Below, piece after piece: positions 1 to 64,000 of a stretch of 64,000 bases of DNA (position 1 is its first letter; each line of letters begins with the position of its first letter). The stretch covers positions 3,071,623 through 3,135,622 of the forward strand of contig OY282444.1 in the NCBI GenBank assembly GCA_958296125.1, read 5' to 3'. The notes beneath the pieces are model-generated. The model saw only the letters and a list, made by a program, of their open reading frames with translations. It was not told the origin of the DNA and searched no databases. A program made the translations under genes and the position numbers. The DNA comes from an uncultured Poribacteria bacterium. GTDB taxonomy: Bacteria; Poribacteria; WGA-4E; PCPOR2b.

Positions 1-103
1 CTAACTTATCCAATGTCACCACCTGATCTAGGTCGTCATCCAAGGTCTTCGTGAAATCCGCGCCCGGCGGATGCAATGGCATTGTGAAGAAACCGAGTTT
101 CAT
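1..103 (-). CDS. LLM-class flavin-dependent oxidoreductase, N-terminal part only
   Basis: The gene runs off the left edge, leaving 34 codons. The product starts MKLGFFTMPLHPPG and continues to a TLDDDLDQVVTLDKL-like stretch, which matches the first strand and helix of bacterial luciferase-like (LLM, F420/FMN-dependent) monooxygenases. An AGGAG sits about 8 bases before the ATG. It is divergent from the PhyH gene at 381. Family assignment is good despite the short length; the substrate cannot be judged. Confidence 0.75.
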   Translation of the reverse strand, partial: MKLGFFTMPLHPPGADFTKTLDDDLDQVVTLDKL

Positions 104-272
104 GAGAAAGTCTCCTTGCGTTTAGGCGCAATCCTGACTATGTTGGTTCTGTCACCGGTAGGATAGCCCACTAGTTTTGTGCGTTGTGGAAACAAATTAA
201 TTATCACCCCTATTCTTATATCACGGTTGTCCCGTAGCGTCAACAGAAAACTTCGTTGTGCTCGGTTTTCGC

Positions 273-301
273 TTGACCTGATTGGTGAACGGTGATATAG
301 T
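273..301 (+). promoter_or_regulatory. Sigma70-type promoter for the PhyH gene
   Basis: TTGACC at 273-278, a 17-base spacer and TATAGT at 296-301. It lies about 80 bases before the chosen ATG at 381. The rest of the divergent gap 104-380 holds no other feature I can support. Confidence 0.5.
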
Positions 302-380
302 AATCATCTTATAGTAGTAGGGGGTGCCCTTGACCCCACACTTGGGTATCAACTTACACGCCAAACGGGAGGCGGCGATT

Positions 381-1247
381 ATGTACGAAGCAGAACAGTT
401 CCCCACGATGAGCGAGCGAGAAAAATATCTGTTCGATTTGCAGGGTTTTCTCGTCGTTAGAGATTTGCTCTCGACCGCCGAGGTGAAACGCCTGAACGAG
501 GCTGTCGATGCGAACCTAGACAAACACGGCGAACACACCAGTCGCGCAGTTGGCCCACAGTTGGAGGGAACGCAACTCCGAGGTCATATCAGCGGTATGC
601 TAACTTGGGAGCATCCTTGGTGTCAGCCCTTTCGCGATTTGTTAGCTCATCCTAAACTCATCCCTTATCTCAATACCTTACTGGGTCGCGGTTGGAAGTT
701 GGACCACTCGCCTGATATATTGACCTCCACATCCGGTGCCGAAGGGCTGCGTCTTCACGGCGATGGCAACGTTACTTTCAACGGATCCCGCTTCTACGCC
801 TACCAAAACGGCAGAATGCGCTGCGGTCTGATTAATTGTCAGTTTTACATGACAGAGGTGAATCCCGGCGATGGGGGATTGTGCGTCATACCGGGCAGCC
901 ACAAATCAAACTACCCCTGTCCCGAAGACATCCAGCTGTGGGAAGCGAACCGGGAAATTGTCTATCACATCCCCCTTTCTGCTGGTGATCTGGTAATTTT
1001 CAACGAAGCAACCACCCATGGCACCCTTCCGTGGAAGGGAAAGGGTGAGAGACGCACAGCACTCTACCGCTATACTCCCAAGTACGTCCACTATCACGGT
1101 GGATATTACGATGCAAGTCTGCCGGAGTGGGTATCTGAACTGACCGAAGCCCAGCAGGCGGTGCTGGAGCCGCCGTACATTTACCACCGGCCACTGATTG
1201 AGGCGGATGGCACCACCTTAGTGAGACCTCGCCGAGAGGGAGAGTGA
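381..1247 (+). CDS. Phytanoyl-CoA dioxygenase (PhyH) family protein
   Basis: Predicted Fe(II)/2-oxoglutarate dioxygenase of 288 residues. The frame is open from 324, but the ATG at 381 is preferred because GGGAGG precedes it and the protein then starts just before the EKYLFDLQGFLVV segment typical of the family. The facial triad is visible: HGD (HxD) at about residues 126-128 and the distal His in THGTLPW at about 213. Arg residues follow around 224-230 and are suited to binding 2-oxoglutarate. The block IPGSHKSNY is typical of this branch. The substrate is unknown. A paralogue at 42001 has the same architecture but lacks the Asp. An SDR follows after about 100 bases, so the two may act in one catabolic route. 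Confidence 0.88.
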   Translation: MYEAEQFPTMSEREKYLFDLQGFLVVRDLLSTAEVKRLNEAVDANLDKHGEHTSRAVGPQLEGTQLRGHISGMLTWEHPWCQPFRDLLAHPKLIPYLNTLLGRGWKLDHSPDILTSTSGAEGLRLHGDGNVTFNGSRFYAYQNGRMRCGLINCQFYMTEVNPGDGGLCVIPGSHKSNYPCPEDIQLWEANREIVYHIPLSAGDLVIFNEATTHGTLPWKGKGERRTALYRYTPKYVHYHGGYYDASLPEWVSELTEAQQAVLEPPYIYHRPLIEADGTTLVRPRREGE

Positions 1248-1349
1248 GTCTCTTGGCTGCTTAGTCGAAGATCTAAACTCAACCAGCAGAAACAAATCTG
1301 TTTTCGTTCGAGGGGCTCATACAAAGCCGGTCAGCAGAAAGGAAATTAT

Positions 1350-2201
1350 ATGTACAACCTTAGCGGAAAAGTTGCCCTAGTGACGGGTGCAGGTGGTGAA
1401 CACGGCATTGGTCGTGCAATCGCCATACGTCTTGCCAAGGAGAGTGCCGATGTCATTGTCAGTGACGTTGTCGATAATCCTTATGCTCACAACTCAATCG
1501 ATTGGGAGGGAGCCCCTTCCGTTGTCCGTGAAATTGAGGCGTTGGGACGACAGGCAGTGACTATCTTAGCAGATGTATCTGATGGCGAACAGGTGGACGC
1601 GTTGGTGAATGAGGGGATTGAGCGGTTCGGGCAGATTGACATCTTGGTGAGCAATGCCGGATCACGCCCTGGTCCTGACCGTGTGCCGGTGGTGGAACTG
1701 GAGGAAGAGGCGTGGGATACCGTACACACAACCAACCTCAAGGGAACCTTTCTCTGCTGTAGAGCAGTCGCCCGGCATATGATAAACCGTGGCGGGGGCG
1801 GAAAAATCATTACTATGTCCTCCGTGTCGGGCAAAAGCGGTTCGGCACGTTTCGCAGCTTATGCCGCCTCCAAATTTGGAGTGATCGGCTTCACCCAAGC
1901 CTTGGCACAAGAACTGGCACCTCACCATATTAACGTGAACGCCATCTGTCCCGGCGTTGTCGATACAGAGCGGTGGAGTTACATAGGTGCCGCCCTATCG
2001 TCGGAGGATATATCCGGCGAAGAATGGCGGGCGAGTGGACGGCATACCGAGGCGATGAAACAACGCGGTTCAGGGATCCCCCTAGGGCGGGTTGGTACAG
2101 GGGAAGATGTGGCAAGAACCGCAGCTTTTCTCGCTTCGTCCGAATCAGATTATCTCACCGGCCTCGCTATCAACGTCGCCGGGGGTTCATCAATGAGTTG
2201 A
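1350..2201 (+). CDS. SDR family NAD(P)-dependent oxidoreductase
   Basis: Classical short-chain dehydrogenase of 283 residues. The N-terminal nucleotide motif TGAGGEHGIG is at residues 12-21, NAG at 102-104, the catalytic Ser in the MSSVSG segment near 157-160, and Tyr171 and Lys175 in YAASK. The family reduces or oxidises alcohol and ketone groups with NAD(P). The insert between about 196 and 225 is longer than in minimal FabG-like members and probably shapes the substrate pocket. GAAAGG lies upstream of the ATG. The 2-oxoacid dehydrogenase genes start only 23 bases after its stop, so it is probably co-transcribed with them. Its substrate may feed that complex, but this is inference. Confidence 0.9.
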   Translation: MYNLSGKVALVTGAGGEHGIGRAIAIRLAKESADVIVSDVVDNPYAHNSIDWEGAPSVVREIEALGRQAVTILADVSDGEQVDALVNEGIERFGQIDILVSNAGSRPGPDRVPVVELEEEAWDTVHTTNLKGTFLCCRAVARHMINRGGGGKIITMSSVSGKSGSARFAAYAASKFGVIGFTQALAQELAPHHINVNAICPGVVDTERWSYIGAALSSEDISGEEWRASGRHTEAMKQRGSGIPLGRVGTGEDVARTAAFLASSESDYLTGLAINVAGGSSMS

Positions 2202-2224
2202 CAACACAAATCGAGGAGAATCCT

Positions 2225-3205
2225 ATGGACATTCCGAGAGACAAACTACTTGAAATCTACGAGCGGATGGTCACCATCCGCAAGTTTGAGGACCGAGTGC
2301 ACGACGAATACGCCGCGGGGCGGATTCCAGGCTTTGTCCACCTTTACGCAGGGGAGGAAGCGGTGGCGGTCGGTGTCTGCGCCCACTTGTCTGATGCGGA
2401 CAACATCACCAGCACCCACCGCGGTCACGGTCACTGCATCGCTAAAGGTGTTGGAGTCAACGAGATGATGGCTGAATTGTATGGACGCGCCACCGGTGCC
2501 TGTAAAGGCAAGGGAGGCTCCATGCACATCGCCGATGTGGACCGGGGGATGCTCGGTGCTAACGGCATTGTCGGCGGCGGTGTTCCGCTGGCTTGTGGGG
2601 CGGCACTCACAGCGCAGGTACAGGGCAGCGGAGCGGTTGCGGTCAGCTTCTTCGGCGATGGCGGTGCTAACGAGGGCACCTTCCACGAGGGCTTGAACTT
2701 GGCAGCCATTTGGAAACTTCCCGCTATATTTGTTGTGGAAAATAACCGTTACGCCCAATCAACGAACGTGAAGTACGCTTCTGCCGGCGGTGACATCGCC
2801 TCACGGGCCCAAGCTTATGGTATCCCCGGCGTTGCTGTCAATGGGTTGAATCTCTTCGACGTTTACGAGACAATGGGCGTAGCGATTGATAGAGCGCGAG
2901 CGGGGGACGGTCCTACGCTGTTGGAGTGCCAGACCTACCGCTTTTATGGCCACTACGAAGGCGATACACAGGGGTATCGGTCAAGGGCAGAAATTGAGGA
3001 GTATCGGGACAAGCATTGTGCCATCCGACACTTTCGTGACCGTGTTACCGAACAAGGGTTGTTGGGGGATGATGAACTGGATGCAATTGACGCACAGGTC
3101 GCCGACGCTGTTGAGGCGGCCGTCGAATTTGCTGCCAACAGTCCCTTCCCCGATGCGAGTGAGGTGACGACTGACGTTTACGTTAATTATGAGGAGGCAA
3201 TATAA
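2225..3205 (+). CDS. 2-oxoacid dehydrogenase E1 component, alpha subunit (PdhA/AcoA-like)
   Basis: Thiamine diphosphate-binding alpha subunit of an alpha2beta2 E1, 326 residues from the ATG at 2225, which follows a GAGGAG site; the frame is open further upstream but that part overlaps the SDR. The ThDP/Mg motif begins with GDG at 144-146 and ends with ENN at about 172-174. The early MVTIRKFEDRV segment and THRGHGH at about 64-70 are also conserved in this family. E1 decarboxylates a 2-oxoacid, or cleaves acetoin in the AcoAB variant, and passes the acyl group to lipoyl-E2. The stop overlaps the beta-subunit start by one base, which indicates translational coupling. Sequence alone does not separate pyruvate, branched-chain or acetoin specificity. 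Confidence 0.93.
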   Translation: MDIPRDKLLEIYERMVTIRKFEDRVHDEYAAGRIPGFVHLYAGEEAVAVGVCAHLSDADNITSTHRGHGHCIAKGVGVNEMMAELYGRATGACKGKGGSMHIADVDRGMLGANGIVGGGVPLACGAALTAQVQGSGAVAVSFFGDGGANEGTFHEGLNLAAIWKLPAIFVVENNRYAQSTNVKYASAGGDIASRAQAYGIPGVAVNGLNLFDVYETMGVAIDRARAGDGPTLLECQTYRFYGHYEGDTQGYRSRAEIEEYRDKHCAIRHFRDRVTEQGLLGDDELDAIDAQVADAVEAAVEFAANSPFPDASEVTTDVYVNYEEAI

Positions 3206-4227
3206 TGAGCGAAGAACGTACACTGACCCTTGGGTTGGCTATCCGTGAGGCGCTCCATCAAGAGATGGAGCGCGACTCCACGGTCATTATCATGGGTGAG
3301 GATATCGTTGGCGGTGCTGGATCGGACGAGCCGGGTGCCGAGGATTCTTGGGGAGGGCCGATGGGCATCACCCGAGGACTGGTAAGCAAGTTTGGACGCA
3401 ATCGGGTGCGCGACACGCCGATCAGCGAGGCTGGCTTCATCGGAGCAGCCGTTGGTGCGGCGGCAACAGGATTGCGTCCCATCGCCGCGTTGATGTTCAT
3501 CGATTTTTTTGGTATTCCGATGGATCAGATTTACAATCAAGGGGCGAAACTGCGTTACATGTTCGGCGGCAAGGCGAAGGTCCCGATGGTCATCCGGGCA
3601 CTGATTGGGGCGGGGGTGAATGCGGCGGCGCAGCACTCTCAGAGCCTCTACTCTATCTTCACCCACATCCCCGGTTTGAAGGTCGTAATTCCTACCACTC
3701 CCTATGATGCCAAGGGGCTAATGATCGCCGCCATTCGTGACGACGACCCCGTATTTTTCCTTGAACACAAGACGTTGTTGGGTGAGAAGGGACCCGTGCC
3801 TGAAGAACCCTACACCGTGCCCCTAGGCAAGGCAGAGATTAGACACGAGGGCAGCGATGTGACTGTCGTCGCCATTGCGAAGATGGTCAGCGTCGCGCTG
3901 TCTGCCGCGGAGATTCTTGCAGCTGAGGGGGTCAGTGTTGAGGTAATCGATCCACGAACGCTCAGTCCATTGGATGGCGGAACCATTCTGGATTCGGTGG
4001 AGAAAACAGGTCGCCTCGTAATTGTTGATGAGGACACCCCGCGGTGCAGTCTTGCCACAGATATTGCGGCGTTGGCAGCGGACGAGGCGTTCTATAGCCT
4101 TGAGGCACCGATCAAGCGCATCACCGCGCCCCATACGCCTGTGCCCTTCAGTCCGACGTTAGAGAACGCCTACATCCCCTCGCAAGAGCGAGTTGTGGAG
4201 ACAATCCGGGAGGTAATGTCCGTATGA
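3205..4227 (+). CDS. 2-oxoacid dehydrogenase E1 component, beta subunit (PdhB/AcoB-like)
   Basis: Transketolase-like beta subunit, 340 residues, full length for the family. The N-terminal pyrimidine-binding domain contains the conserved IIMGEDIVGG block near residues 28-37 and DTPISEAGFIGAAVGAA near 70-86. The C-terminal transketolase domain contains VEVIDPRTLSPLD near 250 and a VIVDEDTP block. With the alpha subunit it forms the ThDP-dependent E1. The start overlaps the alpha stop (TAATG), and its own stop overlaps the E2 start by four bases (ATGA), so the three genes form one tightly coupled operon. Confidence 0.94.
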   Translation: MSEERTLTLGLAIREALHQEMERDSTVIIMGEDIVGGAGSDEPGAEDSWGGPMGITRGLVSKFGRNRVRDTPISEAGFIGAAVGAAATGLRPIAALMFIDFFGIPMDQIYNQGAKLRYMFGGKAKVPMVIRALIGAGVNAAAQHSQSLYSIFTHIPGLKVVIPTTPYDAKGLMIAAIRDDDPVFFLEHKTLLGEKGPVPEEPYTVPLGKAEIRHEGSDVTVVAIAKMVSVALSAAEILAAEGVSVEVIDPRTLSPLDGGTILDSVEKTGRLVIVDEDTPRCSLATDIAALAADEAFYSLEAPIKRITAPHTPVPFSPTLENAYIPSQERVVETIREVMSV

Positions 4228-5360
4228 CACCGATTGTGCTCCCCAAATCAGGTTTTACCAGCGAAGCGTCAACCGTTATCGGTTGGAGTGTAGAGGAAGG
4301 GGATCGCGTTGAGGCGGGCCAGCTCCTGTGCGAGGTTGAGACCGAAAAAACGACCATTGAGATTACTGCGCCTGCGTCGGGACTCCTGTGCAAGATACTC
4401 ATCGGCGAGGGGGAAACACGCCCCGTAGGTGTGACGATGGGCTTTATCGGCGAAGCGGATGAGCCCATCCCTGAGGTTGAGGACACCCCGCCCATAACCC
4501 CCGAAGCAACGCAGCCCAACGCGGCCCTGAGTCCATCTACGCGCCCGCGCCGCGCGGCAACGGGCCGGGTGCGGGCATCCCCCGCCGCCCGCAAACTCGC
4601 AGCGGAGCATGGAATTGACATGGCGGAACTGTCGGGCAGCGGTCCGGGCGGCGCGATAACAACCGGGGATGTGGAGCGTGCTGTTGAAGCCAGCCGGGCG
4701 GTATCGGATGTCGAACTGGTGCCAATGAGTTCAATGCGCCGCGCCATCGCTCGGATGACCCAAGAGAGCTTCCAAAGTGCCCCGCACTTCTACCTTACAT
4801 TGGAGGCGGATGCAGAGTCGCTTTTGAATGGTCGTCCAGAGGGTATCTCGATCACCCACTGTTTAATTAAGGCAGCCGGTCTAGCACTCCGCGAGTTTCC
4901 CCAAATGCGAGCGCAGGTTGAGAGCGATGCGTTCGCTGTCCCTCACGCGGTGAACGTCGGGCTGATTACCGCAGTGGAAGGCGGTCTGGTTGTGCCTGTG
5001 ATACGCGATGCCGATCAGCACCCCCTCGCCGAGATTGCTGAAGCGGTCTGTTCACTGGTCGATAGGGCGCGATCGGGTAAACTTTCGGCGGATGATGTAT
5101 CCGGCCCAGGGTTTAGCATTACGAACTTGGGCATGTACGACATTGAGACCTTTCATGCCATCATCCACGCACCGGAAGCGGCAATTCTTGCTGTTGGGTC
5201 AATCGTAGAGAAGCCTGTGGTCAAGGACGGGCAGGTGGTGCCCGGGGTGCGGATGGCACTGACGCTGTCGTGTGACCATCGGGTCGTTGATGGCGTAATC
5301 GCCGCACAGTTTCTGGGACGATTAAAGAAACTGGTGGAGGATATATCGGCGTTGGAGTGA
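4224..5360 (+). CDS. Dihydrolipoamide acyltransferase, E2 component (single lipoyl domain)
   Basis: E2 core of the complex, 378 residues. Domains in order: one lipoyl domain at 1-75 with the acceptor Lys42 in VETEKTT; a Pro/Ala-rich linker; a peripheral-subunit-binding domain at about 115-155 (ASPAARKLAAEHG...GPGGAITTGDV); and the catalytic acyltransferase domain with the active-site HxxxDG as DHRVVDG at about 351-357. It transfers the acyl group from lipoate to CoA. No E3 (lipoamide dehydrogenase) gene follows, so E3 must be encoded elsewhere. Acetoin, pyruvate or a branched substrate are all possible. Confidence 0.93.
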   Translation: MTPIVLPKSGFTSEASTVIGWSVEEGDRVEAGQLLCEVETEKTTIEITAPASGLLCKILIGEGETRPVGVTMGFIGEADEPIPEVEDTPPITPEATQPNAALSPSTRPRRAATGRVRASPAARKLAAEHGIDMAELSGSGPGGAITTGDVERAVEASRAVSDVELVPMSSMRRAIARMTQESFQSAPHFYLTLEADAESLLNGRPEGISITHCLIKAAGLALREFPQMRAQVESDAFAVPHAVNVGLITAVEGGLVVPVIRDADQHPLAEIAEAVCSLVDRARSGKLSADDVSGPGFSITNLGMYDIETFHAIIHAPEAAILAVGSIVEKPVVKDGQVVPGVRMALTLSCDHRVVDGVIAAQFLGRLKKLVEDISALE

Positions 5361-5393
5361 TACGTATTCGAGTCCTAAAAGGTGGGAGATAGA

Positions 5394-6296
5394 TTGGCAG
5401 AATTGATAAAGCTGAAGACGCTGAGTGAGGGTAGCGGGGCTGATCGGCGGAAAGCGAGGGTTGCACTCGCACAGAGCGATGATCCGGAGGCATTGCAGCA
5501 ACTGCTCAAGCAGTACTGGATATGGCACTTTGAGGAATCCTTAACAGAAGCCGCGCGGCTGCTGTTAGCGACAAATCTGGGCTGGGAGCAGATGTATCCA
5601 CTCACAACGCCGCCGATCGGAGAGGTAATTTCGCCGCTCGGTTATGCCCTCGATCACGCGGATCCAAGCGTCCGTGACGCCGCTTTTCAGGTATTGGATA
5701 ATATGGTTGACCTCCCCGCCGGGGAGGTGTTAATCGGCGAGGAGTTGACCCCGCTGTGGGTGGAGGGATTCCAGATGGCTCGCTACCCGGTGACAAATGC
5801 ACAGTATCAGCGGTTCATTCGGGAAACCGGGCATCGGCAGCCGCAATCTTGGGATAGCGAGACATACCCGGATAAGAAGGGCGACCACCCCGTCGTGGAG
5901 GTCAGTTGCGAGGATGCGGAAGCGTATGCAGTATGGACTGGTTGCCGATTGCCCACCTTTGAGGAATGGGAGCGGGCGGTCCGCAGCGATGATGAGCGTC
6001 TCTTTCCGTGGGGAAATGAAATCGACAAACCGCGCTGCAACACCGTAGAGCTGGGTGCGGGCGGCACAACCCCTGTGGGTGCCTTTCCAGAGGGGGTCAG
6101 CCCCCTCGGATGCTACGATATGCTGGGTAATGTGTGGGAGTGGACAAGTACATGGTACGACGAGGACGACCCACATTTTCGCGTGGTTAGGGGCGGCGCA
6201 TGGTACTACAACCACGATTATAGCACCTGCATAAGTTACGATTTCTTCAGTAAGGAGTACACGGAATTTGTGATTGGGTTTCGCGTCGCTCGATGA
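5394..6296 (+). CDS. Formylglycine-generating-enzyme-fold (SUMF1-like) protein
   Basis: About 300 residues. TTG at 5394 is preferred over GTG at 5382 because GGTGGGAG lies just upstream of it. The first 100 residues are helical with a HEAT-like stretch (HADPSVRDAAFQVL). The FGE-sulfatase fold follows: the FQMARYPVTNAQYQRFI entry motif, the CRLPTFEEWERAVR block, GNVWEWTSTWY and the closing VVRGGAWYYN...GFRVAR. True formylglycine-generating enzymes carry a C-terminal Cys pair and an R-x-A-x-R block; here there is one Cys (STCIS) and the Arg block is replaced. It may therefore be a non-oxidase member of the fold, as in the EgtB or PvdO types. It follows the E2 gene by 33 bases. Confidence 0.82.
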   Translation: MAELIKLKTLSEGSGADRRKARVALAQSDDPEALQQLLKQYWIWHFEESLTEAARLLLATNLGWEQMYPLTTPPIGEVISPLGYALDHADPSVRDAAFQVLDNMVDLPAGEVLIGEELTPLWVEGFQMARYPVTNAQYQRFIRETGHRQPQSWDSETYPDKKGDHPVVEVSCEDAEAYAVWTGCRLPTFEEWERAVRSDDERLFPWGNEIDKPRCNTVELGAGGTTPVGAFPEGVSPLGCYDMLGNVWEWTSTWYDEDDPHFRVVRGGAWYYNHDYSTCISYDFFSKEYTEFVIGFRVAR

Positions 6297-6300
6297 CAGG

Positions 6301-6335
6301 TTGCTTTGAATCCCATCCCGTCGAGACCAAAGCAA
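6301..6335. repeat. Inverted repeat between convergent genes
   Basis: TTGCTTTG at 6301-6308 pairs with CAAAGCAA at 6328-6335 around a 19-base loop. The left arm plus AATCCC resembles the repeat at 8224-8285. It lies between convergent genes and could act as a bidirectional terminator; there is no clear T run. Confidence 0.45.
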
Positions 6336-6362
6336 GAACCAACAGCCCGATGAATTGACGTG

Positions 6363-7397
6363 CTATCCTTTCTCGACTCCAACAGGTGTCTCCGAAACCG
6401 GCATCTGACGGACATAGTTGACGAGCGGTGCCCCCATCCCATCAAAGCGGATTTCAACCTCATCCCCAGTTTGATAGGTCGGTCGATCTGGGAAAGAGAG
6501 TTTCATCGTTCCGAAGTAGTGTAGATGCACATCGCCGGGAATCCGAAAGTGGGGATACTTGAAGTGGTGGTCTTCAAGATTGGCAAGGGTGTGGCTCATG
6601 TGCGCTTCGCCCGTGAGCAGATCGCCGGAATGATAGATTTCCGTCGCTTCCCGCACAATGCGGCAACTGCCTCGAACATCTGTGAATGACTCATCGGTTA
6701 CTAACTCGGGCCCAACAGCGCAAACGCGCATTTTCGAGAGAGCGAGCCACAGATAATTCACACGCTCCATAGGGTGGTCCGCCCACTCGTTGCCGATTGT
6801 AAAACCGAGCCGACAGGGAATCCCATCGTCGTCAATGACATAGCAACCGACGATTTCCGGTTCCTCACCGCCATCTTCTGCAAAGTCGGGGATATCTAGA
6901 AAGTCGTTGTGTCCCCGTAGGATTGTCCCGTTCCCTTTATAGAACCATTCGGGTTGAGTCCCCCGCTTGCCGGGTGCTGGTTTGCCACCTTTTAACCCCA
7001 TCTCAAACATCTTCTGGGAATCTGTCTTTGTCGCCTCGCTGGTGTCAGCAATTGTGTGCATCTGATCACGCGCTTCCATGCTGCCGAGGTGGGTTAGCCC
7101 TGTCCCAGAAACCGTGCAGTGGGCTGGGTCCGGATGGTCAAGTGGGGGCAAGATCCAGCCGCTTGCATCCCCCGCCCGGCCGGTTAGCAGTTGATTATAC
7201 AACACCCGATCTGCGGTTTCAGTGGGGGTCGCGGCAAGGTACGCGCCGATCGTCCTCCCCCTTCTGCGAGCTTCAAGGAAGAGGGAATAAATCTGCGTCC
7301 ACTCCATGTTGACACCGGTCAAGTCTACTACATGCTCACCATCAATGTACCCGATTCGTCTTCCCTTTTCTGGCAACTGAAATTGAATCAATCTCAT
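6363..7397 (-). CDS. Fumarylacetoacetate hydrolase-family protein (AraD1-like)
   Basis: 344 residues with a GAGGGAGA ribosome site. The N-terminal segment MRLIQFQLPEKGRRIGYI and the downstream VSGTGLTHLGS, GNGTILRGHNDFLDIP and RLGFTIGNEWADH blocks match the AraD1 branch of the FAH superfamily. Characterised relatives act on 2-keto-3-deoxy sugar acids or other beta-diketo acids with Mg2+. The acidic metal-binding cluster appears to be EEPEIVGCYVIDDDG near 180-195. The substrate here is not known. With the nearby enolase-superfamily and SDR genes, sugar-acid breakdown is plausible. The gene is convergent with the FGE-fold gene. Confidence 0.85.
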   Translation of the reverse strand: MRLIQFQLPEKGRRIGYIDGEHVVDLTGVNMEWTQIYSLFLEARRRGRTIGAYLAATPTETADRVLYNQLLTGRAGDASGWILPPLDHPDPAHCTVSGTGLTHLGSMEARDQMHTIADTSEATKTDSQKMFEMGLKGGKPAPGKRGTQPEWFYKGNGTILRGHNDFLDIPDFAEDGGEEPEIVGCYVIDDDGIPCRLGFTIGNEWADHPMERVNYLWLALSKMRVCAVGPELVTDESFTDVRGSCRIVREATEIYHSGDLLTGEAHMSHTLANLEDHHFKYPHFRIPGDVHLHYFGTMKLSFPDRPTYQTGDEVEIRFDGMGAPLVNYVRQMPVSETPVGVEKG

Positions 7398-7436
7398 AAT
7401 TTTTGTCTCCCTCTAAGGAACCCCCTTGTTTGCCCT

Positions 7437-8303
7437 TTATTTTTTAATTTTAAGCTGACCCCATGATGTTATCTGTTTCCCTTGTTGATGGACGAACAAA
7501 TTTTTGTCAGTAACTGTGAGTATTAGAATCGCTTGATCTGTCAGTGGGGGAACCCCATCGTCAGTAACTGTGAGCGTGACGGTATAATTGCCGGGTTGCT
7601 TATAAACGTGCTCGGCCATCTTTTTCCGATCGGCACTAGAACCATCGCCAAAACGCCAAACGTAATGCCTGATTTCGCCATCGTCTAGCGAACCTGCGCC
7701 GCTCAACGAAATTGCTTGACCCGTGAAAGCTTTCGCCGGTATGGTGTCAATGATGGCGATAGGAAATTCATTCATATCCGCCGGACCGGTAATTTTACCG
7801 TTTGTCGCGATTACACTTAACTGGTTAGCATCTAGGTTTGCAAGAAGAACCCCCGTAAATTTGATTGCGGAGGGATGAACCTCGATCACAACAAAAGTAA
7901 TGGTTGCAAGGGTGCCGTCTCCATTAGATGCACCAGCCAGAGAAGTCGCTGCCAGTGTTACGTTATTATCAGCAATAAGTGGTGGCACCACAAAGGCACC
8001 CGCTGGCAAGTAGTCGGCATTCTTTGCGTCTACAAGCGCAAGCGTCCTTGGATTGAACTCCAAAGTGAATTGATACGCAGCAACATTTGCTCCGCCGCTG
8101 ATGTCCACATCCACAGAAAATTCCTTTCCAACGGCTGGAGATTCCATATCTAACGGTTGGATGGATACGGTGGCGCGTGCGAAAACCAACGATGGAACTG
8201 CCAGAAAGATAGCGATTACACAAATTGCTTTGAATCCCGATGCAATCCGGATTGCCAGTTGCTTTGACTCCCGATCCCATCGGGGTTGTAAGGAGTTCCT
8301 CAT
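7437..8303 (-). CDS. Secreted cohesin-PKD domain protein
   Basis: 288 residues from the ATG at 8303, which has GGAAG upstream. A basic n-region and hydrophobic core (AICVIAIFLAVPSLVFA) form a signal peptide ending near residue 43. A cohesin-like domain follows at about 45-170 (FSVDVDISGGANVAAYQFTL; FNPRTLALV; then GDGTLATITFVV). A PKD domain covers about 175-265 (SGAGSLDDGEIRHYVWRFGDGS...GNYTVTLTVTDDG). No anchor is seen. Cohesins bind dockerins, and a dockerin-bearing binding protein occurs at 42993. The signal-peptide n-region is written by two copies of a palindromic repeat. Function beyond extracellular protein binding is unknown. Confidence 0.8.
   Translation of the reverse strand: MRNSLQPRWDRESKQLAIRIASGFKAICVIAIFLAVPSLVFARATVSIQPLDMESPAVGKEFSVDVDISGGANVAAYQFTLEFNPRTLALVDAKNADYLPAGAFVVPPLIADNNVTLAATSLAGASNGDGTLATITFVVIEVHPSAIKFTGVLLANLDANQLSVIATNGKITGPADMNEFPIAIIDTIPAKAFTGQAISLSGAGSLDDGEIRHYVWRFGDGSSADRKKMAEHVYKQPGNYTVTLTVTDDGVPPLTDQAILILTVTDKNLFVHQQGKQITSWGQLKIKK
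8224..8285. repeat. Two copies of a palindromic repeat inside a coding region
   Basis: ATTGCTTTGAATCCCGAT at 8224-8241 and GTTGCTTTGACTCCCGAT at 8258-8275. The second is completed by CCATCGGGG to give a CCCGAT/ATCGGG palindrome. Both fall in the start of the cohesin gene and are read in different frames. A related copy lies at 54231-54258. Confidence 0.7.
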
Positions 8304-8381
8304 AGAGTTCTTCCTTCTTCGGGTACCCGGCATAAACCTTCGTGTAGAGGAATACCGGATCCGAACCGGACATAAGAAAAA

Positions 8382-8400
8382 GCGGGGCAAGATGCCCCGC
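8382..8400. repeat. Short hairpin GCGGGGCA/TGCCCCGC
   Basis: Perfect 8-bp stem with loop AGA in the divergent gap 8304-8599. A close relative is at 14129-14143. It is probably a dispersed repeat. The remainder of the gap holds the promoter at 8531-8560 and nothing else that I recognise. Confidence 0.55.
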
Positions 8401-8530
8401 CTACGGAATTCGATTATAGCATACCCACTAGTGCAGTCGCAATGCAAAATTAGGTTGAATCTTGTATCCTATCAAACCTATCGTCCCGTATTTTACCTCT
8501 TCTTGAATAATCCTCCTATACAAATTAGCA

Positions 8531-8560
8531 TTGATAAAATATAGTTTTTTTTGATACAAT
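8531..8560 (+). promoter_or_regulatory. Sigma70-type promoter for the sugar transferase
   Basis: TTGATA at 8531-8536, an 18-base T-rich spacer, and TACAAT at 8555-8560, 39 bases before the ATG at 8600. Confidence 0.5.
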
Positions 8561-8599
8561 TCCATTAACTCGAACAGGTGCACTGGAATGTAATTTGAC

Positions 8600-10021
8600 A
8601 TGTCAAACAAAACCCTTGACCAACTCCTTATTGTCTTAACCCTTCTCCTTGATGTCTGTTTCATCAGCGTATCGGTTTTCGTCGCCTACTGGCTCCGATT
8701 TGAATCGGGATGGCTGGACAGGGTCGCCATCCATAAAGGAGCACCACCCCCACTCGATTACTATTTCCAACTTATCCCGCTGATGGGATTCATTTGGATC
8801 CTCGTACTTCGAGGGGTTGGGCTCTACCGGATCGAAGATTATGTCACACTCGAAACAGTAGTATCCCTCTCAAAAGCGGGGTTGGTTGCGTCAATCGCCA
8901 CACTCAGTGCAATTTTCTTTATCTATCACAACCACCAATATTCGCGTTGGGTGATGATCTTGTCGTGTGGGATGAGCGTTGTCCTCCTGGCTCTCAATCG
9001 GCTGACGATCCAGCGTTTCAGAGCGGCAATTCAACAGTTGGGCGTTGGTATCAGTCGTGTCGCAGTTGTCGGTTTTAACAGGACGACACAGCAACTGATT
9101 CAAACGCTCCAAGAGAGGACAGGCAACAGCTACCAATTTGTCGGTGTCCTACTCAGCGAACTGCCTCCCTCACAACCGATTCCTCATCGCATTCTTGGCG
9201 ATTTCACGGAGATTCGGAGCCTCGTCCAGAAGTATCGAATTGATGAACTTTTCATCACCTCACCGGCGATTTCCCACACGGAAATCCTGCAAATTGTGGA
9301 TGTGTGCGAAGGGCTATCCGTGCGGATGCATCTGCTTCCAGATCTCTATGAGGTGATGATCGGTCGGACGCGGGTGGCGGATTTTGATGGCATTCCAGTG
9401 GTCAAGTTGAAGGAACTGCCACTTCAGGGTTGGCGTAGGATGATTAAACGCGGCATAGACCTCTTGTTGAGCGGCATCGCGCTGATTGTTAGCAGTCCAT
9501 TGATGCTCGTCATCGCCAGTGCTGTGAAGTTCTCATCGCCGGGGAGCGTTATTTTTCGACAGGAACGGGTGGGCCGAGATGGTAAACCTTTTTATATCTA
9601 TAAGTTCAGATCAATGCGGCAAGATGCGGAGGCAGATGTTGGACACGTCTGGGCAGCAAAAGACGACCCACGGCAGACATCACTCGGTAGGTTTCTAAGG
9701 CGTTGGTGTTTAGATGAGCTCCCCCAATTCTTCAACGTCCTCAAGGGAGATATGAGCCTTGTGGGCCCACGGCCAGAGATGTCAGGGTTGATTGACGACT
9801 TCAGCAAATCGATTCCACATTACTTGGATCGGCACCGTGTTAAATGCGGACTCACCGGTTGGGCACAGGTCAACGGACTCCGAGGAAATACCTCGCTGGA
9901 GGAGCGTATCCGCTATGATCTATACTACATCGAAAACTGGTCAATTGGCTTTGACATCAAGATTCTTCTCAAAACACTCTGGTCAATTCAACGCGCCTCA
10001 AAGCGGGACACAGAAAAATAA
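8600..10021 (+). CDS. Undecaprenyl-phosphate sugar phosphotransferase (WcaJ/polyprenyl glycosylphosphotransferase family)
   Basis: 473 residues. Four N-terminal membrane helices (about 10-30, 48-70, 92-110, 118-138), a Rossmann-like CoA-binding_3 domain at about 150-255, a fifth hydrophobic helix near 290-312, and the C-terminal bacterial sugar transferase domain. In the last, FRQERVGRDGKPFYIYKFRSMR, RRWCLDELPQF, MSLVGPRPEM and GLTGWAQVNG are typical. The enzyme moves a sugar-1-phosphate from a nucleotide sugar to undecaprenyl phosphate and so starts exopolysaccharide or O-antigen repeat synthesis at the inner membrane. No other capsule genes are adjacent. The sugar is probably glucose or galactose, by family only. 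Confidence 0.92.
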   Translation: MSNKTLDQLLIVLTLLLDVCFISVSVFVAYWLRFESGWLDRVAIHKGAPPPLDYYFQLIPLMGFIWILVLRGVGLYRIEDYVTLETVVSLSKAGLVASIATLSAIFFIYHNHQYSRWVMILSCGMSVVLLALNRLTIQRFRAAIQQLGVGISRVAVVGFNRTTQQLIQTLQERTGNSYQFVGVLLSELPPSQPIPHRILGDFTEIRSLVQKYRIDELFITSPAISHTEILQIVDVCEGLSVRMHLLPDLYEVMIGRTRVADFDGIPVVKLKELPLQGWRRMIKRGIDLLLSGIALIVSSPLMLVIASAVKFSSPGSVIFRQERVGRDGKPFYIYKFRSMRQDAEADVGHVWAAKDDPRQTSLGRFLRRWCLDELPQFFNVLKGDMSLVGPRPEMSGLIDDFSKSIPHYLDRHRVKCGLTGWAQVNGLRGNTSLEERIRYDLYYIENWSIGFDIKILLKTLWSIQRASKRDTEK

Positions 10022-10072
10022 CCTGTCCGCGTCATGCAGTGAATAGGACGATTATCGGCGGAAGGAAAGTAC

Positions 10073-10834
10073 ATGTTGGGACCTGATTCAATACACATCA
10101 ACTATGTGAAAGAATTTACCAAACTCAGCCTCTGGTTTGTCCATAAACGCCTTCGCGAAGGTGAAAGCGGCTTTGAAGCGTTGGTCAACGGTAGGGTAAA
10201 TATTTACCGGAATACCTCGCTGTACGACGGGAAGCACCATCCATCCAGCGAGGATGTCGATCCGAGGTGGAGAGAAATTCTAAAGGAACTGCGAATGATT
10301 TTTGACCGTTATATGGACGCGCCCTCCACCGAGCAGCTTGAGGCAGCGGGGTTGGACCTGTTATTGCCACACCTGAAGAAACGCCGCGACGCGCTGCCAC
10401 CGCCAGCAACCCGGCCTTACGAGTGCTGGAGTTACGACTACGGCGGAGATCAACTCAACATCCACATCCTCAACGTCTATCAACCCCGATCTCCTCTGGG
10501 CGACATGTGGGTTCCGTTTGCTGCCTCTCTCATCCGGTTGCTGCAAGACTCTCAGGTCAGATGTCCTGATGTCAAGGTTGTTCGCTGCGGGAGTTGGCTC
10601 AACTCTGTGCTACCATTTCAGAAATTGTTTCCAGAACGCTGGCAACAGAGCGCGGAGCCGAGCCCTGAAGTTCGGTACACCATGGGGCACTGGGGGCAGT
10701 TTACAGATCGACTGGGGGATTTCCACGCCCGGAACGGTGCGCTCTTCCGGGAGACGGGGGAATTTCCCTTTGCTAACTTGCGGTGTGAATGTCCCATTGA
10801 CGAGGTTCTCGCTCATCTGAAAAAGGAAATCTAA
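10073..10834 (+). CDS. Conserved-looking protein of unknown function
   Basis: 253 residues with GGAAGG before the ATG. I do not recognise a family. No signal peptide or membrane segment is seen. The sequence looks globular and soluble, with Trp-rich blocks (PYECWSYDYGGDQLNIHILN, then CGSWLNSVLPFQKLFPERW and MGHWGQF). A short internal stretch resembles an alpha/beta enzyme core, but no catalytic set is clear. It lies 51 bases after the sugar transferase on the same strand and abuts the stop of the convergent proA. It may belong to the polysaccharide locus, though that is only positional. Confidence 0.7.
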   Translation: MLGPDSIHINYVKEFTKLSLWFVHKRLREGESGFEALVNGRVNIYRNTSLYDGKHHPSSEDVDPRWREILKELRMIFDRYMDAPSTEQLEAAGLDLLLPHLKKRRDALPPPATRPYECWSYDYGGDQLNIHILNVYQPRSPLGDMWVPFAASLIRLLQDSQVRCPDVKVVRCGSWLNSVLPFQKLFPERWQQSAEPSPEVRYTMGHWGQFTDRLGDFHARNGALFRETGEFPFANLRCECPIDEVLAHLKKEI

Positions 10835-12097
10835 CTACGTCCGTACCTGCCCATTTCCGTAGATAATGTACTTATAGCTTGTCAGGCCCTCAAGCCCCAT
10901 GGGGCCCCGGCAGTGCAGCTTTTGTGTGCTGATGCCGACCTCCGCACCGAGTCCAAATTCGTAACCGTCGGTGAAACAGGTACTCGCGTTGACATAAACC
11001 GCTGCAGAATCAACCTCCTTGAGGAAGCGTTGCGCTGTGGTGTAGTTCTCTGTCACAATCGTGTCCGAGTGATGTGAGCCGTAGGTTTCGATATGCTCCA
11101 CCGCTGCGTCGAAGTCCGAGATGGTCCGGATTGATAGGATGTAATCGAGGTATTCTGTTCTCCAGTCCTCTTCAGTGGCGGGGAGGAGGTCTGGACATAT
11201 CGCTCGCGTTTTCTCACAACCCCGGAGTTCAACCCCTTCGGCGGCGAATTTCGTACACATTGATGGAAGAAAGTTCGGAGCGATTTTTTCGTGAACCAGC
11301 AGCGTTTCCATCGCGTTGCAGACAGCGACCTTGTATCCGCTTTTTGCATTGATACAGATTTCCTCTGCCATATCAAGGTCGGCGGCCTGATCAATATAGA
11401 CATGGCAGATTCCGTCCGCGTGACCGAGCACCGGAACCTCCGACTGTTTCATGAGATAGCGGACTAACTCGTAACTCCCGCGCGGCACAATGAGATCAAT
11501 CAGGTCAGGCAGCGCAATCATTTCGTGGACAGCCTGCCGATCGGTAATATCCACAAACTGGATGGCACCCGGTATGCCCTCCCTTTCGGCGGTCTCACTC
11601 AAGATGTTGGCGAGTGCCGTGTTAGAGTGAATCGCCTCTGATCCCCCGCGTAAGATAACACCGTTGCCCGACTTAATACATAAAGCAGAGACCTCAACGG
11701 TGACATCTGGACGTGATTCATAGATGACCCCGACCACTCCGATTGGAACACTGACGCGCCCTATTTGTAGACCGTTGGGCCGCTCCCGGATATGCGCGAC
11801 TTCTCCGATTGGATCTGGCAAGACGGCAACCTGCCTCAAATTATCTGCCATCCGCGCAATCTTCTTTTCATCTAACGCCAGTCGCTGCATCAGCGGCTCG
11901 GCAAGCCCCGTTTTTCGCCCTGCCTCCAGATCTATTTGATTGGCTTCTTGGATCTTGTTCTTGAATGTCAGGATGCTATCCGCCATCGCTAGCAGTGCTC
12001 CGTTACGTACATCAACAGAAGTTCTAGACAGTACGCGCTTGGCAGCTTTGGCAATTTGGGCTTTTGAACGGATCATCTCCTGAATTGCTTGGTTCAT
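10835..12097 (-). CDS. proA: Glutamate-5-semialdehyde dehydrogenase
   Basis: 420 residues, standard length. It reduces gamma-glutamyl phosphate to glutamate-5-semialdehyde with NADPH, the second step of proline synthesis. The catalytic Cys is about residue 260 in KVAVCNAMETLLVHE. The family blocks VIYESRPDVTVEVSALCIKSGN, LRGGSEAIHSN, VPRGSYELV and the C-terminal TDGYEFGLGAEVGISTQ are all present. AGGAG precedes the ATG. No proB is next to it. The downstream neighbour is convergent, with no spacer at all between the two stops. Confidence 0.96.
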   Translation of the reverse strand: MNQAIQEMIRSKAQIAKAAKRVLSRTSVDVRNGALLAMADSILTFKNKIQEANQIDLEAGRKTGLAEPLMQRLALDEKKIARMADNLRQVAVLPDPIGEVAHIRERPNGLQIGRVSVPIGVVGVIYESRPDVTVEVSALCIKSGNGVILRGGSEAIHSNTALANILSETAEREGIPGAIQFVDITDRQAVHEMIALPDLIDLIVPRGSYELVRYLMKQSEVPVLGHADGICHVYIDQAADLDMAEEICINAKSGYKVAVCNAMETLLVHEKIAPNFLPSMCTKFAAEGVELRGCEKTRAICPDLLPATEEDWRTEYLDYILSIRTISDFDAAVEHIETYGSHHSDTIVTENYTTAQRFLKEVDSAAVYVNASTCFTDGYEFGLGAEVGISTQKLHCRGPMGLEGLTSYKYIIYGNGQVRT

Positions 12098-12163
12098 AAT
12101 ATTCGTTCTCCTGATCTTGTGGCTATATTATCATTTGGGGGGAATATCTTCGATGATTAAGGA

Positions 12164-12775
12164 TTAGCTAGCGAACAAATATCCCAGCATAACGCCCACA
12201 CCGACTAAAACGATCGCTACGCCGATAACACCTAACACGAGTTTCCACGTCAACACGCTCGGTCCTCCTTCCTGCGCTGCATCCCAGAATCCCCTCTCGC
12301 TGTTCCTTGCCTGCTCTTCTTCCGCTTTCTGCGCTCCAGTATCTTCTGCGGCGGGGGGTGCTTCAGCTAGCGGCGCGGATGCTTCCGGACCCATTGGTGA
12401 TTGGGAAGTCTTTTCCCCATCTCGGACGTTTTGCGCGGAACTAGATGCGGGTGCTTGTTCCTTGGAACCCGATGCTGATTGAACGCTCGACTCACCTTGG
12501 CTCGTTTCTTCGTCCACAGTTTCCGTCAATGAGGATTGATCTAGTGTCATTGATGAAGGGTCGGATTGCGAGTCTGATGAGGAGGTATCGGTTGAGCCTG
12601 TTGTATTGTCTACCGTATCACCGGACGATTCCACGGACGCTGTTTGATCATCGGATTCCTCCACTGTTTTTTCTGCAGAACCCTGCGACATCGACTGTTT
12701 TCCCGACCACATTGCCTGACGTTGCGCTTTATATTTTTCTTGCAACGCCTGTTTTTCTTCTTCACTTAGCTGCAC
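12164..12775 (-). CDS. Tail-anchored Ser/Thr/Glu-rich protein of unknown function
   Basis: 203 residues from a GTG start at 12775 preceded by AGGAGG. The first 25 residues are a charged helix (LSEEEKQALQEKYKAQRQAM). Residues about 30-150 are low complexity, rich in Ser, Glu, Thr and Gln, and probably disordered. A single C-terminal membrane helix (LVLGVIGVAIVLVGVGVMLGYLF) ends the protein, so it is probably tail-anchored with the acidic part in the cytoplasm. The cyclophilin-like gene ends 40 bases upstream, so the two probably form one transcript. No function is suggested. Confidence 0.7.
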   Translation of the reverse strand: MQLSEEEKQALQEKYKAQRQAMWSGKQSMSQGSAEKTVEESDDQTASVESSGDTVDNTTGSTDTSSSDSQSDPSSMTLDQSSLTETVDEETSQGESSVQSASGSKEQAPASSSAQNVRDGEKTSQSPMGPEASAPLAEAPPAAEDTGAQKAEEEQARNSERGFWDAAQEGGPSVLTWKLVLGVIGVAIVLVGVGVMLGYLFAS

Positions 12776-12815
12776 AACAGTTTTACCTCCTGAGAAAAAC
12801 TCCCTTTATTCCCCG

Positions 12816-13199
12816 TTATTCGTCGGAGATTCGCTCAATTTTAACAACGGTTCCATCTTTGACCTGTTTGAACACCTTTGGCGCACCGATCAGCTTGCCG
12901 ACGACGTTAACCGGACTCGCAGGACGAATCTCCGCGCCCCGGCTCATTGGGGTGGGTCCAAAGAAAATGCAGAACGCCGTACCCGGAGGCCAATAAGCGA
13001 GTTCCCCCAATTCCACCACCGCTTGTGCATTTTCAGGCTCCGCGTCCACAGGGATGGAAAAGTAGATTTCATCACCCCATGTACTGCCACGCGCCTCGAT
13101 CGGCAGCGCAGCCCAGATCTGCTGTGCCGTTTGTGATTGATTTAGCTCAGCTTCCATGACAATGAGTGCAGCGGTGATTCTTATCCGCCTTTGTGACAT
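12816..13199 (-). CDS. Cyclophilin-like fold protein (TM1367 type)
   Basis: 127 residues from the ATG at 13199, which has a GGAGGG site; the frame is open further upstream but without a ribosome site. The pattern ITAALIVMEAELNQSQTAQQIWAALPIE, WGDEIYFSIPV, then GELAYWPPGTAFCIFFGPTPMS is that of the Cyclophil_like (DUF369) family, a small beta-barrel related to cyclophilin. Prolyl isomerase activity has not been shown for that family as far as I know. It leads a two-gene leftward unit with the tail-anchored protein. Confidence 0.8.
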   Translation of the reverse strand: MSQRRIRITAALIVMEAELNQSQTAQQIWAALPIEARGSTWGDEIYFSIPVDAEPENAQAVVELGELAYWPPGTAFCIFFGPTPMSRGAEIRPASPVNVVGKLIGAPKVFKQVKDGTVVKIERISDE

Positions 13200-13348
13200 A
13201 ACAGCCCTCCATAATGGAGTAGGGGAAATCCTGTTTGATGTTGACTTATGAGACACTTTTTGCGATAATAAATATTTAGCAAGATTCATTCTATCATAAG
13301 CCTTTGGGATTCTCAACAAAAAAAATAGTTTATACGGGAGGAAATATA

Positions 13349-14083
13349 ATGAGACTGAGGGACCGGGTTGCAATTATAACGGGCGGCGGACAGGGAATTG
13401 GTCGGGCAACCAGTCTGCTGCTTGCAAAGGAAGGCGCAAATATTGTTATTGCGGAGCATAATCCAACAACGGCTGAAGCCGTCGGTAAGGAGGTAGAAGC
13501 ACTCAGTGTGCGGAGTCTCGTCATCCAAACCGATGTCTCGGATGGCGATTCAGTCCGTTCGATGGTAGATCAGACCGTCAACGTTTTTGGGCGAATCGAT
13601 ATTCTGGTGAATAACGCGGGAATCTTTAGCTACACACAAATCGAAAGGTGCACCGAAGAGGAGTGGGACCGAATAATGGCAGTCAACCTCAAGGGGCCAT
13701 TCCTCTGTTCGCAGGCAGTTATTGATACGATGAAAAAACAGAATTACGGCAGGATTATCAGCCTCGGTTCATTAGCAGGTCAGGTCGGTGGGCTTGTTGC
13801 ATCTGCACCGTATTCTGCGTCCAAAGCGGGTGTCATGTGTTTAACAAAGTCTCTAGCGCGTGCCCTCGGACCACACAACATCACTGTCAACGCCATCGCT
13901 CCCGGTGTCGCTGCAACGGATATGACGACGAATCATCCCGATTTGACAGCGCAGATGGTGCTTGGCCGGGTTGCTGAACCGTTGGAGGTTGCAAATGCCA
14001 TCCTATTCTTGGCATCCGACGAAGGCTCTTACGTGACAGGCTTCACACTTAACGTCAACGGCGGGATGTTCATGTCGTCCTGA
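13349..14083 (+). CDS. SDR family oxidoreductase (FabG-like)
   Basis: 244 residues from the ATG at 13349 with GGGAGG upstream; an in-frame earlier start adds 15 residues without a ribosome site. The nucleotide motif TGGGQGIG is at about 12-19, NNAG near 88-91, the catalytic Ser in LGSLAG near 140, and YSASK near 154-158. Length and pattern fit 3-oxoacyl-ACP reductase or a general dehydrogenase. There are no fatty-acid synthesis genes nearby, so a catabolic role is as likely. The promoter region is shared with the divergent cyclophilin-like gene. Confidence 0.9.
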   Translation: MRLRDRVAIITGGGQGIGRATSLLLAKEGANIVIAEHNPTTAEAVGKEVEALSVRSLVIQTDVSDGDSVRSMVDQTVNVFGRIDILVNNAGIFSYTQIERCTEEEWDRIMAVNLKGPFLCSQAVIDTMKKQNYGRIISLGSLAGQVGGLVASAPYSASKAGVMCLTKSLARALGPHNITVNAIAPGVAATDMTTNHPDLTAQMVLGRVAEPLEVANAILFLASDEGSYVTGFTLNVNGGMFMSS

Positions 14084-14089
14084 AAGACC

Positions 14090-14118
14090 TTGAAAATAAA
14101 CGATGTTTTTGATACAAT
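14090..14118 (+). promoter_or_regulatory. Sigma70-type promoter for dapL
   Basis: TTGAAA at 14090-14095, 17-base spacer, TACAAT at 14113-14118. The transcript would begin just before the hairpin at 14129-14143. Confidence 0.55.
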
Positions 14119-14128
14119 CAGAGTAAGT

Positions 14129-14143
14129 GGGGCATCCTGCCCC
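14129..14143. repeat. GGGGCA-TCC-TGCCCC hairpin in the dapL leader
   Basis: A 6-bp stem with a three-base loop placed between promoter and ATG. Same family as the hairpin at 8382-8400; both continue with CGCC. It could be a dispersed repeat or a leader structure. Confidence 0.5.
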
Positions 14144-14173
14144 GCCCTATGCCTTTAGAAATTAGGAGAAAAG

Positions 14174-15343
14174 ATGCAGATTGCAAATAGGCTCAAGAGG
14201 ATTCCACCCTACCTGTTTATCGAACTACGGAACAAAATTAACCAAGCAATCGCCGATGGTATTGATGTCATCAGCTTGGGAATCGGCGACCCGGTTGAGC
14301 CAACCCCACAACCGGTGATCGACGAACTTTGCCGTACTGCGGCTGACCCGGCAAACCATCGTTACCCGACGGACGAAGAAAAAGGGATGTTTGCATTTCG
14401 GAAGAAAGTTGCGGATTGGTATGCTGACCGGTATAATGTTGAATTGGATCCGGAGGATGAAGTGCTCGGATTAATCGGATCCAAGGAAGGCTGCCACCAT
14501 TTTATTCTCGCTGTTGTGAACCCCGGAGAGACTGTATTGATGACAGATCCGGGCTATCCCGCGTACCGCGCAAGTATCTTCATGGCGGAAGGCGAGCCTT
14601 ACAACGTTCCAATCGCGGGAGACAACGGCTTTCTACCCAAACTCACCGATATTCCGTCGGAGATCGCCAACCGGGCGACAGCAATGTTCCTGAACTACCC
14701 CAATAACCCAACGGGTGCGACCGCAACGCCAGAGTTCTTCGCGGAAGTGGTTGAATTTGCTAGGACTTACGACATCGCGGTGTGTCACGATAATCCCTAT
14801 AGCGAGATTGTCTTTGATGGTGAAGAGCCGTTGAGTTTTCTTTCGACACCGGGAGCGAAGGAGGTTGGCGTTGAACTCAATTCTCTGTCCAAGCCGTTCA
14901 ACATGACAGGGTGGCGAATTGGGATGGCGATGGGGAATGCGGAACTCATCACGGGGATGGCAAAGGTTAAAGGGAATACTGATTCGGGAATTTTCAACGC
15001 GATTCAATACGCTGGGATTGCGGCTTTGACAGAGTGCCGGTATAACGTTGAGAAAATGATACCCATCTACACACGCCGCCGTCAACGCGTTCTCAATACC
15101 TTTAAGGAACTCGGTTGGGATAATTACGATGCACCGAAGGGAACGTTTTACCTCTGGCTGCCGACCCCTGATGGAATGAGCTCTGTAGATTTTGCAACAT
15201 TAATGTTTGAAAAGGCAGCGGTTGTGATCGCGCCGGGGGTGTCTTACGGTGAGTATGGCGAAGGGTATTTTCGGCTTGTCCTAACCGTGCCGGATGAGCA
15301 GTTGGACGAGGCGTTAGATCGGATTAAAAAAGCGTTGAGCTGA
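14174..15343 (+). CDS. dapL: LL-diaminopimelate aminotransferase-like PLP enzyme
   Basis: 389 residues, class I/II aminotransferase fold. The opening ANRLKRIPPYLFIELRNKI and VISLGIGDPVEPTP are the DapL signature. The PLP pocket shows NYPNNPTG at about 174-181, HDNPYSE at 205-211 and the Schiff-base Lys240 in SLSKPFNMTGWRIG. DapL converts tetrahydrodipicolinate directly to LL-diaminopimelate, bypassing the succinylase route. No other lysine genes are adjacent, so a related broad aminotransferase is possible. Its own promoter is visible upstream. Confidence 0.85.
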   Translation: MQIANRLKRIPPYLFIELRNKINQAIADGIDVISLGIGDPVEPTPQPVIDELCRTAADPANHRYPTDEEKGMFAFRKKVADWYADRYNVELDPEDEVLGLIGSKEGCHHFILAVVNPGETVLMTDPGYPAYRASIFMAEGEPYNVPIAGDNGFLPKLTDIPSEIANRATAMFLNYPNNPTGATATPEFFAEVVEFARTYDIAVCHDNPYSEIVFDGEEPLSFLSTPGAKEVGVELNSLSKPFNMTGWRIGMAMGNAELITGMAKVKGNTDSGIFNAIQYAGIAALTECRYNVEKMIPIYTRRRQRVLNTFKELGWDNYDAPKGTFYLWLPTPDGMSSVDFATLMFEKAAVVIAPGVSYGEYGEGYFRLVLTVPDEQLDEALDRIKKALS

Positions 15344-15454
15344 TGAAACCGCAACAGGAGGTTACGCTTCTATCGGCTTGAGGAGCGTTCGGAAGAACAG
15401 AAAAAGTGGAGGGTGGGTAATATCAAGTCTGCACTATGACCTACCCTTATTCCC

Positions 15455-16108
15455 TCAATTCCTGGAGGGTAGAATAGCAGTATCAGTTTTAAGGACTTTA
15501 TAACTACACACCGAATCCCCGGTGGGCATGTGACATTCGCGCTCAACCGGAACGTTGAGTAGCCGCTGAAACAGTGCCAATTCAAGTTGACAGAGTTGGG
15601 GATATTTTTTTGCAATAGAGTCAAGGGCACAATTGTGTTCTTTGAGGATGTAGGCGTTTGGTGTTTCTGCAATCTCAACCTGATAGCCCTCTTCATCCAA
15701 AAATGCAGCAAGCACTTTGATTTTTTCAGCTAAACTCTTGCCCTTGATATCGTTGAAACACATCGCAATCTTCGTTTCCATCTGATATTCGAGGAGTTGG
15801 TTGACCTTTTCTGCTCCATCGATCACTACCAAGGCATCCAAAGTACCCAATGCAAATCGTGGGTAATTATTGGGAAACAGACTCTCCTTTGCCTCCGAGG
15901 TGAGTTTATATATGTAGACAGGTCTGCCCCGGCTAATTTTTTCGCGATAGTGTTGAATATAGCCTTCCCGTTCCAAGATGGATAGATGTTGACGCACTGT
16001 CATGGAATGGAGGTCTAGCTCCTTGGCAATTTCACCGGCTGTCATACCGGTGCTTTTCTTCAAAAGTTCGACGATTGCACCGCGTGTGTCTTTCGGTATT
16101 GATTTCAT
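15455..16108 (-). CDS. SufR-like winged-helix transcriptional regulator with a Cys cluster
   Basis: 217 residues from the ATG at 16108 with GGGAAGG upstream. An N-terminal winged helix at about 5-70 (GMTAGEIAKELDLHSMTVRQHLSILEREGYI) is followed by a wing, RGRPVYIYKLT. The C-terminal part has four Cys at spacing C-x12-C-x18-C-x8-C, in NCALDSIAKKYPQLC, REC and SVCSYKV. This arrangement is shared with SufR-type repressors, which bind an Fe-S cluster and control Fe-S assembly genes. It is divergent from the sigma factor and nfuA-like genes, which fits such a role. An inverted repeat over its own promoter suggests autoregulation. Confidence 0.82.
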   Translation of the reverse strand: MKSIPKDTRGAIVELLKKSTGMTAGEIAKELDLHSMTVRQHLSILEREGYIQHYREKISRGRPVYIYKLTSEAKESLFPNNYPRFALGTLDALVVIDGAEKVNQLLEYQMETKIAMCFNDIKGKSLAEKIKVLAAFLDEEGYQVEIAETPNAYILKEHNCALDSIAKKYPQLCQLELALFQRLLNVPVERECHMPTGDSVCSYKVLKTDTAILPSRN

Positions 16109-16217
16109 TGTTTGACCTTCCCAGCTTTGGTAGCAAACACACCTTAACTTCCGCACATTTCCCTATTTCCCCTAAAATCTTTCAATTAGACAAAATGTTA
16201 GCTACCGAAACTTCCCA

Positions 16218-16238
16218 ATATAATTTTGCCAATTATAT
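16218..16238. promoter_or_regulatory. Candidate operator ATATAAT-n7-ATTATAT
   Basis: A perfect 7-bp inverted repeat spaced by seven bases. Its right arm is the -10 element of the leftward promoter for the SufR-like gene, so a bound dimer would block that promoter. No second copy is seen at the sigma-factor promoter. Confidence 0.45.
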
Positions 16239-16260
16239 CAGAAAAATAGCACATTTACAA
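16232..16260 (-). promoter_or_regulatory. Sigma70-type promoter for the SufR-like regulator
   Basis: Read on the minus strand: TTGTAA (16260-16255), 17-base spacer, TATAAT (16237-16232). Confidence 0.5.
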
Positions 16261-16288
16261 GTCAAAATAGGTTTTTTAAGTTATTTAC

Positions 16289-16318
16289 TTGACAAAACAT
16301 AAAATATCATGTTACTAT
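16289..16318 (+). promoter_or_regulatory. Sigma70-type promoter for the sigma factor operon
   Basis: Perfect TTGACA at 16289-16294, an 18-base spacer and TACTAT at 16313-16318, 79 bases before the ATG at 16397. Confidence 0.6.
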
Positions 16319-16396
16319 TCCGCCAATTCGATGCTAAACCCCGCTAAACCCTGTTATAGCATGGTAGTTTAATAGCCTTTTAGGAGAACAAGGTAA

Positions 16397-17383
16397 ATGA
16401 CAACAAGGGCAAATGAAACGGTCGGCGAAACGCTCAACCAAAACCTTGTTGGAGCACCGATCGAAGATACGGAGAGATATGAAGATGATGACGGGTGGGC
16501 AACACCGTTAGAAGATGATACGCCAACACTCCAAATTGATGCGTTGAGTACTTGGCTGCAGACGGTTTCGCGGCACGGGCTCTTGTCTAGGGAGCAGGAA
16601 ATAGAGCTTGCCAAGCGGATTGAACAGAACGATGAGAGTGCTCGCAATGAGCTGGTCCAGGCGAACTTACGCTTAGTGGTTTCAGTCGCAATGAAGTATC
16701 AAGGGCGTAATGTCCCCCTCGAAGATCTTATCCAAGAGGGGAATATCGGATTGATGCGAGCAGCGGGTAAATTCGACTATCGGAAGGGATTTAAGTTTAG
16801 TACCTACGCCATTTGGTGGATTCGGCAGGCGATAATGAGGACGCTCGATAATTGTTCGCGTTCAATCCGGCTGCCATCTTATGTCGTTGCGAAAATGAGC
16901 AAATTCGATTCGGCTTATGCACGCCTCAGCCAAACCCTCCATCGTGAACCAACGATTGAGGAACTATCGGAGGTGCTTGAGTTGACCCATAAACAGATCG
17001 AAGATCTTTTGGTGCTCAATTCGGGTACGGTCTCGCTTGAGTTACCGTTTAACGACGAAAAGAATGCAACAACCTTGAGCGATCTGATTGAAGACCCCCA
17101 AGCGAACCCAGAAGTCGGTTCCATTGCGGACTTGGTCGAAGAGGATTTAGTGGATACGCTCCTCAGTAAATTGAAAGTGAGGGAGCGTGAGATAATCAAG
17201 ATGCGCTTTGGGCTTGCAGATGGTGAAGAAAAAACTTTGCGTGAAATTGGGGAGAAGATGGATGTTACAAGGGAGCGGATCCGACAGTTGGAAATTGAGG
17301 CGATTGCCCGGATAAAACGTCTGTACGATGAAGCGGGCGAATTTCGTCTTCCGAAGGACTCGCCAAGCTGTCCGGCCGCGTAG
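16397..17383 (+). CDS. RNA polymerase sigma factor, RpoD/SigA family
   Basis: 328 residues. Region 1.2 is at about 48-78, region 2 at about 82-152 (QANLRLVVSVAMKYQGR, LIQEGNIGLMRAAGKFDY, FSTYAIWWIRQAI), region 3 at about 160-240 and region 4 at about 255-315 (LREIGEKMDVTRERIRQLE). It directs RNA polymerase to -35/-10 promoters. The short acidic N-terminus without a large region 1.1 fits either a compact primary sigma or a group 2 sigma. AGGAG lies upstream. The nfuA-like gene follows after 23 bases. Confidence 0.93.
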   Translation: MTTRANETVGETLNQNLVGAPIEDTERYEDDDGWATPLEDDTPTLQIDALSTWLQTVSRHGLLSREQEIELAKRIEQNDESARNELVQANLRLVVSVAMKYQGRNVPLEDLIQEGNIGLMRAAGKFDYRKGFKFSTYAIWWIRQAIMRTLDNCSRSIRLPSYVVAKMSKFDSAYARLSQTLHREPTIEELSEVLELTHKQIEDLLVLNSGTVSLELPFNDEKNATTLSDLIEDPQANPEVGSIADLVEEDLVDTLLSKLKVREREIIKMRFGLADGEEKTLREIGEKMDVTRERIRQLEIEAIARIKRLYDEAGEFRLPKDSPSCPAA

Positions 17384-17406
17384 ACCTATCAATACAAGGA
17401 GAAAAA

Positions 17407-18039
17407 ATGAGGAACCTACTGAATAAATTAAAATCAAAGCAATCCCAGACTGAGCAAGATTCCGCGCTACTTACGGTCACCGAGGCAGCGACGCAGAAGA
17501 TTCAATCGGTAATTGAAGACCAAGGGTTGGAGGTTGAAGGGCTGCGAGTTAGCATCAGCGGTCGCTCCGCATCAGCGTTTGAGTATGGGTTGGGCCTCGA
17601 AGTTGAACCCGAACCAGATGATGTCGTAGTTGACTGTGGCGAATTCAAGGTTTTTATCGATCCGGAAAGCGCGGAAAATCTGAAGGGAGCAACCGTTGAT
17701 TATGTAGAAGACCTAAATTCGAGCGGTTTTAAGATTGATAACCCGAACGCACCCACTTGGGATAACCCTAAAGCCCAAGCAATTCAGCAGCTCATTGACG
17801 AACGGATTAATCCTGCGGTTGCGGCGCACGGTGGGCAAATCGATCTGCTGGACGTTACAGATGATTCGATCTACATCCACATGGGGGGCGGCTGCCAAGG
17901 GTGCGGGATGGCAAATGCCACCTTGAAGCACGGAATCGAAGGGATGATTCAAGAACACTTCCCCGAAATTACGAATATTATCGACACCACCGACCACGCG
18001 GCCGGCGCGAATCCCTACTACCAACCGAGCAAGGGTTAA
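17407..18039 (+). CDS. NfuA-type Fe-S carrier (degenerate HesB domain + NifU C-terminal domain)
   Basis: 210 residues with AAGGAG upstream. The first half (about 20-110) has the A-type HesB/IscA fold (LLTVTEAATQKIQSVIED, VDCGEFKVFIDPESAENLKGATVDYV) but lacks the three scaffold Cys, as in NfuA. The second half is a NifU C-terminal domain (about 120-195) with the cluster-binding CxxC in GGGCQGCGMANATLKHGIE. NfuA proteins carry a 4Fe-4S cluster and deliver it to apo-enzymes under oxidative or iron stress. Its link to the upstream sigma factor, and to the divergent SufR-like regulator, suggests a shared Fe-S response. Confidence 0.9.
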   Translation: MRNLLNKLKSKQSQTEQDSALLTVTEAATQKIQSVIEDQGLEVEGLRVSISGRSASAFEYGLGLEVEPEPDDVVVDCGEFKVFIDPESAENLKGATVDYVEDLNSSGFKIDNPNAPTWDNPKAQAIQQLIDERINPAVAAHGGQIDLLDVTDDSIYIHMGGGCQGCGMANATLKHGIEGMIQEHFPEITNIIDTTDHAAGANPYYQPSKG

Positions 18040-18209
18040 AAGCTGTGAAATTCAACGCCACACCTGTAGGTCGGGCATCCCCGATAAATCAAATTACCGA
18101 AATAGGGTGATGAGATCTGTCACATTTATCATCGGCTTGGATATGTCTATCCACAGTAAGCGGGGACATTAACATTTATCTGACGGAGGACTAGTAGCAT
18201 TGGTCCTTT

Positions 18210-18241
18210 AGGGGCAGCCTGATGAGTCTGCCCCTTTTTTC
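18210..18241 (+). terminator. Rho-independent terminator or attenuator
   Basis: AGGGGCAG (18210-18217) pairs with CTGCCCCT (18228-18235) around a 10-base loop, followed directly by a run of T to 18240. It closes the nfuA transcript. It ends only 19 bases before the ATG of the radical SAM selenoprotein, so any transcript reaching that gene from upstream must pass it. Confidence 0.8.
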
Positions 18242-18259
18242 TCGAAGGTCAAATTGATT

Positions 18260-19753
18260 ATGAAACGTCCAGGGGCAATATTACTCATTTCCTGTTACGA
18301 ACTTGGGCATCAGCCGATCGGTCTTGCTTCCCCGGTTGGGTTTCTTGAGCGTGCAGGATATACGCCGGACGTGATGGACATCGCTGTTGAAAACCTAGAC
18401 GTGGAAAAAGCCGCCCGTGCAGAATTTGTTGGGATTTGTGTGCCGATGCACACCGCCCTCCGTTTAGGTGTCCATGTAGCCGCCCGACTTCGCGAAATTA
18501 ACCCCACCTGCCATATCTGCTTCTACGGACTCTACGCCTCGCTGAACGCTGAATACTTGCTCCAACATCACGCCAACTCAGTCATCGGCGGCGAATATGA
18601 GATGCTGCTGGTCGAATTGGTTGACTCGCTTACAGATGGGACGCATATTGAGATAACGGGTGTCCTCCGACGCGAGGATGCCGAATCACTTCACGATAGA
18701 CCTCAGCCCAAGCCTTTCTTGAAATACCTCCCCTTTGGGACCAGCGAAACCCTCCCCGTACCAAGCCGTAAGCGACTACCACCACTCGATAGGTATGCAC
18801 ATCTCGAACAAGATGGGGTCGCGCACCTCGCCGGTTATGTAGAGGCTAGCCGTGGTTGCAAACATCTCTGTCTCCACTGCCCTATCCCCCCAGTTTATGA
18901 GGGCAAATTCTCCGTCGTGCCAAAGGAGGTTGTGCTCGAGGATATTCGGACTCAAGTTGAAGCTGGTGCGGCTCACATCACATTCGGCGATCCCGATTTC
19001 CTTAATGGACCCAAACACGCGCTTCGCATTGTTCAAGCCATGCACGAAGCGTTTCCCAATCTGACCTTCGACTGCACAACCAAAATTGAGCACCTCCTGA
19101 AGCACCGTTCCATCCTCCCTGAACTCCGCGACTGCGGTTGTATCTTTATCGTTTCCGCCGTTGAGTCGCTCAACGACACGGTACTTGGAAACCTTCAGAA
19201 AGGACATACACGCGCCGACGTTTTTGCTGTCATCAAGCTTTTGAGGGCGGTTGGGATTACCCTTCGTCCCTCGCTTGTTCCGTTCACACCGTGGGAGACC
19301 CTGGATAGTTATCTGTATATCCTTGACTCTGTTGAAAGCCAAGAACTAATTGACCACATCGATCCGGTGCAGTACACGATTCGGTTGCTTATTCCACCGG
19401 GATCTTCCTTGCTCTCCCAGCCATCTATCCAACCCTACCTTGGGGGACTCGATCAAGAATCCTTTACCTATCGTTGGATCCACGCCGATCCACGCATGGA
19501 CGAACTCCACAAAGCGGTCAGCGTCGCCGTAGAGAGTGCATCACAGATTGGTGAGGAGCCAGTTGTTACCTTCCATCGGGTGCGTAACCTTGCCTATGCC
19601 GCAATCGGTAGAGAGGAATCTTCCATCGTGTTCCCATTGGATTTTGAATCTGATCGAAAGCGACCGCCGCGCCTGACTGAAGATTGGTTCTGCTGAGCGG
19701 AGCCAACACAAGGTCAGTTGGGCCCGCTCGGTGAAAGCGATTTACGCCATTAG
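18260..19753 (+). CDS. CUAEP-tail radical SAM selenoprotein (TGA at 19694-19696 read as selenocysteine)
   Basis: A conventional reading stops at 19696 after Trp-Phe-Cys. If TGA is selenocysteine the frame continues Ala-Glu-Pro and ends at TAG 19751-19753, giving 497 residues with Cys478-Sec479. The order C-U-A-E-P is the tail of a named family of radical SAM selenoproteins and Cys homologues. ATG 18260 is chosen over TTG 18254 because it fits the GAAGG site better. An N-terminal B12-binding-like domain covers about 1-140. The radical SAM cluster motif CxxxCxxC is in SRGCKHLCLHCP near 198-210. A hairpin after the TGA acts as the probable SECIS. The 3' end overlaps the convergent pepP stop by 12 bases. 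The reaction is unknown. The selenium machinery is not in this window. Confidence 0.85.
19695..19729 (+). promoter_or_regulatory. Bacterial SECIS-like hairpin
   Basis: The stem starts one base into the TGA: GAGCGG (19695-19700) pairs with CCGCTC (19724-19729). GCCAAC (19702-19707) then pairs with GTTGG(G)C (19717-19723), with an A and a G bulged. The loop at 19708-19716 contains AAGGTCA. The E. coli fdhF SECIS also presents GGUC in its loop for SelB. The TGA-to-loop distance of about 16 bases suits a bacterial element. Confidence 0.75.
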
Positions 19754-21031
19754 CCTCTCAATCTCATCAATCGTTTTCGGTACGGCTGCGGTCAGAACTT
19801 CACAGCCGGACTCGGTGACCAGAATATTGTCCTCAATCCGCACACCGATTCCCAGATACTCCGATGGCACGTTTTCGATGTCGGGATCAATGTAAAGCCC
19901 CGGTTCAACAGTCATCACCATTCCCGGTTGGAAGATTTTGTATTCTTCTCCCTCCCGTGTCTTTGCCACGTCGTGAACCTCCACACCCAGCATGTGTCCG
20001 ACACTGTGCATGTAAAACTTTCTATATTCCTTTTCCTCAATTATCTTCTCTTTCTCTCCGACCAATAGACCTAGTTTCAGCATCGCTTCAGTCAACATCT
20101 CTACCGCCTTCTGAACGGGATCACCAATCGAAACGCCGGGACGAATGCTTGCGATAATCTCACACTCGACATCGAGCACCGATTGGTAGACTGCACGTTG
20201 AGCCTCCGTAAACTTCCCATTGGCGGGGAATGTTCGCGTTATATCGCCGCAATAGTACTGGTATTCACACCCTGCATCAATGAGTACCAAATCGCCATCT
20301 TGGATCTGGCAGTCGTTTGCCGTATAGTGAAGCGTCGTTGCGTTTGCACCCTTTGCTACAATCGTGAGAAATGCGGAACCTGTGCCACCGTTTTTCCGAT
20401 AGATTGAGTCGATCAAGCTTTCCAATTCATATTCATACATGCCGGGTCGGACCGCCTGCATCGCTGCCGTATGTGCTTCAACACTGATGTCTACCGCTTT
20501 GCGTATCCGTCCGAGTTCTAATTCATCTTTGACGAGACGCATCTCGGCAAGGATTTCGGTGGGGTCAATTAAGATAGTTGGGCCCGTTCCCTCGCGCAAG
20601 CGATGCCGCCTATATTGCTTGAGGAGTTCAATAACCTTCTCATTAAAGGCTTCGTCCGCGCCGAACCCGTAGTAGAGCCGCTCCGATGTCCCAATATATT
20701 CGGAAATCTTTTCGTCAAATTCCTCGATGGGATAAGCTTCATCTGCGCCAAAGTGTTCTTTTGCGCCTTTGACACCGGCGCGCTTTCCAGTCCATACCTC
20801 CTGTTCAGGAGCGCGGGGACGAACGAATAGAACATACTGATGTTCAGGGTGATCTGGGGCAAGCACGCAAACTGCGTCCGGTTCCTCAAAGCCGGTTAGA
20901 TAGTAGAAATTGGCATCTTGACGGTATCTATATTCGGTCGAGTGCGTACGCATTGCCGGCAATGCGCTCGGAAAAATCGCAACACCTCCCGCTATTTTTT
21001 TCATAAATGCCTTACGTCTGTTTTCGTGCAT
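19742..21031 (-). CDS. pepP: Xaa-Pro aminopeptidase (M24B)
   Basis: 429 residues. The N-terminal creatinase-like domain (about 1-160) carries YRQDANFYYLTGFEEPDAV; the C-terminal pita-bread metallopeptidase domain is at about 170-420. The five metal ligands are visible: Asp in VLIDAGCEY, Asp in YCGDITRTFP, His in HSVGHMLGVEVHD, Glu in TVEPGLYID and Glu in GVRIEDNILVT. The enzyme removes N-terminal residues before proline, using two Mn ions, in the cytoplasm. AAGGAG precedes the ATG. The gene is convergent with the selenoprotein gene and overlaps its extended end. Confidence 0.94.
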   Translation of the reverse strand: MHENRRKAFMKKIAGGVAIFPSALPAMRTHSTEYRYRQDANFYYLTGFEEPDAVCVLAPDHPEHQYVLFVRPRAPEQEVWTGKRAGVKGAKEHFGADEAYPIEEFDEKISEYIGTSERLYYGFGADEAFNEKVIELLKQYRRHRLREGTGPTILIDPTEILAEMRLVKDELELGRIRKAVDISVEAHTAAMQAVRPGMYEYELESLIDSIYRKNGGTGSAFLTIVAKGANATTLHYTANDCQIQDGDLVLIDAGCEYQYYCGDITRTFPANGKFTEAQRAVYQSVLDVECEIIASIRPGVSIGDPVQKAVEMLTEAMLKLGLLVGEKEKIIEEKEYRKFYMHSVGHMLGVEVHDVAKTREGEEYKIFQPGMVMTVEPGLYIDPDIENVPSEYLGIGVRIEDNILVTESGCEVLTAAVPKTIDEIERLMA

Positions 21032-21196
21032 ACTTGTTTTCTCCTTCTGTGGGTAACTTGGAATTGATCGACATTATAGCACAATCCCCCAAGCAGCCGA
21101 ATGAAAAAGCAAATGCAAAGATAGAAGACGAGAAAACGGATGTTACGGCATACGGAGTATACCTACGACTTTATTTCCCTTAGGTACATCTTTGCG

Positions 21197-21225
21197 TTGC
21201 AGGTTTTCGTCAGATTTGCTATAAT
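21197..21225 (+). promoter_or_regulatory. Sigma70-type promoter for the cobalamin adenosyltransferase
   Basis: TTGCAG at 21197-21202, 17-base spacer, perfect TATAAT at 21220-21225, 27 bases before the ATG, leaving a short leader with no room for a B12 riboswitch. Confidence 0.6.
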
Positions 21226-21252
21226 GACTAAAAAAGGGATGAAGGTTGAAGC

Positions 21253-21816
21253 ATGAAAATCTATACCAAAACTGGAGACACCGGCGAGACAGGACTCTAC
21301 AGTGGGACACGGGTGCCTAAAGATGCGAGGCGCGTTGAGGTTTGCGGAACGGTTGACGAACTCAACGCCTGCATCGGGTTCGTGAAATCACAGATTCAGG
21401 ACGAGGAAATCAACGCAATCCTCCACCGTATCCAAAACGAGCTCTTTGACATCGGGGCAGATCTCGCAACGCTGGAGGCACACCCGAAAGCGGTGGGTCT
21501 GAGAATCCCGCCAACCCTGACCACCGAATTAGAAAGAAACATTGACCGATTTCACGATCAACTCCCGCCGCTGAAAAATTTCATTCTGCCCGGTGGTTCA
21601 GCCGGTGGCGCAGCAATCCACTTCGCCCGAACTGTTGCCCGTCGTGCTGAGCGGTGCGTTGTCAGCCTTGCCAAAGCAGAGCCGGTGAATCCAGAAGTGC
21701 TTATTTACATGAACAGGCTCTCCGATCTCCTATTCGTGCTCGCCCGCTTGGTCAATCACCGGTCGGGTGAACCGGAGCCACTTTGGGAGTCTCAAACAGA
21801 ACCCCCACAATTTTAG
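21253..21816 (+). CDS. ATP:cob(I)alamin adenosyltransferase, PduO type
   Basis: 187 residues, full length. The signature KIYTKTGDTGETGLYSGTRVPKDARRVE at the N-terminus is the ATP-binding region. The C-terminal helices contain PGGSAGGAAIHFARTVARRAER, the cobalamin-side motif, and YMNRLSDLLFVLAR. The enzyme transfers the adenosyl group of ATP to cob(I)alamin, making coenzyme B12. No B12 synthesis gene is adjacent. The radical SAM protein 1.5 kb upstream has a B12-binding-like domain, but such enzymes usually use methylcobalamin, so the link is weak. Confidence 0.94.
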   Translation: MKIYTKTGDTGETGLYSGTRVPKDARRVEVCGTVDELNACIGFVKSQIQDEEINAILHRIQNELFDIGADLATLEAHPKAVGLRIPPTLTTELERNIDRFHDQLPPLKNFILPGGSAGGAAIHFARTVARRAERCVVSLAKAEPVNPEVLIYMNRLSDLLFVLARLVNHRSGEPEPLWESQTEPPQF

Positions 21817-21897
21817 GGCTCATGTTAAGAAATTGTGCAACAGAAACTGTAGGGGCGGGGTTGTCTCGCCCAAACTTGCTTTCTTTTTATATGAGCC
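21815..21897. repeat. Nested inverted repeats after the adenosyltransferase
   Basis: GGGCTCAT at 21815-21822 pairs with ATGAGCCC at 21890-21897. Inside lies TGTAGGGGCGGGGTTGTCTC followed by GCCC, itself able to pair GGGCG with CGCCC. This resembles the GTAGG-initiated repeats elsewhere in the window. The rest of the gap to 22016 holds only the AAGGAAG ribosome site. Confidence 0.45.
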
Positions 21898-22015
21898 CCG
21901 TGGGTTGGTCTTCAATGAACCAATAGTTTTCAGGTTTCACTCACGGTTTGGACATTCCTAAGCCGATTAATCTTGAACCGCAAACCGGACTCACAATCCA
22001 AGTAAGGAAGCAAAC

Positions 22016-23152
22016 ATGAACAACTCAAAAATAGATCGCATTGAATGCGTACCACTTACCGGTACACGCCCGCGGGAAGCGGGGTGTAACTCACGCTTAA
22101 AGGTACATGGCCTGCATGTCAGACCCCCTATTGCACGCATCACCACCGATGACGGTGCGACCGGCTTCGGTCTATCGCGTATGTCCGAGGCAGACACCGC
22201 GGAGCTCGTCGGTGCTCCCTTGAGCGAGGCGTTTAATCCCGAAAACGGTGTCAGTGAACGCTTCCGCGCGCTTGAATACCCTCTTTGGGATCTCGCTGGA
22301 AAACTGGCTGGAAAGCCGGTGTATGAGATGCTCGGCGGAGAACCCGATGAAGATGGCGTTTTCCGGGCACGCTGTTATGATACATCGCTATACATCGACG
22401 ACCTGCATCTATCAGATGACAACGAAGCCGCTGCGTTGATCGCCTCCGAAGCGTTAGAGGGCAAAGCGCGAGGTCACACAGCCTTCAAGATTAAGGTCGG
22501 ACGCGGCGCGATGCACATGCCGCTCCAACAGGGGACGCATCGAGACATTCTAGTGATCCGTGCCGTCCGGAACGCTGTCGGGCCCGATGCTACAATCCTG
22601 ATCGATGCCAACAACGGCTACAATCTGAACCTGACAAAGCAGGTATTGGGCGAGACCGCCGATGCAAAGGTGTACTGGATGGAGGAGGCATTCCACGAAG
22701 ATGGTAGCTTCTACGCCAATCTGAAGGAGTGGCTCAATTCGGAGGGAATAGAGACCAAGATCGCTGATGGAGAGGGCGGGGCCTCGCTCAATCTGCTCCA
22801 GTGGGCGGAGGAGGGGTTGGTCGATATTATCCAGTACGACATCTTCCACCCCGGCTTCTCCCGTTGGTTGGAGCTCGGACCCCAACTCGACGCATGGAAC
22901 GTCGGCTCCGCACCGCACCATTACGGCGGGCATTACGGCAACTATGTGTCATGCCACCTTTCTGCGGCGATCCAAGGGTTTGAGTTCACCGAATGGGACG
23001 AAGCCGAAACCCCCGGCTTGGACGACTCCGAGTATTCAATCTCTGATGGTCAGGTCAACGTTCCGAAATCGCCCGGTTTCGGCCTCAATCTGGACGAGGA
23101 GATCTATACCCGCGCTGTCCAAGAGAATGGATTTGTTGTTCGGGCGGCGTAA
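22016..23152 (+). CDS. Enolase-superfamily protein (mandelate racemase/muconate lactonizing type)
   Basis: 378 residues with AAGGAAG upstream. The N-terminal capping domain covers about 1-120 and the TIM barrel about 130-350. The barrel shows KxK as FKIKVGRG near 160, the first metal Asp in ILIDANNGYN near 197, an acidic residue in YWMEEAFHED near 223, and a third near TKIADGEGG. Family members abstract the alpha-proton of a carboxylate with Mg2+. KxK suggests an epimerase, dehydratase or cycloisomerase of the MLE subgroup. The substrate is unknown. The gene stands alone between repeat-rich gaps. Confidence 0.88.
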   Translation: MNNSKIDRIECVPLTGTRPREAGCNSRLKVHGLHVRPPIARITTDDGATGFGLSRMSEADTAELVGAPLSEAFNPENGVSERFRALEYPLWDLAGKLAGKPVYEMLGGEPDEDGVFRARCYDTSLYIDDLHLSDDNEAAALIASEALEGKARGHTAFKIKVGRGAMHMPLQQGTHRDILVIRAVRNAVGPDATILIDANNGYNLNLTKQVLGETADAKVYWMEEAFHEDGSFYANLKEWLNSEGIETKIADGEGGASLNLLQWAEEGLVDIIQYDIFHPGFSRWLELGPQLDAWNVGSAPHHYGGHYGNYVSCHLSAAIQGFEFTEWDEAETPGLDDSEYSISDGQVNVPKSPGFGLNLDEEIYTRAVQENGFVVRAA

Positions 23153-23199
23153 CCCGTTGTCTGAAGATATCGGACACGCACTGTCAATCGTTATTGCTA

Positions 23200-23255
23200 G
23201 TAGGTCGATTTTCCCAGATTGACATTTTGGTGTTGAAATGTCAATCTCGATCTAC
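23200..23255. repeat. Imperfect palindromic repeat, GTAGGTCGA ... TCGATCTAC
   Basis: The element begins GTAGGTCGA and ends TCGATCTAC. An inner stem pairs AGATTGACATTT with AAATGTCAATCT around GGTGTTG. The ends resemble the GTAGGTCGAGATTC repeat at 44856 and 41369. Confidence 0.6.
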
Positions 23256-23287
23256 TCCCCCAAAGAAGCCGAGTTTTTCTGATAAAC

Positions 23288-23518
23288 TTGGCTTCTAAAT
23301 TTCGGAGGAAGCGGAGGTCTCCGTTCCCTACTATCCTGAAAGTGGGCACCGGAACAATACAAGACATCGACATCCTCTCCGCCCTGAAGGATGGAGAGGA
23401 TGTCAAGAAATATTACAATGGTGAGGAGGTTATCGAAAACGATAGGGAGGCAGCGAAGGGGTTTCAAAAAGCAGCTGCGGACACGAAGAAGCCCAAGAGA
23501 AGATGCCCCTCCTACTGA
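23288..23518 (+). pseudogene. Fragment with one Sel1-like repeat
   Basis: A 76-codon frame from a TTG with no good ribosome site. Residues about 42-64 read KKYYNGEEVIENDREAAKGF then QKAA, a recognisable Sel1-type TPR unit; the rest is not. It has no intact repeats on either side and runs through a perfect 12-bp inverted repeat. I read it as the remnant of a Sel1-repeat gene. A real small protein cannot be excluded. Confidence 0.4.
23369..23404. mobile_element. Hairpin resembling an IS200/IS605-family end
   Basis: GACATCCTCTCC (23369-23380) pairs perfectly with GGAGAGGATGTC (23393-23404) around GCCCTGAAGGAT. The CTCTCCGCCCTGAAGG core is like the subterminal hairpins at the right end of IS200/IS605 tnpB elements. 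No transposase gene is present. The remaining gap 23519-23733 contains only the promoter below. Confidence 0.4.
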
Positions 23519-23637
23519 CTGAGTTAGTCACAAACACCAAATCAAGAATGTTAATCAGTCTATTTTTTGCTAGTCAAGGGCAAAATCGGGGCCCACAAGT
23601 TCATACCCCTCCCACATTTCCAACCCCCTAAAAAAAC

Positions 23638-23666
23638 TTGCAACGAAAAATCGGATCAGGTATAAT
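23638..23666 (+). promoter_or_regulatory. Sigma70-type promoter for the envelope gene cluster
   Basis: TTGCAA at 23638-23643, 17-base spacer, perfect TATAAT at 23661-23666. The first gene starts 68 bases further on. Confidence 0.6.
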
Positions 23667-23733
23667 CAACTACTAAGGACATAGACAGCACAAGATCCTT
23701 AAATAGGCGTATATCTGAAGAGGAGCCATCCGC

Positions 23734-24177
23734 ATGTATCCATATCGTAATAACAAACTTCGGTTGCGAATCCTGATCTGCTATGTCGTGATCCTGATGG
23801 CAACGGTTTCTTCCGCGCGAGCTGTCGATCGGACGCGGGTGTTGACGATTGGGCTGTTCACCTCCGGGGTCGCCCTAAAATTTGGAAGCGTCTTCGTTGC
23901 CAATTCGGCGCAGGACACCTACGATCAATACCTATCCACCGGAATCCAGACCGACCTCACAAAGCATCGAGACGATTACAAGAGCAAGCGCAACTTGAGC
24001 CTTGGGATGTCCCGAACAGGGATCGGATGTGTTGGGCTCGCAGTACTAATCTCGATTTTTGACCAATTGGATTTTATCTCCGAATCATCTGCTTCTCGTT
24101 CAGTCCAGTTAAGCCTCAAGCCGAGTTATAATCCGCGAACAGGCGAAGCGGCACTCACCCTTCAACGGAAATTCTGA
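23734..24177 (+). CDS. Small exported or membrane protein of unknown function
   Basis: 147 residues with GAGGAG before the ATG. The N-terminus is basic, followed by a hydrophobic stretch (ILICYVVILMATVSSARA) that looks like a signal peptide. A second hydrophobic segment lies near 30-50 and a third near 102-116 (GIGCVGLAVLISIF). The C-terminal SVQLSLKPSYNPRTGEAALTLQRKF-type strands suggest an envelope protein. No family is recognised. The lipoprotein gene starts four bases after its stop, so the two are co-transcribed and perhaps co-translated. Confidence 0.72.
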   Translation: MYPYRNNKLRLRILICYVVILMATVSSARAVDRTRVLTIGLFTSGVALKFGSVFVANSAQDTYDQYLSTGIQTDLTKHRDDYKSKRNLSLGMSRTGIGCVGLAVLISIFDQLDFISESSASRSVQLSLKPSYNPRTGEAALTLQRKF

Positions 24178-24181
24178 AGCC

Positions 24182-25309
24182 ATGATACCATCTCCGTTTC
24201 GATCGCCATCCATTTTTATACTCCTCATCGCAGTGGGATTCGCCGCCGGTTGTACGGGTAATGAGGATTTCTCCAACCCGCTCGACCCCCAAAATTTGCA
24301 CACCGCCGGATCACCAATCGGCTTAGAACTCCTTCCCGGCGATAAGCAGATGAAAGTCTCGTGGCGAGACGGGGGTCACGAAGGGATTGTCGGGTATCGA
24401 ATTTACCGACGATTTACCGGGTATCCCGATTCCGCGTTTGAGTTTGTCGGCGAGGTCCTTGGGGAGAACGGTGCACGTCCAGCAACAGAGTTTATTGATA
24501 CACAGAATCTTAAAAACGACCAATTTGATGAAATCAGTGGAGCTCCCCACCGTTATATCTATCGAATTTCCTATATTGATGCAAACGGGGTAGAAGTTCC
24601 CGATCCGAATGCGCCACCAGTTGACGATGAAGAACCACGCCGAATTTGGCAAACAGTTGGTGCAACACCGAGCGTTGCCCCGCCCATACCTAACGTTATT
24701 GTCGGCGACGCACTGGAAGATTTGACCGTTAAACTTTTCTGGCAGGATTATCAGGTGCCCGATGATTTTGAGGTATTTCGTGTGAGTGCGTCCCAGCGCA
24801 GTTTGAGCGGTGAGTTCTTACCATTCCGTCTCCGTGCCGAACTCCCGAAGGATCAGCCCTACTTCTTTGATCGGGAATTTGATCAGGATAACGCCACCAA
24901 AATTTACCGTGTCGTTGCTGTCGACCGGTTTGGTGTCGAAGGGGTAAAAGTGATTCAAGTCGCGTCCCCCAACCTACCGCCAGCACCGCCGCAAAATGTT
25001 CGAGCAGGTTATGGGCTTCGAGGGGGTAGGTATGATGTGCGAATCGCTTGGTCTAAGAACAAGGAACCAGACATTGCCGGCTATCTAATCTACGCCACAA
25101 AAGAGGTTGGGGGCGATCTCGTTGTCGGGAAGGATTTGGTGCCCCGACGGAAAGTAGACGCGAAAGATACGAGTGTAACATTCACCGGCGAGGAGTTTCT
25201 GCTGGACGGGCAGAGGCAGGTTGCCCGGCGATACTTTATCACAGCGTTTGATAGCACCCCTCAGCGCAACGGTCGTCGGGACGAAAGTGAGATGGTTGAG
25301 GTACGTTAG
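24182..25309 (+). CDS. Lipoprotein with fibronectin type III-like domains
   Basis: 375 residues. The signal sequence ends in a lipobox (GFAAGC), with the lipidated Cys near residue 21, followed by TGNEDFSNPLDPQN. Three Fn3-like units follow, with typical strands: LLPGDKQMKVSWRDGGHEGIVGYRIYR near 50-80, LTVKLFWQDYQVPDDFEVFRVS near 180-205, and YDVRIAWSKNKEPDIAGYLIYA near 280-300. Such proteins are usually surface or periplasmic binding modules. No catalytic domain is seen. It sits between the small exported protein and a barrel-like protein. Confidence 0.82.
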   Translation: MIPSPFRSPSIFILLIAVGFAAGCTGNEDFSNPLDPQNLHTAGSPIGLELLPGDKQMKVSWRDGGHEGIVGYRIYRRFTGYPDSAFEFVGEVLGENGARPATEFIDTQNLKNDQFDEISGAPHRYIYRISYIDANGVEVPDPNAPPVDDEEPRRIWQTVGATPSVAPPIPNVIVGDALEDLTVKLFWQDYQVPDDFEVFRVSASQRSLSGEFLPFRLRAELPKDQPYFFDREFDQDNATKIYRVVAVDRFGVEGVKVIQVASPNLPPAPPQNVRAGYGLRGGRYDVRIAWSKNKEPDIAGYLIYATKEVGGDLVVGKDLVPRRKVDAKDTSVTFTGEEFLLDGQRQVARRYFITAFDSTPQRNGRRDESEMVEVR

Positions 25310-25444
25310 GCTGCATTGACGAGTGCCTCAAACTGTGACACCATGAAAGCACAAGAAATTCTAACTGCCTTCACGTTAGCCGGTAAATCACGATCCGGGT
25401 AATCACTCTGACCCGTTCTAAAATGCACACTTGTAAGGATAAAT

Positions 25445-26449
25445 ATGCACCTTTTGCAAATAACGCAACAGCGAATTTTGTTGATTCTCTCCGCTTTTTT
25501 AGCGATAATTGGAACATCTCTCTTTGCACAAAGCCCACCGGCGACGCAACTCGGCGTGATGCAAACCGCTGACACTTTGGGTAAAGGTGGCTACACGACA
25601 TCTTTAGGGATGTTTCAAGTTGGCAGAAAAAAATTGGACACAACGCCCGAACAGCCGCAACGTGTGGTTATTGGTAATTTTGAAGGATTACATAATGTTG
25701 AATTTGATGTTAATACCTTCTTAATACCAGCTCGATTGACCTACGGCATTAGTGAGCGATTGGACCTCCTCCTAGGGGCGACCTTCTCGACCAGCAGCGC
25801 ACACAAAATTGTTCCCGATTTTTATCGGATTGGTGACACCTATGACGCAGAGCGGCCGCTGGATGCAACGCGAGATCGACGAGTTTATGAGCAATCCATC
25901 TTTGGCATCGTTGTCGGATTGAAGCACAATATCAAGCCAGATTTGCAAGATGGTTTGCCCGGTATATCGATTGGCGGTGATGTACAAGTTGGATTTACCG
26001 CCGATGATCAACTTAACTCCGACAAAGAATTTCTCGACCCTTCACCGGCAGATAGTTTTCCGTTTATGGGGATCAACACCTATCTAGTGGGGACACAGCG
26101 GTTTGGTCAGTTCATGAGGGTGCATGCGGGTATCGGAAGTTATCTCTCGTCCAAATCCCTCAAAACATCGGATTCATTTCTGTTGCTCTGGCAGCTTGGG
26201 ACTGAATTTGCCTTCTCCGAGAGTTTTTGGCTTGTGGGTGATTTCTCGCGAAGGCGTGCCTTCAGCGGCATTATCATCAACGACCTAATCAGCATCGGAT
26301 TTCGATACAAACTTTCTGATACAGCGGCTTTTAATATCGGCTATGTTACCGAACCGGGCTTCCAATTCTACCTCACAGTTGGCGGTGGAGGAGAAGGTGC
26401 TGTCGCGCCAGAGGCACCGGGAGAAGGTGGAGATGATTTGTTGTTTTAG
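25445..26449 (+). CDS. Probable outer-membrane beta-barrel protein
   Basis: 334 residues with AAGG before the ATG. A signal peptide (ILLILSAFLAIIGTSLFAQ) ends near residue 29. The rest is rich in alternating hydrophobic strands separated by short turns (GGYTTSLGMFQVGRKKL; ARLTYGISERLDLLLGATF; SIGGDVQVGFTADD; HAGIGSYLSSKSL; LISIGFRYKLSD; FNIGYVTEPGFQFYLTVGGG). This pattern, with many Gly and aromatic residues, is that of a 12-16-stranded barrel. The acidic, Gly-rich C-terminus GGDDLLF lacks the usual terminal Phe pattern except for the last residue. Role unknown. Confidence 0.68.
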   Translation: MHLLQITQQRILLILSAFLAIIGTSLFAQSPPATQLGVMQTADTLGKGGYTTSLGMFQVGRKKLDTTPEQPQRVVIGNFEGLHNVEFDVNTFLIPARLTYGISERLDLLLGATFSTSSAHKIVPDFYRIGDTYDAERPLDATRDRRVYEQSIFGIVVGLKHNIKPDLQDGLPGISIGGDVQVGFTADDQLNSDKEFLDPSPADSFPFMGINTYLVGTQRFGQFMRVHAGIGSYLSSKSLKTSDSFLLLWQLGTEFAFSESFWLVGDFSRRRAFSGIIINDLISIGFRYKLSDTAAFNIGYVTEPGFQFYLTVGGGGEGAVAPEAPGEGGDDLLF

Positions 26450-26463
26450 GGTGTTGATATAGG

Positions 26464-26514
26464 TAGGGACAGCCACAGGCTTCCTAGTCCCGATTCTATC
26501 GTGGGCTGTCCCTA
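26464..26514. repeat. 11-bp inverted repeat TAGGGACAGCC/GGCTGTCCCTA
   Basis: Arms at 26464-26474 and 26504-26514 enclose a 29-base loop containing TCCCGATTCTATCGTGG. No T run follows. It may be a dispersed repeat or a weak terminator for the envelope genes. Confidence 0.5.
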
Positions 26515-26579
26515 TAATTTGGGATATGGCCCCGCACAGAGGGACCGCCCCTAGAGATTTCATGGAGAGGACAATGCCG

Positions 26580-27671
26580 ATGTTATTTAAGTTCTGGTTT
26601 CGCCGGTTTCGCCGGGCAAGCCGCAACCGTCACATTCGGCGCATTACGGTGGCGGGATTCATCGTTCTGGGGTCCATTATTCTCAATTCCGCATGTTTCT
26701 ACTTCTTTGAAAGAGCAGTAAGCCCAGAGCTGACGCTTTGGGATTCGTTCTGGCTCAGTTTTACGACCATAACGACTGTCGGCTATGGAGATTATTCCGC
26801 AACAACGCTCGGCGGACGGATTGCAACGATGGTGCTGCTGTACGGGGTTGGACTAGCTTCGTTCCCCTATGTGATTACTCAAATCGTGGACACAAGCGTG
26901 GAGAGACACAACGACCGACGACACGGGTTCATTGATTGCCGCGACCTTGTCGAAGATCACATCATTATCGTCAATTATCCCTCCGAATTGAAGGTTTTTG
27001 CAATCATAGAGCAGCTTTCATCGGATTTGGTGACCGCGCATAGACCCCTCGTTATATTGGCGGATAATGTTGATGAGTTGCACTTCAACCGTCCTGATGT
27101 TTACTTTGTGCGAGGCGCGCCATTACAAGAAGAATCTTGGAAAAGAGCAAACATTGAGATGGCGTACGCTGCCCTCATCCTCGCGCCAAGAATCGAGGAA
27201 CACGCGGCAGATGCGATTACTGCCTCGACGGTTTCACTCATTGAAACGCTCCAGTCGGAGATCCGAACCATTGCTGAATGTACCAGTATCCAACACCTAC
27301 CTGTCTTCCGATCTTTCCGATGTGATGCCGTGATTCCCACAAATAATATCGCCGCAAAGGTGTTGGCGCAAGAAGTGCGCGATCGTGGGCTAGCCCACGC
27401 GGTCCGGGAGTTGTTGACCGAAGCGCAGGGGAGTGAGTTGTATAGCGAAACCATTGATATCGATGGGATCAACTTCGGTAGGCTACAGTCCTTACTTCTC
27501 GAATTGCAGGCAGAGGTCATTTTGGTTGGCCTCCTCCGAGACAACCAGCACTTGATTAACCCGCCGTTAGACCTCCAGATCCAGCGGACAGACCGGCTCA
27601 TCCTTATCGGCAACCGTCGTAGTGATTGGGAGTCAATCCATGAACGGTTATTGGCAGAAGTAAGAGGTTGA
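26580..27671 (+). CDS. Two-TM potassium channel with cytoplasmic RCK-like domain
   Basis: The frame is open from 26526. ATG 26574 or 26580 is likely, since GGAGAGG ends at 26570; 26580 gives better spacing and 363 residues. TM1 is at about 20-42, the pore helix with selectivity filter TVGYGD is near 65-75, and TM2 is about 85-107. The C-terminal half has the RCK layout (two alpha/beta units, then a TrkA-C-like domain near 275-345 with RTDRLILIGN). The first RCK strand reads IIIVNYPSELKV rather than GxGxxG, so nucleotide binding is doubtful, as in ligand-gated RCKs such as MthK. The likely role is K+ flux gated by a cytoplasmic ligand. Confidence 0.88.
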   Translation: MLFKFWFRRFRRASRNRHIRRITVAGFIVLGSIILNSACFYFFERAVSPELTLWDSFWLSFTTITTVGYGDYSATTLGGRIATMVLLYGVGLASFPYVITQIVDTSVERHNDRRHGFIDCRDLVEDHIIIVNYPSELKVFAIIEQLSSDLVTAHRPLVILADNVDELHFNRPDVYFVRGAPLQEESWKRANIEMAYAALILAPRIEEHAADAITASTVSLIETLQSEIRTIAECTSIQHLPVFRSFRCDAVIPTNNIAAKVLAQEVRDRGLAHAVRELLTEAQGSELYSETIDIDGINFGRLQSLLLELQAEVILVGLLRDNQHLINPPLDLQIQRTDRLILIGNRRSDWESIHERLLAEVRG

Positions 27672-27686
27672 GGGGTGGGAGTTCAT

Positions 27687-28163
27687 CTACGACCCCGGAC
27701 GAAAAAGCGTCACCAGACAACCGCCGAGTGCCGCTAACACGATGCCAAGGACAAATTGCCACCGCAAACTTCCCCAGCCTCCCGCGGGCGGATGTAACGC
27801 TGTCGCAATCAACGCGTTGATAATCGGTGCGCCGGCGAAAACGATGGACATCACCACAGGCGGGGTGCCCTTCGCGCCAAATGCCAAGAGAACGCCGAAC
27901 GCCCCTACCGCCCCCACGAGCCCCGCAAGCGTTGACCAGACCAGTCCTTTCGCCGGAAAACTCCATTGAGCACCGTTGACCGTTAACATGATCGCTGAGC
28001 CGATGACCGCTGCCAATAGGTAGGCAATCCCGACAAAAAGGAACGCTTTGTATCGTCCATGGGTCGGATCGCTCATAGATACCTGTCCTATATGCAGACA
28101 GATACCGTAGAGTCCCCACGATGCAGCAGTCATAAGTGCAAATATTAACCAAGTCATACGCAT
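27687..28163 (-). CDS. Small EamA/DMT-like membrane protein
   Basis: 158 residues with TAGGAGG before the ATG. About five membrane helices: 3-22, 40-62, 72-92 (LVWSTLAGLVGAVGAFGVLLAF), 98-118 and 133-152 (LRWQFVLGIVLAALGGCLVTLF). The pattern, with a helix-breaking Gly/Ala stretch and a final GGCLVT turn, resembles one half of an EamA transporter. Half-size members act as dimers. It is the last gene of the leftward five-gene unit and starts 11 bases after the glycosyltransferase stop. Confidence 0.72.
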   Translation of the reverse strand: MRMTWLIFALMTAASWGLYGICLHIGQVSMSDPTHGRYKAFLFVGIAYLLAAVIGSAIMLTVNGAQWSFPAKGLVWSTLAGLVGAVGAFGVLLAFGAKGTPPVVMSIVFAGAPIINALIATALHPPAGGWGSLRWQFVLGIVLAALGGCLVTLFRPGS

Positions 28164-28174
28164 CTAAAATCCTC

Positions 28175-29467
28175 CTATCGGTTGACGTGCTTTCGATAAA
28201 CCGCCAGAGTCGCCTCTGCCATGACATTATCGCTAAACCCGCGGTGCACCGCCTCTTTGCCCTGCTGACCTAACTGTTCCCGGTAGCTCGGATTATTCAT
28301 CAGTTGAAATATCCCTTCCGCGATGGCGTTGGGGGATTCCGCGTCTACCAATATGCCTCCACCGGTCGCTGCTATCAATTCGGGGAAGGCACCATGTCTG
28401 GGTTGAACGACTGGAACACTATTGGCAAGTGCTTCCAATATAAAAAGCCCCTTCGATTCTTTGTATGTGGTCGGTACGGATAAGACATGGAGACTGTTGA
28501 GGAAGTCAATTTTTTGATCGCGATCAACTTCACCCCAATAGTCAAAGGTGTCCGACAAGCCCCACAGATCGATTTGCTTGACCAGTTTCTCAAGATACGG
28601 TTCATCTTTTTTGCTGAGGTAACCGGCGACCTTGAGTTGCACTTTATCCGACCCGACCCTATTTGTCAAGCGGTAAAACGCATCAACCAACAGATGAAGT
28701 CCCTTCTCAGAACAAATGCGCGCTAAATATCCGATAACAAAGGGTGTTTCAGCAAGGTTCTTTTGACGCACGCCGTGCTCGCTCAAATTCAGACCGAGAT
28801 TCACGACATCAATTTTGTTTGCTGGAATATCCAGATACTCAGCCATGAAGTCAGCATAGTATTGGCAGGGAGCGATATATCCATCCACCTCCGAACCCCG
28901 CGCTCGTAGCAGTTTTAAGGCTTGCGATTTGTACGGCTCGCTTAGGGCTTCGAGGAAAATGTCTTCCCCCTGAAGGGCACAGCAGATCGGAACGCCTAAC
29001 GTTTGTTTTATCTCCCTTGCGAAGCCTACGAACATGGAGTTGGTGAGTTGAACCAGATTGGGTTGATAGGAATCCTTCAGCCATTTGACCAGTTTCGCCA
29101 GCTCCTTTTTCTGCTGTCCTTCCTCTCCCTGAAGCACCGAGACGGTAAGTGCACCGAGGTCTTTCGCACTGGTAGACGCACTAAAACGGGATAATCCGTT
29201 CAACAGCGGGGGACTATCGAATAACCGATCGAACATCCAAGGGGTATGACGGAATAGCCCCGACTTCTGCTGGAGATATACATTAATTCCGCCATAAAAA
29301 ACACGATCGATGCTAACATCGGCTTCATCGGTACGGATGGGCGTATAGGTCGGAATCAAGGCAACCTCGTGCCCCTTCTTCTGCAAAGCCGCGACAAGCG
29401 TATTATCATGAATGCAGGTGCCACAGTACATACCAGCGGCACCTGCGGCAATATAGGCGATTTTCAT
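28175..29467 (-). CDS. Glycosyltransferase family 4 protein
   Basis: 430 residues, GT-B fold. The N-terminal domain opens MKIAYIAAGAAGMYCGTCIHDNTLVAALQ, with glycine-rich acceptor loop and VALIPTYTPI. The C-terminal nucleotide-sugar domain has VIGYLARICSEKGLHLLVDAF near 230-250, the long strand VPTTYKESKGLFILEALANSVPVVQPRHGAFPE near 335-367 with the EX7E-type motif, and ILVDAESPNAIAEGI. It transfers a sugar from a nucleotide donor with retention. No lipid or polysaccharide genes adjoin it; it lies in a transporter operon, 15 bases after the SSS symporter. Confidence 0.9.
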   Translation of the reverse strand: MKIAYIAAGAAGMYCGTCIHDNTLVAALQKKGHEVALIPTYTPIRTDEADVSIDRVFYGGINVYLQQKSGLFRHTPWMFDRLFDSPPLLNGLSRFSASTSAKDLGALTVSVLQGEEGQQKKELAKLVKWLKDSYQPNLVQLTNSMFVGFAREIKQTLGVPICCALQGEDIFLEALSEPYKSQALKLLRARGSEVDGYIAPCQYYADFMAEYLDIPANKIDVVNLGLNLSEHGVRQKNLAETPFVIGYLARICSEKGLHLLVDAFYRLTNRVGSDKVQLKVAGYLSKKDEPYLEKLVKQIDLWGLSDTFDYWGEVDRDQKIDFLNSLHVLSVPTTYKESKGLFILEALANSVPVVQPRHGAFPELIAATGGGILVDAESPNAIAEGIFQLMNNPSYREQLGQQGKEAVHRGFSDNVMAEATLAVYRKHVNR

Positions 29468-29482
29468 GATGAGTTAAACGGA

Positions 29483-30964
29483 TTATTGACATACTTCTGA
29501 TGGGAAGAATTTCTGAATTATAGTTGAATCTGGCGGTTTACTTATCAGGGAGCCGATAATCATCGCCACAGCAGAAACACCGAGAATAACCGCTACAGGC
29601 ATGATTCCACTATTACCCACCGTGTAACCGGGGGCCTGCCAACCCTGAATAAAGAAATATATCCATAACACTACAACACCAATAATAGAAGCGAAGGCAC
29701 CGTATTTGGTGCTACGTTTCCAAAAGAGTGCGGCGATAACAATCGGAAAAAGCGAAGCGAAGCCCGTAAAAGACCAGACGGCAAGTTTGAAGAGGCTCCG
29801 GTTAAGAATAAGGGAAAGGAGGTAGGTCAGGCAAAGTATCCCAAACACAAAAAGTCGCCCAACCAAGACTTGCCCTTTTTCGCTCATCCCATCCTTCGTA
29901 GGATCAGAGCGAAATCTGTAGTGGCGGACTATATCGTGCGTAAACATACTGCCGATGGAAAGTGATTGGGAATCGAGGGAAGACATAATCGCCGCAAATA
30001 CACCTGCCGCCAAAAGCCCTGCAAGTACCCCGGGTGCATGACGCTCGATCATCTGAACCAAAACGGAGTTGGCTTCAGCTCCCTTGAGTCCCGGGACATC
30101 CACACTGCCCAAAATTCCGAGCAACACGCTCGGAATCCATACAACCGCGACGCAGATCGGATACCACATCACGGGATAACGAAACGCTCCTGCGCTTTTT
30201 GCTGTGAGCCAGTGCATAAATATATGCGGAAACATCCCGACCGATAGCGGGATACAGGTATAGGTTAGCAATTCCAGCGGCTTGATGCGATCCCCTTGTA
30301 TCAATAGATCTGGTGCCACCTGCCCCAAAGCCGCAGAGAGTCCACCCATTTTATGCACGATGATAAAAAACGTCGCCCCGCCAAGCGTCATGAAAACAAG
30401 GGTTTGAAAAGTGTTTGCCCAAGCGGTTCCCCGCACACCACCGTAGCAAACATAAGCGAAAACCACAGTGCAAACCAGTAGTCCACCCAGCCACTGCGGG
30501 ATCTGTCCCTTTGTAATCTGATGCAAGGTGATGCTGCCGCCCATCACGCCAATCAACAGGTACGGAATGATGAGCGCGGCAATGACGACAAAGAGCAGCA
30601 GCCCCAATCCCTCGCTGTCCCACCGTTCTCTGAAGTATTGCACCTGCGTGAAATAGCCGTGCCGCTTCCCAATTGCCCATAGCCGGGTACCAATAAAGAA
30701 GAATACGCACGGAGCGACCAAGGCGGTCGAAGAAGCCATCAGGGCAAAAACGCCGATACCTCGATGGTAGGCTTCACCGGAAGCACCAAGAATGGAAAAG
30801 GCGGTCATATTCGTGCCAAAAAGGGACATCAACAGCACAAAGGGCCCAATGGTTCGACTGGCAACAAAATAGTCCTCGCCGGTGCCGCGTAAAAATTTAT
30901 GGCTCACAGTGCCAACAATCAGCACGATTCCCAAATATATAAAAATAACAAGGGTAACTATCAT
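29483..30964 (-). CDS. Sodium:solute symporter (SSS family)
   Basis: 493 residues with about 13 membrane helices. SSS hallmarks: FLRGTGEDYFVASRTIGPFVLLMSLFGTNMTAFSILG at about 24-60, YGGVRGTAWANTFQT near 170-185, the Na2-site-like helix GVFAAIMSSLDSQSLSIGSM near 320-340, and GRLFVFGILCLTYLLSL. It imports a small organic solute with Na+. The substrate is not evident. A DUF3311 protein lies eight bases upstream; such small partners commonly accompany SSS members, as YhdT does with PanF. The start has no strong ribosome site, consistent with coupling. Confidence 0.92.
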   Translation of the reverse strand: MIVTLVIFIYLGIVLIVGTVSHKFLRGTGEDYFVASRTIGPFVLLMSLFGTNMTAFSILGASGEAYHRGIGVFALMASSTALVAPCVFFFIGTRLWAIGKRHGYFTQVQYFRERWDSEGLGLLLFVVIAALIIPYLLIGVMGGSITLHQITKGQIPQWLGGLLVCTVVFAYVCYGGVRGTAWANTFQTLVFMTLGGATFFIIVHKMGGLSAALGQVAPDLLIQGDRIKPLELLTYTCIPLSVGMFPHIFMHWLTAKSAGAFRYPVMWYPICVAVVWIPSVLLGILGSVDVPGLKGAEANSVLVQMIERHAPGVLAGLLAAGVFAAIMSSLDSQSLSIGSMFTHDIVRHYRFRSDPTKDGMSEKGQVLVGRLFVFGILCLTYLLSLILNRSLFKLAVWSFTGFASLFPIVIAALFWKRSTKYGAFASIIGVVVLWIYFFIQGWQAPGYTVGNSGIMPVAVILGVSAVAMIIGSLISKPPDSTIIQKFFPSEVCQ

Positions 30965-30972
30965 TTAGGTTT

Positions 30973-31194
30973 TTATTTGTCTATCTCTTCGTCTCGAAGA
31001 TGTCGGGGCCAGGCATAGTTGACCATTAATGCCATTAGTATGGCGGCTGCAACACAGAATCCAATATGATAGAGCAATCCGATAGGCAATCCCAGCACCT
31101 GTTTCGGATTGTTCCAGAGCCAGAAATCCTTGTGAAGTAGAAACAGAACGACAAGTGCAATATAAAGCATCCAACGAACAACCCTATTTTTCAT
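30973..31194 (-). CDS. DUF3311 small membrane protein, SSS symporter partner
   Basis: 73 residues from the ATG at 31194; a longer open frame lies inside the TRAP gene. Two membrane helices are visible, WMLYIALVVLFLLHKDF and GLLYHIGFCVAAAILMALMVNYAW, joined by a loop (WLWNNPKQVLGLPIG). This is the DUF3311 pattern. Its start overlaps the end of the TRAP permease gene by four bases (ATGA), and the symporter follows closely. It is probably a small subunit of that symporter. Confidence 0.85.
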   Translation of the reverse strand: MKNRVVRWMLYIALVVLFLLHKDFWLWNNPKQVLGLPIGLLYHIGFCVAAAILMALMVNYAWPRHLRDEEIDK

Positions 31195-33194
31195 GTCCGC
31201 CTCAAACGCCAGTTGAAAAAACCTATAGCAACAACGACAATGAGTGCGACTAACTGCACCCAGCCGGGATGGGTAAGAAAGAAAACTACAGCAGCGGCAA
31301 GCAGCCCCGCTCGTTTCCACAAATTAAGCGGTGCGAACCAGTGACCGCAAACACTTGCAGCAAGTGCGACAATTCCCAAAACAGCGATCAGAACACTTAC
31401 CGTGATAGCAAACAAACCGGCGGTGCCGCCACCTGAAGATAAAAGCAACAACTCCGGCTTCAAGACAAAGGCGTAAGGTAACGCGAACCCCACCAACGCG
31501 AAGCGAAACGCAGCGACCCCTGTCTGCATGATACCAGCACCTGCAATGGCTGCCGCCGTATACGCCGCCAAAGCGACCGGCGGTGTTACCATCGCCATCA
31601 TACCAAAATAAAAGATAAAGAGATGGATGGCAAGGGGAACCAATCCCAAATCGCTCAATACCGGTCCGACCAATGTCGCCATGAGCAGGTAACACACCGA
31701 TGACGGTAATCCCATCCCAAGGATGATTGTCGAAATCATCAAGAGGACGAGTGCTAGGATGCGGCTATTTTCTGCAAGCGGCAAAAGGGTGCCCGGTAGT
31801 TTCACACCAATCCCCGTCAAAGTAACCACACCGAGAATCAGTCCTACGCAAGAAGCCGCTACAATCAACGAAACGCCTCCATCTGCCGCTTTTTCCATCG
31901 CTGCTAATGTTTGACGAATCCCAATCCAGATTTGTCTAGTGAGAAGTAGGAGTGTGTGTTTAATTAGTGTTCTGGTTGATGAAGCGTCGCTACGGATAAT
32001 TTGTTTGATAATACCCCAAATCCCACGAATGCCTATCAGGATCAGGATAAAAAGCAAACTGAGGCTGACCGCCCGAAACGGTGTGTAACCAAGCAGTAAA
32101 AAAAGGATTAGTGTGATAAACGCTACTAAAAAAATGAATCCTTCCAGCCCGGTCTTCGACTGAGGAGTTTCGGTCGCGCTTTCTTTGGGGACTTCGGTTG
32201 ATGCGCCCACGCGCTTGGCATAAAAGTGGACAATCAAGAGAAGTGCGGTGTAGTAAAGAACCGCAGGAATTAGGGCAGCCTTGATAATTTGTAGATAGGT
32301 CACCGCCGGCTCGACAATTTCCAGCATCATGTAGGCACCCGCGCCCATAATCGGCGGGACCAACGCACCGCCTGAACTCGCCGCGGCTTCTATCCCTCCA
32401 GCAACCGTTGGTCTGAACCCGGAGCTTCGCATCATTGGGATGGTGAAGGTGCCGGTGGTGGCGGTATTGGCGACGGCACTGCCAGAAAGCGAACCCATCG
32501 CCCCGCTGCTGACGACAGCAACCTTGGCGGGGCCTCCGACGCTTGAACGAAATAAACGTGTTGCAAAGTTGATGATATAGCCGGTGGCTCCGGTCTTCTC
32601 CAGCAACGTTCCAAATAGGACGAACAGAAACACGTAGGTAAACATCACCTTCAAGGCGATGCCAAACACCCCTTGGCTGTGTAGAAAGGTTTGACTGACA
32701 ATGCGTTGCCAAGAATAACCCCTGTGCGGAAACAGCCAGTCGGGCATTGATTGGCCGAAAGCCGCATACGCCAAGAAAGCGAGAGAAAGGACACAAAGGG
32801 TCAAGCCGATCGCGCGGCGTGTGCCTTCCAAAACCAGAAGCAGCCCCAATAGCCCGATGACATAATCTGTGGTGGTCTCCATCCCCGCCCGATCTCCAAG
32901 CCGCTGGCCATCAATCCAAAATCGTTTGAACACAAATTCCGTTTGAACAAGGATATAACCAAAGCAGACCACCACGGCGAATGCGAAAACCAGATCTAGA
33001 ACCTTGAACGCAATATTGTCTTCAAACCGACGGTGGATAGGATATTTGAGGAAAACGAGGACTAAGCCCAACATGGCGAAAATCGCCAGTTGGGCTTGAG
33101 GCGAAAGTTGGGGATAGTTGACCTCCGCCAAAATAAATATACTGAGAATGGCGGCGCATATCCGAAAAAGGATTTGCCGAATACGTTGGAGCAT
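31191..33194 (-). CDS. TRAP transporter fused permease (DctQM fusion, TAXI type)
   Basis: About 667 residues from ATG 33194; a TTG at 33230 would add 12. The first part (about 10-180) supplies the small-subunit helices. The large DctM-like part follows with GVFGIALKVMFTYVFLFVLFG, the AVVSSGAMGSLSGSAVANT motif near 235-255, GFRPTVAGGIEAAASSGGALVPPIMGAGAY near 265-295, and a second half with GMGLPSSVCYLLMATLVGP and TPPVALAAYTAAAIAG. TRAP permeases import organic acids or amino acids with Na+ and need a periplasmic binding protein. No TAXI binding protein gene adjoins it. It is the first gene of the leftward operon. Confidence 0.92.
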   Translation of the reverse strand: MLQRIRQILFRICAAILSIFILAEVNYPQLSPQAQLAIFAMLGLVLVFLKYPIHRRFEDNIAFKVLDLVFAFAVVVCFGYILVQTEFVFKRFWIDGQRLGDRAGMETTTDYVIGLLGLLLVLEGTRRAIGLTLCVLSLAFLAYAAFGQSMPDWLFPHRGYSWQRIVSQTFLHSQGVFGIALKVMFTYVFLFVLFGTLLEKTGATGYIINFATRLFRSSVGGPAKVAVVSSGAMGSLSGSAVANTATTGTFTIPMMRSSGFRPTVAGGIEAAASSGGALVPPIMGAGAYMMLEIVEPAVTYLQIIKAALIPAVLYYTALLLIVHFYAKRVGASTEVPKESATETPQSKTGLEGFIFLVAFITLILFLLLGYTPFRAVSLSLLFILILIGIRGIWGIIKQIIRSDASSTRTLIKHTLLLLTRQIWIGIRQTLAAMEKAADGGVSLIVAASCVGLILGVVTLTGIGVKLPGTLLPLAENSRILALVLLMISTIILGMGLPSSVCYLLMATLVGPVLSDLGLVPLAIHLFIFYFGMMAMVTPPVALAAYTAAAIAGAGIMQTGVAAFRFALVGFALPYAFVLKPELLLLSSGGGTAGLFAITVSVLIAVLGIVALAASVCGHWFAPLNLWKRAGLLAAAVVFFLTHPGWVQLVALIVVVAIGFFNWRLRRT

Positions 33195-33257
33195 AGTAGA
33201 GCATCTTGAAATGGGCGCGTAATCTGTCAATACAGATCAAGCGGGTGTTGCAATTCG

Positions 33258-33420
33258 TTATAGGGAACGCATCCAAATGTTACGGTATCGGACAAGGTCG
33301 CCGTGGTCTTGAAGCATCAAAGGCCCCTGATCGGGATGCGGTTCGTCATACGAGGGAGCCCGTCTGTGACCTGTCGGGTCCATGACTTCTCGGTGGTTGT
33401 GAACCAATTTATCAAAAGCT
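33258..33420 (-). pseudogene. C-terminal fragment of a DUF1080 (3-keto-disaccharide hydrolase-like) protein
   Basis: On the minus strand an open stretch ends at TAA 33260-33258 and reads EAFDKLVHNHREVMDP, then PHPDQGPLMLQDHGDLVRYR and NIWMRSL. The GP-x-LQDHG-x-x-VR-RNI ending is the hallmark of DUF1080 domains. There is no start codon with a ribosome site and no N-terminal two thirds. The stretch runs on without homology into a GC-rich palindrome near 33441. I read it as a remnant. Confidence 0.65.
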
Positions 33421-33522
33421 TCCGATCTAAAACTCCGTCTTAACGCCCCTGGCAGGGGGGTTAGGGCGGGGAGCGGTCAAATAGTATGTATCAGTTTCAA
33501 ACCTGTTTCTGCCTTACGACTC

Positions 33523-34578
33523 TCAAATCCGAGATTGCTGCACCCACATATTAAGCTGTCGTAGAGCGGGCTCCGATTTTTCCCACACCGCTCGTTTGAT
33601 TGGCGAGTGGATTTTGATGTAGCTAGAGAAATTTAAACGTCGTGCCCGAAACGCCTCCTTGAAGGTAATCACCCCATAATTGTCAGGGGGTGAGACCCCA
33701 AAATCGACCCACTTATAGCCCCCTTCACACGCGCATCTAATGATATGATGCACCAGGGCGTTATTGGGACGATACTCCCAGAACTCAGGGACGGAAGCAC
33801 CGACCCACAGAGTTACGGTGCGGTTGAAATGGAGGTAAAGCAGCCCCGCAATGATTAGCCCACTATGCTTGGCAATCGCAAGCTTTGAAATGTTGCTCCG
33901 TAAGAGGGACTTGAGGAAAGGCAACGGTTTGGGAGTCTCCCCTAGACGTTTTTGCGTGGCGAGGTAAATTTCATAAAAAGACTCGAGATCACTGATGCTA
34001 TTTGTATCGTAAACCGTCACCCCGGTTCTTGCTGCCTTCCTAATAGCCCCGCGTACGTGTCTATTGTAAACTGCCCAGATAAGGTCATAATCTGGATAGA
34101 TTTCCAACAGATGCGTAAAGCGATCTTCGTGCTGTTGATACCCCGCCGCGATCAACTGCTGTCCGTAAAGTTGTGTTTGGCTTGGTGACAGGGTAAAGAC
34201 CGTTTCGCATAGATTTCCTGCATTTACCAATGGATCTAACTGCGTATCAACGCTTTCGAGCAAGAGATCGAGATCCACTGACGCTTCGCTGTTGAGTTGA
34301 ATCCCTCCAAACAGATCCCAAGGCATCGAATGCAGCATCTTAATCCCGCGAATCGGTTGAAATACGAAAGCAGGCAGCCCACCAACTATAGTATCGTTTT
34401 CCCTAATCAGAAAATAAACGGGCGTTAACTGCTTAAACGTATTTGATAATGCCTCGCGCCACGCAATCGAGTGAAATGGGAGGCTATCCGGACAACTTGT
34501 AAGGGTTTCCTCCCACAAGTTTGTGTTTTCGTGATTTAGTCGTTCAAGTGAATACATGACTTTGCTAGAATCAATCAT
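33523..34578 (-). CDS. FemAB-like GNAT-fold transferase
   Basis: 351 residues; ATG 34557 is an alternative start, and neither has a clear ribosome site. Two GNAT-like halves are visible: the first has SCPDSLPFHSIAWREALSNTF near 28-48 and VGGLPAFVFQPIRG near 65-80; the second has NRHVRGAIRKAARTGV near 165-180, AGLLYLHFNRTVTLWVGAS near 235-255, and the closing GGYKWVDFGVSPPDNYGVITFKEAF near 290-315. This matches the FemAB/XrtA-associated or peptidoglycan-bridge aminoacyltransferase-like family. It probably transfers an amino acid or acyl group in envelope synthesis. It stands alone. Confidence 0.82.
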   Translation of the reverse strand: MIDSSKVMYSLERLNHENTNLWEETLTSCPDSLPFHSIAWREALSNTFKQLTPVYFLIRENDTIVGGLPAFVFQPIRGIKMLHSMPWDLFGGIQLNSEASVDLDLLLESVDTQLDPLVNAGNLCETVFTLSPSQTQLYGQQLIAAGYQQHEDRFTHLLEIYPDYDLIWAVYNRHVRGAIRKAARTGVTVYDTNSISDLESFYEIYLATQKRLGETPKPLPFLKSLLRSNISKLAIAKHSGLIIAGLLYLHFNRTVTLWVGASVPEFWEYRPNNALVHHIIRCACEGGYKWVDFGVSPPDNYGVITFKEAFRARRLNFSSYIKIHSPIKRAVWEKSEPALRQLNMWVQQSRI

Positions 34579-35008
34579 CGATAATACACAGTCAAGGGGC
34601 CGGTTGATTCTACCTTGTCTGGACCTGATTTGAAGGACTCTGATGGCAATGCCTACCGCTTTTAATATATTTCAAGCAAGCACAATCTTGTTATTGCCGA
34701 GCTGACCGTGAATAAGCCCTAGTTCCCCAGCCAAAGTCCCCGCATTAATTCATGCTTATTTTTTTCAATTTGAACTGTCAGTCGATATAGTATCCTACTT
34801 TGCATTTTTGGAAGAGCCTATAACTCATTATATCCGAAACCACTAGATTTCGCAACATTTCTATCGTGTTAATAGAAACCCTCAATTGACGGACATTCTC
34901 ATTGAGAATCTATGTTCCACCAACTTTTATCTTGCCATTACGCTTGCTGTGTGATAAGATGAATAAACTATACCTAGCAAAAAAAACCAGCCAATTGAGG
35001 AGTCGGTC
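34579..35008. other. 430-base AT-rich divergent intergenic region
   Basis: Holds the promoter at 34932-34960 for the rightward operon and a small near-palindrome, ATTCTCA-T-TGAGAAT, close to 34894-34908 that could be an operator. A short leftward open stretch near 34680-34740 looks protein-like but is not identifiable. No RNA gene was recognised. Confidence 0.4.
34932..34960 (+). promoter_or_regulatory. Sigma70-type promoter for the HEAT/TPR-glmM-yvcK-glmS region
   Basis: TTGCCA at 34932-34937, 17-base spacer, TAAGAT at 34955-34960, 48 bases before the ATG at 35009. Confidence 0.5.
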
Positions 35009-35683
35009 ATGGCAAAGCGCAATGGGTTTTCGGAACTGGCAAAACTGCTAGTCCGTTACCCCGCCCAAGGACAGAGAGAAAAACTGAAGCAGCTTCTACT
35101 ACAGAATTATACGCAAGAAACTATCATTGAGTACTTAACGCATGAAGTCGCTCCAACACGGCAGGCAGCGGCTTATGCACTTGGTATAATTGGTAATAGG
35201 GACGCGATCTCCCCGCTGGTGAAGGCACTTCAGCACAACGACCCGGATATGCGTGCCAATGCGGAACAGGCGTTGTGGGCAATCTGGTTTCGTTCCGGCG
35301 ATAAATCCATCGATGATATGCTTCAAAAAAGTGCCGGATATATCAAGAAAGAACAGTATGCAGAAGCGATTGATCTCTTGACGAAAGTCACGCAGGCAGC
35401 ACCTGAATTCGCCGAAGGATATAACCGAAGAGCAATCGCATATTTTATTTTGGAAGAGTGGGAGCAATCTATTAATGATTGCAAAAAGGTGGTTATACTC
35501 AATCCGGTTCATTTTGGCGCGTTTACGGGGATGGGACAATGCTATCTGAGGCTCGGAAACCTTAGAGAAGCACTAGAAGCCTTCCAGAAGGCGTTAGAGA
35601 TTCATCCGGGGCTCGCTGGTGTCGCACATACGATTTTGCAAATTCAGGATGCGTTGCGTGAGCAGTTTGGACAGAGGCGTTAA
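35009..35683 (+). CDS. HEAT-repeat/TPR protein
   Basis: 224 residues with GAGGAG upstream. Residues about 35-100 form HEAT-like helices (VAPTRQAAAYALGIIGNRDAISPLVKALQHNDPDMRANAEQALWAI). Residues about 108-215 form three TPR units (QYAEAIDLLTKVTQAAPEFAEGYNRRAIAYF; EWEQSINDCKKVVILNPVHFGAFTGMGQCY; NLREALEAFQKALEIHPG). The combination indicates a protein-protein adaptor. It has no signal peptide, so it is probably cytoplasmic. It is followed after eight bases by a membrane protein and then glmM. Confidence 0.82.
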   Translation: MAKRNGFSELAKLLVRYPAQGQREKLKQLLLQNYTQETIIEYLTHEVAPTRQAAAYALGIIGNRDAISPLVKALQHNDPDMRANAEQALWAIWFRSGDKSIDDMLQKSAGYIKKEQYAEAIDLLTKVTQAAPEFAEGYNRRAIAYFILEEWEQSINDCKKVVILNPVHFGAFTGMGQCYLRLGNLREALEAFQKALEIHPGLAGVAHTILQIQDALREQFGQRR

Positions 35684-35691
35684 GAAACCGA

Positions 35692-36483
35692 ATGCACCAT
35701 ATACGCCGCCTTGAAAATCCAGTCCTCAGCCAAGTGATACACCAACAATGGAAATTCAGCAAGATCTGTTTTGCCCTTATTGTACAGAGCTTTCTGTTAC
35801 TGGTCATCTGTCAACTCCTATTTCGTGCAAGGCTGGGACGGTTCACCGATCTAATCTTCCTGTCAGAAGCCCTGCTCGTCCTGATTGTTGCGCCATACCT
35901 GGTGTGTAGCGGACTCAACAAACATTTTGCACCGCTCCTGTCCACAGATTTACAATTGAGTCGAATGCGCCCCCGATGGGTTTGGCTGATCGTCATATTG
36001 GGGAGCCAGATTTACACCTTTTGCTTCCTTGGTCTCGCAGCCCTCCTCTTTACGATTCTCATACCATCAATCAGCAAAATTACCCACCTTGAAGTGGTTC
36101 AACTGCACTTAGTTTTTGGAATTTACATCATTGTGGCTGCCTCAGCTGGCGGATTGTGCTGGCGCATCTTTCGCCATGAACTCTTTGCAACAGAGGCAAC
36201 ATATCTAGGGTGGAGCCTCCTAATCGGCGGTGTGTTTCTGTTAGCACCGTTAGAGCGTTATCTGGAAAATCTCCAACCCATCATTCCACCATTTCTACAT
36301 CTCAACCCACTCAGTGCCGTGTGCCATCTGCTTGAATTTGATGTGTTTAGAACACCTCACTTATACGAACTAACACCGATCCCATCATATTTAGTTGTCT
36401 ATCCGTCATGGTACATCGTTTGCATCTGGCAGATACTAATTGGAATCTGTTGCGTTGCATTGTCATGGTGGAATCGTGTCTGA
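35692..36483 (+). CDS. Polytopic membrane protein, unknown function
   Basis: 263 residues with about six membrane helices at 24-44, 58-74, 98-125, 138-160, 178-195 and 240-258. The general layout (short N-terminus, a cytoplasmic loop of RMRPRW type, last helix near the C-terminus) is like ABC-2-type permease proteins without an ATPase partner nearby. No conserved motif allows a firm call. It starts eight bases after the HEAT/TPR gene and precedes glmM by 26 bases, so all three are likely one transcript. Confidence 0.72.
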   Translation: MHHIRRLENPVLSQVIHQQWKFSKICFALIVQSFLLLVICQLLFRARLGRFTDLIFLSEALLVLIVAPYLVCSGLNKHFAPLLSTDLQLSRMRPRWVWLIVILGSQIYTFCFLGLAALLFTILIPSISKITHLEVVQLHLVFGIYIIVAASAGGLCWRIFRHELFATEATYLGWSLLIGGVFLLAPLERYLENLQPIIPPFLHLNPLSAVCHLLEFDVFRTPHLYELTPIPSYLVVYPSWYIVCIWQILIGICCVALSWWNRV

Positions 36484-36509
36484 ATTTTTGACTAGCAGGA
36501 GCTTGTACA

Positions 36510-37910
36510 TTGAACGAAATAAAATCCCGCGCATCGGGAGAGGACCTAATCATCAGTGTCTCCGGCGTTAGAGGAATAGTTGGTAATGCGTTGGATCCAA
36601 GCCTATTAACCCGTTTTGCTGCGGCATTCGGAACGTTGGTTAAAGGACAAACCGTTGTGGTTGGCAGAGATACGCGGACATCGGGTCCGATGGCACATCA
36701 TGCCGTATTCGCCGGGCTCGTTGCAACCGGCTGCCGGGTGATTGACGTGGGAGTGTGTCCAACGCCGACAGTTTTGCTCATGTCGAAAGCGTTGAATTCA
36801 GATGGAAGCCTCGTGATTACGGCAAGCCACAACCCGATTGATTGGAATGGCATCGAATTTGCCTCTGAATCCGGCAGACTCTTGAGTGAGGCAGAACGCA
36901 CACACCTAATGAGGGTTTACGAGTCAGGGGACTTTAAGCTAGCCGCTTGGGATAAACAAGGCAGCGTTGAGGTAATCGGCACCGCTATCGATCAACATAT
37001 CGCCGGGGTACTCAGTTGTGATTGGGTTATGCAGGATCAAACACGGGCTCAAGGGCTAAAGGTCGTCATCGATTGCGGCAATGGCGCGGGAAGTGTGATT
37101 AGCCCTCGCTTGCTGAGAGAGTTAGGATGTGAAGTTGTTGAACTGAACTGCACTCCCAATGGCTACTTTCCTCGCCCGGCGGAACCAACGCCAGATGCGT
37201 TAAATCAACTCTGCGAAGTTGTCAAATCGGAGGGCGCAGACCTCGGCTTCGCACACGATGCCGATGCCGACCGGTTGGTGCTCGTCTCCGAGGAGGGCAC
37301 TCCGTTAAGCAGTGAATACACTTTCACCCTCGCAGCGGAATTTCTGCTGAATAAACGAAAAGGGGATATGGTCGCTACTGTATCAACCAGCCGCATGTTG
37401 GATGACGTAGCAGATCGGCACGGCGTAAACCTGCACCGGATGCCGGTGGGTGTCGGATTCGTCGTCGAGAAAATGCGAGAAACAGGGGCAGTCATCGGCG
37501 GTGAAGGAACAGGCGGTGTGATTTATCCAGAACTTCAATATACGACCGACGGGGTTGCGTCCATAGCTGCAATTATTCAACTCCTCGCCGAGTCAAACCC
37601 CTCAACGATTTCGGAGGTTATCGGCTCTATCCCAAGTTATGCGATATGCAAGGAGAAATTGGAAGTGCCTTCGCAACAAATCGCTGATGTGGTTCTTCAA
37701 CTCGCTATCGAAACTTATACAGATGAAACACTCGATCTGACTGATGGGATAAAACGGATTTGGGAAGACCGATGGGTCAATATTCGGAAATCCGGCACCG
37801 AGCCGGTTATTCGTGTCTTTAGCGAGGCACAGACTGTTGAGGTGGCTCAAGACCTTTGTGGTTCAACACTTGACACACTAAAATCTTTGATACAACGAGT
37901 CTCTAACTAG
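36510..37910 (+). CDS. glmM: Phosphoglucosamine mutase
   Basis: 466 residues from a TTG start with GCAGGAGC upstream. The alpha-D-phosphohexomutase layout is complete: SVSGVRGIVG near 16-25, the phosphoserine Ser106 in TASHNP, the Mg loop DADADR near 245-250, the sugar-binding GGEGTGGV near 330-337, and the phosphate-binding RKSGTEPVIRVF near the C-terminus. It interconverts glucosamine-6-phosphate and glucosamine-1-phosphate. A phosphomannomutase is possible by sequence, but the presence of yvcK and glmS directly downstream favours GlmM, in the UDP-GlcNAc route to peptidoglycan. Confidence 0.88.
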   Translation: MNEIKSRASGEDLIISVSGVRGIVGNALDPSLLTRFAAAFGTLVKGQTVVVGRDTRTSGPMAHHAVFAGLVATGCRVIDVGVCPTPTVLLMSKALNSDGSLVITASHNPIDWNGIEFASESGRLLSEAERTHLMRVYESGDFKLAAWDKQGSVEVIGTAIDQHIAGVLSCDWVMQDQTRAQGLKVVIDCGNGAGSVISPRLLRELGCEVVELNCTPNGYFPRPAEPTPDALNQLCEVVKSEGADLGFAHDADADRLVLVSEEGTPLSSEYTFTLAAEFLLNKRKGDMVATVSTSRMLDDVADRHGVNLHRMPVGVGFVVEKMRETGAVIGGEGTGGVIYPELQYTTDGVASIAAIIQLLAESNPSTISEVIGSIPSYAICKEKLEVPSQQIADVVLQLAIETYTDETLDLTDGIKRIWEDRWVNIRKSGTEPVIRVFSEAQTVEVAQDLCGSTLDTLKSLIQRVSN

Positions 37911-37935
37911 CTGTCAATCTTTCTTGAATCGTGAG

Positions 37936-37959
37936 GCGTTTCAATTTTTCTTGAAACGC
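37936..37959. terminator. Hairpin after glmM
   Basis: GCGTTTCAA pairs with TTGAAACGC around TTTTTC. A 9-bp stem without a following T run; a weak terminator or processing site between glmM and yvcK. Confidence 0.35.
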
Positions 37960-38021
37960 AAACGTACCCTCAACGTCAATTTTAACAGGTTCTCTTTGTT
38001 CTGTATTGATGGAGGTTTATC

Positions 38022-39260
38022 ATGATAGATGCACTAAAACTGGTCTGCATAGGTGGCGGTACAGGCTTATCTTCCCTATTGAGCGGAATTAAACGACACA
38101 CAAGCAACAGACGCGATCGCTCAGAAATTATTGATATGGATAATTTGGCGGCAATCGTTTCTGTGTCTGACGACGGCGGCAGTTCTGGACGATTGGTTGA
38201 AGAGTTCGATGTGATTCCACCGGGTGATATTCGTCAGCTACTGGTTGCCCTATCCAATGACGATGGGTTACTAGCTAAACTCTTTGAATATCGCTTTTCA
38301 AGTGACGGCGATCTCGGAGGGCATACGGTTGGAAATCTCCTCCTCATTGCACTCACTGAATTAAATAACGGCAGCTTTCCAAAAGCCATCCAAGAAGCAT
38401 CCAAACTGCTCTCCACGCGAGGCAGAATTATACCGGTCAGCCTAGATGGAACCACACTGTGCGCTGAGCTGGTCGATGGTGATATTGTGTGCGGCGAGTC
38501 CAACATCCCGGGGCGAGCCAATCGAAAACCGATTGAGCGCGTCTTTCTGAAACCGCGCGAGAACGGCAAGCAGCATCACGATGAACCTTATGAATGCGCT
38601 GCACATACGGAGGCTGTGGAGACTATCGCTAATGCCGATGCCATTATCATCGGGCCCGGAAGTTTATACACTAGTATCATGCCCAACCTTGTGATCAAGA
38701 AAATCACCCAAACAATCCAATCTTCAGATGCGATGAAAATCTATATCTGCAACGTGATGTCACAGCCGGGCGAAACCGATGGATACTCTGTTACCGACCA
38801 CGTCGAAGCAATCCTGGATCACGCACCCGGGATATCGTTAGATTATATTATTGTGAACAATCAACCGGCACCGGAAAAAATCATCGAAAGGTATGTACAG
38901 AAAGAACTTTCGGGCTTGTTTTCACAGATTAAAATGCACGCAGAAGAAGGGCTCTCTATGCTCAAACAGGAACGCGAAGAAACCATGGATTCCGTATTAT
39001 ATCTAACAGAGTACATCTCCCAGCTTTCCGATGAGACGAAGCAGATGGCAGCCCCAGCGAATGTGCAAATCTTCTATAACCCGGAACAAGATAATCTCGG
39101 TGATATGCGGATTGTGGAGGCGGAACTCATTCGGGATACCACCGTGGTCATTGATAAAGGTGGTCCGCAAACCGTGATCCGCCACCATCCCGAAAAACTT
39201 GCACAAACACTCGTCAAGGTATTGAGCGACCATCCAAAGTTCCATGAACCTGTTTCGTAG
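38022..39260 (+). CDS. yvcK: YvcK/CofD-family protein (gluconeogenesis factor)
   Basis: 412 residues with GGAGG before the ATG. The nucleotide-sugar binding motif is CIGGGTGLSSLLSGIK at about 9-24, then the substrate loop VSVSDDGGSSGRLVEEFDVIPPGDIRQLLVALS near 48-80, HTVGNLLLIAL near 107-117, and IIIGPGSLYTSIMPNL near 210-225. YvcK proteins bind UDP-GlcNAc and link central carbon metabolism with cell-wall synthesis and cell shape. The position between glmM and glmS fits that role well. A second, longer C-terminal helical part (about 300-412) is also typical. Confidence 0.92.
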   Translation: MIDALKLVCIGGGTGLSSLLSGIKRHTSNRRDRSEIIDMDNLAAIVSVSDDGGSSGRLVEEFDVIPPGDIRQLLVALSNDDGLLAKLFEYRFSSDGDLGGHTVGNLLLIALTELNNGSFPKAIQEASKLLSTRGRIIPVSLDGTTLCAELVDGDIVCGESNIPGRANRKPIERVFLKPRENGKQHHDEPYECAAHTEAVETIANADAIIIGPGSLYTSIMPNLVIKKITQTIQSSDAMKIYICNVMSQPGETDGYSVTDHVEAILDHAPGISLDYIIVNNQPAPEKIIERYVQKELSGLFSQIKMHAEEGLSMLKQEREETMDSVLYLTEYISQLSDETKQMAAPANVQIFYNPEQDNLGDMRIVEAELIRDTTVVIDKGGPQTVIRHHPEKLAQTLVKVLSDHPKFHEPVS

Positions 39261-39397
39261 TGGGGCATCCCATTTCCACTTCTACGCCACTAATGAACTA
39301 ATGGGCTTATGGTTCTCACGTTTCACGCTCTTAACGTGTTGCACTTGCTTTTGACATAAGCCAACCTGAAAATAAAGGAATTGAGAAAGGACAAACC

Positions 39398-41221
39398 ATG
39401 TGTGGGATTGTCGGATATATCGGAGATAAATACGCTGATTCTGTTTTGTGGACAGGATTGGAACGACTTCAGTACCGGGGATATGATTCAGCGGGTATGG
39501 CTGTCATCAGTGATGGCGAGTTAGATTTGCGGAAGCGCGCGGGAAAACTGCGTGAACTAGACGAAAGTCTCCGTCAGCATCCGATACGAGGTGCGATTGG
39601 TATCGGGCATACGCGATGGGCAACACACGGGGAGCCGAATGAACGCAATGCTCATCCGCATACCGACGAGGGCAAGACTTTAGCGGTCGTACATAACGGA
39701 ATCATTGAGAACTATCTCCCGCTTAAACGGGAGCTGCAAGGGCGGGGGCATCTATTTGAATCAGATACGGATACAGAAGTGTTGGCACATCTAGTTGAGG
39801 AAGCGGCGGAGGAAGATTTTGTCGATGCCGTTTGCAACGCGCTTCAGCAGGTAGAGGGAACATTTTCAGTCGCTTTTATTCACCAACAGTTTCCGAAGTG
39901 CATCGTGGTTGCGCGACGCGGCAGCCCGCTCATCTTGGGACTTGGAGAGAGAGAAAATTTCGTTGCGTCAGATGTGCCGGCGTTGCTGCCGCACACCCAA
40001 CGGATGGTCTACCTTGAAGATAATCAGGTTGCCGTTCTTACACGGGATCAGGTGGAGGTTCAAACCATGGAGGGCGAGCGGGTCGAACCCCGCCTCCATC
40101 AGATCCGCTTGAGTCCCGACATCGCTGATAAGGGTGACCACCCACACTTCATGCTCAAGGAAATCTACGAGCAACCCAATGTCTTACGGCGCTTACACAA
40201 TATCTATGTCACTGATGAGATGGAGGTCGATTTCGGGATATTGGGATTGAACGATGAATTTCTCGCCCGCGTGAATCGGATCGTCATTCAAGCGTGCGGG
40301 ACATCGTGGCACGCCGGACTAATCGGCAAGTATCTGCTGGAACAGTATGCGTATATCCACACTGAAGTGGACATCTCCTCAGAGTTTCGTTACCGCAACC
40401 CAGTTTTGGAGGGTGATACACTGGTAATCGCTATTTCCCAATCCGGTGAGACCGCCGATACGCTTGAGGGATTGCGTAAGGCAAAGAGCAAGTTTATGCG
40501 CGTATTAGCCTTATGCAACGAGATCAACAGCACTATCGCACGGGAGGCAGATGCGGTTATCGAACTTCATGCCGGACTCGAGATTGGGGTCGCTTCCACC
40601 AAAGCCTATACCGCACAGATTGCAGGGCTTGGGCTACTCGCAATGCACCTAGGCAAGCTAAAAGGGGTATTAACACCCGAAGATATACAGGAATTTCTCC
40701 AAACCCTTAAAAAGGCACCGTCCCTTATGGAGCGAGCCATCCAGCAGCAACAAATCTGTGCCTGTGCGGAGAAATATAGCAATGTAGGGGCGTTCATGTT
40801 TATTGGGCGAAGCTACAATTATCCCAACGCTTTGGAGGGCGCGCTCAAACTCAAGGAAATCTCATACATCCATGCGGCAGGACATCCAGCGGGCGAATTA
40901 AAACATGGTCCCATCGCTTTGATTAACGAAGATGTACCGGTCGTGTGCATTGCCACCAATAGCAGCATCTATCCTAAAACCGTAAGCGCGATCCAAGAAA
41001 TCCGCGCTCGCAACGGGATTGTCATCGCCATCGCGACTGAGGGTAATACAGAGATTCAAGAGTATGCACAAGAGGTGCTCTACATTCCGGATATTGCGGA
41101 GGAGCTTTCCCCACTGCTTGTTGCTATCCCGCTCCAACTGCTCGCCTACTATACCGCTGTTCATCGGGGCTGCGATGTAGACCAACCTCGAAACCTCGCA
41201 AAAAGCGTTACCGTTGAGTAA
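39398..41221 (+). CDS. glmS: Glutamine--fructose-6-phosphate aminotransferase (isomerizing)
   Basis: 607 residues, full length. After Met removal, Cys1 of MCGIVGYIGD is the N-terminal nucleophile of the glutaminase domain (1-220), with GIGHTRWATHGEPNERNAHPH and NGIIENY. Two SIS domains (about 280-420 and 450-590) hold the sugar site: ACGTSWHAGL, SQSGETADTLEGL, EIGVASTKAYTAQ and the C-terminal DQPRNLAKSVTVE. It makes glucosamine-6-phosphate, the entry to UDP-GlcNAc. AAAGGA lies upstream. I see no glmS ribozyme in the 137-base leader. Confidence 0.97.
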   Translation: MCGIVGYIGDKYADSVLWTGLERLQYRGYDSAGMAVISDGELDLRKRAGKLRELDESLRQHPIRGAIGIGHTRWATHGEPNERNAHPHTDEGKTLAVVHNGIIENYLPLKRELQGRGHLFESDTDTEVLAHLVEEAAEEDFVDAVCNALQQVEGTFSVAFIHQQFPKCIVVARRGSPLILGLGERENFVASDVPALLPHTQRMVYLEDNQVAVLTRDQVEVQTMEGERVEPRLHQIRLSPDIADKGDHPHFMLKEIYEQPNVLRRLHNIYVTDEMEVDFGILGLNDEFLARVNRIVIQACGTSWHAGLIGKYLLEQYAYIHTEVDISSEFRYRNPVLEGDTLVIAISQSGETADTLEGLRKAKSKFMRVLALCNEINSTIAREADAVIELHAGLEIGVASTKAYTAQIAGLGLLAMHLGKLKGVLTPEDIQEFLQTLKKAPSLMERAIQQQQICACAEKYSNVGAFMFIGRSYNYPNALEGALKLKEISYIHAAGHPAGELKHGPIALINEDVPVVCIATNSSIYPKTVSAIQEIRARNGIVIAIATEGNTEIQEYAQEVLYIPDIAEELSPLLVAIPLQLLAYYTAVHRGCDVDQPRNLAKSVTVE

Positions 41222-41222
41222 T

Positions 41223-41238
41223 GTAGGTTGGGTTGAAC
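41223..41238. repeat. Dispersed repeat GTAGGTTGGGTTGAAC, copy 1
   Basis: Identical 16-mer occurs at 57105-57120. Here its GTTGGGTT can also pair with AACCCAAC near 41316, so the glmS-cupin gap forms an extended hairpin. Confidence 0.75.
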
Positions 41239-41368
41239 GGTTAAAGTAGATCTCTATCAAGCGCAATAGACGATCCGCCTATCAACAACACCTGCTGAGA
41301 GATAGATCGGGTAAAACCCAACTGCAAAAGGACTTCAGTGGGTTGATTTTCCAAAATCGACAATTCTG

Positions 41369-41393
41369 TGTCGAGATATGAATCTTGACCTAC
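41369..41393 (-). repeat. Dispersed repeat, GTAGGTCGAGATTC family, copy 2
   Basis: The 25-base reverse complement of 44856-44880 with one mismatch. It lies between the convergent glmS and cupin genes, a gap that also contains hairpins ACGGGT/ACCCGT and GTCAGG/CCTGAC near 41392-41442 and no gene. Confidence 0.75.
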
Positions 41394-41460
41394 GGGTTGA
41401 GACCCATACCCGTGAGTCAGGGGTGCTCACCTGACCTCGTGACAATCCGCTGTGGCCGCT

Positions 41461-41859
41461 TTAGCGAAGGGCGTTCCACGGTGCCTCGTCGGCGACATCG
41501 ACTAATTGATAGCCTTCGTCACTGACGCAGGGACCCAAAATCGCAAGTAGCTTCGCGGGAGCGGAGGAGGTGTTGAACGAAGCGTGTACTACGTCAGCGG
41601 GTATAAACACCGAGTCGCCCGCACTCAGCATCTGTTTTTCATCGCGCAGCCACTGTTCTACAGTCCCTTCAATGAGATAAATCACCTCTTCCTGTTCCGG
41701 ATGCTTGTGGAAGTTATGTCCACCGCCGGGCGATAAGCTCACCTCAATGACCACCAAATCCTTCGCACCTGTTGTTTCGGGACGGCTCAGCCACGCCAAG
41801 GCACCCCAGTCCAGTTGTTCACGATCTGCTTCCGCTGCAAGGATAAATTTTCCACTCAT
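41461..41859 (-). CDS. Cupin-domain protein
   Basis: 132 residues from the ATG at 41859, which has AAGGAG; a TTG 18 bases upstream has none. One cupin barrel is present: motif 1 SPGGGHNFHKHPEQEEVIYLIEG near 50-72 gives two His and a Glu for a metal, and motif 2 GDSVFIPADVVHASFN near 85-100 gives the third His. Single-cupin proteins of this length act as small enzymes, isomerases or sugar-acid binding proteins. The gene is divergent from the second PhyH gene. Confidence 0.88.
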   Translation of the reverse strand: MSGKFILAAEADREQLDWGALAWLSRPETTGAKDLVVIEVSLSPGGGHNFHKHPEQEEVIYLIEGTVEQWLRDEKQMLSAGDSVFIPADVVHASFNTSSAPAKLLAILGPCVSDEGYQLVDVADEAPWNALR

Positions 41860-41887
41860 GATAAAATTCTCCTTCAAATTATGTTAA

Positions 41888-41934
41888 AATAATGCGTAAT
41901 AAGAAACTTGACTCCTTACGTATTACGCATTATT
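41888..41934. repeat. Perfect 14-bp inverted repeat upstream of the second PhyH gene
   Basis: AATAATGCGTAATA at 41888-41901 pairs with TATTACGCATTATT at 41921-41934. It lies in the divergent cupin/PhyH control region. The TTACGTATTACGCATTA part resembles sequence at 44807-44823, so it may be a repeat rather than an operator. Confidence 0.6.
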
Positions 41935-42000
41935 CTACATTATAGCGTCCTTACCGTATCCATGTCCATAGTTTAATTGCGAAAAGAAAGGAAGGTTCAC

Positions 42001-42798
42001 ATGACCGATAATGAAAAATTTCTGTTCGATCTTTGGGGTTACGTGGTAGTTGAAGATGTGCTTACGCCAGACGAGGTGACGCTGGCAAACGAGGCGGTTG
42101 ACTACCACACACATCTCATTGCCAACCGCGATCCAGGCTTATCCCACGGATCTAACGAGTTAAAAGGGGCTACGGGCCGCGGGGAATTTCACCAAAATCC
42201 ATTGACCTTTGAGCGACCATGGTGTGAGCCATTTCGACGGATGCTGACGCATCCGCGAGTCGTCGATATCTTCAACGAGATATTGGGCCCCGGCTTTCGG
42301 CTTGACCATGGGCCCGGGCTCATTCAGATGGTCAAGGGGACTGAGGGGCACTGGCTGCACGGCGGGATGACCTTCGATCCAAGCCAATATCACCGATTCG
42401 ATCATGGGCGGATGCAGTGCGGACTCTGTGTTGCTTCGTGGCAGTTGACGGAGGTCCGTGAGGGGGACGGTGGATTCGCATGTGTGCCGGGCAGCCATAA
42501 ATCGAATTACCGCCCGCCTGAACAGGTTTTGTCCACAGAGGATGGGATGGGTTGTATTCGACAAGTTGTCGCGGGCCCTGGTTCCGCCGTTATCTTCAAC
42601 GAAGCGTTGGTGCACGGCACGCTTCCTTGGCAGCCCACCGATCGGGAACGCCGCTCGATCTTGTTCAAATGCTCGCCAGGATTCTTGTCATGGGGCTCGC
42701 CGCACGCTGAGTGCCCCATCGCCGACCCAACGCCGGAGGAATTGGCGATCTACGAACCACCACACCGCACGGGACGCACCACGTTGGGTGAAGGATAG
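42001..42798 (+). CDS. PhyH family protein with HGG in place of the iron-binding HxD
   Basis: 265 residues from the ATG at 42001 with AAGGAAGG; the frame is open eight codons earlier. The overall pattern is that of the PhyH protein at 381: EKFLFDLWGYVVVEDVL, GFRLDHGPGL, PGSHKSNY, VIFNEALVHGTLPW. The proximal His is at about 120 in WLHGGMTF, and the position that normally holds Asp is Gly122. The distal His is about 205, with Arg residues near 215-218 for 2-oxoglutarate. Loss of this Asp is known from Fe/2OG halogenases, where a halide takes the empty site. Alternatives are a different Fe ligand set or a non-catalytic protein. Confidence 0.85.
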   Translation: MTDNEKFLFDLWGYVVVEDVLTPDEVTLANEAVDYHTHLIANRDPGLSHGSNELKGATGRGEFHQNPLTFERPWCEPFRRMLTHPRVVDIFNEILGPGFRLDHGPGLIQMVKGTEGHWLHGGMTFDPSQYHRFDHGRMQCGLCVASWQLTEVREGDGGFACVPGSHKSNYRPPEQVLSTEDGMGCIRQVVAGPGSAVIFNEALVHGTLPWQPTDRERRSILFKCSPGFLSWGSPHAECPIADPTPEELAIYEPPHRTGRTTLGEG

Positions 42799-42817
42799 GA
42801 CCGGGTAAGTGTTTTTC

Positions 42818-42980
42818 TGTAGGAGGGAATTCCAATGCCCGACTGTCGCGATTCAGAGATCGCTCATACAGTGTGTTGAATTTTCGCCAATAGAGGCAGT
42901 CTTTCGTCTAATGAGTCGCGATTTAGAAGGTACGCCTCTTACCGTATATTATTTGTAGGAGGGAATCCGATTCCTGATGC
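42818..42980 (+). repeat. Direct copies of a GTAGGAGGGAAT(T)CC repeat
   Basis: Two copies start at 42818 (TGTAGGAGGGAATTCCAATG) and 42954 (TGTAGGAGGGAATCCGATTC). Between them GTCGCGATTCAGA and GTCGCGATTTAGA also repeat (near 42844 and 42915). The gap upstream of the dockerin gene thus seems built from one dispersed repeat. The ribosome site for 42993 is separate, TAGGAGG at 42982-42988. Confidence 0.6.
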
Positions 42981-42992
42981 TTAGGAGGTAGT

Positions 42993-44711
42993 ATGAAAAA
43001 ACTAATTTTTGCAGCAATAGTAATCAGTTTATCGCTACTGCTTTTGACAAATGCTAATGTCCAAGCCGCGGATGTCAATAGCGATGGTGTTGTGAATATC
43101 CTCGATTTGGTGCTTGTCAGTTCGCATTTTGGTGAGCGTGTTGACGCAGCGCAGATGTCGAATATAGATGTCAATAGCGACGGTGTCGTGGATGTTCGAG
43201 ATTTAATAATCGTTGCCAACATTATGGGACGAGGTGAGGAACCCACAATGCCCACAGGCGGCACCCTGATTTTTGGGCGTGGAGGCGATTCGCTTACTCT
43301 TGATCCGGTGCTGGTACTTGATGGCGAATCGGGAAAGGTTTGTGACATGATCTACGATACGCTCATCCAATATCGACAGGACACAACTGACATCGAACCC
43401 GCCTTAGCGGAAGCGTGGGAAAGCTCTGCCGATGGCTTGGTGTGGACATTTCACTTGCGACAAGGGGTCCAATTCCACGATGGCACTCCGTTAAACGCAG
43501 ATGCCGTCGTCTCTTCACTCACTCGTCCACAGGCAGTGTTTCGTGATTTTCAGACAGAATTTATCAGCCAAATTACTGCCCTAGATCCGTTTACAGTTCA
43601 AATTGTACTCAAAACGCCATTCGCTCCTTTTCTCAGTATGCTCGCCGGAACTGCACTTTCTATCGTGAGTCCGACAGCTGTTCAATACTTTGGTGATAAT
43701 TTTGCTAAGAACCCCGTCGGCACAGGTCCATTCAAATTTGTGCGGTGGGATCGGGACGACAAAATTGTACTTGAAGCAAACGATACACACTGGACAGGAA
43801 GACCTTCACTCGATAGGATCATCTTCCGTTCTATCCCTGACAACTCGGTGCGGCTTATGGAACTTCAGCAAGGCAGGCTCCATGCGATGGAATTTCCGAA
43901 TCCGGACGAAATCTCAATTATCCGAGGCGATGCACAGCTGGAGCTCCTGATGCGGCCAAGCCTGAATGTCGGGTATTTGGCGATGAACATGGACAAACCG
44001 CCCTTTGATAATCTCAAAGTACGCCGTGCAATTAACCACGCGGTTAACAAAGCCGAGATCATTGAACACCTCTATCAAGGTACAGCTATCCCCGCGAAGG
44101 GGCCAATCCCGCCTGTGCTCTGGAGTTATGACGGTACCATTGAGGATTACGAATACAATCCAGAGCTGGCGAAACAGCTGCTCGCGGAGGCTGGTTATCC
44201 CGATGGGTTTGAGACAACGCTCTGGGTGCTGCCGGTGCCGCGCCCCTACATTCCGGACGGGTACGCCCTCGCGGAGGCCCTACAGTCCGAACTCCGAAAC
44301 ATCGGTGTTGAGACAACAATCGTCACCTATGATTGGGGCACCTATCTTGCGAAAGTCGAAGTTGGGGAGCACGATATGGCGATGTTAGGGTGGATTGCTG
44401 ACGAAGGGGACCCGGATAACTTCTTCTACTATCTTTTGAGTAAAACCTATGCAGAGAAACCCGCATTTAATATCGCATTTTATCGAAGCGATGAGATGCA
44501 GGATGTCCTCGAACGCGCCAGAACGAGCACCGATCGAAATGAACGGATTGAACTCTATCGGCAGGCACAAGCAATCTTCCATAGAGACGCACCGTGGGTC
44601 CCGTTGGCACACGCGCAACGGCTTTTGGTTATTGACAGAAGAGTGAAAAATCTCAGGCTTGCGCCGATAGGGTGGAAATATATCCGCAACGCATCGTTAG
44701 CACCAGAGTAG
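42993..44711 (+). CDS. Dockerin-containing ABC-type solute-binding protein (family 5)
   Basis: 572 residues. A signal peptide covers 1-25 (LIFAAIVISLSLLLLTNANVQA). A complete type I dockerin follows at about 27-80: two Ca-binding loops, each DVNSDGVV plus a helix (NILDLVLVSSHFG and DVRDLIIVANIMG). From about 90 the protein is a family 5 solute-binding protein (GGTLIFGRGGDSLTLDP, LAEAWESSADGLVWTFHLRQGVQFHDG, NPVGTGPFKFVRWDRDDKIVL, VRRAINHAVNKAEI), the oligopeptide/dipeptide/nickel type. No permease or ATPase gene adjoins. The dockerin should tether it to a cohesin-bearing surface protein; one candidate is at 7437. Confidence 0.92.
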   Translation: MKKLIFAAIVISLSLLLLTNANVQAADVNSDGVVNILDLVLVSSHFGERVDAAQMSNIDVNSDGVVDVRDLIIVANIMGRGEEPTMPTGGTLIFGRGGDSLTLDPVLVLDGESGKVCDMIYDTLIQYRQDTTDIEPALAEAWESSADGLVWTFHLRQGVQFHDGTPLNADAVVSSLTRPQAVFRDFQTEFISQITALDPFTVQIVLKTPFAPFLSMLAGTALSIVSPTAVQYFGDNFAKNPVGTGPFKFVRWDRDDKIVLEANDTHWTGRPSLDRIIFRSIPDNSVRLMELQQGRLHAMEFPNPDEISIIRGDAQLELLMRPSLNVGYLAMNMDKPPFDNLKVRRAINHAVNKAEIIEHLYQGTAIPAKGPIPPVLWSYDGTIEDYEYNPELAKQLLAEAGYPDGFETTLWVLPVPRPYIPDGYALAEALQSELRNIGVETTIVTYDWGTYLAKVEVGEHDMAMLGWIADEGDPDNFFYYLLSKTYAEKPAFNIAFYRSDEMQDVLERARTSTDRNERIELYRQAQAIFHRDAPWVPLAHAQRLLVIDRRVKNLRLAPIGWKYIRNASLAPE

Positions 44712-45072
44712 AGACTGGTATTCTTTACAGTTCTGACGGAGCGACAAGTGTATAGAAAATACGCAACCTTAGTAAGTCGTGTGTAAGATGTCGAAACGAT
44801 TTCTTCTTACGCATTACGTATTATCCGGCATTACGTTCTGTCCCATCCAATAATCGTAGGTCGAGATTCATATCTCGACACTTTTGAAGGTGCGATTTGC
44901 CTCGCTTGACGTTCTTTTGTTCAATTCGTAATTTCATCAACACCCAAATCGTTGTATAATAAGTGCAATATAATCAACCTACATCGGCTTGTTTACCATA
45001 AAAACTTCCTTTTTTTGGCTGATTATGTCAACTATATTTATGCCTACCTCTCAAATACTAAGGAGGTTGATT
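44712..45072. other. 361-base intergenic region with repeats
   Basis: Contains TTACGCATTACGTATTA (44807-44823) and the repeat at 44856-44880. TATAAT-like sequence (GTATAATAAG) near 44954 may be the -10 of the next gene. No RNA gene is recognised. Confidence 0.4.
44856..44880 (+). repeat. Dispersed repeat, GTAGGTCGAGATTC family, copy 1
   Basis: Internally palindromic (TCGAGAT and ATCTCGA), matched in inverted orientation at 41369-41393 with one difference over 25 bases. Confidence 0.75.
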
Positions 45073-45504
45073 ATGAAATGGCTTACCATTGGAATTTTAC
45101 TCAATTTCTTTTTTGCTGCACCCGTTCTCAGTGAATTAACAAAAGAGGATTTACAAGCTATTCGCGCTATTGTTAAAGAAGAAATCACAGAATCTGAAGC
45201 CCGTACCGATCTCAAGTTTCAGCTATTGACCACCCGAATTGATGAAATGGACAAGCGTTTGACTGCTAGCATTGCCGACGTGGACAGGAGACTTACTCAT
45301 AGTATCAATGCCGTGGATAAGCGACTTGGATTTCTACAAAGTCTTGTAATTGTGTTAGTTACTACCGTTATTACTACCGTTATCGGTGTCCCAACAGCAA
45401 TTTTCATTTATCTTGAGAGAAGGACAGCCAAAGGAAATAAAGAATCTCAAGGGGAGGATAGTGCTCTCTCTCAAGAGATTCCTGCATATTTGCGAGGGAG
45501 ATAG
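45073..45504 (+). CDS. Coiled-coil protein with signal peptide and C-terminal membrane helix
   Basis: 143 residues from the ATG at 45073 with AGGAGG; the longer frame from 44989 lacks a ribosome site. Signal peptide IGILLNFFFAAPVLS, then a long helical region about 22-85 with heptad pattern (KEDLQAIRAIVKEEITESEA; RIDEMDKRLTASIADVDRRL; HSINAVDKRLGFL), then a membrane helix near 91-113 (LVIVLVTTVITTVIGVPTAIFIYL) and a polar tail. It is probably an envelope protein with a periplasmic coiled coil. No function is known to me. Confidence 0.75.
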   Translation: MKWLTIGILLNFFFAAPVLSELTKEDLQAIRAIVKEEITESEARTDLKFQLLTTRIDEMDKRLTASIADVDRRLTHSINAVDKRLGFLQSLVIVLVTTVITTVIGVPTAIFIYLERRTAKGNKESQGEDSALSQEIPAYLRGR

Positions 45505-45613
45505 TCGTATAGAAACACAATAATTAGCCCGTGAACCGGAAAGATAAAATCAGCTAACTCAACCTCAGCGGGCCTTAATTCCTTCGCTCTCTGCTACCAG
45601 AAAGGAAATTCCT

Positions 45614-46153
45614 ATGACCCCTTCAATGCCCTCGAATGCCCAAGATTATTACAATCGTGGGCGAAACTACCATCGCGAAGCCAATTACGACCGCGCTATC
45701 TCTGATTATACCCAAGCGATAGAACTGAAGCCTGACTATGCCGATGCCTATGCTTGGCGCGCGTTGGCTTACTTTGAAAAAAAGGATTATCTTCGCGCCC
45801 TCGCAAACTGGACTATAATAATAGGACTTTTTCCCAATCAAGCTTACGGCTATGTCGGTCGCGCGGTGGCTCACTATGGTGTAGAGGATTATGACCGTGC
45901 AATCGAAGACTATACCGTAGCAATAGAACTGAGGCCTGACTATGCCGATGCCTATCGCAATCGGGGTGCAGCTTACTTGATGAAAGAAGATTATGACCGT
46001 GCGATTGCAGACCTTACTAGAACAATAGAGTTGATGCCTGATTATGTCCTCGCCTACGAGTTGCGCGGAAAGGCGTACCGAAAAAAAGGAGAGCTTAACA
46101 GTGCTGAAGCAGACTTGTCCAAGGCAGAGCAGCTCCAAAAGAAAGGTCAATAA
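45614..46153 (+). CDS. Tetratricopeptide repeat protein
   Basis: 179 residues with AAAGGA upstream. Five consecutive TPR units cover nearly the whole protein; most follow the pattern YDRAISDYTQAIELKPDYADAYAWRALAYF. Near-identical repeats (for example YDRAIEDYTVAIELRPDYAD and YDRAIADLTRTIELMPDYV) suggest recent internal duplication. There is no signal peptide, so it is probably a cytoplasmic scaffold. It follows the coiled-coil gene by 109 bases and converges with the M14 peptidase gene. Confidence 0.85.
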   Translation: MTPSMPSNAQDYYNRGRNYHREANYDRAISDYTQAIELKPDYADAYAWRALAYFEKKDYLRALANWTIIIGLFPNQAYGYVGRAVAHYGVEDYDRAIEDYTVAIELRPDYADAYRNRGAAYLMKEDYDRAIADLTRTIELMPDYVLAYELRGKAYRKKGELNSAEADLSKAEQLQKKGQ

Positions 46154-46362
46154 CCTTCCCTACCGAATTATAGAGGTTTATAGAATTCCCACTTTCGCGA
46201 GACAGAAATTGTATAGCACTGGGCCCATCTTTGTTGTCGATCCACATGTAATTGCCAAGCAATTCACTACAACAGTGGTGTAGACACCCAACCGTGGATT
46301 CTGAATCTGCGTCCTCCGTGTCATCTGCTTAATCCGTGATTCAGACAATATTTCCCGCACCC

Positions 46363-48918
46363 CTAACCAATAAGTGCATTGAACAGCAACTTAAACGTCC
46401 CATGCGTTTGCGCTCGATGCTGCGGTCTGAATCCGAAAAGAACAACCGAGCCTTCGCCGTACTTCGCTGAAATCGTGCCAGCAGTTCCCGCTATCTGGTC
46501 TTCGCCGACAAGCCAGCCACTCTGCAAGACCTCCCTCTCAGGATATTGGACGAGGATCTCGCACCTCTCATTGGAAAAAGAGGGTTGAACGCGGAAGGTG
46601 GGACCGCTCCAGAAGAAGATGAGCCCCTCGTTGGGCATACCGTAAGTGAGCCGATGATTCGTGTCGATATGGGCGTGTAGAGTGGATCCGGGACAGAAGA
46701 ACTCTTTGGCTGACTTATCTGCGAGGACGTTTTGCACTGGTAAATCCAACTGTTTGATAGCAAAGTCACAAGCTTGATTAAGCGTTACCAACGTGCCGCC
46801 GCCTTCGACGAATTCTTTGATCGCTTGGATCCCCTCGGCCCCGATACCGCTTCGATATTCTGGTGGGGCAGGGTTTTCTCTGAGCCGCCCCTCCGCCTTG
46901 TTGCCGGTGATCATATCAGGGGAGTCATCGGGGAGTATGAGGATGTCAATGTGCTGATCCAAGTTGCCAGCTTTAATCTCCTTATCTCTCAGCGTCTGGC
47001 ACGGAAATCCGAACTGTTCCAAGACCAACCGCGTCCAACCCTCGTCCATGTTACCGCCCCAGTATCGCTGATACATACCGATACGCGCTCGCTGGACTTC
47101 GTGTTGTTCCGGCTCCAACACCCCTTCAAGCGCGTGGAAGGTAACACCACAATCTTGGGCGATCTCTGTGAGCAGATCTTCGGACCCCGCAGCAGCCACA
47201 AACGCGCCCGCCGGAAATTCTTCATCCCCCACCGATACTGCCTCATGAAGGCGTGTCACACGAACACCGTGGTCGAACAACTGATTGAGGGCTTTGAAGC
47301 TGTCGTTTAACCTGCCATCAAAGAGATAACCGACCTGCGAGGTCCCAACCCTTCTGCCGGTAAGGGGTTCAGACACCGTAACCGCTTCAAAACTCCCTTC
47401 TACATTTCCCTTTACCGGCACCGCATTGACCCCCATGAACTCCGCTATGGTGTCTGTTGTGGTATCATAGGGACGTTGAGGTGTCCCATCCGGTTGCCGC
47501 GTCCACGCGTCGTCCGGGTATCGTGTCTGTCCCAGCAGCGTCTTAATAACACCCATCTTCGGTTGATTGAGGGGGATGCGGTAGGTGCCCGTGGGATAAT
47601 TTGAACCGTTGACAGTAAAATCTTGGGTGGCTTTAGAGATGTCTATCCCCTGCACCCTCAGTTTGTTAATCATCTTTAGGACGGTCAGCGGATCGTGTTG
47701 GTCTGGGCGGATGAGGTAGGCGGAAGGTGTACCGGACGCGCCGAGCGCAGTTTGTCGCTTCGCCTTCAGATACGCATTTCGCAGAATCGTATCCTTATTC
47801 CGTGCCGCCATATCAAGGAGTCCCCACGCCGAAATTTTTTGCTGCTCAACGATGTCGCGGGGTCTCCACCATCCTCCCTCCCATGGATGGGGAAAGTTGG
47901 TCTGAGGCTTATAGTGGGGAAACGCTCTTAATGTGTTACCCCCCTCGTCTAGCAGTTGCTTCCTGTCATCTTCGCCTTTCAGTTGATTTTTGTGGATGTA
48001 CATCGGTGTCGCCAATTTAGCATGTGCCGATTCCGTCAGCATACTGGCGATGTTGTGATAGTTACCCATCCAGTGGAAACCGAGGTGACTCCACGCCGGG
48101 AACAGGGACGCATTGAGGATGCCGGTCTTACCCGCTTCCTCCAGCTTATACGCCATGTGCGCCCCGTACCAGCTTATCTCCCGCCAAACCAACGGGTCGC
48201 CGTGCGGATGCAGCGGTTCCGAATAGGGGCACACCCATAAACGGGCACCGTAGCAGCCCATCTCGTGATGGTCTTGATAAGCGTGGGGCTGCCACTCCTG
48301 ATACATGATTTGCGCCATATATTGAGATTCGACCAAGTTAAACATGAAAGCATCGCGATTGTTGTCGTGCCCGGCATATTTGTGATACAACCACGGCGGC
48401 GTACTACCTTCGTACTTTGTGCCGAGATATTTGTTGTACCAGTCGGTCACCATAATCTGCCCGTCTGGGTTGAAGCACGGTACTATCAGGGAGATGACGT
48501 TACCCAGAATGCGCGTCGCTTCTGCATCGGTCCGGGTTATCTGGTCGTAAACCAATTCGGAAACCATCTGTGTGCTGCCAATCTCTGTCGCGTGCAGCCC
48601 CATCGATTGGAGGATAATTGTCTTTCCTTCGTCTACGAGTGAGTTTATTACTGCCTCCGATACTCCGCGTGGATCCTTGATTTGATCGTTCACCTCGCGG
48701 AGACGCTCCAAATTTGCCAGATTCTCCGGTGAGGAGATAATCACAAATAGAAACGGGTGCCCCTCTGTGGAGGGACCCATATCAATGACTTGGATCTTGT
48801 CGCTCTGTTCCTCCAATAATCGGAAGTAATCGACAATCCGATCCCACCGTGCTATCTGCCGATCGCTTCCAAGCTGGAAGCCAAAAAACGCTTCGGGGGA
48901 CGTTATCTGCTGATGCAT
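46363..48918 (-). CDS. M14-family zinc carboxypeptidase-like protein
   Basis: 851 residues, GGAGA before the ATG, no signal peptide. The M14 domain is at about 10-350: the metal motif HxxE is His109/Glu112 in GLHATEIGS, with VPCFNPDGQIM near 146-156 and the later His candidates in YQDHHEMG near 215-221. The C-terminal half (about 540-851) is a flavodoxin/glutamine-amidotransferase-like region with GTLVTLNQACDFAIK near 715. Such large M14 proteins occur near sugar and amino-acid catabolic genes. The peptide substrate is unknown, and cytoplasmic location is inferred only from the missing signal. Confidence 0.88.
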   Translation of the reverse strand: MHQQITSPEAFFGFQLGSDRQIARWDRIVDYFRLLEEQSDKIQVIDMGPSTEGHPFLFVIISSPENLANLERLREVNDQIKDPRGVSEAVINSLVDEGKTIILQSMGLHATEIGSTQMVSELVYDQITRTDAEATRILGNVISLIVPCFNPDGQIMVTDWYNKYLGTKYEGSTPPWLYHKYAGHDNNRDAFMFNLVESQYMAQIMYQEWQPHAYQDHHEMGCYGARLWVCPYSEPLHPHGDPLVWREISWYGAHMAYKLEEAGKTGILNASLFPAWSHLGFHWMGNYHNIASMLTESAHAKLATPMYIHKNQLKGEDDRKQLLDEGGNTLRAFPHYKPQTNFPHPWEGGWWRPRDIVEQQKISAWGLLDMAARNKDTILRNAYLKAKRQTALGASGTPSAYLIRPDQHDPLTVLKMINKLRVQGIDISKATQDFTVNGSNYPTGTYRIPLNQPKMGVIKTLLGQTRYPDDAWTRQPDGTPQRPYDTTTDTIAEFMGVNAVPVKGNVEGSFEAVTVSEPLTGRRVGTSQVGYLFDGRLNDSFKALNQLFDHGVRVTRLHEAVSVGDEEFPAGAFVAAAGSEDLLTEIAQDCGVTFHALEGVLEPEQHEVQRARIGMYQRYWGGNMDEGWTRLVLEQFGFPCQTLRDKEIKAGNLDQHIDILILPDDSPDMITGNKAEGRLRENPAPPEYRSGIGAEGIQAIKEFVEGGGTLVTLNQACDFAIKQLDLPVQNVLADKSAKEFFCPGSTLHAHIDTNHRLTYGMPNEGLIFFWSGPTFRVQPSFSNERCEILVQYPEREVLQSGWLVGEDQIAGTAGTISAKYGEGSVVLFGFRPQHRAQTHGTFKLLFNALIG

Positions 48919-48957
48919 GTTTGTCTCCTATTCAAGGATCTATGACGCTTTTACACT

Positions 48958-50127
48958 TTACGCGATCCCCAATTTCTCGTTAATCTCGCCCTGATACCCT
49001 TCCAATTCACAGTTTTCAATCTCCGCCAATGTCACCGGGCGACCATGCCAACCGGACTCATAGACCGCCATGCAGAGCGCTTCGGACCTCATACCCTCAA
49101 TCCCATCAACCTCCGGTTTGCCACCGGTGGTGATAGCGTCTGCAAAATACTTGAGTTCTATGGCGACGGTGTCCTCAATACCACTTGGGAAGTAATATTC
49201 GCGTTCGTCAGCGTTGATGTGCGCCAGAAATTCTTGGAGCAAGCCTTCGTTGCTGATGGTTTTGCCGCCGCGCGGCGTGAGGCCCGCTTCAAAGTCCAAA
49301 CTGCCTTCGCTGCCGTAAACGGTTCTGCGACTGATACCGTTCCCCGGTCCGGAACCGACCCACGTCCATTGAGCGGTGATCCCCCGCTCAAATTTAATTG
49401 CGGAGATCATTGCATCCTCAACATCAACATCGTAGCCGCCCTGCCGTTCTGCTGGATTGTCATAGCGGTAGGGTTCGTAAGCCTTATTGATTGCGTAAAC
49501 CTCCACCGCCTCCGCATCAAGAATAAAGCGCATGAGATCCGTAAAATGGACACCACCATCAAGTACCCAACCGCCGCCGGCATCCATCTTAAAATTACGC
49601 CAACTCCATTTCCCCAAACCCTCGCTGACCTCTATCCAAAAAACCATCCGCGGGTCGCCGATCCACCCTTGACGCACCGCCCACCGTCGCGCCCGCTGGA
49701 CCCGATCCAGACGATAATTTTCTGCGACAGACAGGATGCGCCCGTTCTGCTCCGCAGCGTTGAGGATGAGTTTACAGGCACGCATCGTGATACCGAGAGG
49801 CTTTTCGATGATGACATGTAGTCCTGCTTCCAGCGCAGTAACGGCAAGGGTGTGGTGTGCGCGATGGAGGGCACAGATGTCCACACAAGCGAGGTCTGAA
49901 TGCTTAGAGAGCATCTCTTCAACATCCGTATAAACTGCTGGTTTTGTGCCCCCTTGAAATTCATGCGCTTGGTTCGCCCGCTCTTCTGCGCGGCTAGCAT
50001 CGATGTCACAGGCGGCGACGATGTCGAAGGATTTGATCCCCTTCGACCAAAGCTCTTGATACCCCCGCATGTGGGCACCGGACATCCCCCCACAACCAAT
50101 TAACCCCATTTTGAGTCGATCTGACAT
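48958..50127 (-). CDS. Gfo/Idh/MocA family oxidoreductase
   Basis: 389 residues. The N-terminal Rossmann fold carries LKMGLIGCGGMSGAHMRGYQ at about 5-24. The catalytic Lys is in HVIIEKPLGI near 103-112. The C-terminal alpha/beta domain has GGWVLDGGVHFTDLMRF near 185-200, with the family Asp and His. Members oxidise or reduce sugars, inositol or related polyols with NAD(P). The ManD/RspA-like gene lies 62 bases upstream on the same strand, so the two probably act in one sugar-acid pathway. Confidence 0.92.
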   Translation of the reverse strand: MSDRLKMGLIGCGGMSGAHMRGYQELWSKGIKSFDIVAACDIDASRAEERANQAHEFQGGTKPAVYTDVEEMLSKHSDLACVDICALHRAHHTLAVTALEAGLHVIIEKPLGITMRACKLILNAAEQNGRILSVAENYRLDRVQRARRWAVRQGWIGDPRMVFWIEVSEGLGKWSWRNFKMDAGGGWVLDGGVHFTDLMRFILDAEAVEVYAINKAYEPYRYDNPAERQGGYDVDVEDAMISAIKFERGITAQWTWVGSGPGNGISRRTVYGSEGSLDFEAGLTPRGGKTISNEGLLQEFLAHINADEREYYFPSGIEDTVAIELKYFADAITTGGKPEVDGIEGMRSEALCMAVYESGWHGRPVTLAEIENCELEGYQGEINEKLGIA

Positions 50128-50189
50128 GATTTTGCCTTTATCTACTTTGGTTCACCTGAAAAAATTGTATAAAGAAATCTCTTCATCCA

Positions 50190-51422
50190 TCACGGACGAA
50201 TTATGGTCCCATCAGCCAGTCTTACGTTGCCCCACGACCAGTTAGAGCTTGCAGGTTCTGTTATAGGATACTTCGCCGCCAGTTCCTCGTCTATATCTAT
50301 GCCGAGCCCCGGCTTGCCGTTAGCCCACATATATCCGTTGCGGACTTCAGGCGTTCCCGGAAACACCTCCTTCAGCAGGTCGGTCTGATAGGGGCCCGCC
50401 TCTTGGATGCCGAAATTCCACACATTCAGGTCTAGCATGAGTTGGGCGGCGTGCCCCACCGGAGAGACATCCCCAGGACCGTGCCAAGCGGTACGGACGT
50501 TGAAGGCTTCACAGAGTGCAGCCAACTTTCGCGCTGGTGTCAATCCACCAATTTGAGAGACATGGACCCGCATGAAATCGAGCAGGCGATCCTTGACCAT
50601 CGGAATAATCTCGTGCGGATTGTTGTATAACTCACCCATAGCAATCGGCGTACTTGTCTGCTCCCGCACGAGTCGGAAGTAGTCGTTGTCCTCCGGCGCA
50701 AAAAGATCTTCTAAGAAAAAGAGTCTAAACGGCTCAAGCTCTTTTGCCAAACCGAGCCCCATGATGGGTGGGAGGCGTTCATGGACATCGTAGATAATGT
50801 CAACCTCCCAGCCAAAAGTGGAGCGGAAATGTTCAAAGGCACGCACGATAGCGCGAACCGATTGGGCTGGATCGTAGATACTGCCGCTTGATTCGGAAAC
50901 CTTGTCTGTGATGACGGGCTTCTCGCTATGCGGAGAATCGTCTAAAAAAAGGCGGTCTGTGCCTCCAAGTTTGAAGTAACGGAAACCGTCTTCGATAAAT
51001 GCCCAGACATTTTCTTCATACTCTTTGAGGTCGTTTCCGCCCGGTACGATGTATACCGCCGCTGCTTCCCTTGATTTTCCGCCGAACAGGTCGTAAACAG
51101 GCATTCCCGCGACCTTGCCCTTGATGTCCCATAATGCTTGATCAACACCGCTTATCGCGTTGTTGAGGATGGGGCCGTTCCGCCAGTATGCAGACACATT
51201 GCACGACTGCCAGATGTCTTCGATGTCAGCAGGATCTTTGCCGATGAGAAACGGGCGAAGGTAGTCATTGACAGCAGTTTCAACGACGAGGGCCCGTTGG
51301 GTAAAAGTGGCACAACCCAAGCCGTACAATTCCGGTTCATTGGTCTCTATTTTTACCACATTGAGGTTCGCTGTCGGCTGCGTCACAATGACGCGAACAT
51401 CACGAATTTTTAGGTTGCTCAT
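50190..51422 (-). CDS. Enolase-superfamily protein, mannonate dehydratase (ManD/RspA)-like
   Basis: 410 residues with AAGGAG upstream. The N-terminal cap opens IRDVRVIVTQPTANLNVVKIETNEPELYGLGCATF, typical of the ManD/RspA subgroup. In the barrel: Asp in IIYDVHERLPP near 213-223, Glu in FFLEDLFAPED near 240, Glu in PIAMGELYNNP near 265, His in TAWHGPGDVSPVGHAAQL near 315, and the ending NGKPGLGIDIDEELAAKYP. Characterised members dehydrate D-mannonate or D-gluconate to the 2-keto-3-deoxy acid. The neighbouring Gfo/Idh gene and the FAH-family gene fit sugar-acid breakdown. Confidence 0.9.
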   Translation of the reverse strand: MSNLKIRDVRVIVTQPTANLNVVKIETNEPELYGLGCATFTQRALVVETAVNDYLRPFLIGKDPADIEDIWQSCNVSAYWRNGPILNNAISGVDQALWDIKGKVAGMPVYDLFGGKSREAAAVYIVPGGNDLKEYEENVWAFIEDGFRYFKLGGTDRLFLDDSPHSEKPVITDKVSESSGSIYDPAQSVRAIVRAFEHFRSTFGWEVDIIYDVHERLPPIMGLGLAKELEPFRLFFLEDLFAPEDNDYFRLVREQTSTPIAMGELYNNPHEIIPMVKDRLLDFMRVHVSQIGGLTPARKLAALCEAFNVRTAWHGPGDVSPVGHAAQLMLDLNVWNFGIQEAGPYQTDLLKEVFPGTPEVRNGYMWANGKPGLGIDIDEELAAKYPITEPASSNWSWGNVRLADGTIIRP

Positions 51423-51449
51423 GGATTCTCCTTTAATCTATATTGCCGA

Positions 51450-52529
51450 TCACGTTTTAAGAGTGCCACAGTAAGCACAAGCGGAAATCGAGGGTGGACC
51501 AGTGATTATCTCCGTTTCAGATCCCAAGTAACGTTCATGATTGGTAACACAGTTGGGATTCTCACAGGCTTGTTGATCTGATACAATTTCTCTAGTCGGG
51601 GGTTGTGTCAAGACTAACTGTTCAAGCCCTAATAAACTTGCGACCAACGCCATCCGGATGGGGACCGCGTTCGCAGATTGTTCAAAATACGCCGCGCGTG
51701 CATCCTCGTCTAACTCATAAGCTAACTCATTAACACGCGGTAGTGGGTGCATAATCATCGCATCAGGTTTAGCGTAATCCATTATTGCGACATCCACAAG
51801 GTAACTCCCCCGTGCCGCTTCAGGAGAGATCTCCGGCGGCAAACGCTCTTCCTGAAGGCGATTCACATAGATGACATCAAGCTCACCAATCACATCGCTG
51901 AGTTGATTTGTCTTAGGCGGTTCCTGACTGTAGAGATGTTTCAAGCGGGTAGAGATCCATTCGGGCATCTGAAACCCATCAGGCGCGATATGGAGGAGTT
52001 TCCCACAGAATCGTGCAACGCCAAGCGCGAGTGAATGCGCCGCTCGCCCGTATCTCAGGTCACCACAAATGCCAACCGTCAACCCTTCTATCCGCCCTTT
52101 TCGCTGGAGGATTGTGTACAGGTCTGTGAGTGCCTGCGTTGGATGCCGATGGCTGCCATCGCCGCCGTTAATCACCGGGACGTTGGAATAGCGTCCCATA
52201 ACATGGGCTGCGCCAGCCCAACTGTGACGGACCACGATTAGGTCTGAGTAGTTGGTAACCATGCGAGCGGTGTCCGCAATTGTTTCGCCCTTTGCAACAG
52301 AAGCGGCATCAGGGTTTGCAAAGCCGAGCGCGCGCCCATCAAGTCGTCCTATCGCACTTTCAAAGGAGAGACGTGTTCGTGTACTCGGTTCATAAAACAG
52401 GGTTGCTAACAGTTTGCCTTTACAGAAACCAGACCATGTGGCAAGCTGCGTCCGCATCTGATCCGCGAGCCGAAAAATCTGTTCAATTTCAAAGTTGGAT
52501 AAGTCATCAAGCGTGATGAGATGTCTCAT
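51450..52529 (-). CDS. pyrB: Aspartate carbamoyltransferase with C-terminal PyrI-type zinc ribbon
   Basis: 359 residues from ATG 52529, with GAGG upstream; a TTG two codons earlier is also open. The catalytic chain covers about 1-310: carbamoyl-phosphate site FYEPSTRTRLSFESA near 48-62, VINGGDGSHRHPTQALTDL near 120-138, and the Asp domain with IMHPLPRVNEL near 265-275. After about residue 318 comes CENPNC and, 23 residues later, CAYC, exactly the C-x4-C-x23-C-x2-C of the zinc domain of PyrI. The allosteric N-terminal domain of PyrI is absent. It catalyses carbamoyl-aspartate formation in pyrimidine synthesis. pyrD precedes it in the transcript. Confidence 0.95.
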   Translation of the reverse strand: MRHLITLDDLSNFEIEQIFRLADQMRTQLATWSGFCKGKLLATLFYEPSTRTRLSFESAIGRLDGRALGFANPDAASVAKGETIADTARMVTNYSDLIVVRHSWAGAAHVMGRYSNVPVINGGDGSHRHPTQALTDLYTILQRKGRIEGLTVGICGDLRYGRAAHSLALGVARFCGKLLHIAPDGFQMPEWISTRLKHLYSQEPPKTNQLSDVIGELDVIYVNRLQEERLPPEISPEAARGSYLVDVAIMDYAKPDAMIMHPLPRVNELAYELDEDARAAYFEQSANAVPIRMALVASLLGLEQLVLTQPPTREIVSDQQACENPNCVTNHERYLGSETEIITGPPSISACAYCGTLKT

Positions 52530-52569
52530 AGGCAATCCTCGTTGATGATATTGATAAGAGTTCGTAAAT

Positions 52570-53514
52570 TTATCTGGATTTTCTCGTTTCTGCGACTTCT
52601 AGACTTCCCACCAATTCTGCGATTGAACGCATCCCATGCTGTCCGAGATATTCTTCAATGCTGTCAATTACGTCCAAGGAGGCGCGTGGATTGATGAAGT
52701 TTGCGGTCCCGACTGCAACAGCGGAAGCCCCCGCGATACAAAACTCAATCGCGTCATCGCCGGTCATGATGCCACCCATGCCGATAATTGGAATGCTGAT
52801 GGCATTGTAGACCTGCCAGACCATGCGCAATGCGATCGGTTTAATTGCGGGCCCAGAAAGTCCCCCTGTAATGTTAGCAAGCTGTGGACGACGAGTGTTG
52901 ATGTCAATTGCCATGCCAAGAGCGGTGTTGATCACAGAAAGCCCATCGGCACCGGCACGCTCTGCAGCACGGGCAATGACAGTGATATCTGTGACATTGG
53001 GGGAGAGTTTGACAAGTAACGGTAGGGTAGTCTTCTCCCTAACGGCTCTAACGAGTTCATCGGTCAGCTTTGGGTCAACGCCAAAGCTCATCCCACCGCA
53101 ATGGAGATTTGGACAGGAGATGTTAAGCTCGATTGCTGCAACCCCATCGGCACCGTCCAGCTTCTCCGTAACTTCCAAGTACTCTTCCACCTGCTCGCCG
53201 CAGATGTTCACAATTACGGGGACATCGAAGTCCCGAAGGTAGGGCAGCTTCTTATCGATGAAACCATCCACACCAACATTTTGCAACCCGATCGCGTTGA
53301 GCATCCCCGATGGCGTTTCAAAGATTCGCGGCATTGGATTTCCCGCCCACGGCACACTTGTGATACCTTTGACAACGATTGCCCCAAGCTGATTCAGATC
53401 AATGAAATCCACGTACTCGCTGCCGTAACCAAAAGTCCCCGATGCTGTCATAACAGGGTTCTTCATCTGGATACCGGCGACATTAACTTCAAGTGAAGAA
53501 TGGATGCCACTCAT
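52570..53514 (-). CDS. pyrD: Dihydroorotate dehydrogenase, class 1B catalytic subunit
   Basis: 314 residues with GAGGAAG before the ATG. The FMN TIM barrel shows [13 protein letters not shown] near 17-29, [24 protein letters not shown] near 62-85, [11 protein letters not shown] near 130-140 with the catalytic Cys, then [11 protein letters not shown] and the phosphate-binding [22 protein letters not shown] near 245-266. Class 1B enzymes pair with PyrK and pass electrons to NAD+. pyrK lies upstream on the same strand, separated by the pterin dehydratase gene. Confidence 0.95.
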
Positions 53515-53523
53515 TTTTCTTCC

Positions 53524-53865
53524 TCACTCCGCATATAACGTATTCGTTTTCGCTGCCATGATGAAGTCGTTCCGATGCAGCCCTCTGATTTTATGCGTCC
53601 ACCATGTAACAGTTACCCTTCCCCATTCGGTCAAGAGAGCAGGATGGTGACCTTCTGCCTCTGCTAGTTCTCCCACGCGGTTTGTGAACGCCAACGCCTG
53701 TGCAAACCCATCAAACCGGAAAAGACGTTCCAGCCGCTTGATCTTATCACGCTCAATCAACTGCCATTCGGAAACTTGTGGGTGATATTCCGCAATCTCT
53801 GCGTCAGTAACCTTTGGTGCGTCCCGACGGCAGGCTACACATTTCATTCCTGTTAATGCTTCCAT
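53524..53865 (-). CDS. 4a-hydroxytetrahydrobiopterin dehydratase (PCD/DCoH-like)
   Basis: 113 residues from the ATG at 53865, with GAAAGG about ten bases upstream; an ATG 12 codons earlier has no site. The family block [20 protein letters not shown] near 72-91 contains the catalytic His pair, and [12 protein letters not shown] closes it. The N-terminus has CVAC, a possible metal site found in some bacterial members. The enzyme dehydrates 4a-carbinolamine pterin or acts in related recycling. Its place in a pyr operon is unusual; co-transcription with pyrD is likely from the nine-base spacing. Confidence 0.9.
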
Positions 53866-53975
53866 GATTAAATCGCCTTTCAAGTTAGATTCTGTTGACA
53901 TTTGACAGTAATTATCTTATACTTCCCTGAAGCGGTGGTCCGAGACAATGAAGTGGACGGGTCCGTTCCAGCCTG

Positions 53976-53991
53976 CCCCGATCTATCGGGG
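53976..53991. repeat. Palindrome CCCCGATCTATCGGGG
   Basis: 7-bp stem with a two-base loop; the same CCCGAT/ATCGGG core occurs at 8270-8285, 54231-54247 and 57213-57226. Confidence 0.6.
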
Positions 53992-54230
53992 AGACCAGGG
54001 TTGAGTTACCGTCGCGGTAGGGCATACCGAGACATTAAACGCTGTCCGTGCCGAGACCAGGTGTGGAGATTCTGTAAGACCTCATCATGTGAGGCTCGAA
54101 TCGTCGAAACAAGAAGATAGCACAGAGCAACTGCTACTGGTCAGTCTATCATAAGAATCCCAATGTTTTAACATTGGGAGCCGTCAATGATTGAACCCAT
54201 CCCCGTTCCGAGAGGCCGAGACCCGATGCA

Positions 54231-54258
54231 CCCCGATACGATCGGGATTCAGAGCAAC
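54231..54258. repeat. Palindromic repeat CCCCGAT-ACG-ATCGGGATTC with AGAGCAAC tail
   Basis: The tail matches the reverse complement of the repeats at 8224-8285 with one mismatch, so the element is dispersed. Confidence 0.65.
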
Positions 54259-54368
54259 TTGAGACGATTTCGGACAACCGCTTCGGTTCTTGTGAATAGC
54301 CCGGTGATTACAGCATTTTCCAAATTGACGACAGCAAAATGTCAACACACCCTACCTCTTTTTACGTT

Positions 54369-55196
54369 TTACCAAACAATATCTTCAGCACTGAACACGG
54401 GTCCCTCCGTACAGACCCGCTGATACTCAAACTCACCTCCCGGTGTTTGCACTTTGCAGACACAACCGAGACAGACCCCCATCGCACATCCCATCCGATT
54501 CTCCATCGCCAGTTGCGTGGGAATCTGATAATCCAGCCCAATTTTCGTAACGGCACGCAACATCCCATCGGGTCCACAAGCGTAGATTATAGAATTTCGC
54601 AGCTCGTAGGTTTCTAGGATGTGCGTGAGAAGTTCGGTAACAAATCCGTGATGCCCAACACTTCCGTCATCAGTCGCAATATGTGTTTCAACCCCCATAG
54701 CTTTCAAATCCTCTACGCTCAACAAACGCGCTCGATTCATCGATCCGACCAAGCCAAGCGTGTGCACATCTGCATTCCGTAACGCAGCGGCAAGCAGCAT
54801 CAGCGACGCTATTCCAGCCCCGCCGCCAACAATTATGGCGGGATTCGGACCTGATAAAATCTCGAAGGTGTTTCCAAGCGGTCCCAACACACGAATCGAA
54901 TCGCTGCGCTTCAAGCGTGACAACACATTTGTCCCCTCGCCGATGAGTTGATAGAGCATGGTGATCTGATCGCCTTCGACGGTGTAGATTGTAAATGGGC
55001 GGCGCAGGAGCAATCCACTATCTTGGGGGATGAGAACGTGGATGAACTGTCCGGGGAGTGCGTTTGCGGCAATCTCTGGGCAAGCGCAGCGCAATAGATA
55101 GTGGCTTTCGGCGACCGGCTCGTTAGAGATGACTTCTGTAGGAAGGTCGAATTTTTTAGCGGGAGTCGGCATGGGATTCATGTCATCGTGAGCCAA
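54369..55196 (-). CDS. pyrK: Dihydroorotate dehydrogenase electron-transfer subunit
   Basis: 275 residues from a TTG at 55196; ATG at 55181 is an alternative and neither has a strong ribosome site. FAD-binding barrel at about 15-110 with LLRRPFTIYTVEGDQITMLYQLIGEGT, NAD-binding domain near 120-220 with IIVGGGAGIASLMLLAAAL, and a 2Fe-2S site at the C-terminus (GCAMGVCLGCVCK plus a later VC). It carries electrons from PyrD to NAD+. It leads the pyrimidine cluster, with its own promoter upstream. Confidence 0.94.
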   Translation of the reverse strand: MAHDDMNPMPTPAKKFDLPTEVISNEPVAESHYLLRCACPEIAANALPGQFIHVLIPQDSGLLLRRPFTIYTVEGDQITMLYQLIGEGTNVLSRLKRSDSIRVLGPLGNTFEILSGPNPAIIVGGGAGIASLMLLAAALRNADVHTLGLVGSMNRARLLSVEDLKAMGVETHIATDDGSVGHHGFVTELLTHILETYELRNSIIYACGPDGMLRAVTKIGLDYQIPTQLAMENRMGCAMGVCLGCVCKVQTPGGEFEYQRVCTEGPVFSAEDIVW

Positions 55197-55277
55197 GCGT
55201 AAGAGGACTCTTTTAACGCCTTACTGAGAGTCCAAGCTCGGAGTGAGTTTGTCCATTGACTGTGAAAAGCATTGATA

Positions 55278-55306
55278 ATTTTACCCTGTTTTAGGGAAAA
55301 ACGCAA
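55278..55306 (-). promoter_or_regulatory. Sigma70-type promoter for pyrK
   Basis: Minus-strand TTGCGT (55306-55301), 17-base spacer, TAAAAT (55283-55278), about 80 bases before the pyrK start. The spacer contains CCCTAAAACAGGG, a small inverted repeat that a regulator could use. Confidence 0.45.
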
Positions 55307-55379
55307 CTTTTTCCTGAATCATTAGAAATATGTGAATTCGCAGATCTGCAAATAGATTTCAGGTAACGTAGAAATTTTG

Positions 55380-55407
55380 TTGTATTTTTGGAAAATCGTG
55401 CTATAAT
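55380..55407 (+). promoter_or_regulatory. Sigma70-type promoter for the propeller-like gene
   Basis: TTGTAT at 55380-55385, 16-base spacer, perfect TATAAT at 55402-55407, 51 bases before the ATG. Confidence 0.55.
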
Positions 55408-55457
55408 TTCCGGCGGTTATTACTATAGCAGTTCAAATATAAAGGAAGGGGAAACAG

Positions 55458-56159
55458 ATGGCTAGAAAAATCGAGAGGTTATTCCGTGCGCCTTATGGCG
55501 TACCCAACGGCTTGCAAGTGACAGATGAGGGGTTGTGGGTCGTAGACCAAATCACCGATCGGGTGGCGTTGGTGGAGATTTCCGATGCCTCAGATTACGG
55601 AGTGACTAAACTGATCCGGGATATTCCGAGCGACTGCTCCAACACCAGCGGAATGGCTTATGGTGATGAGGCACTCTGGCTAGCGGCGAATGGCCCTGGG
55701 GATCGGTGGCGGCCAGCACGACCGAACGATGCAAAACCGGGGCTAGGAGAAATCATTAAGACCGATCCACACACCGGAGAATGCTTAGGTCGGTATCCGA
55801 TACCGGATGGCGGCGGCACGCACGGCGTAGAATACGATCATTATGAAGAGGGATATCTCTGGGTCGAAACGCTGAAGAACCAGATCATGCACAAAGTGCG
55901 GATTTCCGATTGGTCTGTGCAACACTCGATTCCGTTGCCATACGGACGGGGACACGGTGTGGTGCGGGTGGAGGATGGCATTTGGGTCGTACATACCTCC
56001 GATCGGGTGATCGTCAAACTCGATTTGGAGAGCGGTGCAGAGCTGGATCGCATTGAGGTGCCGGAGGATGATCCCGAACCTCACGGTCTGTCAATCTTTG
56101 GGGATGATTTCCTCTACTGCGATGCCACATCTGGATGGATAACGAAGATTTCGGTGTAA
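55458..56159 (+). CDS. Beta-propeller-like (SMP-30/NHL-like) protein
   Basis: 233 residues with AAGGAAGG before the ATG, no signal peptide. Repeated blade-like strands with the sequence GLWVVDQITDRVALVEIS, EALWLAANG, GYLWVETLKNQIMHKVRI and GIWVVHTSDRVIVKLDLESG fit a five- or six-bladed propeller. Short relatives are often annotated as glutamine-cyclotransferase-like or SMP-30-like, but no catalytic set is clear. A conserved GTHGVEYDH and GRGHGVVRV could line a central metal or ligand site. It stands alone with its own promoter. Confidence 0.75.
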   Translation: MARKIERLFRAPYGVPNGLQVTDEGLWVVDQITDRVALVEISDASDYGVTKLIRDIPSDCSNTSGMAYGDEALWLAANGPGDRWRPARPNDAKPGLGEIIKTDPHTGECLGRYPIPDGGGTHGVEYDHYEEGYLWVETLKNQIMHKVRISDWSVQHSIPLPYGRGHGVVRVEDGIWVVHTSDRVIVKLDLESGAELDRIEVPEDDPEPHGLSIFGDDFLYCDATSGWITKISV

Positions 56160-56203
56160 ACGGGGCAAGTCAAGGCGTATATACGATTGAGGGGTTACTG
56201 CCG

Positions 56204-56405
56204 TTAAATCCCATCTTCGAGCTCCACCAGAAAAGCCTCCAGATTTGTCAATGCCCGTTGTGCATAGGCGGCAGCGCGTTTCCGACGGGGATTGACCATG
56301 TAGGAGGCGTGCGGCGTTCCAGCCAGTGAGCAAACCTGTTGCGGCGTTTGAGAGATTTGGCGAGGTCAGCGGGCCAGAAGCGATGATGGTAGGTTCGTCA
56401 GGGAG
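56204..56405 (-). pseudogene. trmFO: Remnant of trmFO (folate-dependent tRNA U54 methyltransferase)
   Basis: In the minus-strand reading, LPDEPTIIASGPLTSP matches the mid-N-terminal TIIATGPLTS block of TrmFO. It is followed at once by AATGLLTGWNAARLLHGQSP, which belongs to the C-terminal FAD domain. After a frame change the end reads NPRRKRAAAYAQRALTNLEA, FLVELEDGI and stop, the TrmFO C-terminus. About 200-300 residues are missing between these blocks, and the parts lie in two frames. An intact copy may lie elsewhere. Confidence 0.7.
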
Positions 56406-56469
56406 TTAGATCTTTCATAAATTTCAGGAGTTAAGGGTTAGTCAAGCTAAGTTGTGTGTGCACCCAATC

Positions 56470-57036
56470 CTAAAAAGGTCTTCCCATACGATTAAGCGCC
56501 GGGCGCACTTCGTTCTTGACAGGCTTGATAGTTTGCAAGTAAGCCCACATTGCCTTGAGGTCTTCATCGTTCATGTTCGCGTAAGCATTCTTAATCGGCA
56601 TTGGTGGAAGGAGTTTTCGATTGTTCGTATCGCCTTGATGATGCCCAGTTCGCATGGTGTCAACGAACATTTTTTCCGTCCATTCACCGAGTCCCGTCTC
56701 TTTATCAGGCGTTAGGTTTGCGGCAAATGTTGTTCCAAAAGGGAGCGAAAACGCCGCAAGGGTTGGGGCAGTGAGCATAAAAATTCCACGTTGCATCATG
56801 CTCATCTCGTATTTGGGGTATGGCGCATTCGCAGGATGTCCCGCGAGGTACATACTCATGTCCATTTCTGCACCTTGGCGCGGTGTGTGGCACTGACCAC
56901 AAGCCCCAACCGCATCAACGAGGTATTTTCCGCGTTTAACCTGATCGCTTTGACTTTCTGCATAATTTAAGCAGAGCAATACAAATATCAATGTTGAAAA
57001 GATTGCCATTCCGAAAATCCAGTGTTTTCTGTGCAT
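56470..57036 (-). CDS. Exported c-type cytochrome
   Basis: 188 residues with AAGGAG upstream. A signal peptide or anchor covers about 6-28 (IFGMAIFSTLIFVLLCLNYAES). The heme motif CxxCH is CGQCH at about 51-55, in GKYLVDAVGACGQCHTP. The axial Met is likely in LLPPMPIKNAYANMNDEDLKAMWAYLQTI near 143-171, the usual class I C-terminal helix. It resembles the cytochrome c subunits of alcohol dehydrogenases. It would act in the periplasm as an electron carrier. No partner dehydrogenase is adjacent. Confidence 0.9.
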   Translation of the reverse strand: MHRKHWIFGMAIFSTLIFVLLCLNYAESQSDQVKRGKYLVDAVGACGQCHTPRQGAEMDMSMYLAGHPANAPYPKYEMSMMQRGIFMLTAPTLAAFSLPFGTTFAANLTPDKETGLGEWTEKMFVDTMRTGHHQGDTNNRKLLPPMPIKNAYANMNDEDLKAMWAYLQTIKPVKNEVRPALNRMGRPF

Positions 57037-57104
57037 TGCATCAATTCTCCTTCGGATTTTAATAGGGTAAAAGTGGCTATATTAACGCAAGTTGCTAGTA
57101 GTAC

Positions 57105-57120
57105 GTAGGTTGGGTTGAAC
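57105..57120. repeat. Dispersed repeat GTAGGTTGGGTTGAAC, copy 2
   Basis: Identical to 41223-41238. The 212-base gap 57037-57248 holds this, the hairpin at 57207-57232 and no gene. Confidence 0.75.
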
Positions 57121-57206
57121 ACGATCAATTAGGACTTATGCAGTTGAACGTTCAAAGCCTCGTAGGAGCACCCCCCCGCCTGTCCCCCTGGTCTCCCGCG
57201 AACGGG

Positions 57207-57232
57207 CCTGTCCCGATCCAATCGGGGACAGG
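57207..57232. repeat. Hairpin CCTGTCCCGAT/ATCGGGGACAGG
   Basis: 11-bp stem with one bulged G and a three-base loop, a further CCCGAT/ATCGGG palindrome, 17 bases downstream of the tgt stop; it may end that transcript. Confidence 0.55.
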
Positions 57233-57248
57233 TCGGCACGGACGCTCC

Positions 57249-58930
<1,682 letters not shown>

Positions 58931-59084
58931 CGGTTGGCTCGCAGCACGAGGAGAATTCAGTGTGGCGTGTTGGATGCGTCATGTGTCTTAGAAAATAAAG
59001 ACGGTTTGTGCTGTGGTGATTTAAGCAGAAATCTACTATGGAAAAAGGCACTCGGACTCTCGGTTGCTAACCGGGACAAGGAGG

Positions 59085-59125
59085 GGAGGGAATGGAAGAA
59101 GCGGAAAATACCTTCCTTTCCCTCC
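59085..59125. other. Strong unexplained hairpin upstream of the PH-like gene
   Basis: GGAGGGAA-T-GGAAG pairs with CTTCC-T-TTCCCTCC, 13 bp with one mismatch, around a 13-base loop. No T run on either strand. It lies in the 282-base gap between secG and the PH-like gene, in which no gene is seen. Confidence 0.5.
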
Positions 59126-59212
59126 ACACTTGAAATGATAACCCATGATGCACTCCTAATTTATGCCCCACGCAAGTATACCTATCAGGCTTTAGCCTTA
59201 CGCATCACGTTT

Positions 59213-59647
59213 TTACTTTCCAGCACCGTCTCCAACATCATCTGCGCTATCAGATGACGAATCCACTCCGTCCGCCTTGGTGGTGTCAGCCGCTTCGCCT
59301 GCCTCCGAATCGGCGGTTGCTTCCGCTGTTTCATCTGCAGGTGTAATTGTGACTTCAGACTGCGCTGCCTCTTCCTGAAGCGGTTTTAGTTCACCGCCTG
59401 TTTCACCGTAGAAGCGCATCAGAAACAGTGCCATTACCATGAATCCGATAGCGAGCCACGTTGTAACCTTGGAGAGGAAGGTTGCGGCACCTTGTCCTCC
59501 TAAAATTGATTGCATGCTGCCACCCGCTCCACCAAATGCACTTGATGAAAGTCCTTCCCCTTTACTATCTTGCAACAGGATAATAATGGGCAGCAAAATG
59601 CAGGCGGGTATAAAAAGAGCAAGAATAAAACTAACGACGATTCCCAT
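59213..59647 (-). CDS. secG: Preprotein translocase subunit SecG
   Basis: 144 residues with GAGGAA before the ATG. Two membrane helices (about 5-25, FILALFIPACILLPIIILL, and 60-80, WLAIGFMVMALFLMRFY) flank the SecG loop DSKGEGLSSSAFGGAGG. The first helix-loop signature is the core of the family. SecG supports SecYE-A protein export. The C-terminal 60 residues are acidic low-complexity (Glu, Ala, Asp, Thr), longer than in E. coli. It is co-transcribed with tpiA, as in many bacteria. Confidence 0.93.
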   Translation of the reverse strand: MGIVVSFILALFIPACILLPIIILLQDSKGEGLSSSAFGGAGGSMQSILGGQGAATFLSKVTTWLAIGFMVMALFLMRFYGETGGELKPLQEEAAQSEVTITPADETAEATADSEAGEAADTTKADGVDSSSDSADDVGDGAGK

Positions 59648-59674
59648 GATAGTTCCTCACTTTCGTACTAATTG

Positions 59675-60448
59675 TCAATTGATAAAAAAAACGTTGCACA
59701 CAGCTTTAACAATCTGGGCAAACGATTCCGCCTCCCAGCTCGCTGTGCCGACCAATGCGCCATCCACATCGGGCTGCGCGATCAACTCAGCAGTATTGTC
59801 CGGCTTGACACTACCCCCATACTGAATGCGGACCTGCGCGGCTACATCTGTCGAATAGATTTCTGATACCAGCAATCTGATAAGTGCATGGACCTCTTGG
59901 GCTTGGTCCGGTGTCGCATTGTGGCCCGTCCCAATCGCCCAGACAGGTTCATAGGCGATTACCGTAGACGCGATCTGATCTGCGGATAACCCTGCAATCC
60001 CGTTGAGCACCTGATCTTTGACCACCGCTCCGGTTTTGCCAGCCTCTCGCTCTTCAAGGCTTTCACCGGTACAGATAATCGGTTTCAAGCTGTGTGCGTG
60101 TGCTGCCTTCACCTTGCGGTTGACGTTTTCATCCGTTTCACCGAAATATTGTCGCCGTTCGGAATGACCGATGATTACGTAGTCGCAACCAACATCCTTG
60201 AGCATCCCCGGTGACACTTCGCCCGTGAATGCGCCACTGTTCTCCCAGAATACATCCTGTGCTGCGAGTCGAATATTCCCGCTTGCCAGTGCTTGTGCAA
60301 CTACGGAAAGTCCGGTGAAAGTAGGGGCAACAACGATTTCGATATCGGTGACATCAGCGACCAACGACCAAAGCGACTTAACAAACGCTACCGCTTCACG
60401 GCTGGTCTTGTTGAGTTTCCAATTACCGACAATGATTGGTGTTCTCAT
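59675..60448 (-). CDS. tpiA: Triose-phosphate isomerase
   Basis: 257 residues with AGGAG before the ATG, full TIM barrel. The opening VGNWKLNKT gives the substrate Asn and Lys; catalytic His is in IIGHSERRQYFGE near 95; catalytic Glu in AYEPVWAIGTG near 166; the phosphate loop IQYGGSVKPDN near 210 is intact. It interconverts glyceraldehyde-3-phosphate and dihydroxyacetone phosphate. The order gap, tpiA, secG is common, though pgk, often between gap and tpiA, is missing here. Confidence 0.97.
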   Translation of the reverse strand: MRTPIIVGNWKLNKTSREAVAFVKSLWSLVADVTDIEIVVAPTFTGLSVVAQALASGNIRLAAQDVFWENSGAFTGEVSPGMLKDVGCDYVIIGHSERRQYFGETDENVNRKVKAAHAHSLKPIICTGESLEEREAGKTGAVVKDQVLNGIAGLSADQIASTVIAYEPVWAIGTGHNATPDQAQEVHALIRLLVSEIYSTDVAAQVRIQYGGSVKPDNTAELIAQPDVDGALVGTASWEAESFAQIVKAVCNVFFIN

Positions 60449-60546
60449 GTTCTCCTATTATGGGTTACACATTTGATATTAACCAATAGGGCGACTTTGA
60501 ACCCCAAGAGCCAGTCATCGCAGCGGCTTGGCTTTACAACGCCGTA

Positions 60547-61551
<1,005 letters not shown>

Positions 61552-61552
61552 T

Positions 61553-61586
61553 CATCCTCCATCTGCTTACATCCTCCATCTGCTTA
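61553..61586 (-). repeat. Tandem 17-bp duplication carrying the gap ribosome site
   Basis: CATCCTCCATCTGCTTA occurs twice without a gap (61553-61569, 61570-61586). On the mRNA each copy gives GGAGGATG, so two Shine-Dalgarno sites stand before the gap ATG. A TATAAT on the minus strand at 61690-61685 may be the -10. Confidence 0.7.
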
Positions 61587-61747
61587 ACACACGCCTAAAA
61601 TTATTCCACATAAACCCTCAATTCGTCAAGGTTCAAATTTTGAACAATTTTTCTCGTTTCACGCTTCATAGAACGAACTTAACCATTATACAGATTCTTG
61701 AATCAAAAACAGGCAGGCTCTTTCCCAGTTATCACTTCAAAAAAGAC

Positions 61748-61777
61748 TTGCACGAAACACGGAATCTCGTTTATAAT
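61748..61777 (+). promoter_or_regulatory. Sigma70-type promoter for the LarA-family gene
   Basis: TTGCAC at 61748-61753, 18-base spacer, perfect TATAAT at 61772-61777, 51 bases before the ATG; a second TATAAT follows at 61780. Confidence 0.55.
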
Positions 61778-61828
61778 GTTATAATGGTAAAGTGTATATG
61801 AAATCTCCTAGCTCGGAGGTGAATTCTA

Positions 61829-63103
61829 ATGCGAGTTGGCATGAAATACGGACGAGATCTGCTGGAAGTCGAAATCCCTGATCAGAATTTGGCAGGTGTG
61901 TTGACCCTCCAGAAATCTGTCCCAATTGAGTATCCAGAGCATGCAGTTTGGAACGCAATCGAGTCACCCATTGACTCCGCGCCGCTAGCCGCCTTGGCGA
62001 CGGATCGGACTTCCGCCTGCGTTGTCATTTCCGACGTGACACGTCCCGTCCCTAATAAGCTAATCCTCCCACCAATTTTACAAACATTGGAATCGAGCGG
62101 CCTACCGCGTGAAAAAATCACGATTCTGATTGCAACGGGTATCCATCGTCCCAACGAAGGAAAAGAACTTGAAGAAATGGTCGGCACCGACATTATGAGG
62201 AACTATCGGATTGTCAACCATCTTGCACAGGAGCTTGAAACGCACAAATATCTCGGTTTAACGCGGGGTGGTGCCCCGGTTTACATTGATAAAACCTATC
62301 TGGAATCAGACTTGAAGGTCACAACCGCTCTGATTGAACCCCATCTGATGGCAGGATATTCCGGCGGACGCAAATCAATTTGCCCGGGCCTGGCTTCGAT
62401 CGAGACGATGAAAGTTCTGCACGGTCCACAGATTCTTGAACAGCCGAAAGCCTCAGTCGGCAATCTTGAAGGTAACCCCCTTCATATCGAAGCCACCGAG
62501 ATTGCCTTGATGGCGGGTGTCGATTTTAATGTGAACGTCACAATTGATGCCCAACGTAGGCTGACCGGCATATTTGCCGGTGATATCGTTGAATCTCATT
62601 TGGCAGGTGTCAGATTCGTTGAGAAACAGGTGAAAGTAACATTGCCGCAGCCTGTGGACGCTGTCCTTGTGTCAAGCGCGGGTTATCCACTTGATACCAC
62701 GTTTTATCAAGCCATCAAGGGAATGCTGGCAGCGGTGGAAATCGTTAAGCCGAACGGGAGTATTATTCTGGTCGCGGAGTGCAGCCAAGGAATTGGTAGC
62801 AAGCCTTTCACAGAATTGATTTTGAAGACAAAAGATTTGAAGCAGTTTATTCACGATATTCACGACCCAGCGAACTTTGTCATTGACCAATGGCAATTGG
62901 AGGAGTTAGCGAAAGTCGCGAAAAAAGCCGAAATATACTGTTACGCTGATGGCATACCTTTTGACCAGCTGAAAGACCTATTTGTGCATCCAATCCGAAC
63001 CCCTCAGGAAGGGATTGAGCGCGTCCTTTCCAAACATGGAGCTGATACCCAAATCGCTGCGCTTCCTGATGGTCCCTATGTTTTAGCGAAAGTCGAAAAC
63101 TAG
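61829..63103 (+). CDS. Nickel-dependent lactate racemase (LarA/DUF2088) family protein
   Basis: 424 residues with GGAGGT before the ATG. The family blocks are present: VISDVTRPVPNKLILPPIL near 66-84, ATGIHRPNEGKEL near 101-113 with a catalytic His candidate, EPHLMAGYSGGRKSICPG near 169-186 giving the second His and the cofactor-bearing Lys, and NVTIDAQRRLTGIFAGD. LarA uses the nickel pincer nucleotide made by LarB, LarC and LarE. None of these genes is in the window, and many DUF2088 proteins act on other 2-hydroxy acids, so lactate is not assured. Confidence 0.88.
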   Translation: MRVGMKYGRDLLEVEIPDQNLAGVLTLQKSVPIEYPEHAVWNAIESPIDSAPLAALATDRTSACVVISDVTRPVPNKLILPPILQTLESSGLPREKITILIATGIHRPNEGKELEEMVGTDIMRNYRIVNHLAQELETHKYLGLTRGGAPVYIDKTYLESDLKVTTALIEPHLMAGYSGGRKSICPGLASIETMKVLHGPQILEQPKASVGNLEGNPLHIEATEIALMAGVDFNVNVTIDAQRRLTGIFAGDIVESHLAGVRFVEKQVKVTLPQPVDAVLVSSAGYPLDTTFYQAIKGMLAAVEIVKPNGSIILVAECSQGIGSKPFTELILKTKDLKQFIHDIHDPANFVIDQWQLEELAKVAKKAEIYCYADGIPFDQLKDLFVHPIRTPQEGIERVLSKHGADTQIAALPDGPYVLAKVEN

Positions 63104-63136
63104 TGTCTAGGACAATTATTCCATAAGAGGAGTGAA

Positions 63137-63823
63137 ATGCAGAACGAATCACGTTCAACCGTTGAACTCAAGGGCTTCCGCGATGGGATGCGCCTGATTA
63201 TCGATCCGGGAGCCTCGATAGAGGAAATTGAACAAGCGATTGTAGGACGAATGGCAAACTTAGGGGACTCATTATCAGGCATGACAATGAATATAGATCT
63301 CGGAAGCCGATCATTAAATGGTGAAGAATTAGTCCGCCTTAAAAACTTATTGAACGAGAATTATGGACTTGAAGTTAAGCAAATCATTGGGGATGCCCAG
63401 GACGATTCAAGGAGAACCGAAGCACCCCAAATTGCAGGAGTACCAGCACTCCATGGAGAAGAACGCGTTTATAATCAACTTACCCCGATGAATGAAGAAA
63501 CACGGTTTATTCGTTACACATTGCGTTCTGGACAGGTCGAGCGTGCTTTAGAAGGGAATATGGTCATCTTAGGCGATGTGAATCCGGGAGCAGAAGTGGT
63601 TGCCGCCGGAGATATTATTGTCCTTGGCGCGTTACGCGGCGTTGCCCATGCAGGCGCGCTTGGTAATACATCCTCAATAATTTTCGCGCTGAATCTGTTA
63701 CCGACTCAGTTGAGAATTGGACGTTTCATCACTCGTCCTCCTGCTGGGAAACAGCACCGGCGTCAGCAAGCAGAAATCGCGCGTGTTCTAGGAGATGCTA
63801 TCATCGTCGAAGAATTCGATTGA
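63137..63823 (+). CDS. minC: Septum site-determining protein MinC
   Basis: 228 residues with GAGGAG upstream. N-terminal domain about 8-95 (VELKGFRDGMRLIIDPGASIEEI) and C-terminal beta-helix about 120-225 with the signature TRFIRYTLRSGQVERALEGN, MVILGDVNPGAEVVAAGDI and VLGALRGVAHAGA. It inhibits FtsZ ring formation away from midcell, together with MinD. minD and minE should follow downstream but are outside the window. Confidence 0.95.
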   Translation: MQNESRSTVELKGFRDGMRLIIDPGASIEEIEQAIVGRMANLGDSLSGMTMNIDLGSRSLNGEELVRLKNLLNENYGLEVKQIIGDAQDDSRRTEAPQIAGVPALHGEERVYNQLTPMNEETRFIRYTLRSGQVERALEGNMVILGDVNPGAEVVAAGDIIVLGALRGVAHAGALGNTSSIIFALNLLPTQLRIGRFITRPPAGKQHRRQQAEIARVLGDAIIVEEFD

Positions 63824-64000
63824 CTCGAATCGGGATAGGAATGATACAAACGAGCATAGGTTCCTCTCAGCATCTTCAAGTTTTGCTAATTTCCGAATCA
63901 TGATAAATCGTTATCGCTCGCCAGCGGTCTATCTTTAAAGGTCGAAGCTGTTAGCCGGGCGGTAGTTAGAGGGGATGACTACCGAAACCCAAGACAGCCT

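Follow-up and report, generated by a model that had tools for sequence, protein, structure and literature searches.

Does a TGA codon at position 19694 end the radical SAM gene in which it lies, or is it decoded as selenocysteine (Sec), and what would an enzyme with such a tail do? The question is raised by a stretch of 64,000 nucleotides from an uncultured Poribacteria bacterium (GenBank assembly GCA_958296125.1, contig OY282444.1), hereafter the window. On its forward strand, a frame opens with ATG at 18260 and runs to Trp-Phe-Cys, the TGA (19694-19696), Ala-Glu-Pro, 15 further residues and a TAG at 19751-19753, just as a sequence-only reading of this DNA had described.

A radical SAM protein of a named family

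When the protein is read through the UGA, it matches the NCBIfam profile NF040546 (CUAEP/CCAEP-tail radical SAM (seleno)protein) with 692.2 bits (cut-off 500) along positions 1-467 of 468, and also PF04055 (Radical_SAM, 49.9 bits; cut-off 29.5). The comparison of body and extension with the CUAEP/CCAEP-tail families, proposed along with the sequence-only reading, thus gives a match that runs through the tail, and the tail of the window protein, WFCUAEPT, fits the C-U/C-A-E-P tail of NF040546. The nearest named records are Candidatus Poribacteria MAGs (74-85% identity over the best segment). With a full-length match above the cut-off, the same tail and the same alternation of Sec and Cys, nothing sets the protein outside NF040546; the gene is a new member of an already named family and not a new family. 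A literature search retrieved no publication that names the CUAEP/CCAEP family or gives it a function. As to identity rather than chemistry, the gene very probably encodes a selenoprotein of this family, to judge from its sequence.

The sequence-only reading had also pointed to a CxxxCxxC cluster motif and a B12-binding-like N-terminus. The former is present as CKHLCLHC (C200/C204/C207); the latter is recognizable, but its PF02310 score (27.8 bits) lies below the cut-off of 32.1. Across 59 homologues Cys87, Cys200, Cys204, Cys207 and Cys478 are invariant, and residue 479 is either Sec or Cys (residue numbers are those of the full-length protein; numbering in the alignment, whose start was trimmed, is 38 lower). 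A search of the window protein for a second canonical Fe-S cluster motif found none. The AlphaFold2 model is a confident one (pLDDT 87.9, with 72-80 in the tail blocks; pTM 0.89) and finds its best fold match in AprD4 (PDB 6fd2, TM 0.65/0.71), with OxsB, TsrM and MgmA as further matches. The window protein is predicted to fold like the two-domain enzymes that join a cobalamin-binding-like to a radical SAM domain, such as AprD4, OxsB and TsrM. AprD4, a radical SAM diol dehydratase, is a sequence match as well, but at only 18-20% identity, and we know of no Cys-Sec tail in it.

Table 1. Features of the CUAEP locus, in window coordinates
Feature	Position	Strand	Remarks
NfuA-like gene (A-type and NifU domains)	17407..18039	+	PF01106 83 bits; PF01521 53 bits
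Terminator-like hairpin, GGGGCAG...CTGCCCC and T run	18211..18240	+	From sequence and fold; between the nfuA-like and CUAEP genes
CUAEP-tail radical SAM gene, predicted selenoprotein	18260..19753	+	497 aa with predicted Sec479; NF040546 and Radical_SAM PF04055
Cys87, in the B12-binding-like domain	18518..18520	+	Invariant in 59/59 family homologues
CxxxCxxC [4Fe-4S]/SAM motif, C200-C204-C207	18857..18880	+	Invariant in 59/59 aligned homologues and in alignment A2
Tail pair Cys478-Sec479 (predicted), TGC TGA	19691..19696	+	Preceding Cys invariant; Sec codon TGA in 61 and TGC in 4 of 65 loci, some of them duplicates
Alternative hairpin of the sequence-only reading	19694..19730	+	Lowest in energy in the window, but not conserved
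Tail, predicted to be translated: A-E-P and TQGQLGPLGESDLRH	19697..19750	+	AEP in 44/45 distinct TGA sequences; E-P-T in 45/45
Site of the conserved hairpin resembling a bacterial SECIS	19709..19727	+	Covariation; stem 19709-19715/19721-19727
Cobalamin adenosyltransferase gene	21253-21816		1.5 kb downstream of the CUAEP gene; kept in four congeners

Decoding of the UGA

The window genome (5.16 Mb, one contig) carries selB, selA and tRNA-Sec side by side, and also selD, so that all four genes which the sequence-only reading suggested looking for are there. The selD match (L110, G000:C1:1302552-1303472) itself holds one in-frame TGA; Sec-containing SelD is already known. NF040546 scores over its cut-off in 42 of 59 relatives, a count that includes the window's own genome, and each match has one in-frame TGA. 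Homologues with a cysteine codon in its place, which the sequence-only reading had also suggested looking for, were found as well: TGC stands at the Sec codon in four loci (L058, L060, L080 and L084) of the 65 with a readable tail. A tree built from the protein body calls for three changes between TGA and TGC at this position. selA is missing in three of the four TGC genomes, and it is found over the cut-off in 14 of the 16 TGA genomes tested across phyla; the two without a full selA (L054 and L068) are both MAGs and may be incomplete. A fifth Cys form, in a Deltaproteobacteria MAG whose genome has selA (L082, about 6700-7400), carries a frameshift before its CCAEP tail.

The simplest alternative would be that the UGA is a plain stop, with the downstream Ala-Glu-Pro being decayed or chance sequence. 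Annotation pipelines do end there, and truncation by normal gene calling had been foreseen: in Thermomicrobium roseum the CDS is named CUAEP/CCAEP, but ends at the TGA. Against a stop stand the 45 distinct TGA contexts: all have Trp-Phe-Cys and, past the UGA, Glu-Pro-Thr, and 44 retain the Ala, whilst the third codon positions vary; residues that hardly change while third positions do so point to a tail that is translated. The four homologues with TGC keep the same tail, and the window genome has the Sec genes. Neither of the outcomes named beforehand as speaking against Sec, namely a genome without selA, selB and selC or homologues all ending at the TGA without an extension, was encountered. 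A plain stop is thus highly improbable, and, as far as sequence comparison can tell, the gene product is almost certainly a selenoprotein. On the T. roseum plasmid, the CDS (L105:5953-7389) is annotated up to the Cys before the TGA, and the DNA continues TGA GCG GAG CCG; no selA was found on the plasmid itself.

Where the insertion signal lies is a separate matter. The sequence-only reading had placed it in a hairpin beginning in the TGA and showing GGUC in its loop, and the RNA of 19694-19740 does reach its lowest energy in this hairpin (-19.4 kcal/mol, a value as good in 1 of 200 shuffles); in a few congeners, too, it comes close to the best fold. As a conserved SECIS, however, it was rejected, since its covariation over 26 sequences is only at shuffle level. 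It is a different hairpin, at 19709-19727, that covaries instead: in alignment A1 its stem (columns 16-22 and 28-34) has 26 double-change cells where shuffles give 8.4 ± 2.2, and its covariation score of 0.423 (0.182 for shuffles) is not attained in any of 500 shuffles. The stem was picked by inspecting the same sequences, so the percentage paired is biased upward and more weight rests on the double changes. Nitrospinota sequences were left out of this alignment because their stem closes one base earlier, giving a four-base loop, and one clade has a GGAAA loop instead of AGUUN. The conserved hairpin is absent in all four TGC homologues. In the window, what is left of it is weak, with 4 bp (19712-19715/19721-19724, one of them G-U), the loop AGUUG at 19716-19720 and -4.0 kcal/mol, and it stands beside the stronger alternative fold. 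Rfam scans of 19500-20000 and of 17950-18300 returned no SECIS or riboswitch family. Sec479 would be inserted by SelB with Sec-tRNA binding to the covarying hairpin, a putative SECIS located where a bacterial SECIS belongs.

Fe-S and iron genes beside the CUAEP genes

Directly upstream of the CUAEP gene lies an NfuA-like gene, the only NifU-domain gene of the window genome (one PF01106 match in 5.16 Mb), which has one further A-type gene. This arrangement recurs: of 38 genome-contig loci, 31 have an NfuA, A-type or YggX gene immediately next to the CUAEP gene and on its strand, a tally that counts related genomes more than once. The neighbour is an NfuA-like gene in Poribacteria, Methylomirabilota, Planctomycetota, Rokubacteria, a deltaproteobacterium and a Dehalococcoidia MAG. 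In Nitrospinota and Tectomicrobia, the gene of an A-type carrier precedes the CUAEP gene by about 104-138 bases, and in Latescibacterota, Gemmatimonadota, one Chloroflexi and one Proteobacteria MAG the gene immediately before it is that of YggX (PF04362). A few congeners have another gene between carrier and CUAEP gene. In L049, L051 and L052, an additional open frame, about 230-280 aa long and missing in the window, lies between the nfuA-like and CUAEP genes. In three more of the 38 loci the CUAEP gene is followed directly by DUF169 (PF02596), which also holds for most loci of another Poribacteria family, and a literature search yielded nothing that links DUF169 with radical SAM. The last four either have truncated flanks or lack any such gene, and the T. 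roseum and Troglogloeales loci show no recognised Fe-S neighbour. In L054, a class V aminotransferase and another frame lie upstream of the CUAEP gene, which we read as SufS-like and SufD-like, respectively.

That different carriers occupy the same slot across phyla suggests that cluster supply is what is kept, and we lean towards the Fe-S carrier being a functional partner of the CUAEP enzyme. From the literature searched, this neighbourhood appears to be undescribed. It is nevertheless to be borne in mind that the nfuA-like and CUAEP genes of the window may not be co-transcribed, since a terminator-like hairpin separates them, about 20 bases ahead of the CUAEP ATG; attenuation is a possible role for it. 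A pattern scan did not list this hairpin. Similar ones are found in L049, L051 and L052, and, with a different sequence, in the Nitrospinota-type loci L063 and L072, where they likewise separate carrier and CUAEP gene.

Candidate chemistries of the enzyme

The cluster held by C200, C204 and C207 would bring about the reductive cleavage of SAM, and at the active site the Cys478-Sec479 pair of the C-terminus may serve as a soft ligand or as a redox pair. The radical SAM reaction would draw on a dedicated Fe-S supply from NfuA, from A-type carriers or from YggX-type iron handling, as the neighbours indicate, and the most likely biological setting, read from these same genes, is a reaction that needs such a supply. 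A more specific version is put forward tentatively: the Sec-dependent enzyme would be a dedicated client or member of Fe-S delivery, its Cys-Sec tail binding a cluster, iron or a soft element and being resupplied by NfuA, the A-type carrier or YggX. To our knowledge, resupply chemistry at a Cys-Sec tail of this kind has not been described for any selenoprotein.

Another possibility, to be held equally loosely, is that the enzyme is ArsL-like: the Cys-Sec tail would hold arsenic or another soft element, and the 3-amino-3-carboxypropyl group of SAM would be transferred to it. ArsL (NF040542, arsinothricin biosynthesis), which converts As(III) to AST-OH (PMC8552651), is the nearest characterised relative, at 31-37% identity over about 83%, and shares with the window protein the domain order, the CxxxCxxC motif and a cysteine-rich C-terminus. 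But the ArsL tail, RCCLKC, is absent from the window protein, whose C-terminal region is longer, and the NF040542 score of 325 bits stays below the cut-off of 450. Cys87, for its part, is not invariant in ArsL-type proteins. ATP-grasp genes occur near both ArsL-type and CUAEP genes; since the proteins are only about 25% identical, however, they are weak proof of a shared pathway. For the CUAEP genes, these neighbours are LAL_C2-type ATP-grasp ligase genes (in L054, L056, L058, L068, L080 and L084), and others lie near RCCLKC-tail genes on plasmids. The gene context differs as well, with ArsL-type genes lying among arsR, arsM and aquaporin genes and the CUAEP genes among Fe-S genes. An arsenic function by context was rejected: no ars gene was recognised in the annotated part of the CUAEP flanking genes.

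Somewhat less probable is a radical SAM enzyme in which an auxiliary Fe-S cluster would be used or rebuilt on Cys87 and the Cys-Sec tail and, as in lipoyl synthase, resupplied by NfuA or an A-type carrier. Such a reading would account for the Fe-S carriers adjoining the CUAEP genes and for the invariance of Cys87, Cys478 and Sec/Cys479 beside the radical SAM cysteines, and lipoyl synthase and MiaB, themselves radical SAM enzymes, are likewise associated with such a carrier, NfuA. In humans NfuA has a counterpart, NFU1, which is reported to support the activity of lipoyl synthase in vitro (PMC9585516). What speaks against it is the lack of a second canonical cluster motif in the window protein, together with its low sequence similarity to lipoyl synthase and MiaB. 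Sacrificial or auxiliary cluster chemistry in the CUAEP enzyme, taken as a conclusion by itself, is likewise rather doubtful.

Finally, a radical SAM methyltransferase that depends on cobalamin, like OxsB or TsrM, would agree in domain order and fold, and in the window's genus a cobalamin adenosyltransferase gene lies close by. Yet this neighbour is confined to the genus, the closest fold, AprD4, is that of a dehydratase, and the B12-binding Pfam score is below its cut-off; a methyltransferase is thus unlikely. Cobalamin dependence of the CUAEP enzyme was not retained, the B12-binding domain being sub-threshold.

Covariation moves the putative SECIS from where the sequence-only reading had put it, and a functional lead comes from genes for Fe-S carriers or iron trafficking, which adjoin CUAEP genes in many phyla. 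Thermomicrobium roseum DSM 5159 is a named strain with a TGA-type gene and, as Sec and Cys versions of the enzyme both exist, the role of Sec is directly testable.
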